Source: 'Osedax' symbiont bacterium Rs2_46_30_T18 (lineage in GTDB: Bacteria; Pseudomonadota; Gammaproteobacteria; Pseudomonadales; Balneatricaceae). From it: 51,014 nucleotides of DNA. Shown here in pieces: positions 1 through 51,014 of this stretch (the stretch's first letter is position 1; every line of letters begins with the position of its first letter). The notes below the pieces were generated by a model. The model did no database searches, was not told the origin of the DNA, and saw only the letters and a program-made list of their open reading frames with translations. Location of the stretch: assembly GCA_002163025.1 (NCBI GenBank), contig MABF01000180.1:1-51014 (forward strand). Direction: 5' to 3'. A program made the translations under genes and the position numbers.

Positions 1-186
1 CTCGGCGGTCACTGTCATCTGCGTACCGCAGTCAGAAATCACATCAATTTCAGCTTCGGCCCAGTACTCTCTTATCTCTAGCCAGCCGCCTTCTTTTTTC
101 CGGTATCTCTGTCCCACTAACATCACTGCTTTACACTTCCCATTATAGTTTTTGCACAGGCAAACTATTAATAGCCATAGCAACAT
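1..186 (-). CDS. Hypothetical membrane-anchored or secreted protein, 3' end outside window
   Basis: The frame stays open from an ATG at 186 to the window edge (62 codons), so the C-terminus is missing. The first 12 residues are strongly hydrophobic (MLLWLLLIVCLC), like a signal anchor or a lipoprotein-type signal. A charged stretch follows (GQRYRKKEGGWLE). The start lies 9 nt downstream of the hspQ stop codon, so the two are probably co-transcribed. I recognise no family. An internal ATG at 123 would remove the hydrophobic segment, but the upstream ATG is preferred because it sits right behind hspQ. Confidence 0.5.
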   Translation of the reverse strand, partial: MLLWLLIVCLCKNYNGKCKAVMLVGQRYRKKEGGWLEIREYWAEAEIDVISDCGTQMTVTAE

Positions 187-195
187 AAACAGTGA

Positions 196-525
196 TTAGT
201 TTATAGGTTCATTCCTGACATAGCTGCCATTTTCTAGCTTACTGAAATATTCTTCCAATAGAGGGTGATGGATAGGTGCTGGACTCATATCTGCCTTTAA
301 GTTCTGCTCGGCTACATAAGTGGTGATGTTACTGTCGTGTACTAATACATGATACCAAGGTTTGTTTTTAGGGGGTCGTGATTTTGCCATATGTTCGTAC
401 CAGGCATCTGTGGCGTTGAATTTTCGATCTACATCAATAATTACGCCGCGATAATTGAACAGCTGATGCAATATTAACTCACCTACAGAGAATTTTGCCC
501 TGCTAATATCAGTTACAGTTCCCAT
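196..525 (-). CDS. hspQ: Heat shock protein HspQ (hemimethylated-DNA-binding YccV family)
   Basis: This 109-aa protein matches the YccV/HspQ family along its full length. It has the FNYRGVIIDVD core near residue 23, the WYHVLVHD motif near 57, and the conserved TYVAEQNL segment near 69. E. coli HspQ is about 105 aa, binds hemimethylated oriC DNA and acts as a specificity factor for Lon. A GGGAGG Shine-Dalgarno sits 7 nt before the ATG. The unknown membrane-anchored gene follows 9 nt downstream, which suggests a two-gene transcript. Family assignment is firm; the exact cellular role here is inferred from E. coli. Confidence 0.9.
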   Translation of the reverse strand: MGTVTDISRAKFSVGELILHQLFNYRGVIIDVDRKFNATDAWYEHMAKSRPPKNKPWYHVLVHDSNITTYVAEQNLKADMSPAPIHHPLLEEYFSKLENGSYVRNEPIN

Positions 526-614
526 CGGCTAGCCTCCCAAATTGAGTCTATGTGCGAATCCTTGAATACAATCCCTAATAGTAGTTGATAAATTCCACTT
601 TGCCTGATCAGGAC

Positions 615-1211
615 TCAAGTATTCAAAGGCTGAGTCGCCAACATCGACGCCCTGTGATTAAATTTAAACAACCACTTTGCCAATTTTTGCTGCTTGTTAT
701 TGGCAGTAAAATCCAGACGTCGACCGGCAATATCCAACGCACAGGCGATCGCGATCGACGCCAGGGCATAAGTGTTCTGCAGTTTGTGCAGATGTTCATC
801 TAAATACTCTAGTGAACGCACTGCTCTTGCCCTCTCTAACTTAATAACCTGTTCGCTGATATGCGCAGGAGCCCGCCTGGCCTCCCTCACCCAGACACAA
901 ATGCTTTCTAAGACACTCAGGCAGAAACCTTCAAACGCATAATCTTCAATGTTATCCAGACTCGCTGTGACATTATTCCTGCTGGCGATATGTCCCAGAT
1001 ACTGGGCAATCATGCGGGTATCAGAGAGGGTATGTGAATTTTCCAGGCACAGTGCAGGTACTTTACCGCTGGCGCTAAAAGCCAATAACTCACTGTTTTC
1101 ATCTCTGACAGTGACAGTCGTTATCGCTACTGCGGTCTCTAAACCAAGCTCAATCACCAGCACTCTGGCTACCCGGGAAAATGGCGAATTAGGTGTACAA
1201 AATAGTTTCAC
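615..1211 (-). CDS. Glutathione S-transferase-like protein
   Basis: The protein starts VKLFCTPNSPFSRVARVL, the thioredoxin-fold opening of bacterial GSTs in which the SPFSR segment carries the catalytic or glutathione-contacting serine. SGKVPAL near residue 50 is the conserved cis-proline loop, and the C-terminal half is the helical domain. I place the start at a GTG (1211) because AGGAG lies 5 nt upstream and GST homology begins exactly there. This gives 198 aa, close to the usual 200. Reading on to an ATG at 1358 would add 49 non-homologous residues and overlap thpR. Substrate is unknown; many such proteins are detoxification enzymes. Confidence 0.78.
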   Translation of the reverse strand: MKLFCTPNSPFSRVARVLVIELGLETAVAITTVTVRDENSELLAFSASGKVPALCLENSHTLSDTRMIAQYLGHIASRNNVTASLDNIEDYAFEGFCLSVLESICVWVREARRAPAHISEQVIKLERARAVRSLEYLDEHLHKLQNTYALASIAIACALDIAGRRLDFTANNKQQKLAKWLFKFNHRASMLATQPLNT

Positions 1212-1339
1212 AGTAACTCCTAACCAGTTATTTACAATAAAGTTATTAGGGGATTCAGGTTTCACCAAAGCCCCTTTTTTCAGTAAAATATCGCTATCAA
1301 TGAAAATGTTAGCCAGAGAATAAAAGATTGAGTGCCAAT

Positions 1340-1864
1340 TTAATGTCTCAGCGGCCAAGATTTTATTATTTGGTATTCTACCCCACTCTCATGACTAACA
1401 GATTGAAACAGATGCATAGACTCGGCCTCAATAATTAAAGGCTCTGGTAGCAAATTGCAGCTGTCCTCTGGCAGTGCAGTCGCTTTGCGCATTAAGGTGA
1501 TATGCGGAGTAAAGGCTGTGAAGGGATCTTGCAAAGCCACTGTTTTTGCAATAGCCCGAATCTCAGCCACGCTACTTTGCAGTCTACTGTCACTCGCTGT
1601 GCCCGCCAGGCATAAAATTTTTGGTTTGCGCCACAAGCGCAACTGGCCAAAGGTTACGCTATAACTTTGCCAGCATTGGCTATCTATCGCGCTGACAAAA
1701 ACATCCGCATCAGCCTGCTCTATCGTCCCGAGAAAAAATAACGTCATGTGCAGATTATCAGCAGGTACTGGCCGCCCCATACCGGCTAACTGCTGTTGCA
1801 TTACCACTAAAGAGTGCATTTGTGTTGGGTTAGGTTTCAGTCCTAGAAATAATCTTATCTGCAT
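1340..1864 (-). CDS. thpR: RNA 2',3'-cyclic phosphodiesterase ThpR (2'-5' RNA ligase family)
   Basis: This 174-aa protein carries the two HxTx motifs of the 2H phosphoesterase superfamily: HMTL at residues 39-42 and HITL at 121-124. They supply the paired catalytic histidines and threonines. Length and N-terminus (MQIRLFLGLKP) match bacterial LigT/ThpR, which opens 2',3'-cyclic phosphates on RNA and can join 2'-5' tRNA halves in vitro. It is cytoplasmic. The GST-like gene starts about 130 nt downstream on the same strand, so co-transcription is possible but not shown. The physiological RNA substrate is unknown for the family. Confidence 0.9.
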   Translation of the reverse strand: MQIRLFLGLKPNPTQMHSLVVMQQQLAGMGRPVPADNLHMTLFFLGTIEQADADVFVSAIDSQCWQSYSVTFGQLRLWRKPKILCLAGTASDSRLQSSVAEIRAIAKTVALQDPFTAFTPHITLMRKATALPEDSCNLLPEPLIIEAESMHLFQSVSHESGVEYQIIKSWPLRH

Positions 1865-2007
1865 CTGTCGTGCCCTTCTCTATCAGTTGTCGTATCACCC
1901 TACAGAGTTCGCAATACTGTTGTCGCTAGAAGCCCTCAAAGACACTGGCGTAAACGGTTTATTAGGGATATATTTTACACATCATTGTTTCAGTCTATGG
2001 CAATATT

Positions 2008-2379
2008 ATGTCTATTCAACAGCAATCCATCACCGTCTTTTATGATGGTGCCTGCCCAAGGTGCGTCAAAGACAGGTATCTATACGAGCGCCTGGCCGGG
2101 TACACTGATCAACAGATAATATGGTTTGATATCACAGATCAAGACAGCTATTTAAAAAGTTTGTCAATAGACCCGCGTTTAGCGCTGACCGAACTGCACT
2201 TACAACTGGGCGATGGCCGCATTTTATCTGAACTTGACGCCTATATAGTGTTAATGCAGAGGGTTAGTGTGCTCAAGCCCTTAGCCTGGCTAATTGCCCT
2301 GCCGGTTATTCGTCCATCTCTGGCGAAACTCTACCATCAAAGAGTAATGCAACGCTTAAAAGCCAGCGGGCGAATATAG
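2008..2379 (+). CDS. DCC-family thiol-disulfide oxidoreductase-like protein (DUF393)
   Basis: This 123-aa protein has the diagnostic N-terminal YDGACPRC motif (Cys16 and Cys19) of the DCC/DUF393 family. The weak thioredoxin-like fold follows (IIWFDITDQD near 40), then a helix ending in a short hydrophobic segment (PLAWLIALPVI near 95). The family is thought to act in thiol-disulfide exchange from its CxxC, but no reaction is established. No strong ribosome-binding site precedes the ATG. It converges with the membrane-anchored hydrolase at 2464 and has no obvious partner here. Confidence 0.82.
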   Translation: MSIQQQSITVFYDGACPRCVKDRYLYERLAGYTDQQIIWFDITDQDSYLKSLSIDPRLALTELHLQLGDGRILSELDAYIVLMQRVSVLKPLAWLIALPVIRPSLAKLYHQRVMQRLKASGRI

Positions 2380-2463
2380 CCATTAATACAAATCTACAGG
2401 CAATAGCAGAGTTAAAGCATAGAACTAGCAAATAGTGAAATTGCTGGGCGAGCAACTGACAAG

Positions 2464-3222
2464 TCACAGAAAACTTTCGATTAACCGGTAATATTCTGCT
2501 TTATTTGATAAATCGTTATGCCCACTATTGCCAATCACTTTAACTTGCACTTGCCCTTTTGCAAAAGCCTCAATCAGGCGCTGCGAATATCTGGCAGCGA
2601 TAACTTGATCTCGCTCTGCCAGTATCACCAGCGTCTTTGCCGCTATCTGTTTTACCTTGCCAGCAGAGTCATATTTGTCTTTCAATAAAAGTGCAATAGG
2701 GAAAAAATAAAACCGGTCTCTGGCGACATTTAGAACGCTGTCAAAAGGTGTAATTAACACCATTTTCTGCACTTTTCGCTCAGCTGCCAGATAAGTCGCT
2801 ACCCCCGACCCTAAGCTTCGACCTATTACAGCGATACTCAAGTGACGTCCTTCCAGAATATCGTAGATATGCAGCGCATCGCTGGTCAGTGCTTTTTCGC
2901 TCGGCTGCCCGGTACTGGTTGCATAACCACGGTAATTCACCGCATAGATAGTATGTCCAAGCAAAGCCTCAGCCAAGCTCGGGGAACTACTAGCCACCGA
3001 TTCGGCGTTGCCGCCAAAATAGATTATGGCACTGTGTCTACCTGGATTGAGTACCACGACATCAATGCGCTCCCCCTGATTAAAAAATGACTCTAAGGGT
3101 AAATCCGTATTGTTTACCGCTGAGGGAAAGTAGATAAGATTTCTCTGATAGAAATACAAGAGTAAGGCAAATAACAAATAGACAATCAGAGCTGAGCTAA
3201 TAATGAAAATGAGTGTTTTCAT
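2464..3222 (-). CDS. Membrane-anchored alpha/beta hydrolase (YfhR/BEM46-like)
   Basis: The 252-aa protein opens with one transmembrane anchor (residues about 4-26, IFIISSALIVYLLFALLLYF). An alpha/beta-hydrolase domain follows. YFGGNAE near residue 68 forms the oxyanion region, GRSLGSGVA near 134 carries the nucleophilic serine, and the late GHNDL is the likely catalytic histidine. This matches the YfhR/BEM46/ABHD13 group, whose substrates are largely unknown. GGAGG lies 9 nt before the ATG. The catalytic domain probably faces the periplasm or the membrane surface. It is not obviously tied to the neighbouring liu operon, which starts divergently about 290 nt away. Confidence 0.85.
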   Translation of the reverse strand: MKTLIFIISSALIVYLLFALLLYFYQRNLIYFPSAVNNTDLPLESFFNQGERIDVVVLNPGRHSAIIYFGGNAESVASSSPSLAEALLGHTIYAVNYRGYATSTGQPSEKALTSDALHIYDILEGRHLSIAVIGRSLGSGVATYLAAERKVQKMVLITPFDSVLNVARDRFYFFPIALLLKDKYDSAGKVKQIAAKTLVILAERDQVIAARYSQRLIEAFAKGQVQVKVIGNSGHNDLSNKAEYYRLIESFL

Positions 3223-3460
3223 ATTACACTACCTCCCTGTAAAGCTGTGTAGCCATGGCCTTTTCTATTATTATCTGCATGTTTAAATCCCTTACACGCT
3301 TAAAAACATGTCATCCAATAGCGATCATACTCCAGTTCGGCCAGCCTTTGTGTTTTTCAGCGAATGGTTTTCAGTGATACTTTGCAGAGTATTTTCACAG
3401 TTCAGCTAAAAGAAGCTGCACTGAGGAGAATCAAAATCAAACTGATTATAATTTTATTGC

Positions 3461-3489
3461 TTTACGTTTACGTAAACTTCCCCTATATT
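3461..3489 (+). promoter_or_regulatory. Candidate LiuR operator and promoter of the liu operon
   Basis: A perfect 12-bp palindrome, GTTTACGTAAAC (3466-3477), lies inside the longer TTTACGTTTACGTAAAC. It is followed by a TATATT -10 hexamer (3484-3489). TTTACG at 3461-3466 is 17 nt from that hexamer. The palindrome therefore sits in the promoter spacer, as expected for a MerR-family regulator, and liuR begins just downstream. It resembles the ACGT-containing LiuR site of gammaproteobacteria as I recall it; that match was not checked. Confidence 0.6.
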
Positions 3490-3508
3490 CAAATCTCGAT
3501 TAACGACT

Positions 3509-3910
3509 ATGTATAGATTTATGACTGATAAAACCAGCTACAGCATCAGCGAACTGGCCGCTGAATTTGACCTGACAACACGTAGTATCAGGTTTTATGA
3601 AGACCACCAGCTGTTAACACCGAGTCGGCGCGGACAAACCAGAATTTACTCCCGCCAGGACAGAGTACAACTGAAACTGATACTGCGCGGTAAACGCCTT
3701 GGCTTTTCGCTGCTGGAAATAAAAGAGCTGTTTGATTTATGGGATACCACTAAAGGTGGCAGCAAAAAACAACTCGAGTTACTACTGGCAAAAATTGACC
3801 AGCGTCAGGTGGCCCTCAAACAACAGCAGCACGACATCAATATGTTGCAGTTAGAATTAGACAATGCTCAACAGCGCTGCTTGGAGGCACTAAACGAGCT
3901 GCAGGATTGA
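3509..3910 (+). CDS. liuR: MerR-family transcriptional regulator LiuR
   Basis: The 133-aa protein has an N-terminal MerR helix-turn-helix ([20 protein letters not shown], residues 11-30), the wing and RxYxRxD segment (TRIYSRQDR), then a C-terminal dimerisation coiled coil (about 85-125). LiuR represses branched-chain amino-acid and related acyl-CoA catabolism in gammaproteobacteria. Its place as first gene before liuABCDE, with a palindrome in the promoter, supports autoregulation and control of the whole operon. The effector is unknown. The start could instead be the ATG at 3521 (MTDKTSYS); neither has a clear Shine-Dalgarno, and 3521 leaves a more normal leader behind the predicted promoter. 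Confidence 0.88.
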
Positions 3911-3972
3911 CCCAGTTAACAGCGTCGCAGCCATCTATGTCTGTGAGCGATAGAAATAATAGAGGACATATA

Positions 3973-5139
3973 ATGATTGCACAGTATCGGCAAATGAATT
4001 TTGGATTAGGTGAAACAATTGAGATGCTCCGCGAGCAAATCAACCACTTTGCCAGTAAGGAAATAGCCCCAAGAGCCGCACAAATTGATCAGGACAATGA
4101 ATTCCCCAATGATTTATGGAAAAAATTTGGCGACATGGGACTGCTGGGTATCACTGCAGATGAAGAGTACGGTGGTGTTGGCATGGGCTATCTGGCACAT
4201 GTCATTGCCATGGAAGAAATCAGCCGTGCCAGTGCCTCAGTAGGTTTATCTTACGGCGCTCACTCAAACTTATGTGTCAATCAGATCAACCGCAACGGCA
4301 CTGCTGAACAAAAAGCGCAGTACTTACCAAAGCTAATAAGCGGTGAGCATATCGGCGCGCTGGCAATGTCAGAACCCAATGCCGGCTCCGATGTCGTGTC
4401 TATGAAGCTGCATGCCAGAGACAACGGTGATCATTATGTGCTTAACGGCAACAAAATGTGGATCACCAACGGCCCTGATGCCAATACTTATGTCATTTAT
4501 GCAAAAACTGATTTACAGGCCGGTGCTAAAGGTATCACTGCGTTTATTGTTGAGCGCGACTTTCCAGGCTTTAGCCGTCAGCAAAAACTCGACAAACTGG
4601 GGATGCGCGGCTCCAATACTTGTGAGCTGGTATTTCAGGACTGCCCCGTTCCCAAAGAAAACATCTTAGGTGTGCTAAACCAAGGGGTCGCGGTACTAAT
4701 GAGTGGCCTGGACTACGAGCGATTAGTACTTTCAGGCGGTCCTCTGGGAATTATGCAGGCGGCACTGGATATCAGTGTGCCCTATATTCGCGACAGAGAG
4801 CAATTTGGCAAAGCCATTGGTGAATTCCAGTTAGTACAAGGAAAGATAGCCGACATGTATACGCAGATGAATGCCTCTAAATCTTATACCTATATGTGTG
4901 CGATGGCCGCAGAGCGCGGCGAGATAAACCGTAAAGATGCCGCCGGTTGTATTTTATATACAGCGGAGACTGCCACCAAATTATCACTGGATGCGATTCA
5001 GTTATTAGGCGGTAACGGTTACGTCAATGAGTTTGCTACCGGGCGTTTGCTACGTGACGCAAAACTCTACGAGATAGGCGCAGGCACCTCTGAAATCAGG
5101 CGTATGCTGATCGGCAGAGAGTTGTTTTTGGACAACTAA
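3973..5139 (+). CDS. liuA: Isovaleryl-CoA dehydrogenase
   Basis: This FAD flavoenzyme oxidises isovaleryl-CoA to 3-methylcrotonyl-CoA in leucine degradation, passing electrons to ETF. The 388-aa sequence has the full acyl-CoA dehydrogenase fold: [12 protein letters not shown] near 130, the KMWITNG flavin segment near 161, and the [11 protein letters not shown] segment, whose Glu249 matches the isovaleryl-type catalytic base (position 254 in the human enzyme). ATG 3973 is chosen because AGAGGA lies 6 nt upstream and [13 protein letters not shown] is the usual N-terminus. An earlier in-frame ATG at 3907 would overlap liuR. It is second in the liuR-liuABCDE operon. Confidence 0.93.
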
Positions 5140-5202
5140 AGTTTATATAAAACAGCAACATAAAAGAAATACTGAATGCACTTTAGCTAAGAGATAGAGC
5201 AG

Positions 5203-6807
5203 ATGCCAATATTAGAATCTAAAATCAATCCGCACAGCCCTGAGTTTCAACAGCGCCAGCAAGACATGCAGCTGGCTGTTGATGACTTACAGCAAAAAGT
5301 GGCCGCAGTGATCAACGGCGGTGGTGCAAGTTACCGGGAACGGCATTTGGCCAAAGGCAAGATGTTACCCAGAAGCAGAATAGACGCACTGCTCGATGCA
5401 GGCTCTGCTTTTTTGGAGCTCTCGCAACTGGCGGCCTTTGAGGTTTACCCAGATAACATCCCCTGTGCGGGAATCATTACCGGTATCGGCGAAGTCAGCG
5501 GCATCAAATGCATGATCATCGCCAATGACGCCACTGTAAAAGGCGGCACTTACTTTCCGCTGACAGTGAAGAAACATCTGCGTGCCCAGGAAATTGCCGA
5601 AAAAAACAACTTACCTTGTATTTACCTGGTGGATTCAGGCGGTGCCAACTTACCTCAGCAAGACCAAGTATTTCCGGACCGGGATCATTTTGGGCGCATC
5701 TTCTTTAATCAGGCGCGCATGTCAGCAAAAGGCATTGCCCAGATAGCGGTGGTTATGGGCCTTTGTACCGCCGGTGGTGCCTATGTCCCGGCGATGGCCG
5801 ACGAGTCAATTATCGTTAAAGAGCAAGGGACTATTTTCCTGGCGGGCCCACCATTGGTCAAAGCAGCCACCGGTGAAGAAGTCAGCGCCGAGGCCCTCGG
5901 TGGTGCCGATGTACACTGTAAAGTATCAGGGGTTGCCGATTACATGGCGCAAAATGATGCACAGGCGCTGCAAATCGCCCGCGATTGCATTGCCAGCCTC
6001 AACTTAACAGCCGACTCTGCTGTCTCAGATGAAATAGCTGAGCCACTGTACGATGCTCAGGAATTGTACGGCATTGTCGGCACCGACCTGAAGAAGCCTT
6101 TCGATGTACGCGAGGTGATCGCGCGGATTGTCGATGGCTCTGAATTTGATGAATTTAAAAAGCTCTATGGCAATACTTTAGTCACAGGTTTCGCCAGAGT
6201 TCACGGCAAGCTGATCGGCATCGTTGCCAATAACGGAGTGCTATTCTCTGAGTCGGCGCTTAAAGGCGCACATTTTATCCAGCTGTGCTGCCAGCGAAAA
6301 ATACCGCTGCTGTTTTTGCAAAACATCACTGGCTTTATGGTGGGAGAGAAATATGAGTCTGAAGGCATCGCAAAAAATGGTGCCAAGTTAGTTAACGCCG
6401 TCGCCTGCGCCGCTGTTCCCAAGTTAACCATTCTCATCGGTGGCTCCTTCGGCGCCGGTAACTACGGGATGTGCGGTCGCGCCTACGATCCTAACTTTCT
6501 ATGGATGTGGCCCAACGCTCGGATCTCGGTAATGGGTGGTGAACAGGCAGCTGGTGTAATGGCAACGGTCACCCGCGATGGTAAAGAGCGCCGCGGTGAG
6601 CAGTGGTCAGCGACCCAAGAAGCTGATTTCAAACAACCCATTATAGATACTTACGAGCAGCAGGGTCACCCCTACTACGCATCCGCAAGGCTTTGGGATG
6701 ACGGTGTCATCGATCCCGCACAAACCCGTGATGTAATCGCGCTGGGTCTGGCAGCAGCTTTAACTAAGCCTATTGCAGACACTCAATTTGGCATTTTTAG
6801 AATGTAG
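5203..6807 (+). CDS. liuB: 3-methylcrotonyl-CoA carboxylase, beta (carboxyltransferase) subunit
   Basis: The 534-aa protein is a complete biotin-dependent carboxyltransferase. The N-terminal half binds acyl-CoA ([19 protein letters not shown] near 112, [10 protein letters not shown] near 145). The C-terminal half accepts carboxybiotin (ITGFMVG near 378, [18 protein letters not shown] near 412). With LiuD it carboxylates 3-methylcrotonyl-CoA to 3-methylglutaconyl-CoA. Sequence and length match MccB rather than propionyl-CoA carboxylase beta (about 510 aa). It lies 63 nt after liuA and 35 nt before liuC, consistent with one transcript. Confidence 0.94.
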
Positions 6808-6842
6808 CCGCCGCTGCCTTCTCTGGATTATAGGAATTCAAC

Positions 6843-7637
6843 ATGAGTCAGACAAATGTTCTTTTACAGCTCGACGACAATGGCATCGCGACCTTGTGTT
6901 TAAACCGCCCGCAAGTCCGCAATGCATTTGACGATCAAATGATCGTCAGCCTGATCAATGCAATTGAGAGTGTCGAGCAGCAACCGCAAGCTAAAGTGCT
7001 GGTACTGAAAGCTAATGGTGATCACTTCTCAGCCGGAGCCGATCTGAACTGGATGGCGCGCATGGCAGACAACAGTCCCGCGCAGAACTTGGCTGACGCC
7101 GAGCAACTGGCGCGACTGATGGATGTTCTGAATCGTCTGAGCAAACCAAGTGTGGCAATTATACAAGGCGCAGCCTACGGCGGAGCGGTAGGCTTAGCGG
7201 CCTGTTGTGACATGGTTTTTGCCGACATCAACAGTACTTTCTGTCTCAGTGAGGTCAAGCTGGGGCTAATCCCCGCGGTTATCAGCCCCTATGTGGTCAG
7301 AGCCATTGGCGAGCGCCAGGCGCGGCGCTACTGCATCAGCGCCGAGCCCTTTGACGCACAGACCGCTAAAAGCTTAGGTCTAGTACATCAAGTGGCAGAA
7401 AACTCACAGGCACTGCAGCAACAGAGCCAACAGTGGCTTGCAAAACTGTTGAAAAATGCGCCCCTGGCAATGGCAGCGGCAAAAAAGTTAGTCATGGATG
7501 TCAGCGGCCAGCAGATCGAGCCTGTCTTGATTGCAGACACCGCCCAGCGTATAGCCGACATCAGAGCCAGTGAAGAGGGAATTGAAGGCCTCAATGCTTT
7601 TTTGCAAAAGCGCTCCCCCAATTGGCAACACAATTAA
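6843..7637 (+). CDS. liuC: Methylglutaconyl-CoA hydratase
   Basis: This 264-aa crotonase-family enzyme hydrates 3-methylglutaconyl-CoA to HMG-CoA. The oxyanion-hole segments are visible as HFSAGADLNWM near residue 61 and GAAYGGAVGLAACCD near 106. The LSEVKLGLIPAVISPYV stretch near 131 is typical of the methylglutaconyl-CoA hydratase subgroup and carries the acidic catalytic residue. AGGA lies 7 nt upstream of the ATG. The position between the two methylcrotonyl-CoA carboxylase genes is the conserved liu arrangement, which makes this assignment stronger than sequence alone. Confidence 0.92.
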   Translation: MSQTNVLLQLDDNGIATLCLNRPQVRNAFDDQMIVSLINAIESVEQQPQAKVLVLKANGDHFSAGADLNWMARMADNSPAQNLADAEQLARLMDVLNRLSKPSVAIIQGAAYGGAVGLAACCDMVFADINSTFCLSEVKLGLIPAVISPYVVRAIGERQARRYCISAEPFDAQTAKSLGLVHQVAENSQALQQQSQQWLAKLLKNAPLAMAAAKKLVMDVSGQQIEPVLIADTAQRIADIRASEEGIEGLNAFLQKRSPNWQHN

Positions 7638-7720
7638 TGCAGTGCAAATATTCAGTTTTGCCAATCTCTTTAATCTTATTCTCAGGTACAACTCAAGTCT
7701 GTGCCAAAAGGTAGCAATTT

Positions 7721-9775
7721 ATGTTTAATCGAATACTGATAGCCAATCGCGGTGAGATAGCCTGCAGGGTCATTGAAACCGCCCAGCAACTTGGGATCCA
7801 CTGCATCGCGGTCTACTCCAGCGCCGATACACAAGCCAAACATGTGTTGATGGCCGATGAGGCTTATTTACTGGGACCTGCACAGAGTAGCGACAGTTAT
7901 TTGCGCGCCGATAAAATACTCGAGATTGCCCGTCTCAGCGCCGCGCAAGCAATTCACCCGGGCTACGGTTTCCTGTCTGAAAACGCTGAATTTGCCCAGG
8001 CGTGTCAACAACAAGGTATTGTATTTATCGGCCCTCCAGCAGCGGCTATCGCCGCTATGGGCTCTAAGTCCGCCGCCAAAGAAATCATGGCCAAAGCGAA
8101 AGTGCCTCTAGTCCCCGGCTATCATGGAGACGATCAAGATGTTGCGGTATTAAAACAGCAGGCGGCAAACTGCGGTTTCCCACTGCTGCTTAAAGCCACT
8201 GCCGGTGGTGGCGGTAAAGGCATGAGGGTGGTCAATTCACTGACAGAATTTGATGCATCGCTAAGTGCAGCCAAGCGTGAGGCACAAAATGCCTTTGGCG
8301 ATAGTAAGATGTTAATTGAACGCTATATGACCAAGACTCGCCACATTGAAGTACAAGTTTTCTGTGACCAGCACGGCAATGCCGTGTATCTGTCGCAACG
8401 CGATTGCTCTATCCAGCGGCGCCATCAAAAAATTGTCGAGGAGGCACCCGCTCCCGGCATTGATGAGGCGGTGGTAAAGGCGATGGGTGAGGCGGCGATT
8501 AATGCGGCCAAAGCGATCAACTATGTCGGTGCCGGTACTGTAGAGTTTCTCTACAATGAAGATCAAAGTTTCTATTTCATGGAGATGAATACCCGCCTAC
8601 AAGTGGAGCACCCAGTCACTGAAATGATCACCAATGTGGATTTGGTAAAGTGGCAACTGCAGATCGCCAGCGGCGAAGCACTGCCATTAAATCAATCACA
8701 AGTTACTGTCAGTGGTCATGCTATAGAGTGCAGGATCTACGCCGAAGACCCGAACAATGACTTTTTGCCTGCCACTGGTCAATTAGACATCCTGCGCCCC
8801 CCCACTGCCACTGAGCATGTACGTATCGACAGTGGCGTCGATGAAGGTGATCAGGTCAGTGTCTACTACGATCCTATGATCTCCAAACTGATTGTCTGGG
8901 GAGAAAACCGCCAGCAGGCAATTGCGCGTATGCATAAAGCGTTAAGCGACTATCGCATAGTCGGGGTCAAAAACAACATCCCCTTTTTACACCGGGTGAT
9001 TAGCAGCCCAGCTTTCGCCAGCGCCGAGGTAGATACTCAGTTTATCGACAAAAATCATGCATCACTATTTGCAACCGATACAAATCACAAGTTGTTCCTG
9101 GCGATCGCCAGCTGTGCCCAAATATTACAACAAGCCAATAACGCCCGCACAGACAGCCATCACTCTCCTTTCTCCCACTGCGGCCAATGGCGTTTAAATC
9201 AAACACCATATACTGAAATACAGTGGCTGGCTCCATCAGCGGATGAAGACTCTGCTAACTGGTTAGCAAAAGTACTAGAACCACAAAAAAACATTAGTAG
9301 CACAGCAACACCGAGCGGTGTAGAGAGAAGTTTTACCGTCAGCGTTGGCGACAGCAGTTTTGAAATTCAGGCCAGTTTACACTCTGATATGCTGAGGGTT
9401 AGCGTCGATGGTAAGCAATTTAAGATTCACGCCTATAGCAATAAAGCGCAGCTAAATTTATTCTATTCAGGCATGGCTTTGCAATATCAGTTGCCTGATA
9501 TAGCAACGGCTACAGACGATTCCCAGACTGAGGGCGCACTCTGTGCACCGATGAATGGACGGGTTATTGCAGTACTGACGCAAAGCGGCCAAAAAGTGCT
9601 AAGCGGAACGCCGCTGATCATCATCGAAGCGATGAAGATGGAACACAGTATTGTTGCTCCCCACGACGGTACTGTTGAAGATATTTATTTTCTGGAGTCT
9701 GATCTGGTTGCTGAAGGCGATACCTTAATTGCCTTAGCAGCCACTGCTGACACAACTACTAAGGCTGCACTATGA
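7721..9775 (+). CDS. liuD: 3-methylcrotonyl-CoA carboxylase, alpha (biotin-carrying) subunit
   Basis: This 684-aa protein contains, in order, a biotin carboxylase domain (FNRILIANRGEIACRVI at the start; ATP-grasp glycine loop AGGGGKGMRVV near 168; EMNTRLQVEHPVTE near 290), a variable linker, and a C-terminal biotinyl domain with EAMKMEH. Lys639 is the biotinylation site. It makes carboxybiotin from ATP and bicarbonate for LiuB. The length suits MccA. The 3' end overlaps liuE by 4 nt (ATGA), indicating translational coupling. It lies 83 nt after liuC. Confidence 0.94.
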   Translation: MFNRILIANRGEIACRVIETAQQLGIHCIAVYSSADTQAKHVLMADEAYLLGPAQSSDSYLRADKILEIARLSAAQAIHPGYGFLSENAEFAQACQQQGIVFIGPPAAAIAAMGSKSAAKEIMAKAKVPLVPGYHGDDQDVAVLKQQAANCGFPLLLKATAGGGGKGMRVVNSLTEFDASLSAAKREAQNAFGDSKMLIERYMTKTRHIEVQVFCDQHGNAVYLSQRDCSIQRRHQKIVEEAPAPGIDEAVVKAMGEAAINAAKAINYVGAGTVEFLYNEDQSFYFMEMNTRLQVEHPVTEMITNVDLVKWQLQIASGEALPLNQSQVTVSGHAIECRIYAEDPNNDFLPATGQLDILRPPTATEHVRIDSGVDEGDQVSVYYDPMISKLIVWGENRQQAIARMHKALSDYRIVGVKNNIPFLHRVISSPAFASAEVDTQFIDKNHASLFATDTNHKLFLAIASCAQILQQANNARTDSHHSPFSHCGQWRLNQTPYTEIQWLAPSADEDSANWLAKVLEPQKNISSTATPSGVERSFTVSVGDSSFEIQASLHSDMLRVSVDGKQFKIHAYSNKAQLNLFYSGMALQYQLPDIATATDDSQTEGALCAPMNGRVIAVLTQSGQKVLSGTPLIIIEAMKMEHSIVAPHDGTVEDIYFLESDLVAEGDTLIALAATADTTTKAAL

Positions 9776-10671
9776 GCAAGCAAAAGGTCAAGATTGTTGA
9801 AGTAGGCCCCAGAGACGGACTGCAAAACGAAACTGCCATCATCAGTAGTCAGACCAAGATAGATTTAATTAACCGTTTAGCAGATGCAGGGCTGGCGCAC
9901 ATAGAAGCCGCCAGCTTTGTCTCGCCACGCTGGGTGCCGCAAATGGCAGATGCAGAGCAAGTCATGCGCGGCTACACGGCTAAAGCAGGTGTTAGCTACA
10001 GTGCTTTAGTACCCAATTTAAAAGGTCTGGAGAATGCTATTGAAGCCGGCGTGCAAGAAATCGCCGTCTTCACCGCGGCCTCTGAGGCCTTCTGCCAGAA
10101 AAATATCAACTGCAGCGTAGCCCAGAGTCTAAAACGCTTTACTGATATCATGGCGCTGGCCAGTGATCGGCAGATTAAAGTGCGTGGCTATGTCTCCACG
10201 GTACTCGGCTGCCCCTATCAGGGCGAGGTCTCCCTAGCGCAAGTCAGTGACGTCAGTAGTACGCTCTACGAAATGGGCTGTTACGAAATTTCCCTGGGGG
10301 ATACCATTGGCGTGGGCACCGCTGATAAAGTTGAGCAACTGATACGAAACTGTCAAAAAACTATACCGCTAGAAGATTTGGCGGTACATTTTCACGACAG
10401 CTATGGCCAGGGGTTAGTGAACATCTATGCCGCTTTATCTCAGGGAATACGCACTGTCGATACTTCAATATCGGGGTTAGGTGGCTGTCCGTACGCCAAC
10501 GGTGCCACCGGTAATGTCGCCACCGAAGATGTGGTATATATGTTACATGGCCTGGGCTACGAAACCGACATAGACCTGAATAAGCTGGTGGCAGCTGGAC
10601 ATTGGATCAGCGACCAGTTACAACGTATTAATGGATCTAAAACCGGACTGGCAATGAATAAGAGACGCTGA
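9772..10671 (+). CDS. liuE: Hydroxymethylglutaryl-CoA lyase
   Basis: The 299-aa TIM-barrel enzyme cleaves HMG-CoA into acetoacetate and acetyl-CoA, the last step of the leucine route. Diagnostic segments are VEVGPRDGLQNE near residue 10 (catalytic Arg and metal-binding Asp), VHFHDSYGQGLVN near 205 (metal-binding histidines) and GLGGCPYANGATGN near 235 with the active-site cysteine. Its ATG overlaps the liuD stop. Acetoacetate made here needs activation, either by the adjacent CoA ligase or by the CoA-transferase encoded at 27-29 kb. Confidence 0.94.
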   Translation: MSKQKVKIVEVGPRDGLQNETAIISSQTKIDLINRLADAGLAHIEAASFVSPRWVPQMADAEQVMRGYTAKAGVSYSALVPNLKGLENAIEAGVQEIAVFTAASEAFCQKNINCSVAQSLKRFTDIMALASDRQIKVRGYVSTVLGCPYQGEVSLAQVSDVSSTLYEMGCYEISLGDTIGVGTADKVEQLIRNCQKTIPLEDLAVHFHDSYGQGLVNIYAALSQGIRTVDTSISGLGGCPYANGATGNVATEDVVYMLHGLGYETDIDLNKLVAAGHWISDQLQRINGSKTGLAMNKRR

Positions 10672-10761
10672 CAGAGCGACAGCAATGCGCAAAGTCTGGC
10701 AATTAAACGCTCGCAGCCAGCAACAAAGAATTTTAAAAAATAATAATAGATTGGATCAACA

Positions 10762-12483
10762 ATGCCAGAACTAACTTCTGAAACAACCCCTGTGCAGTTC
10801 GATAGCTATAGCCGTGGAAACTGCGACACCCCATTGATGAAAATGACCTTAGGCGAGGCTTTCGATCGTAGCGTAGAGCGCTACCCGGATGGCGAAGCAC
10901 TGGTCGCGATAGAGCAAAACATCCGCTACACCTACCTTCAGTTGCAACAGCAGGTCAATATTGCCGCCCGGGCATTTTTAGCGCTTGGGGTTAAAAAAGG
11001 GGATCGAGTGGGGATTTGGTCCCCCAACTGTGCCCAGTGGTTAGTGACACAATTTGCCACTGCCAAAATAGGTGCAATTTTAGTTAATGTTAACCCGGCC
11101 TATCAGCTGAGCGAATTAGAGTTTACTCTGAACCAGTCAGGCATCGGTTATTTGGTGATGGCGGACAATTTCAAAAAATCCGACTATTGCCAGATGCTCA
11201 GAACACTGGCCCCCGAGTTGAGCAGTAGCGGTACAGGTAGTTTACCTGCCAAGCGATTGCCACAGCTCAAAGCTATTATCAATTTATCGCAGCAACAGCA
11301 ACCCGGCATGCTGCGTTGGACAGATTTTTGTCGAAATGCCAGCCAAATTGAGCACAGTGAATTGCTGCATATACAACAGCAACTGCATTTCAACGATCCG
11401 ATTAACATCCAATACACTTCAGGTACTACTGGGTCGCCAAAAGGCGTGACGCTCTCCCACTACAACATACTCAACAACGGTTTCTTCGTGACTGAGAACT
11501 TGCATTTTAGCCACAGCGACAGACTGGTTATCCCCGTTCCTCTCTATCACTGTTTTGGCATGGTAATGGGCAATATAGGTTGTGTCAGTCATGGCGCCAC
11601 TATGATCTACCCCGCAGCAGCTTTCGATCCTTTATCAGTACTACAAGCAGTACAAGATGAAAAAGCCACCGCCTTATATGCAGTGCCTACTATGTTTATC
11701 AGCATGCTCGAACACCCGCAGTTCGATAGCTTCCAATTGAACAGTTTACGCACTGGCATAATGGCCGGCTCTATCTGCCCGGCAACAATTATGCGAGCCG
11801 TCAATGATAAAATGCATATGCGAGAGATCCAGATAGCCTATGGTATGACAGAAACCAGCCCGGTCTCGAGCCAGAGTGCTGCTGACGATAGTTTCGAGCG
11901 GCGCATGAGTACTGTCGGGCGCACCCAACCACATATCGAGCACAAAATAATTGATCCCGATACCGGTGTCACAGTTGCCCGCAATGTTTCGGGCGAGCTG
12001 TGTACACGCGGCTATTCAGTCATGATAGGTTACTGGCAAAATGATCTGGCCACTGACTCAGTAATTGAAAGCGATGGCTGGATGCACACCGGTGATTTAG
12101 CGACTATGGATGAACAAGGTTATTTACGCATTGTTGGCCGGATCAAGGACATGATAATCCGTGGTGGTGAAAACATTTATCCTAAAGAAGTGGAAGACTT
12201 CCTACATGCTCACCCGCAAATAAGTGACGTGCAAATCACCGGAGTTCCGGATAAGAAGTACGGCGAAGAACTAGTAGCCTGGATCAAACTGCGTCCCGAT
12301 GCTCCAGCAATGGATGCCGAGGCGATTGTGCAATATTGTCGGGGCAATATCAGCCACTACAAGATCCCGCGCTACATTAAGTTTGTCGAGAGCTACCCAA
12401 TGACAGTCACTGGAAAAGTGCAGAAATTTAAGATCCGTGAGATGGCGATGGCAGAACTGCAGCTTGAGGATATAGTGGAATAA
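10762..12483 (+). CDS. AMP-dependent acyl-CoA synthetase of the liu operon (ACSF2-like)
   Basis: This 573-aa ANL-superfamily ligase forms an acyl-adenylate and then an acyl-CoA. It has the P-loop-like YTSGTTGSPKGVTLSH near residue 215, the YGMTETSP A5 motif near 361, the hinge segment IRGGENIYPKEVEDF near 467, and the catalytic lysine in TVTGKVQKFK near 551. The sequence looks like the ACSF2/medium-chain acyl-CoA ligase group. It follows liuE by 90 nt and ends at a strong terminator, so it is the last operon gene. Likely substrates are isovalerate, 3-methylcrotonate or acetoacetate; sequence does not decide between them. Confidence 0.85.
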   Translation: MPELTSETTPVQFDSYSRGNCDTPLMKMTLGEAFDRSVERYPDGEALVAIEQNIRYTYLQLQQQVNIAARAFLALGVKKGDRVGIWSPNCAQWLVTQFATAKIGAILVNVNPAYQLSELEFTLNQSGIGYLVMADNFKKSDYCQMLRTLAPELSSSGTGSLPAKRLPQLKAIINLSQQQQPGMLRWTDFCRNASQIEHSELLHIQQQLHFNDPINIQYTSGTTGSPKGVTLSHYNILNNGFFVTENLHFSHSDRLVIPVPLYHCFGMVMGNIGCVSHGATMIYPAAAFDPLSVLQAVQDEKATALYAVPTMFISMLEHPQFDSFQLNSLRTGIMAGSICPATIMRAVNDKMHMREIQIAYGMTETSPVSSQSAADDSFERRMSTVGRTQPHIEHKIIDPDTGVTVARNVSGELCTRGYSVMIGYWQNDLATDSVIESDGWMHTGDLATMDEQGYLRIVGRIKDMIIRGGENIYPKEVEDFLHAHPQISDVQITGVPDKKYGEELVAWIKLRPDAPAMDAEAIVQYCRGNISHYKIPRYIKFVESYPMTVTGKVQKFKIREMAMAELQLEDIVE

Positions 12484-12490
12484 TCTCAAT

Positions 12491-12526
12491 AAAATGCTGG
12501 GAATTTAGATAATTTCCAGCATTTTT
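12491..12526 (+). terminator. Rho-independent terminator of the liu operon
   Basis: AAAATGCTGG (12491-12500) pairs with CCAGCATTTT (12516-12525). The stem extends inward through GAATT/AATTT, and a T-rich tail follows. It starts 8 nt after the acyl-CoA ligase stop codon. The matching A-run on the left allows it to serve the convergent EamA gene as well. Confidence 0.85.
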
Positions 12527-12562
12527 GCTCGCAAAATAATCGACTAAACACGCCATGCAAGC

Positions 12563-13468
12563 TTACTTTAATTTGAAATTTGCGCATACCACACCCAAGG
12601 TAATCACTAGCATAGCCACGATCGTACTTAGCTGCAGCGATTCTCTGAGGATCAAAAAGGCCAATATCGCCACCAGCACAGGTGTCATGGCTCCCCAACA
12701 TGCTGACATTTCTGCACCCAGCTTGTTGATTGCATGACCATAAGTGATCACCGCTACTAATCCACAAAAACCGCCCATAACCACCAGCTGGGGCAGTATC
12801 TGCTGCCAGGGTACAATGCTTAAGTTTGTCTCAAAAACACCCATAGGAGCTGCTACTAACAGCCCAGTTGCAGCGGTGATATTCAATAGCGCCGCTATCT
12901 CTAAACTGGATAGTTTTGCCAATTTCACGCTCACTGTGTACACCGCCCAACAGGCGGCCGCTAACAAATAGAGCAATGAGCCAAACAGGGCAGAGCTACT
13001 TTGGGTATTGTAGTTTTCCGCCATTAAAATAGCGATCCCCAATAGTACAGTGCCCAGACCTACTACTCTGCGTTTAGCCAGGCGCTCGCGGTAAAAACAC
13101 ACCGCAATCACAGTCACAAACACAGGTGCCACGCCCGGTACTAACAAACTGCCAATAACTGCCTGGACGTTTCCAGATGCAATCACAGATAACAGATAAA
13201 ATGGCAGGCCCGCGCCAACCATTACTCCGAGTAAATAACGCTTTTTAACCTTGCATATTGTTCCCCTGCTCCGATACAAAACAGGTAACAGCAGCAGCCC
13301 GGGTAAAACAAATCGCAACAGCGCCATATCAAAACTAGTGAGTGCCGACTGAGCACCGCTGCGCAAGGCGACGAAATAGGAAGACCATATTATTAAGGTA
13401 GCGACTAATGCCAGTACGCCTGAGTTGACAGTCGATAATCTCAGTTTTGTTACCACGACTTGCATCAT
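12563..13468 (-). CDS. EamA/DMT-superfamily transporter
   Basis: The 301-aa protein consists of about ten hydrophobic helices arranged as two EamA repeats, for example LVATLIIWSSYFVALR near 20 and LFGSLLYLLAAACWAVYTVS near 155. Members export amino acids or other small metabolites across the inner membrane. AGGA lies 7 nt before the ATG. It is transcribed divergently from an Lrp/AsnC-family gene across a 141-nt gap, the usual arrangement of a regulator next to the amino-acid exporter it controls, so an amino-acid substrate is likely but inferred. Confidence 0.87.
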   Translation of the reverse strand: MMQVVVTKLRLSTVNSGVLALVATLIIWSSYFVALRSGAQSALTSFDMALLRFVLPGLLLLPVLYRSRGTICKVKKRYLLGVMVGAGLPFYLLSVIASGNVQAVIGSLLVPGVAPVFVTVIAVCFYRERLAKRRVVGLGTVLLGIAILMAENYNTQSSSALFGSLLYLLAAACWAVYTVSVKLAKLSSLEIAALLNITAATGLLVAAPMGVFETNLSIVPWQQILPQLVVMGGFCGLVAVITYGHAINKLGAEMSACWGAMTPVLVAILAFLILRESLQLSTIVAMLVITLGVVCANFKLK

Positions 13469-13501
13469 TATTTCTTCCTCGGATTGAACAGCAATTTAAG
13501 G

Positions 13502-13554
13502 CGCTATTATCGACCAAAGCAGTCGCTATTATTTGGCATTGTTGTGTATATAAT
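13502..13554. promoter_or_regulatory. Direct repeats and -10 box between EamA and Lrp-family genes
   Basis: The 9-mer CGCTATTAT occurs at 13502-13510 and again at 13524-13532, a 22-nt offset equal to about two helical turns. A TATAAT hexamer at 13549-13554 could serve the rightward regulator gene. Phased repeats are typical of Lrp-family binding regions. No -35 box is convincing. Confidence 0.35.
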
Positions 13555-13609
13555 TTGCTACATTTGGCGTAAAGTAGCGTCCTTTATTAGATTATTGATT
13601 GAAAACGCC

Positions 13610-14065
13610 ATGGATAGAATAGATAGAAGAATATTAGAGCTGTTGCAGATAGATGGTCGGCTCAGCACTGCAGAGATTGCCGACCAAGTTAACTTATCCC
13701 CCTCACCTTGCGCCAGACGGATTAAAAAGCTGGAACAAGATAAAATTATCATAGGTTATCAGGCAAAAGTTTCGCGCCTGAGTGTCTCGCTGGGCATGAC
13801 CGTATTTGTACATGTTAATTTGAATAGCCATCAGGAAGCCGACCTTGCGCACTTCGAGCAAATCATCAATGGCATCAAACATGTCATCAATGGCCATGTG
13901 GTCTCAGGGCAGTATGATTATTTGCTGGAAGTGGTCTGCGCAGATCTTATCGCCTATGAGAGCTTCATGCGCCAGCTGCGTATCATGCCGATGGTCAAAG
14001 ACATTAACTCTAATTTCACCATCCGCACATTTAAAGAGCAAACTGCTCTGCCTATTTGTGATTGA
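13610..14065 (+). CDS. Lrp/AsnC-family transcriptional regulator
   Basis: The 151-aa protein starts MDRIDRRILELLQIDGRLS, the canonical Lrp N-terminus. The HTH follows (EIADQVNLSPSPCARRIKKL, residues 22-41), then a linker and the C-terminal RAM effector-binding domain (HVVSGQYDYLLEVVC near 100). ATG 13610 is selected because family homology starts there; the open frame continues upstream but encodes non-homologous hydrophobic residues through the promoter region. It is divergent from the EamA exporter and probably controls it in response to an amino acid. Which amino acid cannot be read from sequence. Confidence 0.9.
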   Translation: MDRIDRRILELLQIDGRLSTAEIADQVNLSPSPCARRIKKLEQDKIIIGYQAKVSRLSVSLGMTVFVHVNLNSHQEADLAHFEQIINGIKHVINGHVVSGQYDYLLEVVCADLIAYESFMRQLRIMPMVKDINSNFTIRTFKEQTALPICD

Positions 14066-14315
14066 AATAAGATCTGGCCGTTAATTATTGGCAATAGATT
14101 GTCTCAAGCTCAGTGTTACTGTGCATCTGCAACCCGATTACCTGCTGAGGCTTAAAGACTGGCCTCACAGATGTAATACCCTGCCCCATGGATGATTGTC
14201 ATCTGCTTTGCAACAAACTCATTAGCAGACCTGTTATGTAGCCCCAAGACCTGAACTATTTCCCCCTGATACCGATATTTATCTAATTTAGAGATATTTC
14301 GCCGAAGATCATTTA

Positions 14316-14340
14316 ATTGTTGTATTTAGTATGCAACAAT
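14316..14340. promoter_or_regulatory. NsrR-like inverted repeat upstream of nnrS
   Basis: ATTGTTGTAT (14316-14325) and ATGCAACAAT (14331-14340) form an inverted repeat with one mismatch in ten. Its central TTGTATTTAGTATGCAA has the 11-1-11 spacing and TGTATTT/GTATGCA-like half-sites of nitric-oxide-sensing NsrR operators. It ends 37 nt before the nnrS start. Assignment to NsrR is from memory of the consensus. The rest of the 312-nt gap between the Lrp-family gene and nnrS shows nothing else clear. Confidence 0.45.
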
Positions 14341-14377
14341 ACTGTTCATATTAAACATACGCTGAATTGGATAGATA

Positions 14378-15547
14378 ATGAATAACTTTCAGGGCGACAA
14401 ACGCTCCCAGATTCCGGCTATTTTACAGCTAGCCTTTCGACCGTTTTTTTTATTAAGTGCTTGTTATGGTATATGGCTGCTGACCCGCTGGAGCTTGACT
14501 TTGATGGGGGTCTGGCCCTGGCACAGTGACATAGCGCTATTTTCCTGGCACGCACATGAATTTCAATTTGGCTTCGCGATTGCCGTGGTATTAGGCTTTT
14601 TACTGACGGCTTCACAAACCTGGACCGGACAACCCGGCATTAAAGGTCGCCCACTACTGACAATAGTGGCACTGTGGTTGATCGCAAGAATTGGCATGAA
14701 TTTAAACAGCGGCGGTCTCTGGTTCAGTTTGATCGGCGATACTGGCTTGTTACTGATCAGTGCGGGAGTGCTTTTACGCATGGTAGTAAAAAGTAAAAAT
14801 TATAAAAATTTAGTGTTCGTTCCTCTACTGACTATCTTTTTAGCGCTGCATCTGGGACAACTTTACGCCATGTCCATTGAAAATTCAGCGTTAAGTACGC
14901 AGCTCGGCTACGCTACCAGCTGGTGGTTTGTATTGCTGATCAGCCTAATTGGCTCTCGCGTCATCCCGTTTTTTATCTCAAGGGCTACTAGCGCCAGCAT
15001 TCCCGGCGAACCTTTAGCTTTTACCTTAGTGACTCAACTGCTTATACTGGCAATTTTTATTCAGACCTTACTAAATTATTCACTAGGATTAGAAGTTCTG
15101 CTGGGCTTTTCACTGTGCGCCCACCTCTATCGACTTTATCGTTGGCATCACCGACAGATTTGGGCCAACCCTATGCTCTGGTCACTCTGGTTAAGCTATG
15201 CATTTTTACCTTTGGCACTGATCACATTATTATCTGGCAGCAGTTACAGCAATGCGCTGCATTTAATAAATGTGGGATTTATTGCCTCTATGATAATGGC
15301 TTTTACCTGCAGAGTTTCCCTGGGCCATACTGGACGAGAAATAGCCACTAGCCGACTGATTTTATTAGCATTTATCTGTATGATCGGCGCCGCTCTCAGC
15401 AGGGGGCTGCTATTGGTATGGCTCGACACATACAGTCAGTTAATCATGTCTGTGGCCGCGATGCTCTGGTTAATCGCGCTCGTTAGCTTTGTAATCAACT
15501 ACCTGCCTATTTTGACCGGACCCAGGCCCGATGGCAGACCTGGCTGA
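14378..15547 (+). CDS. nnrS: NnrS-family membrane protein (nitric-oxide-response related)
   Basis: The 389-aa polytopic protein has about 12 hydrophobic segments and the NnrS signatures LAFRPFFLLSACYGI near residue 18, WHAHEFQFGFAIAVVLGFLL near 52 and QTWTGQPGIKG near 75. The histidines in WHAHE are conserved and probably bind heme or copper. NnrS is a heme- and copper-containing membrane protein found in NO-responsive regulons and protects cells during nitrosative stress. No denitrification genes are seen in this window, so a protective role fits better than respiration. An NsrR-like repeat lies upstream. Confidence 0.88.
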   Translation: MNNFQGDKRSQIPAILQLAFRPFFLLSACYGIWLLTRWSLTLMGVWPWHSDIALFSWHAHEFQFGFAIAVVLGFLLTASQTWTGQPGIKGRPLLTIVALWLIARIGMNLNSGGLWFSLIGDTGLLLISAGVLLRMVVKSKNYKNLVFVPLLTIFLALHLGQLYAMSIENSALSTQLGYATSWWFVLLISLIGSRVIPFFISRATSASIPGEPLAFTLVTQLLILAIFIQTLLNYSLGLEVLLGFSLCAHLYRLYRWHHRQIWANPMLWSLWLSYAFLPLALITLLSGSSYSNALHLINVGFIASMIMAFTCRVSLGHTGREIATSRLILLAFICMIGAALSRGLLLVWLDTYSQLIMSVAAMLWLIALVSFVINYLPILTGPRPDGRPG

Positions 15548-16468
15548 TCAGCTGTGCATTAACGCTTTAAGGTGAGCAACGACGGTATCCCCTAAAGCGT
15601 TAATCGCATAGCCGCCCTCCAGCATCGACAGCACCCTCCCCTGGGCATGCCTGTCAGAGAGCGCCACTATTTCCTGAGTTAACCAATAATAATCAGCATC
15701 GGTGAGTTGGTGTGAAGACATTTGATCCCCAACATGCCCATCAAACCCTGCAGAAATAATAATTAACTGTGGCGCATAGTCATCGATAGCCGTTAGCCAC
15801 CCACTGACCTGAGAGCGATATTGCGCAGAGCTGATATCCGCTGCCAGTGGTAAATTATGGATATTCCCCGGGGCTATTCCAGCGCCACTAAAGGGGTAAA
15901 ATGGGTGCTGAAAGCTAGAACAAAATAAAATATTAGGATGGCCTTCTAATATTTCTTGGGTGCCGTTACCGTGGTGCACATCGAAATCAACTATTGCCAC
16001 CCGCTGCAGTGAATACTCTGCAATAGCGTGCAGGGCCGCGATGGCGACGTTGCTGAAAAAACAGAACCCCATAGCCCCACCGCTCTCGGCGTGATGCCCA
16101 GGCGGCCTTACTGGACAAAATGCAGCTCTATGCGCCCCTTGCATTAACAAATCCACAGCCATCACCCCAGAACCTGCCGCATATTCTGCAGCGGCTAATG
16201 TCTCGGGCATCATTTGCGTATCGGCATCTAGCTGTAAGACACCTGAACTGGGCGCACTGGCATATAGTTGCTCTATGTACCCCTGCGTGTGGGCTGCCAA
16301 TAACTGCGCCCGGGTTACTTTCTGAGCATTGTATCGGCTACAGCGCTGGTATAACCCAGAGCTGTGCAGTTGCTGGTGAATTACCTGCAAACGCGCTGGC
16401 TGCTCTGGATGATCTACACCCATACTGTGTAAGCTACATTGCGCATGACTTATAATTGCGACAGACAT
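15548..16468 (-). CDS. Histone-deacetylase-superfamily amidohydrolase
   Basis: The 306-aa arginase-fold deacetylase has catalytic histidines in RPPGHHAE (125-126), zinc ligands in DFDVHHGNG (Asp163, His165) and SAGFDGH, and the catalytic tyrosine in MLEGGY near 289. Bacterial relatives include acetylpolyamine amidohydrolases and AcuC-like protein deacetylases; residues here fit the class II HDAC-like group of about 300 aa. The true substrate (acetylpolyamine or acetyl-lysine) is undecided. Its stop codon directly abuts that of nnrS on the other strand, so the genes are tail to tail with no spacer. Confidence 0.88.
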
Positions 16469-16686
16469 TTTCGCCCCCTACTGTGAAAGACATAATAAAA
16501 AAATGTTGTGATGTTCTTAGATGAATTGTCACTTATTAACCACGTTGAGTGTTAACAATTAGCAGTAAAGTGAATATATTTCTTGCGCTCCTAATCTTGC
16601 ATTCATAAAACTTGGCCTATACTGACCTTGTTATTGAAGAGTCCGAGGGGTAACTACGGTTATTTTGTCCGGCTCAGGAGAATACT

Positions 16687-17481
16687 ATGCACATAGGAGC
16701 AACTGGGCTAAACCCCAGTCTTACCACCAGTATCCAATCTACTGCTGAAAAAATCGCCTCCGGCAAACAGATAAACAAAGCCTCTGATAACCCTGCGGCC
16801 ATACAGATTTTACAACAATTCAGTAGTCAAATTAAGGGTGAGAGCGCTGCATTTCGTAATGTCATTGACGGTATCTCCGCAATACAGACCGCTCAGGGAG
16901 GCCTTTCACAAGTCACTGATAGCCTGCAACAGTTACGCGAGCTGGGTATTCAGGCAGGTAACGGCACCTTAAACCCCAGTGACAGAGATGCCATTCAAAC
17001 TCAGGCCGATGAGCTGGTCGCAGGTATCAAAGACAGCTTAAATGGCAGTACTTTTAATAATAGATCACTGCTCAATAATGCGGACAGCCTGCAAACCCAA
17101 ACCGGCTCAGAAGCTGATCAGCAGCAGTCTCTCTCCAGCTTTGATCTGCTCACCGAGTTTTCTGATGTAGGATTGTTCAATTTAGATTTTAGCCTTGACA
17201 ATATCAATGACACTTTAACCAATATAGATAAAGCGCTCGATATAGCAGAGAAAGCCAATAGCGCTTTTGGCGCGGACCAAAACAGGCTGGAGTCTACCGC
17301 CAATACACTTGGTAACTCAATACTCAATCAGAGCAGTAGCCGCTCGCAGATAGAAGATGCTGATTACGCAGAGTTAATTACATTAATGACTAAAGCGCAA
17401 CTTAGCAGGGATGTGGAAATTGCCATGCTCGGCCAGGCTAACGCCAATCGTGGCCAAGTACTGCAATTGTTGAAAACTTAA
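16687..17481 (+). CDS. Short flagellin-domain protein, isolated from flagellar genes
   Basis: This 264-aa protein has the two conserved flagellin ends. The N-terminal helix bundle is present (EKIASGKQINKASDNPAAIQI near residue 22, then a long heptad region to about 125). So is the C-terminal helix (LITLMTKAQLSRDVEIAMLGQANANRGQVLQLL, quoted in parts: LITLMTKAQ near 232 and VLQLLKT at the end). Only a short central region separates them, so surface domains D2/D3 are absent or minimal. AGGAG lies 6 nt before the ATG. No flagellar gene or clear sigma-28 promoter is nearby. It could be a minor filament or junction protein; HAP3-like FlgL is an alternative because the N-terminus diverges from standard flagellins. 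Confidence 0.8.
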   Translation: MHIGATGLNPSLTTSIQSTAEKIASGKQINKASDNPAAIQILQQFSSQIKGESAAFRNVIDGISAIQTAQGGLSQVTDSLQQLRELGIQAGNGTLNPSDRDAIQTQADELVAGIKDSLNGSTFNNRSLLNNADSLQTQTGSEADQQQSLSSFDLLTEFSDVGLFNLDFSLDNINDTLTNIDKALDIAEKANSAFGADQNRLESTANTLGNSILNQSSSRSQIEDADYAELITLMTKAQLSRDVEIAMLGQANANRGQVLQLLKT

Positions 17482-17530
17482 GGCCAGTGACCAAATATCG
17501 CTAATTGCTGCGCACTTGTTGGGGCACATA

Positions 17531-17553
17531 AAAAAGCTCGGAGAACCGAGCTT
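17531..17553 (-). terminator. Rho-independent terminator for the phosphoribosyltransferase gene
   Basis: AAGCTCGG (17534-17541) and CCGAGCTT (17546-17553) form an 8-bp stem with a 4-nt loop. On the minus strand a run of Ts follows immediately (A-run 17530-17535 on the plus strand). It lies just beyond the phosphoribosyltransferase stop at 17559 and could also stop rightward transcripts from the flagellin gene. Confidence 0.85.
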
Positions 17554-17558
17554 AGTCT

Positions 17559-18125
17559 TTAATCTGCAAGTAGCTTAATACGTTCACGTATTGCATCTAT
17601 TCCCGGTTTATCGCGTAATAACTCGGCTTTCGTCAGCCCGGATAATTCATGGGGAAAGACTAACCATTCATCGGTCTCATAGAGATAGAAATCCGGTGCC
17701 CTGCCGGTTTTATTATTGCCGGGTTTGTAGTATGGAGTGGCAATTTTCATCACTGGTGTATTGAGACGACACTTGCGCTCGATATCCTGAATGATTTGCG
17801 CAACACTAAGGCCCGAGTCATAAACATCATCTACTATCAGCAAAGTATCTTCAGCATTTACATTTTTAATAATGTAATCAAGACCGTGCACACGTACGTT
17901 GGATACGCGTTCGGCAATACCTGTGTATGAAGATGTGCGTATAGAAATGTGATCGCACTTAATATCAAAAAAGTCTAATAACTCCTGAACAGCGATGCCT
18001 ACAGGTGTGCCCCCACGCCACACACCAACGATATAATTGGGTTTACAACCACTGTCTAGTATTTGCAAACCCAGGTTGTAAGAGTCATCCAACAACTGTT
18101 GCGCATCGATATATCTTTTTGTCAT
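17559..18125 (-). CDS. Phosphoribosyltransferase family protein (hypoxanthine/xanthine type)
   Basis: The 188-aa protein has the type I PRPP-binding motif LLIVDDVYDSG (about residues 95-105) and the upstream VGVWRGGTPVG segment near 34 that forms the PPi loop. These are standard for purine salvage enzymes that add PRPP-derived ribose-phosphate to a base. The hood region is not diagnostic enough to separate hypoxanthine, guanine and xanthine use. It is a single-gene unit with its own terminator and a 299-nt upstream gap before the SCO1-family gene. Cytoplasmic. Confidence 0.82.
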   Translation of the reverse strand: MTKRYIDAQQLLDDSYNLGLQILDSGCKPNYIVGVWRGGTPVGIAVQELLDFFDIKCDHISIRTSSYTGIAERVSNVRVHGLDYIIKNVNAEDTLLIVDDVYDSGLSVAQIIQDIERKCRLNTPVMKIATPYYKPGNNKTGRAPDFYLYETDEWLVFPHELSGLTKAELLRDKPGIDAIRERIKLLAD

Positions 18126-18424
18126 GTTTTTCCTAAAGCACTTTAATTTTTGTCCAAGAGAAAAATAACTCTCAAACTATTGTTTTACTTGAAACTTAGT
18201 TTGCCAATACTTGTCAAAAAACCTGCTGTTCTGGTATGTGTTGGCCGCAACAAGGGCAAATTCATTGCTATCCCTTAAGCATAGGGCATTATAAACAGTT
18301 ATTTAAAATATTCCCGATATAACAGAAAAAAACTGACCTTATAGTCAAAAAATATAATTCAATAAATGCTAGCATGCTCGTTACTCAATTATAAATATAA
18401 TAATTCCAGCTGATGGAGTAGTTA

Positions 18425-19024
18425 ATGTTATCTAATCGATCGAAGTATCTCATTTCCTGCACAACCGCTCTTGTACTAGGGCTCGGCAGTTACAGCCTTT
18501 TTTTCCAACAACCTTCTACAGCTAATACATCAGTGAGTAACCGCCTGGGTGGTGATTTTACTGTTGAGACTGCCAGGGGACCGTTTCACCTGCAAGATTA
18601 TCGCGGAAAAATTGTCGTGATTTATTTTGGTTACACCAGCTGCCCGGATGTCTGTCCCACCGCCCTGGCTATGCTGGGTAATATTATTAAGAAAATGCCT
18701 GAGGCACAGCGCCAGCAAATTCAACCGCTGTTCATCAGTGTCGACCCGGCGCGCGACACTTTAGATAAAATCGATAAATACGGACAGTATTTCTATCCCA
18801 GCTTGATATCAGCAACATCGGACAAACATAAAATAGACGCCATTGTTAAAAAATATGGCGCCTACTATAAAGTGAACACACCAGATGGCAGTGACACTCA
18901 CTACAATGTCGATCATACCTCCAGGTTATACATTATTAATAAAGAAGGTCAATTTGCCGCCACTGTACCGCACGATTTAATTACAGCAGATCTACAACCT
19001 AAACTAGCGCTACTTGTCGAATGA
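18425..19024 (+). CDS. SCO1/SenC-family copper chaperone
   Basis: This 199-aa thioredoxin-fold protein has an N-terminal membrane anchor (about residues 8-27). Its copper-binding set is Cys73 and Cys77 in TSCPDVCPTA plus His164 in NVDHTSRLY. SCO proteins deliver copper to the CuA centre of cytochrome c oxidase from the periplasmic face of the inner membrane. GGAG lies 6 nt before the ATG. The gene runs directly into a PCu(A)C chaperone gene, which is known to work with SCO in CuA assembly. No oxidase subunit gene is present in the window. Confidence 0.92.
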   Translation: MLSNRSKYLISCTTALVLGLGSYSLFFQQPSTANTSVSNRLGGDFTVETARGPFHLQDYRGKIVVIYFGYTSCPDVCPTALAMLGNIIKKMPEAQRQQIQPLFISVDPARDTLDKIDKYGQYFYPSLISATSDKHKIDAIVKKYGAYYKVNTPDGSDTHYNVDHTSRLYIINKEGQFAATVPHDLITADLQPKLALLVE

Positions 19025-19032
19025 GGAATACT

Positions 19033-19455
19033 ATGAAATATCTTTTAGGATTTTGCTTAGCATTTTGTTTCAGCTCTGTCAGTTATGCCGAATTAACGGT
19101 CAGCAAAGGACATGTCAGGGCAGTTCCACCGGGACAGAAGGTCAGCGTCGCCTATATGACCCTGACGAATAATACTGCAAGCGATATAGTGTTAAGCGGC
19201 GCACAGAGCCCCGACTTTATGTCGGTTAATTTACACCGCACGGCTAACATTGACGGCATAATGACGATGCGAGCTCAGGACGAACTGCGAATTGAACCCA
19301 GTCAGAGCATTACCTTGGCTCCCGGAGGTCTACACTGGATGTTAATGGGCCTTAAAGGTGAGTTAAAAATCACCGACCAAGTCCCTATCACCTTAATTTT
19401 TGCCGATGGCTCACAGCAACAATTGAGTCTAGTTGTCAAAGCTTTAGTCAATTAA
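19033..19455 (+). CDS. Periplasmic copper chaperone PCu(A)C
   Basis: This protein has a signal peptide (MKYLLGFCLAFCFSSVSYA) and a mature DUF461 domain. The copper ligands H(x)10M and HxM appear as LHRTANIDGIMTMR near residue 70 and GGLHWMLMGL near 100. PCu(A)C proteins hand Cu(I) to SCO1 or CuA. I choose ATG 19033 (140 aa) because AGGA precedes it by 6 nt; an ATG at 19021 overlapping the SCO stop is also possible and would add four residues. It is coupled to the SCO-family gene. Confidence 0.9.
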   Translation: MKYLLGFCLAFCFSSVSYAELTVSKGHVRAVPPGQKVSVAYMTLTNNTASDIVLSGAQSPDFMSVNLHRTANIDGIMTMRAQDELRIEPSQSITLAPGGLHWMLMGLKGELKITDQVPITLIFADGSQQQLSLVVKALVN

Positions 19456-19650
19456 GTACATCGGATCAAGTTACCTTGCCAGCCTCTTGTTGCCCGATTC
19501 CATTTGCGAGTGACACCAATAGCGAAACTTTTCATTTAATTGACTGTAATCGTGGCTGTTTTTTCAAAAACAGCCCATAATCTGCCTGTTTCTTTAAACA
19601 GCTGCCGCTCAATAGTATTGCTATTAACCCTCTTTCAATTGGAGTAATAA

Positions 19651-20934
19651 ATGCCACTTTCCGACGTCGATCACCATTCCCTCGCAGCCGATGCCACTAA
19701 ACTTAAAGAGCAATATCAACGCTATCAAGCGCAGGGGCTAAAGCTGGATATGACCCGTGGAAAACCTTGTTCTGAGCAATTAGATTTAGCCAACCCGATG
19801 CTGACAATACTAGAGCAATCAGACTATCTGGATGCCAGCGGTGTTGATTGTCGCAACTACGGAGTCCTAGACGGAATCAGCGAGGCAAAAGTATTGTTTG
19901 CAGATTACTTACAAGTGTCTACGGATGAGTTGTTTATCGGAGGTAATACCAGCTTAGGGTTAATGCACGACATCATCGCCAGATGTATCACTCATGGCAC
20001 TGCAGACTCTGATCAGCCATGGTCAAAGCTGGAAAAAATAAAGTTTCTCTGCCCTGCCCCCGGCTATGACCGCCATTTTGCTATTTGTCAGCACTTTTCA
20101 ATTGAGATGGTCAGCGTTGCATTGATGGAAAATGGTGATCCAGACATTGCACATATAGAACAGCTGGTTGCCACTGACCCGAGCATTAAGGGGCTGTGGT
20201 TCGTGCCTAAATACGGCAACCCCAGTGGCCTGTCCGTGAGCGATGAGGCGGTAGATCGCCTGGCAAAAATGCAATGTGCAGCCAGTGATTTTCGCATTCT
20301 CTGGGATAATGCCTATAACGTGCACCACTTAACTGAGCAGCGTGATGAAATAAAGAACCTTCTCAGGAGCTGTCAGCAAGCGGGTAATGCCAACCGAGTT
20401 TTTGTTATAGGCTCTACGTCTAAAATAAGTTTTGCCGGTGCCGGTATTGCCGCCCTGGGTGCCAGCAGCGAAAACATCAATTGGCTGCGCCAGCACGCTG
20501 CAATTCAAACCATCGGCTCTGACAAAATCAACCAACTGCGTCATGTGCGTTTCTTTAAAGACCTTGTGGGCATTGAGGCTCACATGCACAAGCATGCCAA
20601 GATACTGGCGCCTAAATTCCAGAGCGTCGAGCGGGTGCTAAATACGCAACTGGCGGGGAAACACTTGGCACAGTGGTCAAAACCTAAAGGCGGCTATTTT
20701 ATCAACTTAGATGTATTAGATAACTGTGCAACTAAAGTTGTTGCTATGGCACGAGAGGCAGGGGTTGTACTGACGGCCGCTGGCGCTACCTTCCCCTACG
20801 GCAAAGACCCCAGAGACAGAAACATTCGCATCGCACCAAGCTTGCCTAGCGTAGCCGAAATTGAGCTGGCAATGCAGATATTGAGCGTCTGTATTCAGTT
20901 AGTGTCTATTCAAGTACTCAGCGAAAAACAATAG
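19651..20934 (+). CDS. Class I/II-fold PLP-dependent aminotransferase (aspartate aminotransferase Ic-like)
   Basis: The 427-aa protein matches the putative aminotransferase subgroup with the opening LKLDMTRGKPCSEQLDL near residue 30, GGNTSLGLMHD near 97, PKYGNPSGLSVS near 191, the cofactor-contacting DNAYNVHHL near 220 and the Schiff-base lysine in GSTSKISFAGAGIA near 259. This group is annotated as aspartate or alanine-type transaminase (PF12897-like). GGAG lies 6 nt before the start. It stands alone, with 195 nt upstream and a hairpin downstream. The amino-acid specificity is not determined from sequence. Confidence 0.85.
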   Translation: MPLSDVDHHSLAADATKLKEQYQRYQAQGLKLDMTRGKPCSEQLDLANPMLTILEQSDYLDASGVDCRNYGVLDGISEAKVLFADYLQVSTDELFIGGNTSLGLMHDIIARCITHGTADSDQPWSKLEKIKFLCPAPGYDRHFAICQHFSIEMVSVALMENGDPDIAHIEQLVATDPSIKGLWFVPKYGNPSGLSVSDEAVDRLAKMQCAASDFRILWDNAYNVHHLTEQRDEIKNLLRSCQQAGNANRVFVIGSTSKISFAGAGIAALGASSENINWLRQHAAIQTIGSDKINQLRHVRFFKDLVGIEAHMHKHAKILAPKFQSVERVLNTQLAGKHLAQWSKPKGGYFINLDVLDNCATKVVAMAREAGVVLTAAGATFPYGKDPRDRNIRIAPSLPSVAEIELAMQILSVCIQLVSIQVLSEKQ

Positions 20935-20945
20935 TCATTGTCAAT

Positions 20946-20987
20946 AAAAAACGACTTGGGTTAGGGTTAGCAAAAAACCCAAGTCGT
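20946..20987. terminator. Strong hairpin between convergent aminotransferase and MATE genes
   Basis: ACGACTTGGGTT (20951-20962) pairs perfectly with AACCCAAGTCGT (20976-20987). Ts follow it on the minus strand (A-run at 20946-20950), so it best fits a leftward terminator for the MATE gene, though it lies 290 nt past that stop. It also closes the aminotransferase gene 17 nt after its stop. The remaining 293 nt to 21280 show nothing recognisable. Confidence 0.7.
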
Positions 20988-21280
20988 GCAAACAAATTAT
21001 TAAGGGCGGGTAATAGCAAGCACTGCAGGGCCAGTTTAAAACAGTATAACGCTGTAGAACATTGCGTTTTAGCTGGCGTTTACTGCTCTGACTATCTGAT
21101 TAAAACACTTCATTTTACTGTTTAAGCGTAGTCTATGAATCAACGTTGTACCAATATAAAGCCCGCTTAATTGTAAGCTATTAGTATCAAAAGTTTTTTT
21201 CGATGCACGATGGGCACTACAGCAGTGGATATGTCTTTATCGAGAACCTGTTGTTAGTTTACTGTAAAATCTGGCGGCAA

Positions 21281-22624
21281 CTAAGCATAGTTTTTCGTAG
21301 ATATTGGGCTCTGGTCTAACTTGTTGATGATATAGAAGCAACAGCTTAAAGCGGCGATACCAAACACCAAATTACCTCCAGTGTTACCCATAAATACTCC
21401 GTCGGCACCCATATAATTCACCCCTAACATGACGAAGGGCACAGTGCCAACGGTTGCTTTTGCAAAGTTGAATGCGGTGGAAACCAACGGGTAGCCTAAG
21501 TTGTTAAAGGCGGCATTGGCGACAAACAAGAAGCCATAAAAACTAAACGCGGGGCCGATCCAGATCGCAACAAAGCGCATAAACTCTGCTGCATCGTCAG
21601 TGGCACCAAACCAAATTATCAATGCATCGATACACAGATAAAAGATAACCGCGGCAACAACACAGTAACCTGTCACAAACAGACAACTATCATACAACGT
21701 TTTTCTAACTCGGGCGAAGTCTCCAGCACCATAGTTTTGTGCATAAATAGGCCCTACTGCCGCTGATAACGCAAAAATAACACCAAATACCACAGGCGTT
21801 ATTCGACCTGTAATAGACCACCCAGCCATATAGCTCTCACCAAATTTAGCTATTTCATAAGTCATATAGGCATTGGCAAAAGGCGTCGCCAATTGCGTTG
21901 CCATGGCGGGAATCGCAATCGTTAATATGTTGCGCAAATGTTCAACAAACAGCTTGAAATTAAACGGGCAATAGAAATCGTGCCTGGCATAGATAAAATA
22001 CAGGGCCATCGCCCCGACGGCTATTCTTGCAAACACCGATGCGATAGCTGCTCCTTCAATACCCATATCCAGCCAAAAAATAAAAATAGGATCTAGGACA
22101 ACATTAACGGCGGAACCCGACAGCATCGCCAACATAGACAGCTTAGGCGCACCCATGGCTCGCAGTAACGCACTACCGGACATGGCAACCGCCAGAAACG
22201 GTAAGCTCGGTAAGATAATAGCTAAATACTGGTCGGCATACAGCAGAGCTTCGCCACTGGCTCCTATCAACGCCAATAAAGGGGTTTTAAACAGCCAAGT
22301 AACGGCGGCAATTATAGTCGTAAAAGACACTGAGAAAACAAAATTATTAAGCGCCAGGCCTCTGGCTTGTCGATCTTGTTTAGCGCCAATAGCTCTGGCG
22401 ACTGTTGCTGACATGGCAATAGAAAGCCCTATCGAGAAACTCATATTGAAAAACATGATACCTGCAGCAAAACCCAGGGCGGCAATAATTGCCTGGTTCT
22501 CTAACAGCGTTAGGAAATACAGATCGATTAAGTCGACTGCAAATAATGACACTAACCCTATGGAGGAAGTAATCGTTAAAGTCATGACATGGCGCATAAT
22601 TGAACCGTGCAGAAATTTTGCCAC
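21281..22624 (-). CDS. MATE-family multidrug/cation efflux protein
   Basis: The 447-aa protein has about 12 membrane helices in two homologous halves typical of the MATE superfamily, for example ITSSIGLVSLFAVDLIDLYFL near residue 18 (quoted in part: SLFAVDLIDLYFL) and AIPAMATQLATPFANAYMTY near 237. These transporters use Na+ or H+ gradients to export cationic compounds. The start codon is GTG at 22624 with only a weak AGG close by; the family N-terminus fits this start. A single-gene unit; the 297-nt upstream gap shows no clear regulator site. Substrate unknown. Confidence 0.87.
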   Translation of the reverse strand: MAKFLHGSIMRHVMTLTITSSIGLVSLFAVDLIDLYFLTLLENQAIIAALGFAAGIMFFNMSFSIGLSIAMSATVARAIGAKQDRQARGLALNNFVFSVSFTTIIAAVTWLFKTPLLALIGASGEALLYADQYLAIILPSLPFLAVAMSGSALLRAMGAPKLSMLAMLSGSAVNVVLDPIFIFWLDMGIEGAAIASVFARIAVGAMALYFIYARHDFYCPFNFKLFVEHLRNILTIAIPAMATQLATPFANAYMTYEIAKFGESYMAGWSITGRITPVVFGVIFALSAAVGPIYAQNYGAGDFARVRKTLYDSCLFVTGYCVVAAVIFYLCIDALIIWFGATDDAAEFMRFVAIWIGPAFSFYGFLFVANAAFNNLGYPLVSTAFNFAKATVGTVPFVMLGVNYMGADGVFMGNTGGNLVFGIAALSCCFYIINKLDQSPISTKNYA

Positions 22625-22921
22625 GACCTGGTCTTTTTGATTTTTCAGAGGACTACCACTAATCTAGCTTGAGGTGATGAATAACAACAGAATGTATCTG
22701 GAGAAGTACGATGTTTGGCCCTATTGAAAATGGGCACATAGAGATGTGTGCCAGTAGCACTATGCTTCTTCGCAGCTATCAATAACACTGCGAAAGAATA
22801 ACTTAATTTGCGACTAAATGCAGCAGTAATCTATTAACTTAACGGCGCTATGATTGATCCAAGCTTGGTTATCCCAACTTCTTCAGCACAGGGGGGCATT
22901 CACTGTAAGTGTATAAGACTG

Positions 22922-23575
22922 TTATGGCCTTACCACACCGTGGCGTATTGCCAAATGCACCAGCTCAGAGTTGTTAGTCAGTGAGAGTTTTCTAAGGATA
23001 TTTGCTCTGTGGGCATGTACTGTCTTATTAGACAAACACATATTATCAGCAATTTCAGAGGCTTTACGCCCATCCGCCAGCAGCGAAAATATTTGTATTT
23101 CCCTTTTGGTCAGGATAGTCAGAGGGCTCTCTGACGCCTTCCCCTCCAGCTGATTTTTAACCGTAGGCGATAAATACTGTTGACCACTGTCAATTGTTTT
23201 AACCGCAGTGATTAACTCATTCGCAGGGCCGCGTTTTGTTAAAAAGCCTTTCGCACCCGCTTTAATCACTGTGCTTGGAAAAGGCGCGGTATCATAGCCG
23301 GACAAGACCAGAATTTTAGCACTTTTATCAAAAGCCAGAATTCGTCGTATCGCCTCTATGCCTCCGTGAGTGCTGTCTGAAGTTTCAGAATCAGAGGGCA
23401 GCGACAAATCCATCACCACAATATCTGGGAGTTTCTGTTTGTAGAGATCGTAGGCTTCCATGCTAGATTTCGCCTCGGCGATGACATCAATGTCCTTCTC
23501 TGAATTCAAAATACTTTTGAATCCAGCTCTCACGACTTCGTGATCATCAACAAGCAATACTTTAATTGTCATCAT
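22922..23575 (-). CDS. NarL/FixJ-type response regulator (REC + LuxR HTH)
   Basis: This 217-aa protein has an N-terminal receiver domain with acidic residues at 10-11, phosphoacceptor Asp56 (VVMDLSLP), Ser94 region (LVLSGYD) and Lys113 in FLTKRG. A C-terminal LuxR-type helix-turn-helix follows (LTKREIQIFSLLADGRKASEI from 154, quoted as LTKREIQIFSLLADG). After DLSLP the receiver carries a serine- and threonine-rich insert (SDSETSDSTHG) before the conserved GG. No histidine kinase or uvrC lies next to it, so its partner is unknown. It follows the 140-aa gene by 52 nt and may be co-transcribed with it. Confidence 0.88.
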   Translation of the reverse strand: MMTIKVLLVDDHEVVRAGFKSILNSEKDIDVIAEAKSSMEAYDLYKQKLPDIVVMDLSLPSDSETSDSTHGGIEAIRRILAFDKSAKILVLSGYDTAPFPSTVIKAGAKGFLTKRGPANELITAVKTIDSGQQYLSPTVKNQLEGKASESPLTILTKREIQIFSLLADGRKASEIADNMCLSNKTVHAHRANILRKLSLTNNSELVHLAIRHGVVRP

Positions 23576-23627
23576 AACTACTCAACTGTCAGTCCATTAT
23601 TTGAATAAAGAAAATTTCCGGATGCTT

Positions 23628-24050
23628 CTAAGCACCTTTGTAAGTGTGGCTAGTATTGATCTCCATACAAAACTCGGATGCCTGTTCCACATTTTCACAA
23701 TTTGCCGGATAAGCGACTAATTCATCACTGTAACCTATCAATTTAATCCCTTCGCGATGACAGTGCTCAAGTACTTTTTCCATCGCTTTTATCACTGCAA
23801 GTTGCCGGTCCGAAAACTCAACTTCTCTATCCGCATCTACTCTTTTTTTACTGGTAACCTGCTGTAAAACATAATCATCTTCATCCAACAGTTGTACCGT
23901 TTTTTCAGTTAATTTTTCATTGATTAAAACGGTTTTAGCCTCGTTAAAGACTTCCAAGCTATAACAGTTAACAACATCTTGTTGCTGACACTTTAACAAT
24001 ATAGCTTTTATCTCTTGATACGTGACTTTATCTGCTAAATCATATTCCAT
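23628..24050 (-). CDS. Hypothetical protein, 140 aa
   Basis: I do not recognise this family. The protein is acidic and soluble with no signal peptide or membrane segment. Predicted features by eye are an alpha/beta N-terminal half (LEVFNEAKTVLINEKLTEKT near 33), a charged helix (FSDRQLAVIKAMEKVLEHC near 80, with HCHRE after it), and a C-terminal part holding two cysteines (NCENVEQASEFC). It sits 65 nt after the KfrA-like gene and 52 nt before the response regulator on the same strand, so a three-gene transcript is plausible. No start codon alternative is evident. Confidence 0.72.
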   Translation of the reverse strand: MEYDLADKVTYQEIKAILLKCQQQDVVNCYSLEVFNEAKTVLINEKLTEKTVQLLDEDDYVLQQVTSKKRVDADREVEFSDRQLAVIKAMEKVLEHCHREGIKLIGYSDELVAYPANCENVEQASEFCMEINTSHTYKGA

Positions 24051-24115
24051 ATAAACCCAACTACATTTCTGGCAAGATTAATTTTTATTATATTTCTGTA
24101 TTTAACTTATTATAC

Positions 24116-24913
24116 TTATCGGCCAAGTTGCTGAAAACTTTCCAATTGTTCTTTAACATTATCATATTTTGCATCTTGTTGAGCAATGACTAGCTCCAAT
24201 CTGTGTGTTTGCTTGATGCTGGCTTTTTCCTGTTCATGCAATTGTTGCTGCAATTTTGTGCACTGACTCTCACGAGCGCTGAGCTGCACTTTCAAGTCAT
24301 GGATGATTGTTTCGTTCACTTTAAGGTTAATTTGCGCTTGAAACAAGTCATCTGATTGATTATTAAAGTCATTTTTTGGCTCTGACTGGGCCAGCAATAT
24401 CTCCTGCTGTTTATTCAAGCGTGCCAAATCGTCTTTTATCGCTCGCTCTTTGATTAATGACGACTCGAGCTCATTTACCCTTTGAATCAAAGTGTTTTTT
24501 TCCTCTACTAACTGCTCCGTGCCTTCAAGCAGCCTGTTGTTCTGTTGCTGCATTGCCAAAAGTGTCGATTGGGTTGCAAAAAGTTGGCTTTCATCGACCC
24601 GCTTTTGCTGCGCCGCAGATTCAGTGAGCGCCAGACGCTGCTCATCCAGTGCTGCATGGGAATAAGCCAAAGCCTGGTCCCAAAGTTTAGAGGCAGCCGT
24701 GATCACCGGTTCCGGTAGTGAGGGGTGTTCACTCTGTCTGCTTAATCGCTGCGACAAACTGGCCCACCATAAATTCAGGGCATGGTTAATGGTGGTTATG
24801 CTTCCGCTACCTATCAAGTTGCGAACAGCTTGCTGGGTCGGCCGCTGCCCTTTGGCTAATAACTCATCTGCAGCGCGCTGCACTCTATCACTGGTATCTG
24901 ATTTTATCGGCAT
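24116..24913 (-). CDS. KfrA-like DNA-binding protein with long coiled coil
   Basis: The 265-aa protein has an N-terminal KfrA-type helical DNA-binding domain (residues about 5-75; DRVQRAADELLAKGQRPTQQ near 9, NLIGSGSITTINHAL near 32, LWWASL). An alpha-helical, glutamine- and glutamate-rich coiled coil runs from about 95 to 260. Plasmid KfrA proteins bind operators at their own promoter and form filaments or scaffolds for plasmid segregation. Here the gene is chromosomal with no partition or replication genes nearby. Tandem and inverted repeats lie directly before its start. The Shine-Dalgarno is weak. Likely an autoregulated DNA-binding or nucleoid-associated protein. Confidence 0.8.
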   Translation of the reverse strand: MPIKSDTSDRVQRAADELLAKGQRPTQQAVRNLIGSGSITTINHALNLWWASLSQRLSRQSEHPSLPEPVITAASKLWDQALAYSHAALDEQRLALTESAAQQKRVDESQLFATQSTLLAMQQQNNRLLEGTEQLVEEKNTLIQRVNELESSLIKERAIKDDLARLNKQQEILLAQSEPKNDFNNQSDDLFQAQINLKVNETIIHDLKVQLSARESQCTKLQQQLHEQEKASIKQTHRLELVIAQQDAKYDNVKEQLESFQQLGR

Positions 24914-24922
24914 AAAATGTAC

Positions 24923-24955
24923 TGTTTGTGTATTGTTTGTGTATTGCTTAATACA
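24923..24955 (-). promoter_or_regulatory. Candidate operator of the KfrA-like gene
   Basis: Two identical 11-bp tandem repeats, TGTTTGTGTAT (24923-24933 and 24934-24944), run into an inverted repeat TGTATT-GCTT-AATACA (24940-24955). They lie 10-42 nt upstream of the KfrA-like ATG, in the 69-nt gap behind the potassium channel gene. Position and repeat structure resemble the self-repression operators of plasmid kfrA genes. Confidence 0.55.
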
Positions 24956-24982
24956 TCTTAGCTGAAAATTATTAAAGTTGAC

Positions 24983-25912
24983 CTATCTAATCATTTTTTT
25001 TACAAATACCACTACAAACAAGGCGATAGTAAAACTACCCATCAACGCTTCTGTTGACGCTAAAAAGCGGCTAAACCCATGTGGTGCTATATCGCCATAA
25101 CCTAAAGTTGTAAATGTCACCACACTGAAATATATAGCATCAAAAAAATAATACATATTTTGTCCGAAGTCATTTGACCAGCTTAACTGAATCAACTCTC
25201 CCGCATAAGTCAAGCCTGAAAAGGCATAACAAAAGGCATAGACCAATATCAGTAGTAGTGTAAAGCCTATGATACGCAATGGCTCCTCGCCGTAACCACA
25301 AAAGAGATCAACTGTCTTGGAGAGTACCCGCCCCCCTGAAAACAAAGGTAACTGCATTCTTCTGGCAACCATTTCACTGCGAAAGAAACGTCCGGACAAC
25401 TCAAATAGCCCTTCGTCTTCTGTGACTTTGCGTAAGTGCCGGTAGATCTCTTCCGCCTGCTGATAGAGGTCTTCTTTCTCTCTGGGGTCATGTACTTCCC
25501 GGGCTTTTTTGAATTGCAGTATCTCTGTGCCCCAATTGATATGTTCCAGTTTTGCATGCTCGAAATTTGCGCCAAGCAAATTACAATTTTCTAAATTAGC
25601 ACAATGTAAATTGGCATATTTGAAATTTGCCTTCATCAGTGAACAGCCACCAAAATCTACCATAAAACAGTGGGCTGCCTCTAAATCTGAGCGATAGAAA
25701 TCTGAATCTATAAACTTATAACCGTATCTAGAATTACGGTTTACTAAGTTTATATTGCGCAAATTTAATCGCGCGAGCTTAAACCTCTCCATTTGCGTGC
25801 CTTTTTTGGCTCGCTCCTCCAGACACTTAGTAATATCTGGCATGGCAGAATACTCACCTTGCTGCCAAATGTTTGCATCTTCCAGGGCTAGTTCGTCGTA
25901 TTCTTTGTGCAA
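24983..25912 (-). CDS. Potassium channel with pentapeptide-repeat N-terminal domain
   Basis: The 309-aa protein combines a soluble N-terminal half with pentapeptide repeats (A(N/D)LxX pattern, about 75-125, e.g. NLHCANLENCNLLGANFEHA) and a C-terminal two-helix pore module. Its selectivity filter is TLGYGD at 269-274, flanked by membrane helices (about 215-235 and 285-305). Such Ion_trans_2 channels conduct K+ as tetramers. The start is uncertain: the longest frame begins at TTG 25912, bounded by an upstream stop, while ATG 25843 has AAGGTGAG 9 nt before it. The KfrA-like gene follows after 69 nt. What the repeat domain senses is unknown. Confidence 0.85.
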   Translation of the reverse strand: MHKEYDELALEDANIWQQGEYSAMPDITKCLEERAKKGTQMERFKLARLNLRNINLVNRNSRYGYKFIDSDFYRSDLEAAHCFMVDFGGCSLMKANFKYANLHCANLENCNLLGANFEHAKLEHINWGTEILQFKKAREVHDPREKEDLYQQAEEIYRHLRKVTEDEGLFELSGRFFRSEMVARRMQLPLFSGGRVLSKTVDLFCGYGEEPLRIIGFTLLLILVYAFCYAFSGLTYAGELIQLSWSNDFGQNMYYFFDAIYFSVVTFTTLGYGDIAPHGFSRFLASTEALMGSFTIALFVVVFVKKMIR

Positions 25913-26324
25913 GATTTAGTATCCCCAGCAATTGACCGTATATTTTCTAGGCTCTACATACAGCATAGACATATATAGTAAATTATCCTAATCCAGTAAA
26001 GATTTATATTGCAGGGCATTCAAACTAAAAATTCCCTGCCATATAATCACTTTAGACGGCAAAGACTGCAGTATTGTGCACTGGGGGCATTTCAGCCATT
26101 GGGGATGCAGCGGGAGTCATGATTGAGAAAATCATCAAGGGATACGAAGGGTAACAGCATTGAATACACGGCTTTTGACTAAAAGCTACCAAGTATCAAA
26201 GGGGCAGATGCTACCCCTGACAGGGATCGAAGAGATGAATAGACTATAGACTCTGCTGCAATTGAAAAGCTAGCAGCGGTTTCGAGGCTCTCTGGGTTCG
26301 GTATAACTGTTCTTTTATTGACGG
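25913..26324. other. Intergenic region without recognised genes (412 nt)
   Basis: This stretch separates the LysR-family stop codon from the potassium channel start, both leftward. I see no convincing reading frame or RNA gene. A short inverted repeat AGGGG-N9-CCCCT lies near 26199-26217. The LysR gene's end and a channel promoter probably fall here, but no clear terminator or -35/-10 pair was found. Confidence 0.4.
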
Positions 26325-27224
26325 TTATTTTTTTCCGACACTGAGCACTAGTTCGTTAACAACACCTTGCGCAGCAGCCGAAAGAGCAGCCCTCTTACGG
26401 GTAATAATACCCACTTTGCGCGAGATAACGGGCTCTACCAATGGCCGACACACAGCACCTAGCTCCTGCATTTGCTCTTGGCAGAGGGCAGGCACTAATC
26501 CAATCCCCAAACCTATTGAAGCCATTCGTCCGACAGTCGCCAATTGATGCGCCTCAAAGGAGACAGACAAATTCATACCATTTTTATATAACTCACGCTC
26601 TATTTGCAGACGCAGACTAGAGGGACGCTGCAATGCGATAAGCTCCTCTTCGATCACCTCGGACCAGCTAATTTCAGAGCGTCTGGTAAAAGGATGATCA
26701 GCACTTAATGCGGCGATGAAGTCATCTTCAAACAGAGGTTCGAACAACAAGTCTTCTGCATCACCGGGATCAAAACTAATGCCAATCTCTACCCGCCCGC
26801 TACGGACCATTTCCACTACATCCTCGGCGATAACGTCTTGCACTGCGACGTTGATATCTGGATGTTTCTTTCGAAAATTCAACAAAATAGTGGGAAGTTG
26901 ATTACTCGCAAAAGAAGGCATACAGGAGATCGAAATTTTTCCACGATAGAGGGAGAAACGACTTTGCACTTCTTCAAAAGCATCGTCCCAATCTGTCAGC
27001 AAACGCATCGCTGTTTTGTAAAAGCCCTCTCCCTCTGGAGTGAGCCTTAACGCTCGCGTGGTACGCACTAACAACTTGCCACCGAGTGAGTCCTCTAAAT
27101 TTTTAATCGCAATACTTAACGCCGGCTGAGATAAATGTACTTGTTCGCAGGCCTCGGTAAAACTACGTGTTTTAGCAACTGCGACAAAAGCTCTTAACTG
27201 CTTTACCGTAAAATGAGTCTTCAA
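26325..27224 (-). CDS. LysR-family transcriptional regulator
   Basis: The protein has the LysR N-terminal HTH (FTVKQLRAFVAVAKTRSFTEA from residue 4, quoted in part: LRAFVAVAKTRSFTEA; then LSQPALSIAIKNLE) and a C-terminal periplasmic-binding-like effector domain. I choose TTG 27224 (299 aa) because AGAGG lies 6 nt upstream; another TTG at 27230 is too close to that site. It is divergent from the CoA-transferase genes across 160 nt containing AT-rich inverted repeats, so it likely controls them. The inducer may be acetoacetate or a related acid; that is inference. Confidence 0.87.
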   Translation of the reverse strand: MKTHFTVKQLRAFVAVAKTRSFTEACEQVHLSQPALSIAIKNLEDSLGGKLLVRTTRALRLTPEGEGFYKTAMRLLTDWDDAFEEVQSRFSLYRGKISISCMPSFASNQLPTILLNFRKKHPDINVAVQDVIAEDVVEMVRSGRVEIGISFDPGDAEDLLFEPLFEDDFIAALSADHPFTRRSEISWSEVIEEELIALQRPSSLRLQIERELYKNGMNLSVSFEAHQLATVGRMASIGLGIGLVPALCQEQMQELGAVCRPLVEPVISRKVGIITRKRAALSAAAQGVVNELVLSVGKK

Positions 27225-27296
27225 GGACAACCTCTCAAGCCTGTAATAAATTCCGGGGAATACTAGCAGATCAACACGAACTTATAAAATATTTTA

Positions 27297-27330
27297 ATAA
27301 ATATTTATATTTTTTATATTTGATAAATAT
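27297..27330. promoter_or_regulatory. AT-rich inverted repeats between LysR and CoA-transferase genes
   Basis: ATAAATATTTAT (27297-27308) is a perfect palindrome. ATATTTGATAAATAT (27316-27330) is an inverted repeat with a 3-nt centre. The two centres are about 20 nt apart, the spacing expected of LysR recognition and activation sites in a divergent promoter. Extreme AT content raises the chance of coincidence. Confidence 0.45.
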
Positions 27331-27384
27331 AACGACTTACTACAAACTCAAGCTAATTCAAAATAGAGACACGGAGGTATTTCA

Positions 27385-28086
27385 ATGTCTGGTTTTAATA
27401 AAGTGGTCGATAGCTACGAAGAGGCAATGGCAGGTCTGGAAGATGGCATGACAATATTAGCCGGTGGTTTCGGTTTATGTGGCATCCCTGAAAACCTGAT
27501 TAACCAAGTAAAAAAGAGTGGCGTAAAAGACCTGACGATAGTGTCCAACAACTGTGGCATTGATGGCTTTGGCTTAGGTGTACTATTGGAAGACAGGCAA
27601 ATCAAAAAAATGATTTCATCTTATGTCGGTGAAAATGCCCTTTTCGAACAGCAACTACTGGCAGGTGAGCTTGAAGTTGAACTGACTCCCCAGGGGACCT
27701 TGGCAGAAAAAATGCGCGCAGGCGGTGCGGGTATCCCCGCATTTTACACGGCAACAGGTTTTGGGACCCCGGTAGGCGAAGGTAAAGAAGTTCGCGAGTT
27801 CTCAGGTCGTAGTTACATATTAGAAGAATCTGTCACTGGTGATTTCGCCATTGTAAAAGGCTGGAAGGCTGATAAATTTGGCAATGTAATCTATCGTCAT
27901 ACTGCGCAAAATTTCAATCCATTGGCCGCGACAGCCGGAAAAATCACTGTCGTCGAAGTGGAGGAGATTGTAGAGCCAGGAGAACTTGATCCGGCACATA
28001 TCCATACACCTGGCATTTACGTAAATCGCATCATCAAAGGTAGCTTTGAGAAACGTATTGAACAGCGAACAGTGCGAACTAACTAA
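27385..28086 (+). CDS. scoA: 3-oxoacid CoA-transferase subunit A (succinyl-CoA:acetoacetate type)
   Basis: The 233-aa protein is a full alpha subunit of a class I CoA-transferase. Recognisable segments are [15 protein letters not shown] near 25, [13 protein letters not shown] near 51, [21 protein letters not shown] near 114 (quoted in part: [16 protein letters not shown]) and the [14 protein letters not shown] region near 171. With subunit B it moves CoA from succinyl-CoA to acetoacetate. This would activate the acetoacetate made by LiuE for thiolysis. GGAGG lies 7 nt before the ATG. Subunit B follows about 90 nt later. Confidence 0.92.
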
Positions 28087-28177
28087 CAACCTGTTGTTAA
28101 CCGTTGGCTAGATGCAATTAACAGAAGATTTAAGTCATGCTAAGTAGATTAGTATGACAAGGAGCAGAGTAAGGACT

Positions 28178-28834
28178 ATGGCACTTTCTCGTGAACAAAT
28201 AGCAATAAGAGTAGCCCGTGAATTACAAGACGGATTTTATGTCAATTTGGGTATTGGCATTCCCACCCTCGTTGCCAATTATGTACCAGACGATATCGAA
28301 GTAATGCTTCAATCTGAAAATGGATTATTGGGGATGGGCCCTTTCCCCACAGAAGATGCGGTAGATGCGGACATGATCAATGCTGGAAAGCAAACAGTCA
28401 CCGCCGCAACTGGCGCATCAATTTTTTCTTCCGCTGAATCTTTTGCCATGATTCGTGGGGGGCATGTCGACCTAACAGTGCTGGGCGCTTTTGAAGTCGA
28501 TGTTATGGGAAATATCGCCTCTTGGATGATCCCCAAAAAGCTGATAAAAGGTATGGGCGGCGCGATGGATTTAGTAGCGGGCGCTGACAATATCATAGTG
28601 ACTATGACCCATGCTTCCAAACACGGCGACTCAAAACTGTTAAATAAGTGTTCTCTACCCCTTACCGGTGCCGGTTGCATCAAAAAGGTTCTGACCGATT
28701 TGGCCTATCTTGAAATTGACAATGGTGCCTTCATTCTCAAAGAGCGTGCTCCGGGTGTCAGTGTGGAAGAGATAATAGCCAAGACCGAAGGAAAACTGAT
28801 TGTCCCCGATTTTGTACCTGAAATTCAATTTTAG
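28178..28834 (+). CDS. scoB: 3-oxoacid CoA-transferase subunit B
   Basis: This 218-aa beta subunit has the catalytic glutamate motif SENGLLGMGPFP near residue 47. The N-terminus is conserved (MALSREQIAIRVARELQDGF), and GIGIPTLVANYVPDD follows near 25. The active-site glutamate forms the covalent acyl/CoA-thioester intermediate. ATG 28178 is chosen from family N-termini; an ATG at 28154 would add eight unrelated residues. AAGGAG lies 13 nt upstream and AAGGA only 2 nt upstream, so spacing is not ideal for either. It is co-transcribed with scoA. Confidence 0.92.
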   Translation: MALSREQIAIRVARELQDGFYVNLGIGIPTLVANYVPDDIEVMLQSENGLLGMGPFPTEDAVDADMINAGKQTVTAATGASIFSSAESFAMIRGGHVDLTVLGAFEVDVMGNIASWMIPKKLIKGMGGAMDLVAGADNIIVTMTHASKHGDSKLLNKCSLPLTGAGCIKKVLTDLAYLEIDNGAFILKERAPGVSVEEIIAKTEGKLIVPDFVPEIQF

Positions 28835-29073
28835 AGCATGATCGGCACTGTGACTGTTGAAAGCTGTACTATTTACTGCAAATCGTACAGCTATCTATAT
28901 AATAGCCAGCGCTAACAACTCTATCTACATTTTAAGAAAGGCCAATCGTCAGCGTTTTAGAGCGGCCAGCTTAGTAAAAATTTGCCTACATGGTAAACCA
29001 GACTAACCAGAAGATATTCTACTTTAATCTTCCCGCGTATCCCGAATCCCGTTTTTTATTGGTAGGTTGAACT

Positions 29074-29406
29074 TTGTATAAACTCATTTTTTATGTCCCC
29101 CAGCACTCTTGTGAACTGGTAAAACAGGCTATATTTAGCACCGGTGCCGGCTCTCTGGGAAATTATGCAAATTGTTCATGGCAAGTACTAGGTGATGGCC
29201 AGTTCATTCCCAGTGGAATCGCCAACCCACATATAGGCGTTGCCAATCAAGTTGAAACGGTGGCTGAATATCGTGTCGAAATACTCTGCAGCGAACAAAA
29301 CATCGATGCTGCAGTCAACGCCCTGCTCGCCTCTCATCCCTATGAAAAACCTGCCTTTGAGGTTTACCATCCCGAGGAAAAATATTTCGGCTTTTATACG
29401 AGTTAG
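29074..29406 (+). CDS. NIF3/YqfO-like protein (CutA-like fold)
   Basis: The 110-aa protein matches the short YqfO/NIF3-like family: MYKLIFYVPQHSCELVKQAIF at the start (first 20 residues), AIFSTGAGSLGNYANCSW near 18, and the late LLASHPYEKPAFEVY near 83. These small proteins correspond to the CutA-like insert of larger NIF3 proteins; their role is not established. No strong ribosome-binding site is visible. It stands alone between the CoA-transferase operon (239 nt upstream) and the GntR-type gene. Confidence 0.85.
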   Translation: MYKLIFYVPQHSCELVKQAIFSTGAGSLGNYANCSWQVLGDGQFIPSGIANPHIGVANQVETVAEYRVEILCSEQNIDAAVNALLASHPYEKPAFEVYHPEEKYFGFYTS

Positions 29407-29721
29407 CGCACTGTTTTCGTCTATAAATAGCCTTGGAATTAAAAAGTTCTTATTGGGCTTTAGATTCTACAGCATTGCCTCGAGCAGCCAAACTGAACGA
29501 TCAGTGACGACACAAATTTTATCTGCAGAGGAATTATCGTAAAGCAAAATCATTTTGTGTATTTTCTTGCCCTTATGTAGTTTAATAAAAACATCACTTG
29601 GGGAATTAACCGACCTGCTCAGCAATTTCTCCGGGGATCAATTTTGAGCATTTAACTTGCGCCTACAGCCTTGTTACCTCAAAAACCAAACACCTTACGT
29701 ACGCTGTATTTTTAACAGCGA
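29407..29721. other. Intergenic region without recognised genes (315 nt)
   Basis: I see no supported reading frame, RNA or repeat here. It must contain the end of the NIF3-like transcript and the promoter of the GntR-type regulator, but neither a T-tailed hairpin nor a convincing promoter was identified. Confidence 0.35.
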
Positions 29722-30423
29722 ATGCCCCTGCTAGCTACCGGTATTAAACTTGTGACTGATACAACTGAAAATGAATCGAGTACTGTCGTGGAACTCCTTG
29801 CCAGCCAAGTGCGCCGGGATATATCTTTTGGTGTACTGCTGCCTGATTCAGCATTAAACATTGACAATTTGGCGCAAGAGTATGGCGGCAGTGCGAAATA
29901 TTTGCAGGAAGCACTGATCCTATTATCAGAAGAAGCGCTGGTTGAAGTTGATTCACACAAAGGTTTCCGAGTTGCCTCAACCAAGCGCACCAGTATTAAC
30001 AACCTTGAACAAGTACGCATAGAAATAGAGTGTATTGGTCTGGAGTGGTCACTAAAAAATGGTAATATTCACTGGCAGGGCTCAGTGTTGAAGGCTCAAC
30101 AGTCCCTGCTAAAAACTTTTTCTCAAGTTCAGTTCGACCCACAGAATTTTTTCCTGGATTGGGAGGAGAGCAATAGACACTTTCATAACAGCTTACTTGC
30201 CGCCTGTGACTCACAGCGATTAATCGCTATGCAAGATAGACTTTACAAGCAGGGAAGCCCTCTAAGGCAGACAGAACTAGAAGAAAACAGGATTGATTTC
30301 CAATTGTGTATAGAGACCTTAAATGCGCTAGTTAATGCAATTTTACAACAAGACATCGATAGCGCTAAACACTACCTAAAGACATTTATTCGCTGCGAGG
30401 GAAAAATATCTAACGGACATTAA
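29722..30423 (+). CDS. GntR-family regulator with degenerate FCD-like domain
   Basis: The 233-aa protein has a winged-helix N-terminus (LASQVRRDISFGVLLPDSAL near 27, IDNLAQEYGGSAKYLQEAL near 48) and an all-helical C-terminal domain. The latter resembles FCD, with FxxDWEESNRHFHNSLLAA near 143. The histidines that normally bind the effector metal in later FCD helices are not evident, so ligand binding may have changed. The start is not strongly supported by a Shine-Dalgarno. RlmF follows in the same direction after 113 nt. Targets unknown. Confidence 0.75.
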   Translation: MPLLATGIKLVTDTTENESSTVVELLASQVRRDISFGVLLPDSALNIDNLAQEYGGSAKYLQEALILLSEEALVEVDSHKGFRVASTKRTSINNLEQVRIEIECIGLEWSLKNGNIHWQGSVLKAQQSLLKTFSQVQFDPQNFFLDWEESNRHFHNSLLAACDSQRLIAMQDRLYKQGSPLRQTELEENRIDFQLCIETLNALVNAILQQDIDSAKHYLKTFIRCEGKISNGH

Positions 30424-30536
30424 AGTGCAGCTTGGGCTTTGCCACTACCCGTGGGATAGCCAGTACAAACACTGCCTTGCATTTTCGACACTTAACCCCT
30501 TCTTACCACCAACAGCGCAGTTAAAGAATTTAAAAC

Positions 30537-31526
30537 ATGACCATTAAGACTAACTTACACCCACTAAATCTGCACAATAAGCGCTATGATTTCCCCGCCC
30601 TCATAGAGGCCCATCCCGACCTCAAACAATACCTAGTGATTACACATAACCAGCATACGATTGACTTTGGGGATGCCAACGCCGTTAAGTCTTTGAATTG
30701 TGCTTTACTAAAAAAATACTACAGAATTGATTATTGGGATATTCCCAAGAATTTTCTCTGCCCACCTATTCCCGGCAGAGTTGATTATATTCACTATTTA
30801 GCACAACTGCTTGAAGAAAACTGTATTGCAGGAAAAATGTCTGCGGCGAAAGTTCAAGTTCTGGATATAGGCACCGGCGCCAGTTGTATCTATCCGATTC
30901 TAGGCCAGCGGGTGTATAACTGGCGCTTTGTCGCCAGTGATATCGATGCTGTTTCAGTGGCTTCAAGCAAGCAAATTATCAGCGCTAACAAAGGTCTTTC
31001 CAGTAAAATAAAAGTGCTTTTACAACCTGACAGTAACGCCTTTTTTACCAATATTATTCAACCTGGGCAACACTTTGAACTGACTATCTGCAATCCGCCT
31101 TTTCACAGGTCACTACAGGAAGCACTGGCGGGGAATGCGCGTAAAAGAGAGAATTTACAAAAAAAACCAAGGCAAAAAGCGCATCCCGAAAACCCAGGTA
31201 AGTCCGACGTAGCAACGCTTAACTTTGGTGGCCAAAAAGCAGAGCTGTACTGCAGGGGTGGCGAGCTGAACTTTATTAAAAATATGATTACAGAGAGTAA
31301 GAATTTTAGAGAACAAGTGCTGTTTTTTAGCACTCTGGTATCTAAAAAAGAGCACTTAAGTGAAATCAAACTCGCTTTGAAAAAAGCCAAGGTAGAAGAA
31401 TTTCAAGTAATAAAAATGTCTCAGGGGCAAAAAATCAGCCGCTTTATCACCTGGTCTTTCCTGAATAAGAGCCGACAACAAACCTGGTACAAGCAAAGGC
31501 TTTTACCTGAAGCACTCCAGGAATAA
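30537..31526 (+). CDS. rlmF: 23S rRNA (adenine(1618)-N6)-methyltransferase RlmF
   Basis: The 329-aa SAM-dependent enzyme has motif I (VLDIGTGASCIYP near 105), the catalytic NPPFHRS motif (near 186, the N6-adenine NPPF/Y type), and the N-terminal LHPLNLHNKRYDFPALIEAH (first 20 of that stretch) typical of RlmF. It methylates A1618 of 23S rRNA on the ribosomal large subunit. Length is near the 308 aa of E. coli RlmF. No partner gene is apparent on either side. Confidence 0.9.
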   Translation: MTIKTNLHPLNLHNKRYDFPALIEAHPDLKQYLVITHNQHTIDFGDANAVKSLNCALLKKYYRIDYWDIPKNFLCPPIPGRVDYIHYLAQLLEENCIAGKMSAAKVQVLDIGTGASCIYPILGQRVYNWRFVASDIDAVSVASSKQIISANKGLSSKIKVLLQPDSNAFFTNIIQPGQHFELTICNPPFHRSLQEALAGNARKRENLQKKPRQKAHPENPGKSDVATLNFGGQKAELYCRGGELNFIKNMITESKNFREQVLFFSTLVSKKEHLSEIKLALKKAKVEEFQVIKMSQGQKISRFITWSFLNKSRQQTWYKQRLLPEALQE

Positions 31527-32041
31527 CTCAGCGGGATCAGCCTAGCCACAGACCAATCCCGTACTATATTGTAGATCATTATCTGTGATAGGAGCGCTAC
31601 TAACACTAAACCCATTAGTCGCCAAAAATCATAGGTAATTAATGACACTGACAGCTTCTAAGAGGATCTGACCCATCAAACGATGATGCTCCCTAGCAAC
31701 TTTCAACTCAAAACATCTCCGACCTCTCTCAGGGTTTACAGCGCTGTTTCAAGTACCTACTGCGGCAAAATAAATGATCATGATACTGTCGAAGAAAATT
31801 AACAGGCCCAGGTCTACTCCCCATAATAAGTGTATAAATCGCAGCTACTTAGCTGCAATTCACCGACAGCCATTATCGCTAAAAGCAGCCCGCTTTTTCA
31901 ATACACATTTTGCACAGCAAATGACATTTCATTGATTAAATGTACGCAACACCACTTTATTAAGTTTGCATTCATATATGGCAATCGGCTATAGTTTTAT
32001 GCCTGCTCTTAGATGGGCAAATGCTAAACAGGAGCGTGAAG
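31527..32041. other. Intergenic region with one short inverted repeat (515 nt)
   Basis: No supported gene is seen between rlmF and the GNAT gene. An inverted repeat GCAGCT-ACTT-AGCTGC occupies 31841-31856; flanking ATC/AAT extends it imperfectly. It has no T-run on either side, so it is not a clear terminator and could be an operator or chance. No tRNA-like cloverleaf was recognised. Confidence 0.4.
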
Positions 32042-32581
32042 ATGTTTACCATGAAAGTAGACAAAAACCTGAGAATCGTGTTTTTACATCAAAATTTCAA
32101 AAATAAATTCTATGAACTGTTTAAAAGTAACAAATTACAGCTTTCGCGTTGGTTTAATTGGCCAGTTAAATGCCAGTGCGAGGAGGATTTCTTTGAACTT
32201 ATCCAAAACTCACTCTTTGAATACGCCAGAGGAACCTCACTACAGTGCGGTATCAGTTATAAAGGTAATTTTATCGGTTACATTGGTCTGACCAAAATCA
32301 ACCCAGCGCTGGCAAAAGCTGAGCTGAGTTATTGGATCAGTCAAGAGTTTCAGGGTCGGGGCATTATGGCGGTTGTCTGTCAGCGAATGATCAGTTACGC
32401 GTTCGACTTCCTTGACCTGGAGAAAATAGAGATATCAATTGCCACTGAAAACATAGGCAGTCGCAAAGTATGTGAAAGTTTAAATTTTGAGCTCGAGGGC
32501 ATTCTAAAACGCGCTGACACTCTGAATGGAAAAGTAGTAGACCATGCCAGGTATGGCCTTTTAAGATGCACAAAAATATAG
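32042..32581 (+). CDS. GNAT-family N-acetyltransferase (RimJ/RimL-like)
   Basis: The 179-aa protein follows the RimJ/RimL layout. FIGYIGLTKINPALAKAEL near 83 leads into the SYWISQEFQGRGI acetyl-CoA-binding motif A (near 101-113). A later NIGSRKVCESLNFELEGILK (near 139, 20 residues) is the conserved helix and strand. ATG 32042 is preferred because GGAG lies 7 nt upstream; an earlier ATG at 32021 lacks a site. Members acetylate N-termini of ribosomal proteins or small molecules; which one applies is unknown. A solitary gene behind a 515-nt gap. Confidence 0.85.
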   Translation: MFTMKVDKNLRIVFLHQNFKNKFYELFKSNKLQLSRWFNWPVKCQCEEDFFELIQNSLFEYARGTSLQCGISYKGNFIGYIGLTKINPALAKAELSYWISQEFQGRGIMAVVCQRMISYAFDFLDLEKIEISIATENIGSRKVCESLNFELEGILKRADTLNGKVVDHARYGLLRCTKI

Positions 32582-32688
32582 GGATAATGCTAACCCAAAA
32601 TTAATTTAACAAGCAATTGTAATCAACTTGATAGAAGATCATAATCTCGCTACATAAATACTAGCGATCTATTTACTCGAGTAGTTAC

Positions 32689-33798
32689 ATGCCTAAAAAA
32701 TTAAACATCGGCGTCGTTTTTGGCGGCCGCTCTGCTGAACATGAAGTCTCTCTGATGTCTGCTAAATCTATTGTAGCGGCCATGGACAAAGAAAAATACC
32801 AGGTCCATCTGATCGGTATCACCCACCAGGGAAAATGGCTGTATGCAGATAGCAGCCAAAATGCGCTTGAGTACAAAACTGTCGACGAGCAGAACTTAAC
32901 CTCTACCAGTATTGATTACGCCAACGCTAGTGGTACCTTGATTAACAATACTACAGCAGATAAAAACGCCGTATTAGCGAACTTAGACGTTATTTTCCCG
33001 GTCCTTCACGGCCCCTATGGTGAAGACGGTACTATTCAGGGGCTGTTTGAATTATCTAATTTGGCCTATGTTGGCTGCGGCGTCGCCTCCTCTGCCATCG
33101 CTATGGATAAAGCCCTAGCCAAGCAGGCTTTTAAAGCAGCCGGGCTGCTGCAAATGGACTACCTAATCTTTAAGTATGCAACTTTCTGCGCCGATGCCAA
33201 TGCTGTGATTGAGCAAATCGAAACACAATTTAACTACCCAGTGTTCATTAAGCCTGCCAATATGGGCTCAAGCGTCGGCATCACTAAAGCGCATAATCAG
33301 AGCGAACTCAGCACAGGCCTCAGCCATGCATTTGAGTTTGATAACAAAATAATTATCGAAGCCTCAGCCGAGAATTGTGCTGAAGTAGAATGTGCTATCT
33401 TGGGATTAGATCAGCCCAGAGCATCTGCAGTCGGAGAAATATTAGCCGGCAAAGAGTTCTATGATTACGAGACCAAATACCTGGACAACAAATCGGAGAC
33501 GATTATCCCTGCTAAGCTGCCTCAATCAGTGATGGATGCGGTCAAAGCGGCGGCACTTAGCGCCTTTGATGCTATCGATGGCAGCGGTTTATCCAGAGTA
33601 GATTTTTTTGTCAATCGAGATAACCATAAGATATACATTAACGAAGTAAACACTATGCCCGGATTCACCCCTATCAGTATGTACAGTAAATTATGGGCAG
33701 CCAGCGGGGTCGAATACTCACAACTAATCGATCAGCTGATTGAACTGGCACTCGTCAGACACGCACAAAAAACCAGACTCTGTAATCAATTAGCCTAA
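32689..33798 (+). CDS. ddl: D-alanine--D-alanine ligase
   Basis: This 369-aa ATP-grasp enzyme makes D-alanyl-D-alanine for peptidoglycan. Seen are VVFGGRSAEHEVSLMSAKSI near residue 9 (conserved Glu), VLHGPYGEDGTIQG near 106, the omega-loop serine region GYDYETKYLDNKSE-like stretch near 261, and the metal-binding NEVNTMPGFTPISMY near 322. Length and sequence fit the DdlA type (about 364 aa) rather than the shorter DdlB found in the mur-fts cluster. It stands alone here, bounded by a strong hairpin before dsbD. Confidence 0.93.
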   Translation: MPKKLNIGVVFGGRSAEHEVSLMSAKSIVAAMDKEKYQVHLIGITHQGKWLYADSSQNALEYKTVDEQNLTSTSIDYANASGTLINNTTADKNAVLANLDVIFPVLHGPYGEDGTIQGLFELSNLAYVGCGVASSAIAMDKALAKQAFKAAGLLQMDYLIFKYATFCADANAVIEQIETQFNYPVFIKPANMGSSVGITKAHNQSELSTGLSHAFEFDNKIIIEASAENCAEVECAILGLDQPRASAVGEILAGKEFYDYETKYLDNKSETIIPAKLPQSVMDAVKAAALSAFDAIDGSGLSRVDFFVNRDNHKIYINEVNTMPGFTPISMYSKLWAASGVEYSQLIDQLIELALVRHAQKTRLCNQLA

Positions 33799-33812
33799 AT
33801 ACCTGAAGCGCC

Positions 33813-33846
33813 ATCGAGGTTAGTCAATACTGTGACTAGCCTCGAT
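33813..33846. terminator. Bidirectional hairpin between ddl and dsbD
   Basis: ATCGAGGTTAGTCA (33813-33826) pairs with TGACTAGCCTCGAT (33833-33846), 14 bp with a single G-T wobble and a 6-nt loop. It lies between the convergent ends of ddl and dsbD. T-tracts are weak on both sides, so it may need Rho or act mainly as a 3'-end stabiliser. Confidence 0.65.
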
Positions 33847-33860
33847 AACAGTCTATATCT

Positions 33861-35708
33861 CTATCTCAGCAGTGGCTGTAAGTGCTGCACAAAACGCTCT
33901 GCACCCACCAACCCTAATATGCTCATTTTAGACTCTAACATTCCCGTTTTGTTATAAAAGACTAATGCCGGCGGGCCAAGTACTTTATATTCGGCCAACA
34001 GGGCCCGCGCCTCGTCATTGAACTCAGTCAGATCCACCTTCACCAGCGAAAAATTCCCCAGCGCAGAAGCAACTTCTGGCTCTTCGAACATATACTCTAT
34101 CTCTACACAGGAAATACACCAGTCGGCATAAAAATCTAGCATCACAGGGCGCCCCTGCGCTTTTGCCTGAGCCAACAGTGGTGTAATTTGGGCCAGTGAT
34201 GTTACTTTCGCAAAACTGTTTTTCTGCCGATCATCTTGTTCACTCGTCACTATACCTGCCAGTGGCTGCAACATATTAGTGCCACCAGCGAGAGCGCCCA
34301 CTAGCAAGCTCAAGCCATAGACTAAAAATATTAGCCCTGCGCCCTTCATTAATTTTTGCAGGTTTGCCGCCTTTGCCTGCAGAGAATTTAACGCCCCTAA
34401 GTAGATGGCACTGACAATAAAAGTCACTGCACTCAATAGCATAGTCACTTGTATTGACACTATTCTGTCTAACATATAGATGGCCATAAAGATCAACAAC
34501 ACACCGAAGCTTGCTTTCACCCCATTCATCCAGGGACCCGCCTTGGGTATGAAATGACCCGCCGAAACACCGACTATCAGCAGTGGGACCCCCATGCCGA
34601 TGCTCAATGAAAACAACGCTAGGCCACCCAACAGCGGATCTGCTGTTTGACCGATATAAATAAGCGCTCCAGCCAGCGGTGCCGCCATACAAGGACCAAC
34701 AATGAGCGCTGACAACACACCCATAATGGCAACGCCAATGAAGCTTCCGCCTTTTTGCTGATTACTGGCACTGGTTAATTTGCTCTGTAGTGAAGCGGGC
34801 AACTGCAACTCATAGAAACCGAACATTGAAAGTGCCAACAATACAAAAACCGCACTAAATAATATGATGATCCAGGTAGCCTGGAACAACGCTTGTAAGT
34901 TCTCTCCAAATAGCCCAGCTAAAACCCCGGCACCCGTATAAGTAAATGAAACCGCCAAAATATAGATAGAGGTTAATAACAACGCCTTAGATTTGGTAAC
35001 ACTCTTACCTTGCCCTGCAATGATACTAGAGAGGATAGGTATCATCGGGAATACACAAGGCGTTAAAGAGAGCGCCAGACCTGCTACAAAAAATGCACTG
35101 AGGATCCACACTAAATTACCTTTGGACAACAACTGACTGAAGTAATCATGCTCGCTGGCCAAGCCTTGAATCTGAGCGCTATCAGGCGTGCTGCCAAGAG
35201 AAACTGGCAGAGCATTTTCTACAGTACTATTCTCGATGGCTGGTGTACCGATAAGTGTCACCGTTCGCTGTGCACTCTCAGGTGGATAACAGACCCCACC
35301 GTCCCAGCAACCTTGATACTCTATCTTTAAGCTAACCTCTTTACGCCCTGCCAGATTTGCCAGCTGCAATAGAATTTCGCTGCTGTGATAATAAACTTGA
35401 ACTTTACCGAACAGTGGATCATCTTTTGCTTTTGTCTCACTGCGACTAATTTCAGTGATAGTGACGCCATCACCTGCAGTAAATTTCATACGCTGATCGT
35501 AGAGATAGTAGTCGGGAAGAACATCCCAACGCAGTAGTAGTTGGTTGTCTGCTAAAGCCTCAGTTTGTAATACAAAAACCTCTTCAACAGGTCGAGGATC
35601 TGTTGCTTTGGCCTTGCCGAACAGCCCTGCGTTAACACTTGTCACAAACGTTAATGCCACTAGCAACACTAAACAGTTTTTTATTTTATCGAACCCAATA
35701 CTGAACAA
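33861..35708 (-). CDS. dsbD: Thiol:disulfide interchange protein DsbD
   Basis: The 615-aa protein moves electrons from cytoplasmic thioredoxin to periplasmic DsbC and similar acceptors. It has a signal peptide (about 1-27), the periplasmic alpha domain with Cys134 and Cys140 (GCWDGGVCYPP), and a membrane domain of eight helices with the buried cysteines of SLTPCVFPMIPIL and VGPCMAAPLAG. The C-terminal thioredoxin-like domain has Cys531 and Cys534 (DWCISC). All six redox cysteines of E. coli DsbD are present, and length is similar (565 aa there). Convergent with ddl. Confidence 0.95.
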   Translation of the reverse strand: MFSIGFDKIKNCLVLLVALTFVTSVNAGLFGKAKATDPRPVEEVFVLQTEALADNQLLLRWDVLPDYYLYDQRMKFTAGDGVTITEISRSETKAKDDPLFGKVQVYYHSSEILLQLANLAGRKEVSLKIEYQGCWDGGVCYPPESAQRTVTLIGTPAIENSTVENALPVSLGSTPDSAQIQGLASEHDYFSQLLSKGNLVWILSAFFVAGLALSLTPCVFPMIPILSSIIAGQGKSVTKSKALLLTSIYILAVSFTYTGAGVLAGLFGENLQALFQATWIIILFSAVFVLLALSMFGFYELQLPASLQSKLTSASNQQKGGSFIGVAIMGVLSALIVGPCMAAPLAGALIYIGQTADPLLGGLALFSLSIGMGVPLLIVGVSAGHFIPKAGPWMNGVKASFGVLLIFMAIYMLDRIVSIQVTMLLSAVTFIVSAIYLGALNSLQAKAANLQKLMKGAGLIFLVYGLSLLVGALAGGTNMLQPLAGIVTSEQDDRQKNSFAKVTSLAQITPLLAQAKAQGRPVMLDFYADWCISCVEIEYMFEEPEVASALGNFSLVKVDLTEFNDEARALLAEYKVLGPPALVFYNKTGMLESKMSILGLVGAERFVQHLQPLLR

Positions 35709-35902
35709 ATCACTACTCCGAGGTAATTAGTTACCGAAAAATCAACAGCTAGACATTACTGTGCAGCTTATTGACTACAATCTCTAGCGCTAGTTCTATT
35801 TAATTTTCAGATTCGATATTTTACAGTGATTGTCTGTTTCTATGACGGCTATTTTTTCAAAAAAATAGTTGTTATTACAACTGACAAACAGCCCCTGAGA
35901 CC

Positions 35903-35956
35903 ATGAAAACATTGGGGTTTAACGACAAATACTGTTTTTTTTTGGCAAAGCATTGA
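35903..35956 (+). promoter_or_regulatory. Candidate short leader peptide upstream of DAHP synthase
   Basis: A 17-codon frame, ATG to TGA, lies 108 nt before the DAHP synthase start. It encodes MKTLGFNDKYCFFLAKH, with three Phe and one Tyr codon. Such enrichment recalls aromatic leader peptides used in attenuation. No good GC-rich terminator with T-tail follows it, and the Shine-Dalgarno is weak, so this is tentative. The rest of the 356-nt gap contains an A/T-rich hairpin (35849-35868) and nothing else recognisable. Confidence 0.3.
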
Positions 35957-36064
35957 ATATCCCCTTTAGTCTACTTATACCCGCTGATTTTTTATGGTAA
36001 AAAGGTTACACCAATTAGAACTGAGCCAGAGCAATGGCAACACCCGTGCAGGAAGTACATATCA

Positions 36065-37132
36065 ATGAATAATGATCAAGTAGATAACTTAAATGTCGAA
36101 AACTTTTCGGTACTTATAACTCCCCAGGGATTAAAAGATAAACTACCGCTTTCCAATGCAGCAAAAGACACTGTCACTGAAGGCCGTCAAATCATTCGCA
36201 ACATCTTGGATGGCAGCGACAAGCGTATTTTTGTCGTGATAGGCCCCTGCTCTATTCACGACGTAGACGCAGCCATGGATTATGCAAAGCGCTTAAAAGC
36301 ACTGTCAGCTAAAATCGAAGATTCTATTTATGTGGTAATGCGTGTCTATTTTGAAAAGCCCAGAACCACTGTAGGTTGGAAAGGATTGATCAACGACCCG
36401 CATTTGAATGATTCTTTTCAAATAGAAGAGGGTTTATTCACTGCCCGTAAGCTCCTACTGGATTTATCCAACTTAGGCCTGCCGTTAGCGACAGAGGCAC
36501 TAGACCCAATTTCACCACAATATCTGCAAGATCTTATTTCCTGGTCTGCAATAGGTGCCCGCACAACTGAATCGCAAACTCACAGAGAAATGTCCTCGGG
36601 CCTCTCCTGTGCAGTGGGCTTTAAAAATGGCACAGATGGCGGATTGGCCGTGGCCACTAACGCACTTAAGTCAATGAGCCACTCCCATAGCTTTCTCGGT
36701 ATCAACGCTGGCGGTGAAGTGTCCATCATTAAGACTAAAGGTAATCAATACGGGCATTTAGTTCTCAGAGGTGGTGGCGGCAAACCCAACTACGATTCAG
36801 TTAACATTGACAGATCTGAAAAGGCGCTTGAAAGCGCGGGACTTAAAGCTAATATCATGGTGGATTGCTCACATGAAAACTCTTCAAAAGACCCGGCGAT
36901 TCAACCTTTAGTGGCACAAAACGTTGTCAATCAGATTATTGAAGGTAACAAGTCAATTGTTGGCCTGATGATAGAATCTAATATCGGCTTTGGTAACCAG
37001 CCTATGACAACAGACCCTACAGATCTTAGGTACGGGGTATCTATAACAGATGGTTGTATTGACTGGCAGCAGACAGAAGATTGCCTGCTGGACATGCACG
37101 CTAAACTAAAAGAAGTACTCGCCAAACGCTAG
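36065..37132 (+). CDS. 3-deoxy-7-phosphoheptulonate (DAHP) synthase
   Basis: The 355-aa type I-alpha enzyme condenses phosphoenolpyruvate with erythrose-4-phosphate, the first step of aromatic amino-acid synthesis. Visible are VVIGPCSIHD near 56 (metal-binding Cys), VYFEKPRTTVGWKGLINDP near 95, ARTTESQTHREMSSGLSC near 165 and the late VDCSHENSSKD near 262 with its metal-binding histidine. Length matches E. coli AroF/AroG/AroH (348-356 aa). The feedback-regulating amino acid (Tyr, Phe or Trp) is not obvious from sequence, so no symbol is assigned. Confidence 0.93.
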   Translation: MNNDQVDNLNVENFSVLITPQGLKDKLPLSNAAKDTVTEGRQIIRNILDGSDKRIFVVIGPCSIHDVDAAMDYAKRLKALSAKIEDSIYVVMRVYFEKPRTTVGWKGLINDPHLNDSFQIEEGLFTARKLLLDLSNLGLPLATEALDPISPQYLQDLISWSAIGARTTESQTHREMSSGLSCAVGFKNGTDGGLAVATNALKSMSHSHSFLGINAGGEVSIIKTKGNQYGHLVLRGGGGKPNYDSVNIDRSEKALESAGLKANIMVDCSHENSSKDPAIQPLVAQNVVNQIIEGNKSIVGLMIESNIGFGNQPMTTDPTDLRYGVSITDGCIDWQQTEDCLLDMHAKLKEVLAKR

Positions 37133-37140
37133 CTTGCAAC

Positions 37141-37188
37141 AGGAGACGGGGAACGTAGCGATCTCTCTCGCGTGTTCCCTATTCTCCT
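37141..37188. terminator. Bidirectional hairpin between DAHP synthase and moaE
   Basis: AGGAGA, GGGAAC and GCGA on the left arm pair with TCGC, GTTCCC and TCTCCT on the right arm, interrupted by small internal loops (37141-37188). The hairpin starts 8 nt after the DAHP synthase stop and includes the last codons of the convergent moaE gene. A short T-rich stretch (TTGTTTAT) follows on the plus strand. Confidence 0.7.
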
Positions 37189-37646
37189 TGTTTATCCCAC
37201 TGGCCTGCTGCGTCTAAATCTGACTGTTTCTGCTCAACCCATGCTCTGGATTGATCGGTTAACTCTTTTTTCCAAAAAGGTGCCTCCTTCTTCAGGTAGT
37301 CCATAATAAATTGAGTAGCCTGAAAAGCTTCAACTCTATGTGCACTAATGACCCCGACAAATACAATATTTTCATTTTTTGTCAGCTCCCCCACCCTATG
37401 CACTACGGCTACACGCCCCAAATCCCAACGCTGTCGGGCACGCTCCACAATGTTTAACAAGCACTTCTCTGTCATACCGGGATAGTGTTCTAAAAATAAT
37501 TGCTGCAAATCTCCCGCTATGCTATCTCGAACCACACCGGTAAAAGTAACCAGCGCACCATAGCTGTTTTCACTTTGCTGTAACCAAGTATTTAATGCTG
37601 TTAAATCAAAATCATCAGTTTGAATTTTTATTAAGTTTTCTGACAT
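37179..37646 (-). CDS. moaE: Molybdopterin synthase catalytic subunit MoaE
   Basis: MoaE holds the precursor while MoaD thiocarboxylate inserts sulfur to form molybdopterin dithiolene. The 155-aa protein shows GALVTFTGVVRD near 31, LEHYPGMTEKC near 53, VHRVGEL near 83, and DYLKKEAPFWKKE near 115 with the catalytic lysines. ATG 37646 is used because GGAA lies 6-8 nt upstream; a TTG at 37658 would add four residues. No other molybdenum-cofactor gene is in the window, so it is separated from moaD here. Confidence 0.93.
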   Translation of the reverse strand: MSENLIKIQTDDFDLTALNTWLQQSENSYGALVTFTGVVRDSIAGDLQQLFLEHYPGMTEKCLLNIVERARQRWDLGRVAVVHRVGELTKNENIVFVGVISAHRVEAFQATQFIMDYLKKEAPFWKKELTDQSRAWVEQKQSDLDAAGQWDKQGE

Positions 37647-37879
37647 TCGAACTTCCAAAGGTTAATAGGACGTTTAATCTAATACTTTTCTTAATTTGTT
37701 GAAATTTTCCTGACATAGATTGTAAAGCTTCCTTTAGCTAAAGCTACAAAAGGGATACTATACAGCCTATTTGATTGCGGTGGATTCTCTGGTCAGTAAT
37801 AAATGACACAGTTGTAATGTTTTTGATCACAGCCAGTCCCCCGCTAATCCTTCCCTTTTGCAGAGTAGAATACAGCTAA

Positions 37880-39001
37880 ATGAGCACCCAGATAGATAAT
37901 TCAAATACTAAAGTTATAGTCGGTATGTCAGGCGGAGTAGATTCCTCAGTATCAGCACTGCTGTTAATACAGCAGGGATATCAGGTCGAAGGCCTGTTCA
38001 TGAAGAACTGGGACGAAGATGATGGTACAGATTACTGTACGGCTATTGAAGATCTGGCGGATGCTCAGGCTGTCTGCGACAAATTACAGATTAAACTGCA
38101 CAAGGCCAATTTCGCCGCCGAATATTGGGACAATGTGTTCGAACATTTTCTGGAAGAATATAAAGCCGGGCGCACCCCTAACCCCGACATTCTCTGTAAC
38201 AGAGAAATAAAATTTAAAGCTTTCCTTGAGTATGCACTGGAACTTGGCGCTGATTTTATCGCCACCGGCCACTATGTGAGGCGCAAGCTTATCAGTAACG
38301 CGGATGGATCCGTCAGCGTGCAAATGCAAAAAGGCCTGGATACCAATAAAGACCAGAGCTATTTTTTACACCAGGTAGGCGAACTGGAGCTTGCCAAAAC
38401 CTTATTCCCGGTCGGAGAGTTGCTCAAACCCGCTGTTCGGGTACTGGCAGAACAGCACGACCTGATCACCCACAATAAAAAAGACAGCACCGGCATCTGT
38501 TTCATTGGCGAGCGCCGCTTTAAAGATTTCTTACAACAGTACCTACCGGCTCAGCCGGGGAAAATTATCACCGAAAAAAATGAAGTGATTGGCGATCACT
38601 CAGGCCTTATGTATTACACTATTGGTCAGCGCCAGGGTTTGTTGATAGGCGGCTTGAAGAACTACCCGGAAGAACCTTGGTATGTCGCCGGCAAAGATTT
38701 AGATAAAAATTTATTGATTGCAGTGCAAGGCAAACAACACGACTTACTGTTTACCCATTGGCTCAGTGCCAGTGATATTTTCTGGATTAATGGTCAGCCC
38801 CCATCCACACCTTTTAACTGCAAAGCCAAAGTGCGCTATCGCCAGGAAGATCAGGACTGTACTCTCACCTTGGATGACCAAGGTAATTATTTGATTAATT
38901 TTGCCCAGCCACAGCGTGCCATTACCGCCGGACAATCAGTGGTACTTTATCAAGATGATATTTGCCTAGGCGGCGGAGTCATTGAGGCAACCGGGAAATA
39001 G
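37880..39001 (+). CDS. mnmA: tRNA-specific 2-thiouridylase MnmA
   Basis: This 373-aa enzyme sulfurates U34 of tRNA Lys, Glu and Gln at carbon 2, using sulfur relayed through the Tus proteins. Features are the PP-loop [10 protein letters not shown] (15-24), catalytic cysteines Cys106 ([10 protein letters not shown]) and Cys207 ([12 protein letters not shown]), and the conserved GQRQGL stretch. Length matches E. coli MnmA (368 aa). It is the first gene of mnmA-hflD-purB, the same order as in E. coli, 53 nt before hflD. Confidence 0.95.
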
Positions 39002-39054
39002 CATTTTCCCTTAGAGCAGTATTTAACACTAACAGACAATGAGACAAACCATTA

Positions 39055-39729
39055 ATGTCCAGAAGCCAAGATGAACAAGCGATTGCGGTCGCCGCTATGT
39101 TTCAAGCCGCCTCTCTAGTCGACCAAATTGCCAACAAAGGCATGATCTCACAGAGCAGCTTTGAGACATCTATCAATAGCTTATTTGAAATGAGCCCTGA
39201 CAATACTGAAGCGGTATTTGGCGGACAACAATTCTTAGCGCATAACCTTGGTTTAGGTTTACGCACGTTAACCGATATTGTTGATAAACGCCGCAACAAT
39301 AACACCAACCATATCACTAACTACGTATTAGCAATGATCATGCTGCAGCAAAAGCTGGCCAAAAATCAGAACATGCTCTCGCTAATGTCCCAGCGGCTGG
39401 AAAACCTCAGCGATAAAGCGCTCAAGTACTATGCCAATGAGAGCATTGATGCAGAGCCAGCGAGCGCCAACTACACCCACACCAACGTGGTCGCCGGATT
39501 AGATGGTCTCTACCAAGACACCATCAGTACTTTTAGCTTTCGCATTAAAGTACAAGGAGACCCAAGACATCTACAAAACAAAGAAAATGCAGCCAAAGTA
39601 AGGGCATTATTGTTAGCGGGAATCAGAGCAGCCATCTTATGGAGACAAGTGGGCGGCAGACGCTGGCACTTATTGTTTTTTAAATCGAGAATAAGGCAGA
39701 GTGTGCAAAAGATACTGGACGCCAAATAA
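39055..39729 (+). CDS. hflD: High frequency lysogenization protein HflD homologue
   Basis: The 224-aa all-helical protein matches HflD (E. coli YcfC, 213 aa): AVAAMFQAASLVDQIA near 11, SINSLFEMSPDNTEAVFG near 45, and a C-terminal LLAGIRAAILWRQVGGRRWH near 187. In E. coli HflD binds phage lambda CII and lowers lysogeny; its native bacterial role is unclear, and it associates with the inner membrane. The gene sits between mnmA and purB as in E. coli, which strengthens the assignment. Confidence 0.92.
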   Translation: MSRSQDEQAIAVAAMFQAASLVDQIANKGMISQSSFETSINSLFEMSPDNTEAVFGGQQFLAHNLGLGLRTLTDIVDKRRNNNTNHITNYVLAMIMLQQKLAKNQNMLSLMSQRLENLSDKALKYYANESIDAEPASANYTHTNVVAGLDGLYQDTISTFSFRIKVQGDPRHLQNKENAAKVRALLLAGIRAAILWRQVGGRRWHLLFFKSRIRQSVQKILDAK

Positions 39730-39848
39730 GCTTTCGCTGATTAATGACTGAATTTCTACCATAGCTACAATAGACTGTTGTAGCTGGCTCCACTTACGGT
39801 ATCAGTGTTTATATTTCCATCCTATACGCTTCTCAATCCAGCCGCTGA

Positions 39849-41321
<1,473 letters not shown>

Positions 41322-41329
41322 ATACATTA

Positions 41330-41362
41330 ACTTCAGCTATAGCAAGTTGCTATAGCTGAAGT
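41330..41362. terminator. Perfect 14-bp hairpin between purB and the M14-type gene
   Basis: ACTTCAGCTATAGC (41330-41343) and GCTATAGCTGAAGT (41349-41362) pair perfectly around a 5-nt loop. It begins 8 nt after the purB stop and ends 29 nt before the convergent gene's stop. No T-run is present on either strand, so it may terminate weakly or protect 3' ends. Confidence 0.6.
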
Positions 41363-41391
41363 GTTAATCGAGCTTTTAGGCAAACACAGTT

Positions 41392-42510
41392 TTAAAGCGA
41401 CAGCAAGCCCCCTCCAGCCTCATTCTTCAACACTTGCGTTCCGGCTATTTTACCCACGTTATCACCCTCACAAACCAGCTTTGCAATATTCGTGGTAAAC
41501 AGCATTCCTTGGGTCCTGCTGTATATTGCAGTACGCCCCTGCGCAGGAGTGTCGGATTCCAGATTAACCACTTGCGCAATCAGTTCCCCTTTTTCAACCC
41601 ACTCACCCAGCTGCTTTGTCCAGCAAAGAATTCCCGTTGCCGTTGCCCGCACTGAGTCAACAGCCTCAAGATCTGTCGTTAATACTTTGGTTTCGATCAT
41701 ATCTTTTGCGGGTGCTTGCACTATATCTCTGGCAGTTAAGAAATTTAGCAACCCCTGGGCATCCGCTTTAGCTAGCTCATCGTCAACATCGGCAAATCCG
41801 CGCAATTCAACAGTGGCCGTAAAACAGCTGACAGGGCAACCACTACTTTCAATGGCTATCCATGGCAAAATATGTGCGGCGTCAAATGGCGAGCCGCCCG
41901 GCTCATCTTCAAGTAAGACGATAGGAGAGCGCATACATTGTGCCAGTAGCTCTGACTCCTGGCGCTGCCGGTAATTTGCATAGATGTGTACCAGCGCCTG
42001 TAAATCACAGTGCAGGTCTAACACAATGTCTGCATCAATAGACAAAGCCAACAAAGTCGCTTTTAACTCTGCCAGCGGAGTATGCGTTGGCAGTAGGGCC
42101 ACCGCTTCTCTTAGCCCTTGTCGGTACTGCTCAACACTGCTCTGCGGATCTTTTGCTAGCAAACCTTTAGTGACTGCTGAAAAATCCGGCCAGTGTCGAT
42201 TAAAATTACCCTCAGCACTAAATGAGTGACGCCCCAAAACCACACCATTGATTCGCTGATCCATGCCAATAGGGTTGGCATAAGGCACTATGACTATTTC
42301 CCCGCGTAGCAGATTGCGCTTATCTAACTCAATCAACTCAGCTATCAGATGCTGCAAAGTCAACAGCCCTGGCCATTCATCGGCATGCAAAGCGGCTTGC
42401 ATATACACTTTAGGGCCGGGCGTTGCCGCTTTAAATTTATGCACTTTGAGAAAACGCTGAGTGCCTGGACTGGAGGATTTTAATGCAATTTGTTCAACGG
42501 TATGTGACAT
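41392..42510 (-). CDS. Succinylglutamate desuccinylase/aspartoacylase-family (M14-type) hydrolase
   Basis: The 372-aa protein has the zinc-peptidase M14/AstE-ASPA set: His42 and Glu45 (ALHADEWPG), the GNFNRHWP substrate-binding region near 101, His167 (DLHCD) and the catalytic glutamate in ATVELRGFAD near 236. A C-terminal barrel-sandwich, lipoyl-like extension follows (about 285-360, with GEWVEKGELIAQVV). Members hydrolyse N-acyl amino acids or similar amides. It is divergent from no gene but follows the ABC ATPase gene on the same strand (147 nt), so it probably acts on what that transporter imports. Substrate undetermined. Confidence 0.86.
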   Translation of the reverse strand: MSHTVEQIALKSSSPGTQRFLKVHKFKAATPGPKVYMQAALHADEWPGLLTLQHLIAELIELDKRNLLRGEIVIVPYANPIGMDQRINGVVLGRHSFSAEGNFNRHWPDFSAVTKGLLAKDPQSSVEQYRQGLREAVALLPTHTPLAELKATLLALSIDADIVLDLHCDLQALVHIYANYRQRQESELLAQCMRSPIVLLEDEPGGSPFDAAHILPWIAIESSGCPVSCFTATVELRGFADVDDELAKADAQGLLNFLTARDIVQAPAKDMIETKVLTTDLEAVDSVRATATGILCWTKQLGEWVEKGELIAQVVNLESDTPAQGRTAIYSRTQGMLFTTNIAKLVCEGDNVGKIAGTQVLKNEAGGGLLSL

Positions 42511-42656
42511 AGAGAAACCTAAAAGTAAAATACTTGGGAAGAGACTAACAGCCCCGTAAATTTGCTTTTAAAATCTACGGGGTAATACAAAAAACAAGGA
42601 CAAAGAATATATCTTTGCCAGTTTCCTGTACGTGTGACAAGAAACTGCTGAATTAA

Positions 42657-43430
42657 CTAAAAGACCGATGAAATGAATTCTTTACAGCGCTCTGAGGTCG
42701 GATTCTCAAACACTTCTTCAGGGGTGCCAAAGGCCTCTATTTTACCTTGATGCAAAAACATCACCTTATTAGACACTTCACGGGCAAACTTCATTTCATG
42801 GGTCACTATCAACATAGTGCGCCCCTCTGCAGCAAGGTCCCTCATTACTTTCAACACTTCTCCTACTAATTCCGGATCCAATGCTGAAGTTGGCTCATCG
42901 AATAACATCACTTCGGGATCCATGGCCAGGGCTCGGGCAATAGAGACACGCTGCTGCTGTCCACCAGATAACATGCTAGGGTACACATCGCGCTTATCGG
43001 TCAGACCCACTTTTTCCATTAGCTCTTCGGCGTATCCTATCGCTTCTTCTCTGGTTTTTTTCAGTACCAGTATCGGGCCTTCAATAATATTTTCCAGCAC
43101 TGTCATGTGTGGCCACAAGTTGAAATTCTGAAAAACAAACCCCAAGCGCTGGCGCACGGCTTCTAGCTGCTTCGGATCAGCAGCTTCCAGATCACCCGTT
43201 TTATTGCGCTTTAATTTAAGCTGCTCACCCGTGATTTCAACCTCACCTTCAGTGGGATTTTCCAGCATATTAATGCACCTTAAAAAGGTGCTTTTACCTG
43301 AACCACTTGAGCCGATTATAGAGATAACCTCACCGGCCTCTGCCTGCAGGTCTATACCTTTTAATACCTCCAAACGACCAAAGGTTTTATGAATATTTTT
43401 AACATTGATTGCAAAATTTGCCTGGGACAT
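42657..43430 (-). CDS. Polar amino-acid ABC transporter, ATP-binding protein
   Basis: The 257-aa ATPase has Walker A GSSGSGKST (36-44), Q-loop VFQNFNLWPHMTV near 100, signature LSGGQQQRVSIARALAMDP near 158 and Walker B VMLFDEPTSALDPE near 178. The insert KLKRNKTGDLEAADPKQLEA is typical of the HisP/OccP/AotP subgroup for histidine, arginine, ornithine or octopine. It lies on the opposite strand to the binding protein and permease genes, 349 nt away, yet no other ATPase is present, so it most likely completes that transporter. Confidence 0.92.
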   Translation of the reverse strand: MSQANFAINVKNIHKTFGRLEVLKGIDLQAEAGEVISIIGSSGSGKSTFLRCINMLENPTEGEVEITGEQLKLKRNKTGDLEAADPKQLEAVRQRLGFVFQNFNLWPHMTVLENIIEGPILVLKKTREEAIGYAEELMEKVGLTDKRDVYPSMLSGGQQQRVSIARALAMDPEVMLFDEPTSALDPELVGEVLKVMRDLAAEGRTMLIVTHEMKFAREVSNKVMFLHQGKIEAFGTPEEVFENPTSERCKEFISSVF

Positions 43431-43779
43431 AAAATGGCTCTTATAATTTTTAGGGGACTCTTTGAGTCTCTTTAATTAGGATGAATACATAGATTAGCCT
43501 TTCATCTCAGTGCGAAAATGAAGACCTACTATTACCCAAACAAAACTGATTTGCCGCCGAGATTACCATACTTAGGTGCATCAATCGGATAATAGTCGCA
43601 CAATAGTCTAAAAAAATGTCGCATTATTGAAATATATGACAACTTATGCCGTATCGGGTCAGGCAGAATGATTGTACTATTGCACTTCAATAATTTTGTA
43701 TTAAATAGTCTCTATGCCATAACATAGAAACCTTTTAACTACATTTGATAACAATAAATAACCCGAGCGGATACTTATC
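43431..43779. promoter_or_regulatory. Divergent intergenic region with repeated AATAGTC
   Basis: This 349-nt region separates the leftward ATPase gene from the rightward binding-protein gene and should hold both promoters. The 7-mer AATAGTC occurs at 43591-43597, 43602-43608 and 43704-43710; the first two are offset by 11 nt, one helical turn. No regulator gene lies beside it. I found no full ArgR box. Confidence 0.35.
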
Positions 43780-44616
43780 ATGAAAAAACTGCTAGCCACA
43801 GCAGCCCTTACGGCTGTTACTCTAATGTCAGGTGCAGCGCAAGCTGGCGATGTTGTAAGAATTGCTACTGAAGGTGCTTACCCCCCGTGGAATGCACTTA
43901 ACAGTGACGGCCATCTTGAAGGCTTCGAAATTGATCTATACCAAGTGCTTTGCGCCCGCGCTCGCTTAGAGTGCTCTATGGAGCAAACAGCCTGGGACGG
44001 TATTATTCCCTCTCTGCAACAAGGTAAGTTTGACGTAATCATGGCGGGCATGTCTATTACTGACAAGCGCCGCAAAAAGATTACTTTCTCACGCTCATAT
44101 GCCTCTAGCCCAGCAGTTTTCGTTGTCGGTAAAGACTCTGCACTGGTTGACTTTAAGGTTTCTGCAGACAAAATTTCACTGTCTGATTTAGACGCTTCTG
44201 AAAAAACTAGCCTGGACGCTACTTTAGCAGCTCTTAGCGGCAAGACTATCGGTGTACAAAAAGGCACTATTCACTTAAATTTCCTGAAAGAGTACATGAA
44301 GGGCGACGCCACTATCCGTACTTACGAAACTCAGGAGCAGCTAGATCTTGACCTTCAATCTGGTCGTGTCGATGTCGCTTTTGCGGCTGAGAGCTACTGG
44401 CACCCTCTTTTCCAAAAGCCTGAAGGAGCAGATTTCCGCTCGATTGGCCCTGGATTCTCTGAAGGCCCATTTGGTGAAGGCGTTGGTCTAGGTCTTCGCA
44501 AAGAAAACCAAGAGCTGGCTGACAAATTCAGCGTTGCTATAAATGCAGCCATCGCTGACGGCACTGTTTCGAAACTTGCTGTTAAATGGTTCGGTTTTGA
44601 CGCTTCAAGTAAATAA
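43780..44616 (+). CDS. Polar amino-acid ABC transporter, periplasmic binding protein
   Basis: The 278-aa protein has a classical signal peptide (MKKLLATAALTAVTLMSGAAQA). The mature SBP family 3 fold follows: IATEGAYPPWNALNSDGHLE near 27, GFEIDLYQVLC, the AWDGIIPSLQQGKFDVIMAG core (near 70, 20 residues) and the hinge segment VGVQKGTIHLNF-like IGVQKGTIH near 157. It resembles the lysine/arginine/ornithine/octopine-binding group (HisJ/ArgT/OccT). The ligand cannot be fixed from sequence. A terminator-like hairpin separates it from the two permease genes, so it is probably made in excess of them. Confidence 0.9.
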   Translation: MKKLLATAALTAVTLMSGAAQAGDVVRIATEGAYPPWNALNSDGHLEGFEIDLYQVLCARARLECSMEQTAWDGIIPSLQQGKFDVIMAGMSITDKRRKKITFSRSYASSPAVFVVGKDSALVDFKVSADKISLSDLDASEKTSLDATLAALSGKTIGVQKGTIHLNFLKEYMKGDATIRTYETQEQLDLDLQSGRVDVAFAAESYWHPLFQKPEGADFRSIGPGFSEGPFGEGVGLGLRKENQELADKFSVAINAAIADGTVSKLAVKWFGFDASSK

Positions 44617-44636
44617 GTTTACACTTTGACCACAAG

Positions 44637-44667
44637 AGCAGGACAGGGCAACCCGTCCTGCTTTTTT
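44637..44667 (+). terminator. Terminator or attenuating hairpin between binding protein and permeases
   Basis: AGCAGGAC (44637-44644) pairs with GTCCTGCT (44655-44662), with inner GGG/CCC pairing, followed by six Ts. It is a textbook Rho-independent terminator located between the binding protein gene and the permease genes, so partial read-through would set the usual high binding-protein ratio. Confidence 0.85.
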
Positions 44668-44749
44668 GTATTAGAGCAAAAACTATAATAACAAGCGCTG
44701 TAAAACTAAATTTCAACATTTTTCCTAAACCAAAAAATTAGGTATTCCT

Positions 44750-45460
44750 TTGGATCTAACAATCTTAAGCTGGGGAGCTAGTGGCTGGGGCGATGAATTT
44801 TTTTACGCTACTTTAATCACTATATCCGTTGCAACCTGCTCATTTGCCTTTGGCATAGTGCTCGCCGCAGGTGCTGCCACCATGAAACTCAGCAACTACC
44901 GAATATTACGCATGTTAGCCAACGGCTACACCACGGTAGTACGCGGCATCCCAGAACTACTGATCATTTATCTGATCTTTTACGGAGGCAATGGTATTTT
45001 AATGTCCATCGCCAAAGATGTGTTTAATTACCATGAGTACATAGAGCTACCTATCTTCTTTATGGGTGTATTGTGCATCGGCTTGAGCTCGGGGGCATAT
45101 TCAACAGAAGTGATCCGCGGTGCGGTTCTAGCAGTGCCAGTCGGAACCATTGAAGCGGCAAAATCGATAGGCATGAACACCAGCACCCGCTTTAGACGCA
45201 TCTTACTACCACAAGTCGCTCGCTTTGCCCTACCTGGTTTAGGTAATGTCTGGCAGCTAACCTTAAAAGAAACCTCTTTGATTTCCGTTATCGGTCTCGC
45301 AGAAATTGTACGCATCGCGCAAATTGGCGCCGGCAGTGAAAAACAGCCGTTTACCTTTTTCTTCGCCGGATTGATCTTATTTTTAATCTTAGCTTCACTC
45401 TCTGACCGTGGTTACTTATCACTACAGAGATGGGCTAACCGTGGCGTAAGGGGAGCGTAA
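44750..45460 (+). CDS. Polar amino-acid ABC transporter permease (HisQ/OccQ type)
   Basis: The 236-aa inner-membrane protein has about five helices and the EAA loop typical of the family (VPVGTIEAAKSIGMNTSTRF near 124, 20 residues). The start is TTG 44750, with AGGT 6 nt upstream. It begins DLTILSWGASGWGDEF, the usual short N-terminus before the first helix. It forms a heterodimeric channel with the next gene. The following permease starts 1 nt after this stop, indicating coupling. Confidence 0.88.
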   Translation: MDLTILSWGASGWGDEFFYATLITISVATCSFAFGIVLAAGAATMKLSNYRILRMLANGYTTVVRGIPELLIIYLIFYGGNGILMSIAKDVFNYHEYIELPIFFMGVLCIGLSSGAYSTEVIRGAVLAVPVGTIEAAKSIGMNTSTRFRRILLPQVARFALPGLGNVWQLTLKETSLISVIGLAEIVRIAQIGAGSEKQPFTFFFAGLILFLILASLSDRGYLSLQRWANRGVRGA

Positions 45461-45461
45461 T

Positions 45462-46145
45462 ATGGATTGGGATATTGTCAACGAATCTATACCAGCCATT
45501 TTTGCAGCACTGCCTGTCACTATTGCACTGGTTTCTGTGTCGTTATTTTTTGGTTTCTTTCTGGCGGTCATTGTCGCTTTAGGCCGGCTCAGCCCGTATT
45601 CCGCGCTTAACAAGCCAGCTTACGTCTTTGTCTATATTTTCAGATCCACTCCGCTACTGATCCAGATGTTTTTGATCTATTACGGATCGGGCCAATTCAG
45701 AGCAGAGCTGGACACTATTGGGCTCTGGCAATTTTTTAAAGACCCCTGGTTTTGCGCTATCTTATCGCTGACATTGAATACCGCCGCCTATACCAGTGAG
45801 ATTATTCGCGGTGGCATTCAATCGGTGGCGATCGGACTTATAGAGGCGGGTAAAGCCTGCGGTATGAGCACCTTACAACTGTTCCGTCGTATTACTTTCC
45901 CATTGGCGATGCGCCAGGCATTGCCAGGTTATGGAAATGAAGTGATCTTAATGGTTAAGTCAACCTCACTGGCCAGCACCATTACTATTATGGATATGAC
46001 CGGAGTCTATAAGGAAATCGCCTCCGATCACTTCAGCCCCTTCGAGCCGATCTTAGTGGCGGGAAGTTTTTATCTGATCCTCAACTACATAGTGACTGTC
46101 GCTATTTCCAGAGCGGAGAAGAAACTGGCCATTCACGCACACTAA
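45462..46145 (+). CDS. Polar amino-acid ABC transporter permease (HisM/OccM type)
   Basis: The 227-aa permease has five predicted helices and the conserved EAA loop (IGLIEAGKACGMSTLQLFRR near 126, 20 residues). YIFRSTPLLIQMFLIYYGSG near 52 is the RSTPLLVQ/L segment of amino-acid permeases. GGGGAG lies 7 nt before the ATG. It pairs with the preceding permease to form the transmembrane channel, with the ATPase encoded on the opposite strand at 42.7 kb. The 229 nt downstream contain nothing recognised. Confidence 0.9.
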   Translation: MDWDIVNESIPAIFAALPVTIALVSVSLFFGFFLAVIVALGRLSPYSALNKPAYVFVYIFRSTPLLIQMFLIYYGSGQFRAELDTIGLWQFFKDPWFCAILSLTLNTAAYTSEIIRGGIQSVAIGLIEAGKACGMSTLQLFRRITFPLAMRQALPGYGNEVILMVKSTSLASTITIMDMTGVYKEIASDHFSPFEPILVAGSFYLILNYIVTVAISRAEKKLAIHAH

Positions 46146-46374
46146 TGGGCAGCAGCCAATAAACGAATCCACAGCATGGGGAAAAAGCAAATGAGCAGCA
46201 CTCTTAACTCACCTGCTCCCCGAGCTGTTTTCAATGCTCTCTTTAGTTGTAACTGAGCTAAACCTTCCTCATCGCTATGCGGCCCTACCAGGCAATTAGC
46301 ATGGAACATGTTGTATTTTTTTTACCCTGAATTTAAACAGCTAAATTCCAAACCTTGCTTTAACGCCCCTACGG

Positions 46375-47478
46375 CTAGTCAATATAGAGTTCAAAGTCCT
46401 GCTCTGCGACCGACTCGCCATTTATCAAGATAATTAATCGCTGGATCCCGCAATAGTAACGCCGGGTGCTTATCGCTTTGATATAGTGCTGCTTGTGTAA
46501 GGTCACTTGCTCACCCGCAGCTAACTGCAAATTTTTAAACTTAAATACTTTATTTTTTTGCTGACCATTGGCTTTGACCAGTGCCAGTGCAAAATCCAAC
46601 ACCATACCTTGCTGCTGATCTGCACAGGACTGAACCGTCACAGAAAAGTTGATTGCCTCACCTAACTGTATTACAGAGTTCGACAACGTCAAATTCGTCA
46701 CTTTACACTGTGGCAAACTCGTATAGCCCAAAAGCGGATATACATCCGGGTGACCATTTTTAACCAGCGTCCTGGTTGCGTGCTTAATTATCCACTGCAC
46801 TTCACTAGACGCCCCTTTAAGCCAGCGCTGACAAGTGTCTATCACTAGCTGTGGGTGATCTTTCGCGATGTCGTTTAAATGGTTTGCAACGGAGCGTCGC
46901 ACATACAAACTAGGATCATCTTTTAAACGTTGCAATAGCGGTATATTAACTTGCGGAGATTTCACAAATGACCTCAATTGCATTCCCCATGGCAGTTTTG
47001 GTCGAGTGCCCTCCGATACCAAGCGGCGTACGTTTTCATCTCCACTTTCAACCCACTGAGTAAAATATTGCTGACACAGTTGCGGATATTTTACAATGAA
47101 AGGACGAACGGCAAATTCCGCTGAAAAGAGCCCGGTTAAATATTTAAGCAGTGGCAATGAAATATCCGGATGCTCTAATCCATACTTAGCAACATAATCG
47201 ACTATCGGCCATGCGGCGAAAGATTGCAGAGGATCATTTTTGTCGCCCGTTACCCATACATCTTTTACCTTGGATAACAACATTGCACATTCACTAAAAT
47301 CTTGCGGAAGGTGCTGTGCCATTATTTCAATCAAGTGCTCGACCCGCTGCTTCAATTCAAGCTGATCTATCCCCTGCTGCGCCTGCACCCTAAACTGCTC
47401 TGAGCTAAATCCTGGTAACAATTGATCCAAACTAGCTGCAATGCGCGCAATGGCACTACTACTTAATGCATTTTTCAT
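46375..47478 (-). CDS. alkC: AlkC-type DNA alkylation repair glycosylase
   Basis: The 367-aa protein consists of an alpha-helical HEAT-like repeat domain (about 1-255; FAVRPFIVKYPQLCQQYFTQ near 121, DDPSLYVRRSVANHLNDIAK near 190) followed by a beta-rich region (about 262-367, GEAINFSVTVQSC...). This matches the AlkC subgroup that carries a C-terminal immunoglobulin-like domain. AlkC removes 3-methyladenine and 3-methylcytosine without flipping the base out. It is divergent from the NYN gene; a perfect palindrome lies in the shared promoter region. Confidence 0.87.
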   Translation of the reverse strand: MKNALSSSAIARIAASLDQLLPGFSSEQFRVQAQQGIDQLELKQRVEHLIEIMAQHLPQDFSECAMLLSKVKDVWVTGDKNDPLQSFAAWPIVDYVAKYGLEHPDISLPLLKYLTGLFSAEFAVRPFIVKYPQLCQQYFTQWVESGDENVRRLVSEGTRPKLPWGMQLRSFVKSPQVNIPLLQRLKDDPSLYVRRSVANHLNDIAKDHPQLVIDTCQRWLKGASSEVQWIIKHATRTLVKNGHPDVYPLLGYTSLPQCKVTNLTLSNSVIQLGEAINFSVTVQSCADQQQGMVLDFALALVKANGQQKNKVFKFKNLQLAAGEQVTLHKQHYIKAISTRRYYCGIQRLIILINGESVAEQDFELYID

Positions 47479-47520
47479 TTGTTGATATTCTCTTCACAAA
47501 AAAAATAGTATATTGCCAAG

Positions 47521-47542
47521 CTACTGACAGATCTGTCAGTAG
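47521..47542. promoter_or_regulatory. Perfect 22-bp palindrome between alkC and NYN gene
   Basis: The half-site CTACTGACAGA (47521-47531) is followed directly by its exact reverse complement (47532-47542). It overlaps the -35 region of a rightward promoter (CTGACA 47524-47529, N17, TACTTT 47547-47552) and lies close to a leftward TATACT at 47507-47512. Length, symmetry and position fit a TetR-type operator. No TetR gene is in the window. Confidence 0.7.
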
Positions 47543-47609
47543 AGAATACTTTTCTCGAGATCGCCCTCATCAGGGTACAACTAAATCCTTTATAGCATTA
47601 CAGGCCGAC

Positions 47610-48083
47610 ATGGAAAAAATTGCAATTTTTGTCGATGTGCAAAACATTTACTACACAACCCGCCAGGCATACAGGGGTCAATTTAACTATCGCCGCTTCT
47701 GGGAGTCAATCAACGCTAATGCACAAATAATCACAGCAATTGCCTATGCCATTGATAGTGGCGACAGCGGTCAACATAAATTTCAAACGGCTTTGAAACA
47801 TATCGGCTTCCAGGTAAAACTAAAGCCTTATATCCAGCGCGCAGACGGATCTGCCAAAGGGGATTGGGATGTGGGCATTACAATAGACATTTTGGAAACA
47901 GCCGCTACTGTCGATAAAGTTGTACTGCTGTCCGGAGACGGTGACTTTGCAATATTATTGGACAGGATTTCATCTATACACAAAGTGAACACGGCAGTTT
48001 ATGCTGTCCCTCAACTTACCGCTAAATCACTAATCGATGCCTGTGATCAATTTCACGCTATCACTGACGACGATTTATTATAG
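47610..48083 (+). CDS. NYN-domain protein (LabA/DUF88 family)
   Basis: The 157-aa protein is a PIN-like NYN domain. The acidic catalytic set is visible as FVDVQNIYY near residue 7, DWDVGITIDILE near 86 and LLSGDGDFAILLDRI near 106. Family members are presumed metal-dependent RNases. ATG 47610 matches the family N-terminus; the open frame extends upstream through the promoter and palindrome. It is divergent from alkC and shares the palindrome region, so both may answer to one repressor. Target RNA unknown. Confidence 0.87.
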   Translation: MEKIAIFVDVQNIYYTTRQAYRGQFNYRRFWESINANAQIITAIAYAIDSGDSGQHKFQTALKHIGFQVKLKPYIQRADGSAKGDWDVGITIDILETAATVDKVVLLSGDGDFAILLDRISSIHKVNTAVYAVPQLTAKSLIDACDQFHAITDDDLL

Positions 48084-48168
48084 TCGCTGTGTACCGGGTT
48101 GCCTTAAACACAGAGACAATGCCCTGAAATAAGTACTTAATAATTCTATAGCAGTAAATGACAGACAC

Positions 48169-48201
48169 AAAAAAGGGCGGATTCCGAGGAACACACCCTT
48201 T
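48169..48201 (-). terminator. Terminator of the cold-shock protein gene
   Basis: On the minus strand AAAGGG (48196-48201) pairs with CCCTTT (48172-48177), with an inner TTCC/GGAA stem, followed by a T-run (A-run 48169-48174). It lies 34 nt beyond the cold-shock gene stop. A further small hairpin CGCCC-TATG-GGGCG sits between them at 48205-48218. Confidence 0.75.
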
Positions 48202-48234
48202 ATTCGCCCTATGGGGCGTTACTTGCAGGCTATA

Positions 48235-48441
48235 TTATAGCGCAACAATGTTCTCAGCTTGAGGGCCTTTCTGGCCTTGTGTAACTGTGAACTGGACCTT
48301 TTGGCCTTCAGCTAGAGTTTTGAATCCGTCACCAGCGATAGCGCTGAAGTGAGCGAATACGTCTGGACCTGATTCTTGCTCGATAAAACCGAAACCTTTA
48401 GTTTCATTGAACCATTTAACAGTACCAGTAGTAGTAGACAT
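48235..48441 (-). CDS. CspA-family cold shock protein
   Basis: The 68-aa single-domain protein has the RNP1 motif KGFGFIEQ (residues 15-22) and RNP2 motif VFAHFSAI (about 28-35) on a five-stranded OB fold. It binds single-stranded RNA or DNA and acts as an RNA chaperone. AGGA lies 6 nt before the ATG. A promoter about 150 nt upstream gives a long leader like those of cold-induced csp genes. Which paralogue role it plays (cold-induced or constitutive) is not certain from the protein alone. Confidence 0.96.
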
Positions 48442-48626
48442 ATGTAATCCTTTAAATTCAAGAGTAAATTATACCTTAATAACATATTAAGGCTTTCGGC
48501 CGGAAATGTTGCTATTACTTATGAATATCATGACGAAGCATGAAGAACAGGACATCGAAATGGTACATAAATATGGAACTTATTTTCTAGCTAAGTGAAT
48601 TATATACACCTTTTGTCTGCGGTCAA
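48442..48626 (-). promoter_or_regulatory. Promoter and probable ~150-nt structured leader of the cold-shock gene
   Basis: On the minus strand TTGACC (48621-48626), a 16-nt spacer and TATAAT (48599-48604) form a strong sigma-70 promoter. Transcription would begin near 48592, giving a leader of about 150 nt. The leader holds the perfect hairpin CCTTAATA-TGT-TATTAAGG (48474-48492) and a near-palindromic TTTCCGGCCGAAA next to it. E. coli cspA has a leader of about 160 nt that acts as a thermosensor. A second TATAAT at 48468-48473 lacks a -35. The rest of the gap to the HD-GYP start at 49054 shows no other gene. Confidence 0.6.
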
Positions 48627-49053
48627 TATTGAAAAGATACTTTTTGATTAATTAATTGGATTAAACGCATTTAAATCAAATTTTTATAGCCATCTCCATC
48701 AAGACATAGTTCACTACGACATCTAGGCAGGCATTTCGCCTCGCCAGTGAAACATCTGTAAATCGTCATTTATGCTATAGAGATCGGTTTTACTAAAGCC
48801 TATCTTTTAGCCAGAAACAAACGAGCTGAGATTAAATTTTGCAACATTTCGTAACTCAACTATGATTAGCTTAGGGCTGGCATAAACGTTTGATTAATTT
48901 TAATATTACCCTTAGAAATTTTGACCAAGGTTTAATAGTAATAGTTCTCATAGGATTAATTTAACTCTAGTGGTATTATAAAATCCGGCTGCAAAAGGGA
49001 CTCAGCACTAGGGTTTAAGCATGGCCCGATTAGAGAGGTTTAGGAGTTTTGAA

Positions 49054-50598
49054 ATGTATGATTTTTTGATTGATGACGTAGAGATTGATCAAACTGATGA
49101 CACTAACAGCATATCACCGCCTTGGAACATACTGATTGTAGATGATGAACAATCAGTGCACGATGTTACCCGTTTCGCCCTGGATGATGTCAGTTTCGAA
49201 GGCCGGGAGCTAAATTTCTTATCTGCGCTTTCAGGAAAAGAAGCCAAAGATATCCTTTCTGCACGGGAGGATATTGCCATTGTATTGCTCGATGTGGTGA
49301 TGGAAACCGATACCGAAGGATTAAAAGTCACCAAATGGATACGAGAAGACCTCAGTAACTCCCTGATACGTATTATTTTGCGTACCGGTCAGCCTGGACA
49401 AGCCCCAGAAAAACAAGTGATCGTCGATTACGACATCAACGATTATAAAAACAAAACAGAACTCACCTCACAAAAATTATTTTCCAGTGTTATTTCTGGC
49501 ATTCGCTCCTACCGTGACCTCTCAGCGCTAAATCAAAACAGAATTGAGTTAAAGAGAGTTATAAAAGCATCCGCACATATTTTTAAAGAGAGATATTTAC
49601 ACGAATTTACCAATGGGGCACTGTTTCAGCTCACTTCCCTGCTCTACTTAGAACCTAATGCTGCACTGGTAAACTCAACCGGCATAGCAGCTCTGGAAAC
49701 AGGACACAAAGTAAAAGTTGTCGCCGCTATCGGAGAGTATCAAAGTTTGGTTGGCGAAGAGCCCGGGGATATCATTCCTAAGACCGTACTCGATCAATGG
49801 CTAGACAACACTGAGTCCGGCTATAGCATCATCAACCCCAATGAAGTCATAGTGTCATTTACCACAGATGATAATCACAAAAGTTTGTTATATTTACACT
49901 CCCATAAGCTAATTACCGAAGATGCCAAGAACTTAATTGAATTATTTGTGCAAAACATAGCCATAGCGCATGAAAATTTACGCTTATGGCAAGAAGTAGA
50001 AGAGACACAAAATGAAATTATTTCTATGCTCAGTGGTGCAGTTGAAACACGCTCTAAGGAAACGGGCAATCATATTATCCGAGTTTCTAAAATATGCGAG
50101 CTGCTAGCGCAAAAATATGGTTTATCAGATGATGAAGTCTATGCTATAAAACTCGCCTCTCCTCTACATGACATAGGCAAAGTAGGCATTCCAGACGTTA
50201 TTTTGAACAAACCGGGCAAACACACTCCCGAAGAATGGGAAATAATGAAAACCCATTCTGAATTAGGGGCTCAGGTTTTAAGCGACTCCAAGCGGCCTAT
50301 TATTCAAAGCGGTGCCATTATCGCCATGCAACACCATGAAAAATGGGATGGGTCAGGCTACCCTGTAGGCCTATCCGGCACTGATATTCATATTTTTGGG
50401 CGTATTACTGGTCTTGCTGATGTCTTTGATGCGCTGTGTTCTAAGCGCTGTTACAAACATGCCTGGACTGTAGAGGAGACCATGGCCTTAATCCACGAAC
50501 AATCCGGCACTCATTTTGATCCCGATTTAGTCAAATTACTGCAAGATAATTTATCTGTTGTTCTGGAAATTCAAAACCAGTATCAAGACAAGAACTAG
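49054..50598 (+). CDS. Response regulator with REC, DUF3369 and HD-GYP domains
   Basis: The 514-aa protein has, in order, a receiver domain (ILIVDDEQSVHDVTRFA near 26; phosphoacceptor Asp80 in VLLDVVME), a DUF3369 GAF-like sensor region (about 155-320), and a C-terminal HD-GYP phosphodiesterase domain (LHDIGKVGIPDVILNKPG near 372; QHHEKWDGSGYP near 429). HD-GYP proteins degrade cyclic di-GMP; the HD and GYP residues are intact, so it should be active. ATG 49054 is chosen because AGGAG lies 7 nt upstream; an ATG at 49021 is possible. No kinase gene is nearby. Confidence 0.92.
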   Translation: MYDFLIDDVEIDQTDDTNSISPPWNILIVDDEQSVHDVTRFALDDVSFEGRELNFLSALSGKEAKDILSAREDIAIVLLDVVMETDTEGLKVTKWIREDLSNSLIRIILRTGQPGQAPEKQVIVDYDINDYKNKTELTSQKLFSSVISGIRSYRDLSALNQNRIELKRVIKASAHIFKERYLHEFTNGALFQLTSLLYLEPNAALVNSTGIAALETGHKVKVVAAIGEYQSLVGEEPGDIIPKTVLDQWLDNTESGYSIINPNEVIVSFTTDDNHKSLLYLHSHKLITEDAKNLIELFVQNIAIAHENLRLWQEVEETQNEIISMLSGAVETRSKETGNHIIRVSKICELLAQKYGLSDDEVYAIKLASPLHDIGKVGIPDVILNKPGKHTPEEWEIMKTHSELGAQVLSDSKRPIIQSGAIIAMQHHEKWDGSGYPVGLSGTDIHIFGRITGLADVFDALCSKRCYKHAWTVEETMALIHEQSGTHFDPDLVKLLQDNLSVVLEIQNQYQDKN

Positions 50599-50670
50599 AA
50601 CAGGCCTTTCGCTCTGATTACCCAGAGCGCTATGCCTGCTATAACTTCACCACCCTCATTTCGCACAAGC

Positions 50671-50991
50671 TCATGATACTGTAATGCTATGGTGACTACT
50701 TGCTGCACAATTCCAGCAGAAATCGAATGCCGCCCCATTAGTTTCAGCACATTTCGCACATTGCCAATCGGCAAGTTCTTGAGTATCAAACACAGCGAGG
50801 AGCTGTTGCGCCCGCTCATAGTGCAGATCTTCTAAAACCCAGAGCTCCAGCCAGTTATCAACGGGTGGCAATTCTCCTACAGCGCCGGTGGAGAATTCAT
50901 TTTTCAAGAATACTTTGATACTGGCTGACTCAACAATATTTTTAGCATTTAACACGATAAAATTATTTGCATGGGTATAAACTAGTTTCAA
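50671..50991 (-). CDS. DUF2007 protein with C-terminal zinc ribbon
   Basis: The 106-aa protein has an N-terminal DUF2007 domain (MKLVYTHANNFIVLNAKNIV, residues 1-20, then SIKVFLKNEFSTGAVGELPP) and a C-terminal CxxC-x10-CxxC zinc-ribbon-like knuckle (QCAKCAETNGAAFDFCWNC near 82). DUF2007 is annotated as a putative signal-transducing domain without known function. TTG 50991 is preferred to GTG 50997 because GAGG lies 5 nt before it; the GTG overlaps that site. The gene converges on the HD-GYP gene with 72 nt between. The window ends 17 nt upstream of it. Confidence 0.8.
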   Translation of the reverse strand: MKLVYTHANNFIVLNAKNIVESASIKVFLKNEFSTGAVGELPPVDNWLELWVLEDLHYERAQQLLAVFDTQELADWQCAKCAETNGAAFDFCWNCAASSHHSITVS

Positions 50992-51014
50992 ATTCACCTC
51001 GATATTACTGGCAA

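Follow-up and report, generated by a model that had tools for sequence, protein, structure and literature searches.

Palindrome in the gap between alkC and an NYN gene

A perfect palindrome between two divergently transcribed genes poses the question of which gene it serves and what kind of protein reads it. The window analysed here, a 51,014-nt stretch of DNA from the 'Osedax' symbiont bacterium Rs2_46_30_T18, contains only one perfect even palindrome of 18 bp or longer, the 22-bp CTACTGACAGATCTGTCAGTAG, which is present exactly at positions 47521–47542, as a sequence-only reading of the window had claimed. Perfect 22-mer palindromes are expected by chance about 0.013–0.017 times per window, and this one is not easily explained by chance. 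It is located between the start of alkC (47478, minus strand) and the ATG of the NYN gene (47610), at distances of 42 nt and 67 nt, respectively. The alkC gene (46375–47478, minus strand), the presumed target, encodes a 367-aa alkylpurine DNA glycosylase. The protein is alike to AlkC of PDB 5vhv/5vi0 over residues 8–364 (E 4e-66), in a comparison of the proteins and not of their regulation, and the DNA glycosylase recognized in the earlier reading is confirmed as AlkC. The divergent neighbour (47610–48083, plus strand) encodes a 157-aa protein of the NYN family, again as claimed (PF01936, E 1e-39; PDB 2qip, VPA0982, E 7.5e-55).

The window's longest inverted repeat with perfect arms is another element, with 16-bp arms at 41330–41345 and 41347–41362 around a 1-nt centre. 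It directly follows the stop of a 490-aa ORF (39849–41321), which we take to resemble adenylosuccinate lyase, and lies between convergent genes. Because of this position just past an ORF stop and between convergent genes, the repeat may be a terminator-like end element.

The palindrome follows alkC

The NYN gene is present in six of the seven genomes of the genus, including the window's own assembly (G000; 4.02 Mb, 365 contigs, 94.84% complete), and alkC adjoins it in four of them (G000, G003, G005 and G006). Co-occurrence of the palindrome with the alkC–NYN gap, to which the sequence-only reading had pointed, holds in three of these four gaps, the window's own included: the spacer is GATC in G000, CAGA in G006 and a different 4-nt sequence in G005, where one end of the site has a mismatch. 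It fails in G003, where the gap has only an eroded version of the site. G001 and G004, with NYN in the same place and no alkC, have no site, the best match at spacers of 4–6 nt showing 6 mismatches. Outside the genus, the NYN signature was absent around alkC in 13 loci of at most about 4 kb, some of them cut by contig ends, which were inspected by eye and with short signatures. In G061, a copy with a 5-nt spacer is located 50 nt upstream of the alkC start, and alkC has no NYN neighbour there. Because loci with NYN alone lack the site and the G061 alkC gene has the site without NYN, the palindrome goes with alkC and not with NYN. The proposed link of the two genes through the palindrome is therefore not sustained. 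Neither is a switch shared by both, because a correctly spaced -10 is found on the alkC side only. The NYN gene is probably outside the circuit.

A dispersed motif with a variable spacer

The motif CTACTGACA-N(4,5,6)-TGTCAGTAG is dispersed, and the palindrome is one of its copies. The window copy, a proposed site for a WYL regulator as judged from its sequence and its motif family, reads CTACTGACA-GATC-TGTCAGTAG (9-4-9; 47521–47542, no strand). The half-site of 11 bp described earlier has to be shortened, because conservation among related sites extends over the outer 9 bp of each arm, around a spacer of 4, 5 or 6 nt. The spacer is self-complementary in one of 40 sites, and the palindromy of the GATC centre is accidental. 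Three copies with exact arms are present in the own assembly, all upstream of genes and not scattered away from promoters. One precedes alkC, the second precedes a gene that we assign to the DUF1801 family (no Pfam or NCBIfam match at E <= 0.001), and the third, with a 5-nt spacer, precedes a small, apparently secreted gene that we take to be ABM-like (no Pfam match).

Searches with a fixed spacing alone made the site seem restricted to few genes. The promoters of the DUF1801-like gene have spacers of 4 nt (G000 and G002), 5 nt (G005) and 6 nt (G003, with 2 mismatches), and the last two prompted a variable-spacer search, which revealed the regulator described below. This search matched 23 of 116 family genomes, compared with 3 of 116 for a reversed-pattern control. 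The spacer is 4–6 nt in 22 of the 23; G100, with a spacer of 2, was left out, three matches with a spacer of 0 were ignored, and the match in G042 sits inside an ORF. An N4 search with 2 mismatches allowed was no better than the reversed-pattern control (14 and 13 of 116 genomes, respectively), and N4 matches with 3 mismatches were likewise at control level. The case therefore rests on exact or near-exact arms. The fetched family loci contain 26 distinct exact-arm sites (N4–6). Each of these precedes a gene, and in 25 TAnnnT occurs 7–8 nt from the site on the gene side, one of the 25 having it on both sides. The earlier description of the palindrome as operator-like is borne out by this promoter association of the exact-arm copies.

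The motif is also found in related genomes before genes for GFA (PF04828), GST (PF17172) and glyoxalase (PF00903) as well as an operon for an ABM-like protein and an HTH_11-WYL regulator; a further GFA-like target in G002 is named by eye only. The motif is probably a DNA switch common to marine gammaproteobacteria, placed before alkylation-repair and several detoxification genes. In G003, the glyoxalase promoter, the motif and the start codon occur twice, 759 bp apart (L103, C60: 3633–3656 and 4392–4415), which looks like a partial tandem duplication.

An exact N4 scan of the genome contig collection gave 20 stretches. Three belong to this system: a single Oceanospirillaceae MAG contributes two and the Osedax symbiont Rs2 the third. 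The other 17, from Lactococcus and other groups, were inspected by eye, and several are terminator-like or lie in coding sequence. Exact CTACTGACA-N4-TGTCAGTAG occurs in six Lactococcus loci (L005, L006, L007, L013, L015 and L020), with T runs after four of the six; the copies with T runs are probably terminators.

The arms can fold as a stem of 8–9 bp (z about -3) with a loop of 4–6 nt, as would suit an RNA hairpin in an attenuator or leader, or a REP-like mobile palindrome, whose stem is kept while the loop varies. However, an arm change without compensation is seen in 14 of 40 sites, and in 3 both arms are changed alike, indicating that base identity rather than pairing is kept. Furthermore, the site is upstream of the presumed -10, and the three exact-arm copies of the own assembly have flanks that are unlike by eye. 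A hairpin or REP element, rejected as the main reading on account of the uncompensated arm changes, is thus highly improbable. The window copy also contains CTG-N10-CAG, as expected of a lux box for a LuxR-type regulator. This reading has next to no probability and was rejected, because PF03472 (Autoind_bind) is found in none of the seven genomes of the genus, whereas the E. coli control was found, and because the spacing of a lux box is lost in the N5 and N6 copies.

Link with an HTH_11-WYL regulator

The earlier reading placed the regulator in trans, and indeed no candidate regulator gene adjoins the palindrome. Most copies with a 6-nt spacer precede a two-gene operon encoding an ABM-like protein of about 106 aa and a 225–242 aa protein of the HTH_11-WYL kind, for which YafY is presumably the name. 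One such protein of 226 aa was tested and matched WYL (PF13280, E 2e-18) and HTH_11 (PF08279, E 3.5e-17). Its closest solved structures by sequence are PafBC, DriD and other WYL proteins, CapW being a weaker match. Orthologs of the regulator at E <= 1e-60 are present in 23 of 116 family genomes, and in all 23 the motif (up to 3 mismatches, N5 or N6) is upstream of the regulator. Site and regulator are both present in 18 genomes, the site alone in 4, the regulator alone in 5 and neither in 89 (Fisher p 3.6e-13, indicative only since the genomes are related). With exact arms only, the counts are 15, 4, 8 and 89 (p 5e-10, indicative for the same reason), and without the in-ORF match of G042 the p value of the former comparison is 4.7e-12.

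These data bear on the TetR-type regulator suggested by the sequence-only reading. The 9-4-9 dyad is a common TetR layout and fits an operator for TetR or another unrelated dimer, one TetR-like ORF is found 1.7 kb away from the DUF1801 site of G005 (L106), and the exact N4 copies of Lactococcus L015 and L020 are about 80–100 nt before a TetR-like ORF. However, the latter two copies have A- and T-runs like terminators, the spacer varies from 4 to 6 nt, and ORF lists inspected by eye show no TetR-like ORF next to the family sites. The motif instead co-occurs with an HTH_11-WYL regulator and fronts its operon, and a TetR-type operator is quite improbable.

An ortholog of the WYL regulator is absent from the own 94.84%-complete assembly, where the best matches, at 33% and 27% identity, come from open frames of 347 and 252 aa and look like paralogs. 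The neighbour gene of the operon is found in G001, G002, G003 and G005 and was not found in the own assembly, in a search whose empty answer is uninformative. The regulator region has likely been lost in the gaps of the own assembly; alternatively, a paralog may read the sites in G000 and G004, the latter having a site at GST and no regulator ortholog. Sites but no intact ortholog are found in G078, where the frame is split, and in G086, where the gene has diverged and its frame is broken; G003 has both the regulator and alkC with the alkC site eroded. The G078 regulator is split over two frames (L086, C2 1966–2525), and its perfect upstream motif is kept. In the regulator operon of G006, a GFA-like gene, named by eye, is located between the ABM-like and WYL genes (L117, C6 491–2178), which ties GFA directly to the regulator.

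Promoter architecture

The -10-like hexamer of the alkC promoter is TATACT (47507–47512, minus strand), which is kept in four congeneric alkC promoters. It is separated from the palindrome by an 8-nt spacer (47513–47520, minus strand), whose length is kept and whose sequence is not. The overlap with promoter elements claimed earlier needs correction: matches from a generic scan (3, with 0.9 expected) are unconvincing, whereas TATACT 8 nt away is supported by comparison.

This comparison used 40 aligned promoters, 18 of target copies and 22 of regulator operons, chosen before the -10 was inspected. The set includes two VOC copies of G003, one of which ('lipo?') is a duplicate of the other. It omits the eroded G003 alkC site, the G042 operon (near-identical to that of G044), the broken or diverged regulators of G078 and G086, the matches inside ORFs (G042 C5 and G044 C35), the G044 C3 match beside a small ORF, and G014 together with other sites having 2–3 mismatches. 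All -10 calls were made by sequence only. TAnnnT occurs 8 nt from the site on the gene side in 33 of 40 promoters and on the opposite side in one, while any other offset from 0 to 29 gives at most 8 of 40. At 7 or 8 nt, TAnnnT is found in 36 of 40 and strictly missing in 4, and the looser nAnnnT is found in all 40 on the gene side, compared with 8 of 40 on the opposite side. Because all 40 of the 8-nt spacers (N8) differ, recent descent alone does not account for the constant spacing.

No -35 was found at spacers of 16–18 nt, where the best match to TTGACA averages 2.05 of 6, compared with 2.56 for random hexamers. In the six sites with a 4-nt spacer, CTGACA matches the -35 at 5 of 6 positions, but it is 21 nt from the -10, too far for a usual promoter. 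If the hexamer is taken as -12 to -7, the proximal TGTCAGTAG half-site falls at roughly -29 to -21. The spacer within the site is 4 or 5 nt in 14 of 18 target copies, compared with 6 nt in 19 of 22 regulator operons, the remaining 3 of which have 5 nt. Two marks of a WYL activator site are thus found: a fixed distance to the presumed -10 together with a poor -35, and an HTH-WYL operon that itself carries the site (23/23), belonging to a regulator not found in the own assembly.

The same WYL regulator and site could also act in repression, as with BrxR, if a bound dimer blocked RNA polymerase until a signal released it. The site overlaps the core promoter, the regulator operon bears the site like many autorepressed operons, and BrxR is a WYL regulator that represses (PMC9122601). 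However, a repressor does not need fixed phasing, yet nAnnnT lies 7–8 nt away throughout the aligned set. A -35 at the usual spacing is missing, and PafBC and DriD, among the closest solved structures, are activators, CapW being a weaker match. Repression is thus possible but rather unlikely.

Proposed model for activation of alkC

The palindrome is likely an activator-type site for a homodimeric WYL regulator that acts on alkC. Activation is favoured because the layout resembles the published PafBC and DriD promoters. A homodimeric HTH_11-WYL factor, acting in trans, would bind the palindrome; in related genomes, the operon for the ABM-like and WYL proteins would encode this factor while bearing the same site. 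The whole site would cover the place of the missing -35, with one TGTCAGTAG half-site near the -10. Because the site occupies this position, the activated regulator is proposed to recruit RNA polymerase to the -35-less alkC promoter, as DriD, SiwR and PafBC do. The same regulator may switch on the GFA, GST, glyoxalase, DUF1801-like and ABM-like genes and its own operon. The motif itself, where it occurs, its constant spacing from the -10-like hexamer and its link to the regulator operon were observed directly, and from them we infer binding, the dimer state, activation rather than repression and an inducing signal. The variation of the spacer from 4 to 6 nt is unusual for a rigid dimer and counts against the WYL model.

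A more speculative and tentative extension is that TGTCAGT(AG)-N8-TAnnnT might be an ancient WYL promoter code, shared by the actinobacterial PafBC and a gammaproteobacterial homodimer. It would run a non-SOS, non-Ada response to alkylation and electrophiles, with AlkC induced together with glutathione and glyoxalase enzymes, in an order set by the spacer length.

A literature search found no account of this regulon, of this operator or of alkC as a WYL target, and nothing on what controls AlkC in these bacteria; the present model predicts such a controller. With this model, the lone palindrome becomes part of a defined regulon that has a candidate regulator, and other genomes can be searched with its promoter rule. 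Furthermore, a gammaproteobacterial counterpart, tied to detoxification of reactive electrophiles, is suggested for the promoter layout used by mycobacterial DNA-damage activators.

Comparison with known WYL systems

The kind of system proposed here is already known from DriD, SiwR and PafBC, which are compared below. DriD, a homodimeric WYL activator of Caulobacter, aligns with the regulator over HTH-WYL residues 2–222 (E 2e-8). Its site, ATACGAC(X)7GTCGTAT, overlaps the -35 and stands at one distance from the -10, as does the motif described here, and both are palindromic, with a core of GAC-(X)7-GTC in DriD and GAC-(6–8)-GTC here (PMC12340889). However, DriD is longer (chains of 331–347 residues, compared with the 226-aa protein), the outer bases of the half-site differ and, unlike in DriD, the regulator operon carries the site.

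PafBC of mycobacteria is a WYL regulator of DNA repair genes and is positioned between the promoter DNA and the -35-reading sigma domain (PMC5656591, PMC6789036, PMC11804915). Its promoter, tTGTCRgtg-8 nt-TannnT (PMC5656591), resembles that of alkC in having the half-site TGTCRGT followed by TAnnnT about 8 nt on. In contrast, PafBC is a heterodimer from another phylum with a non-palindromic motif, in which TGTC stands at a distance of 16 from TAnnnT, compared with 17 here. Membership of the alkC promoter in the RecA-NDp (PafBC) class was rejected: TGTCAGT and TAnnnT are present, at a distance that is one longer and in a site that is palindromic.

SiwR of Mycobacterium smegmatis is likewise a WYL activator. 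Its palindrome lies directly upstream of the -10, and it depends on the -26 region (PMC10693628); PafBC also uses the '-26' position (PMC11804915). With the hexamer taken as -12 to -7, the proximal half-site of the alkC promoter would correspond to this position. SiwR differs in its 19-bp imperfect palindrome with a conserved GGA core and in targeting DinB-like genes. In some Actinobacteria, siwR adjoins a glyoxalase-like gene (PMC10693628), and glyoxalases are among the genes of the regulon proposed here.
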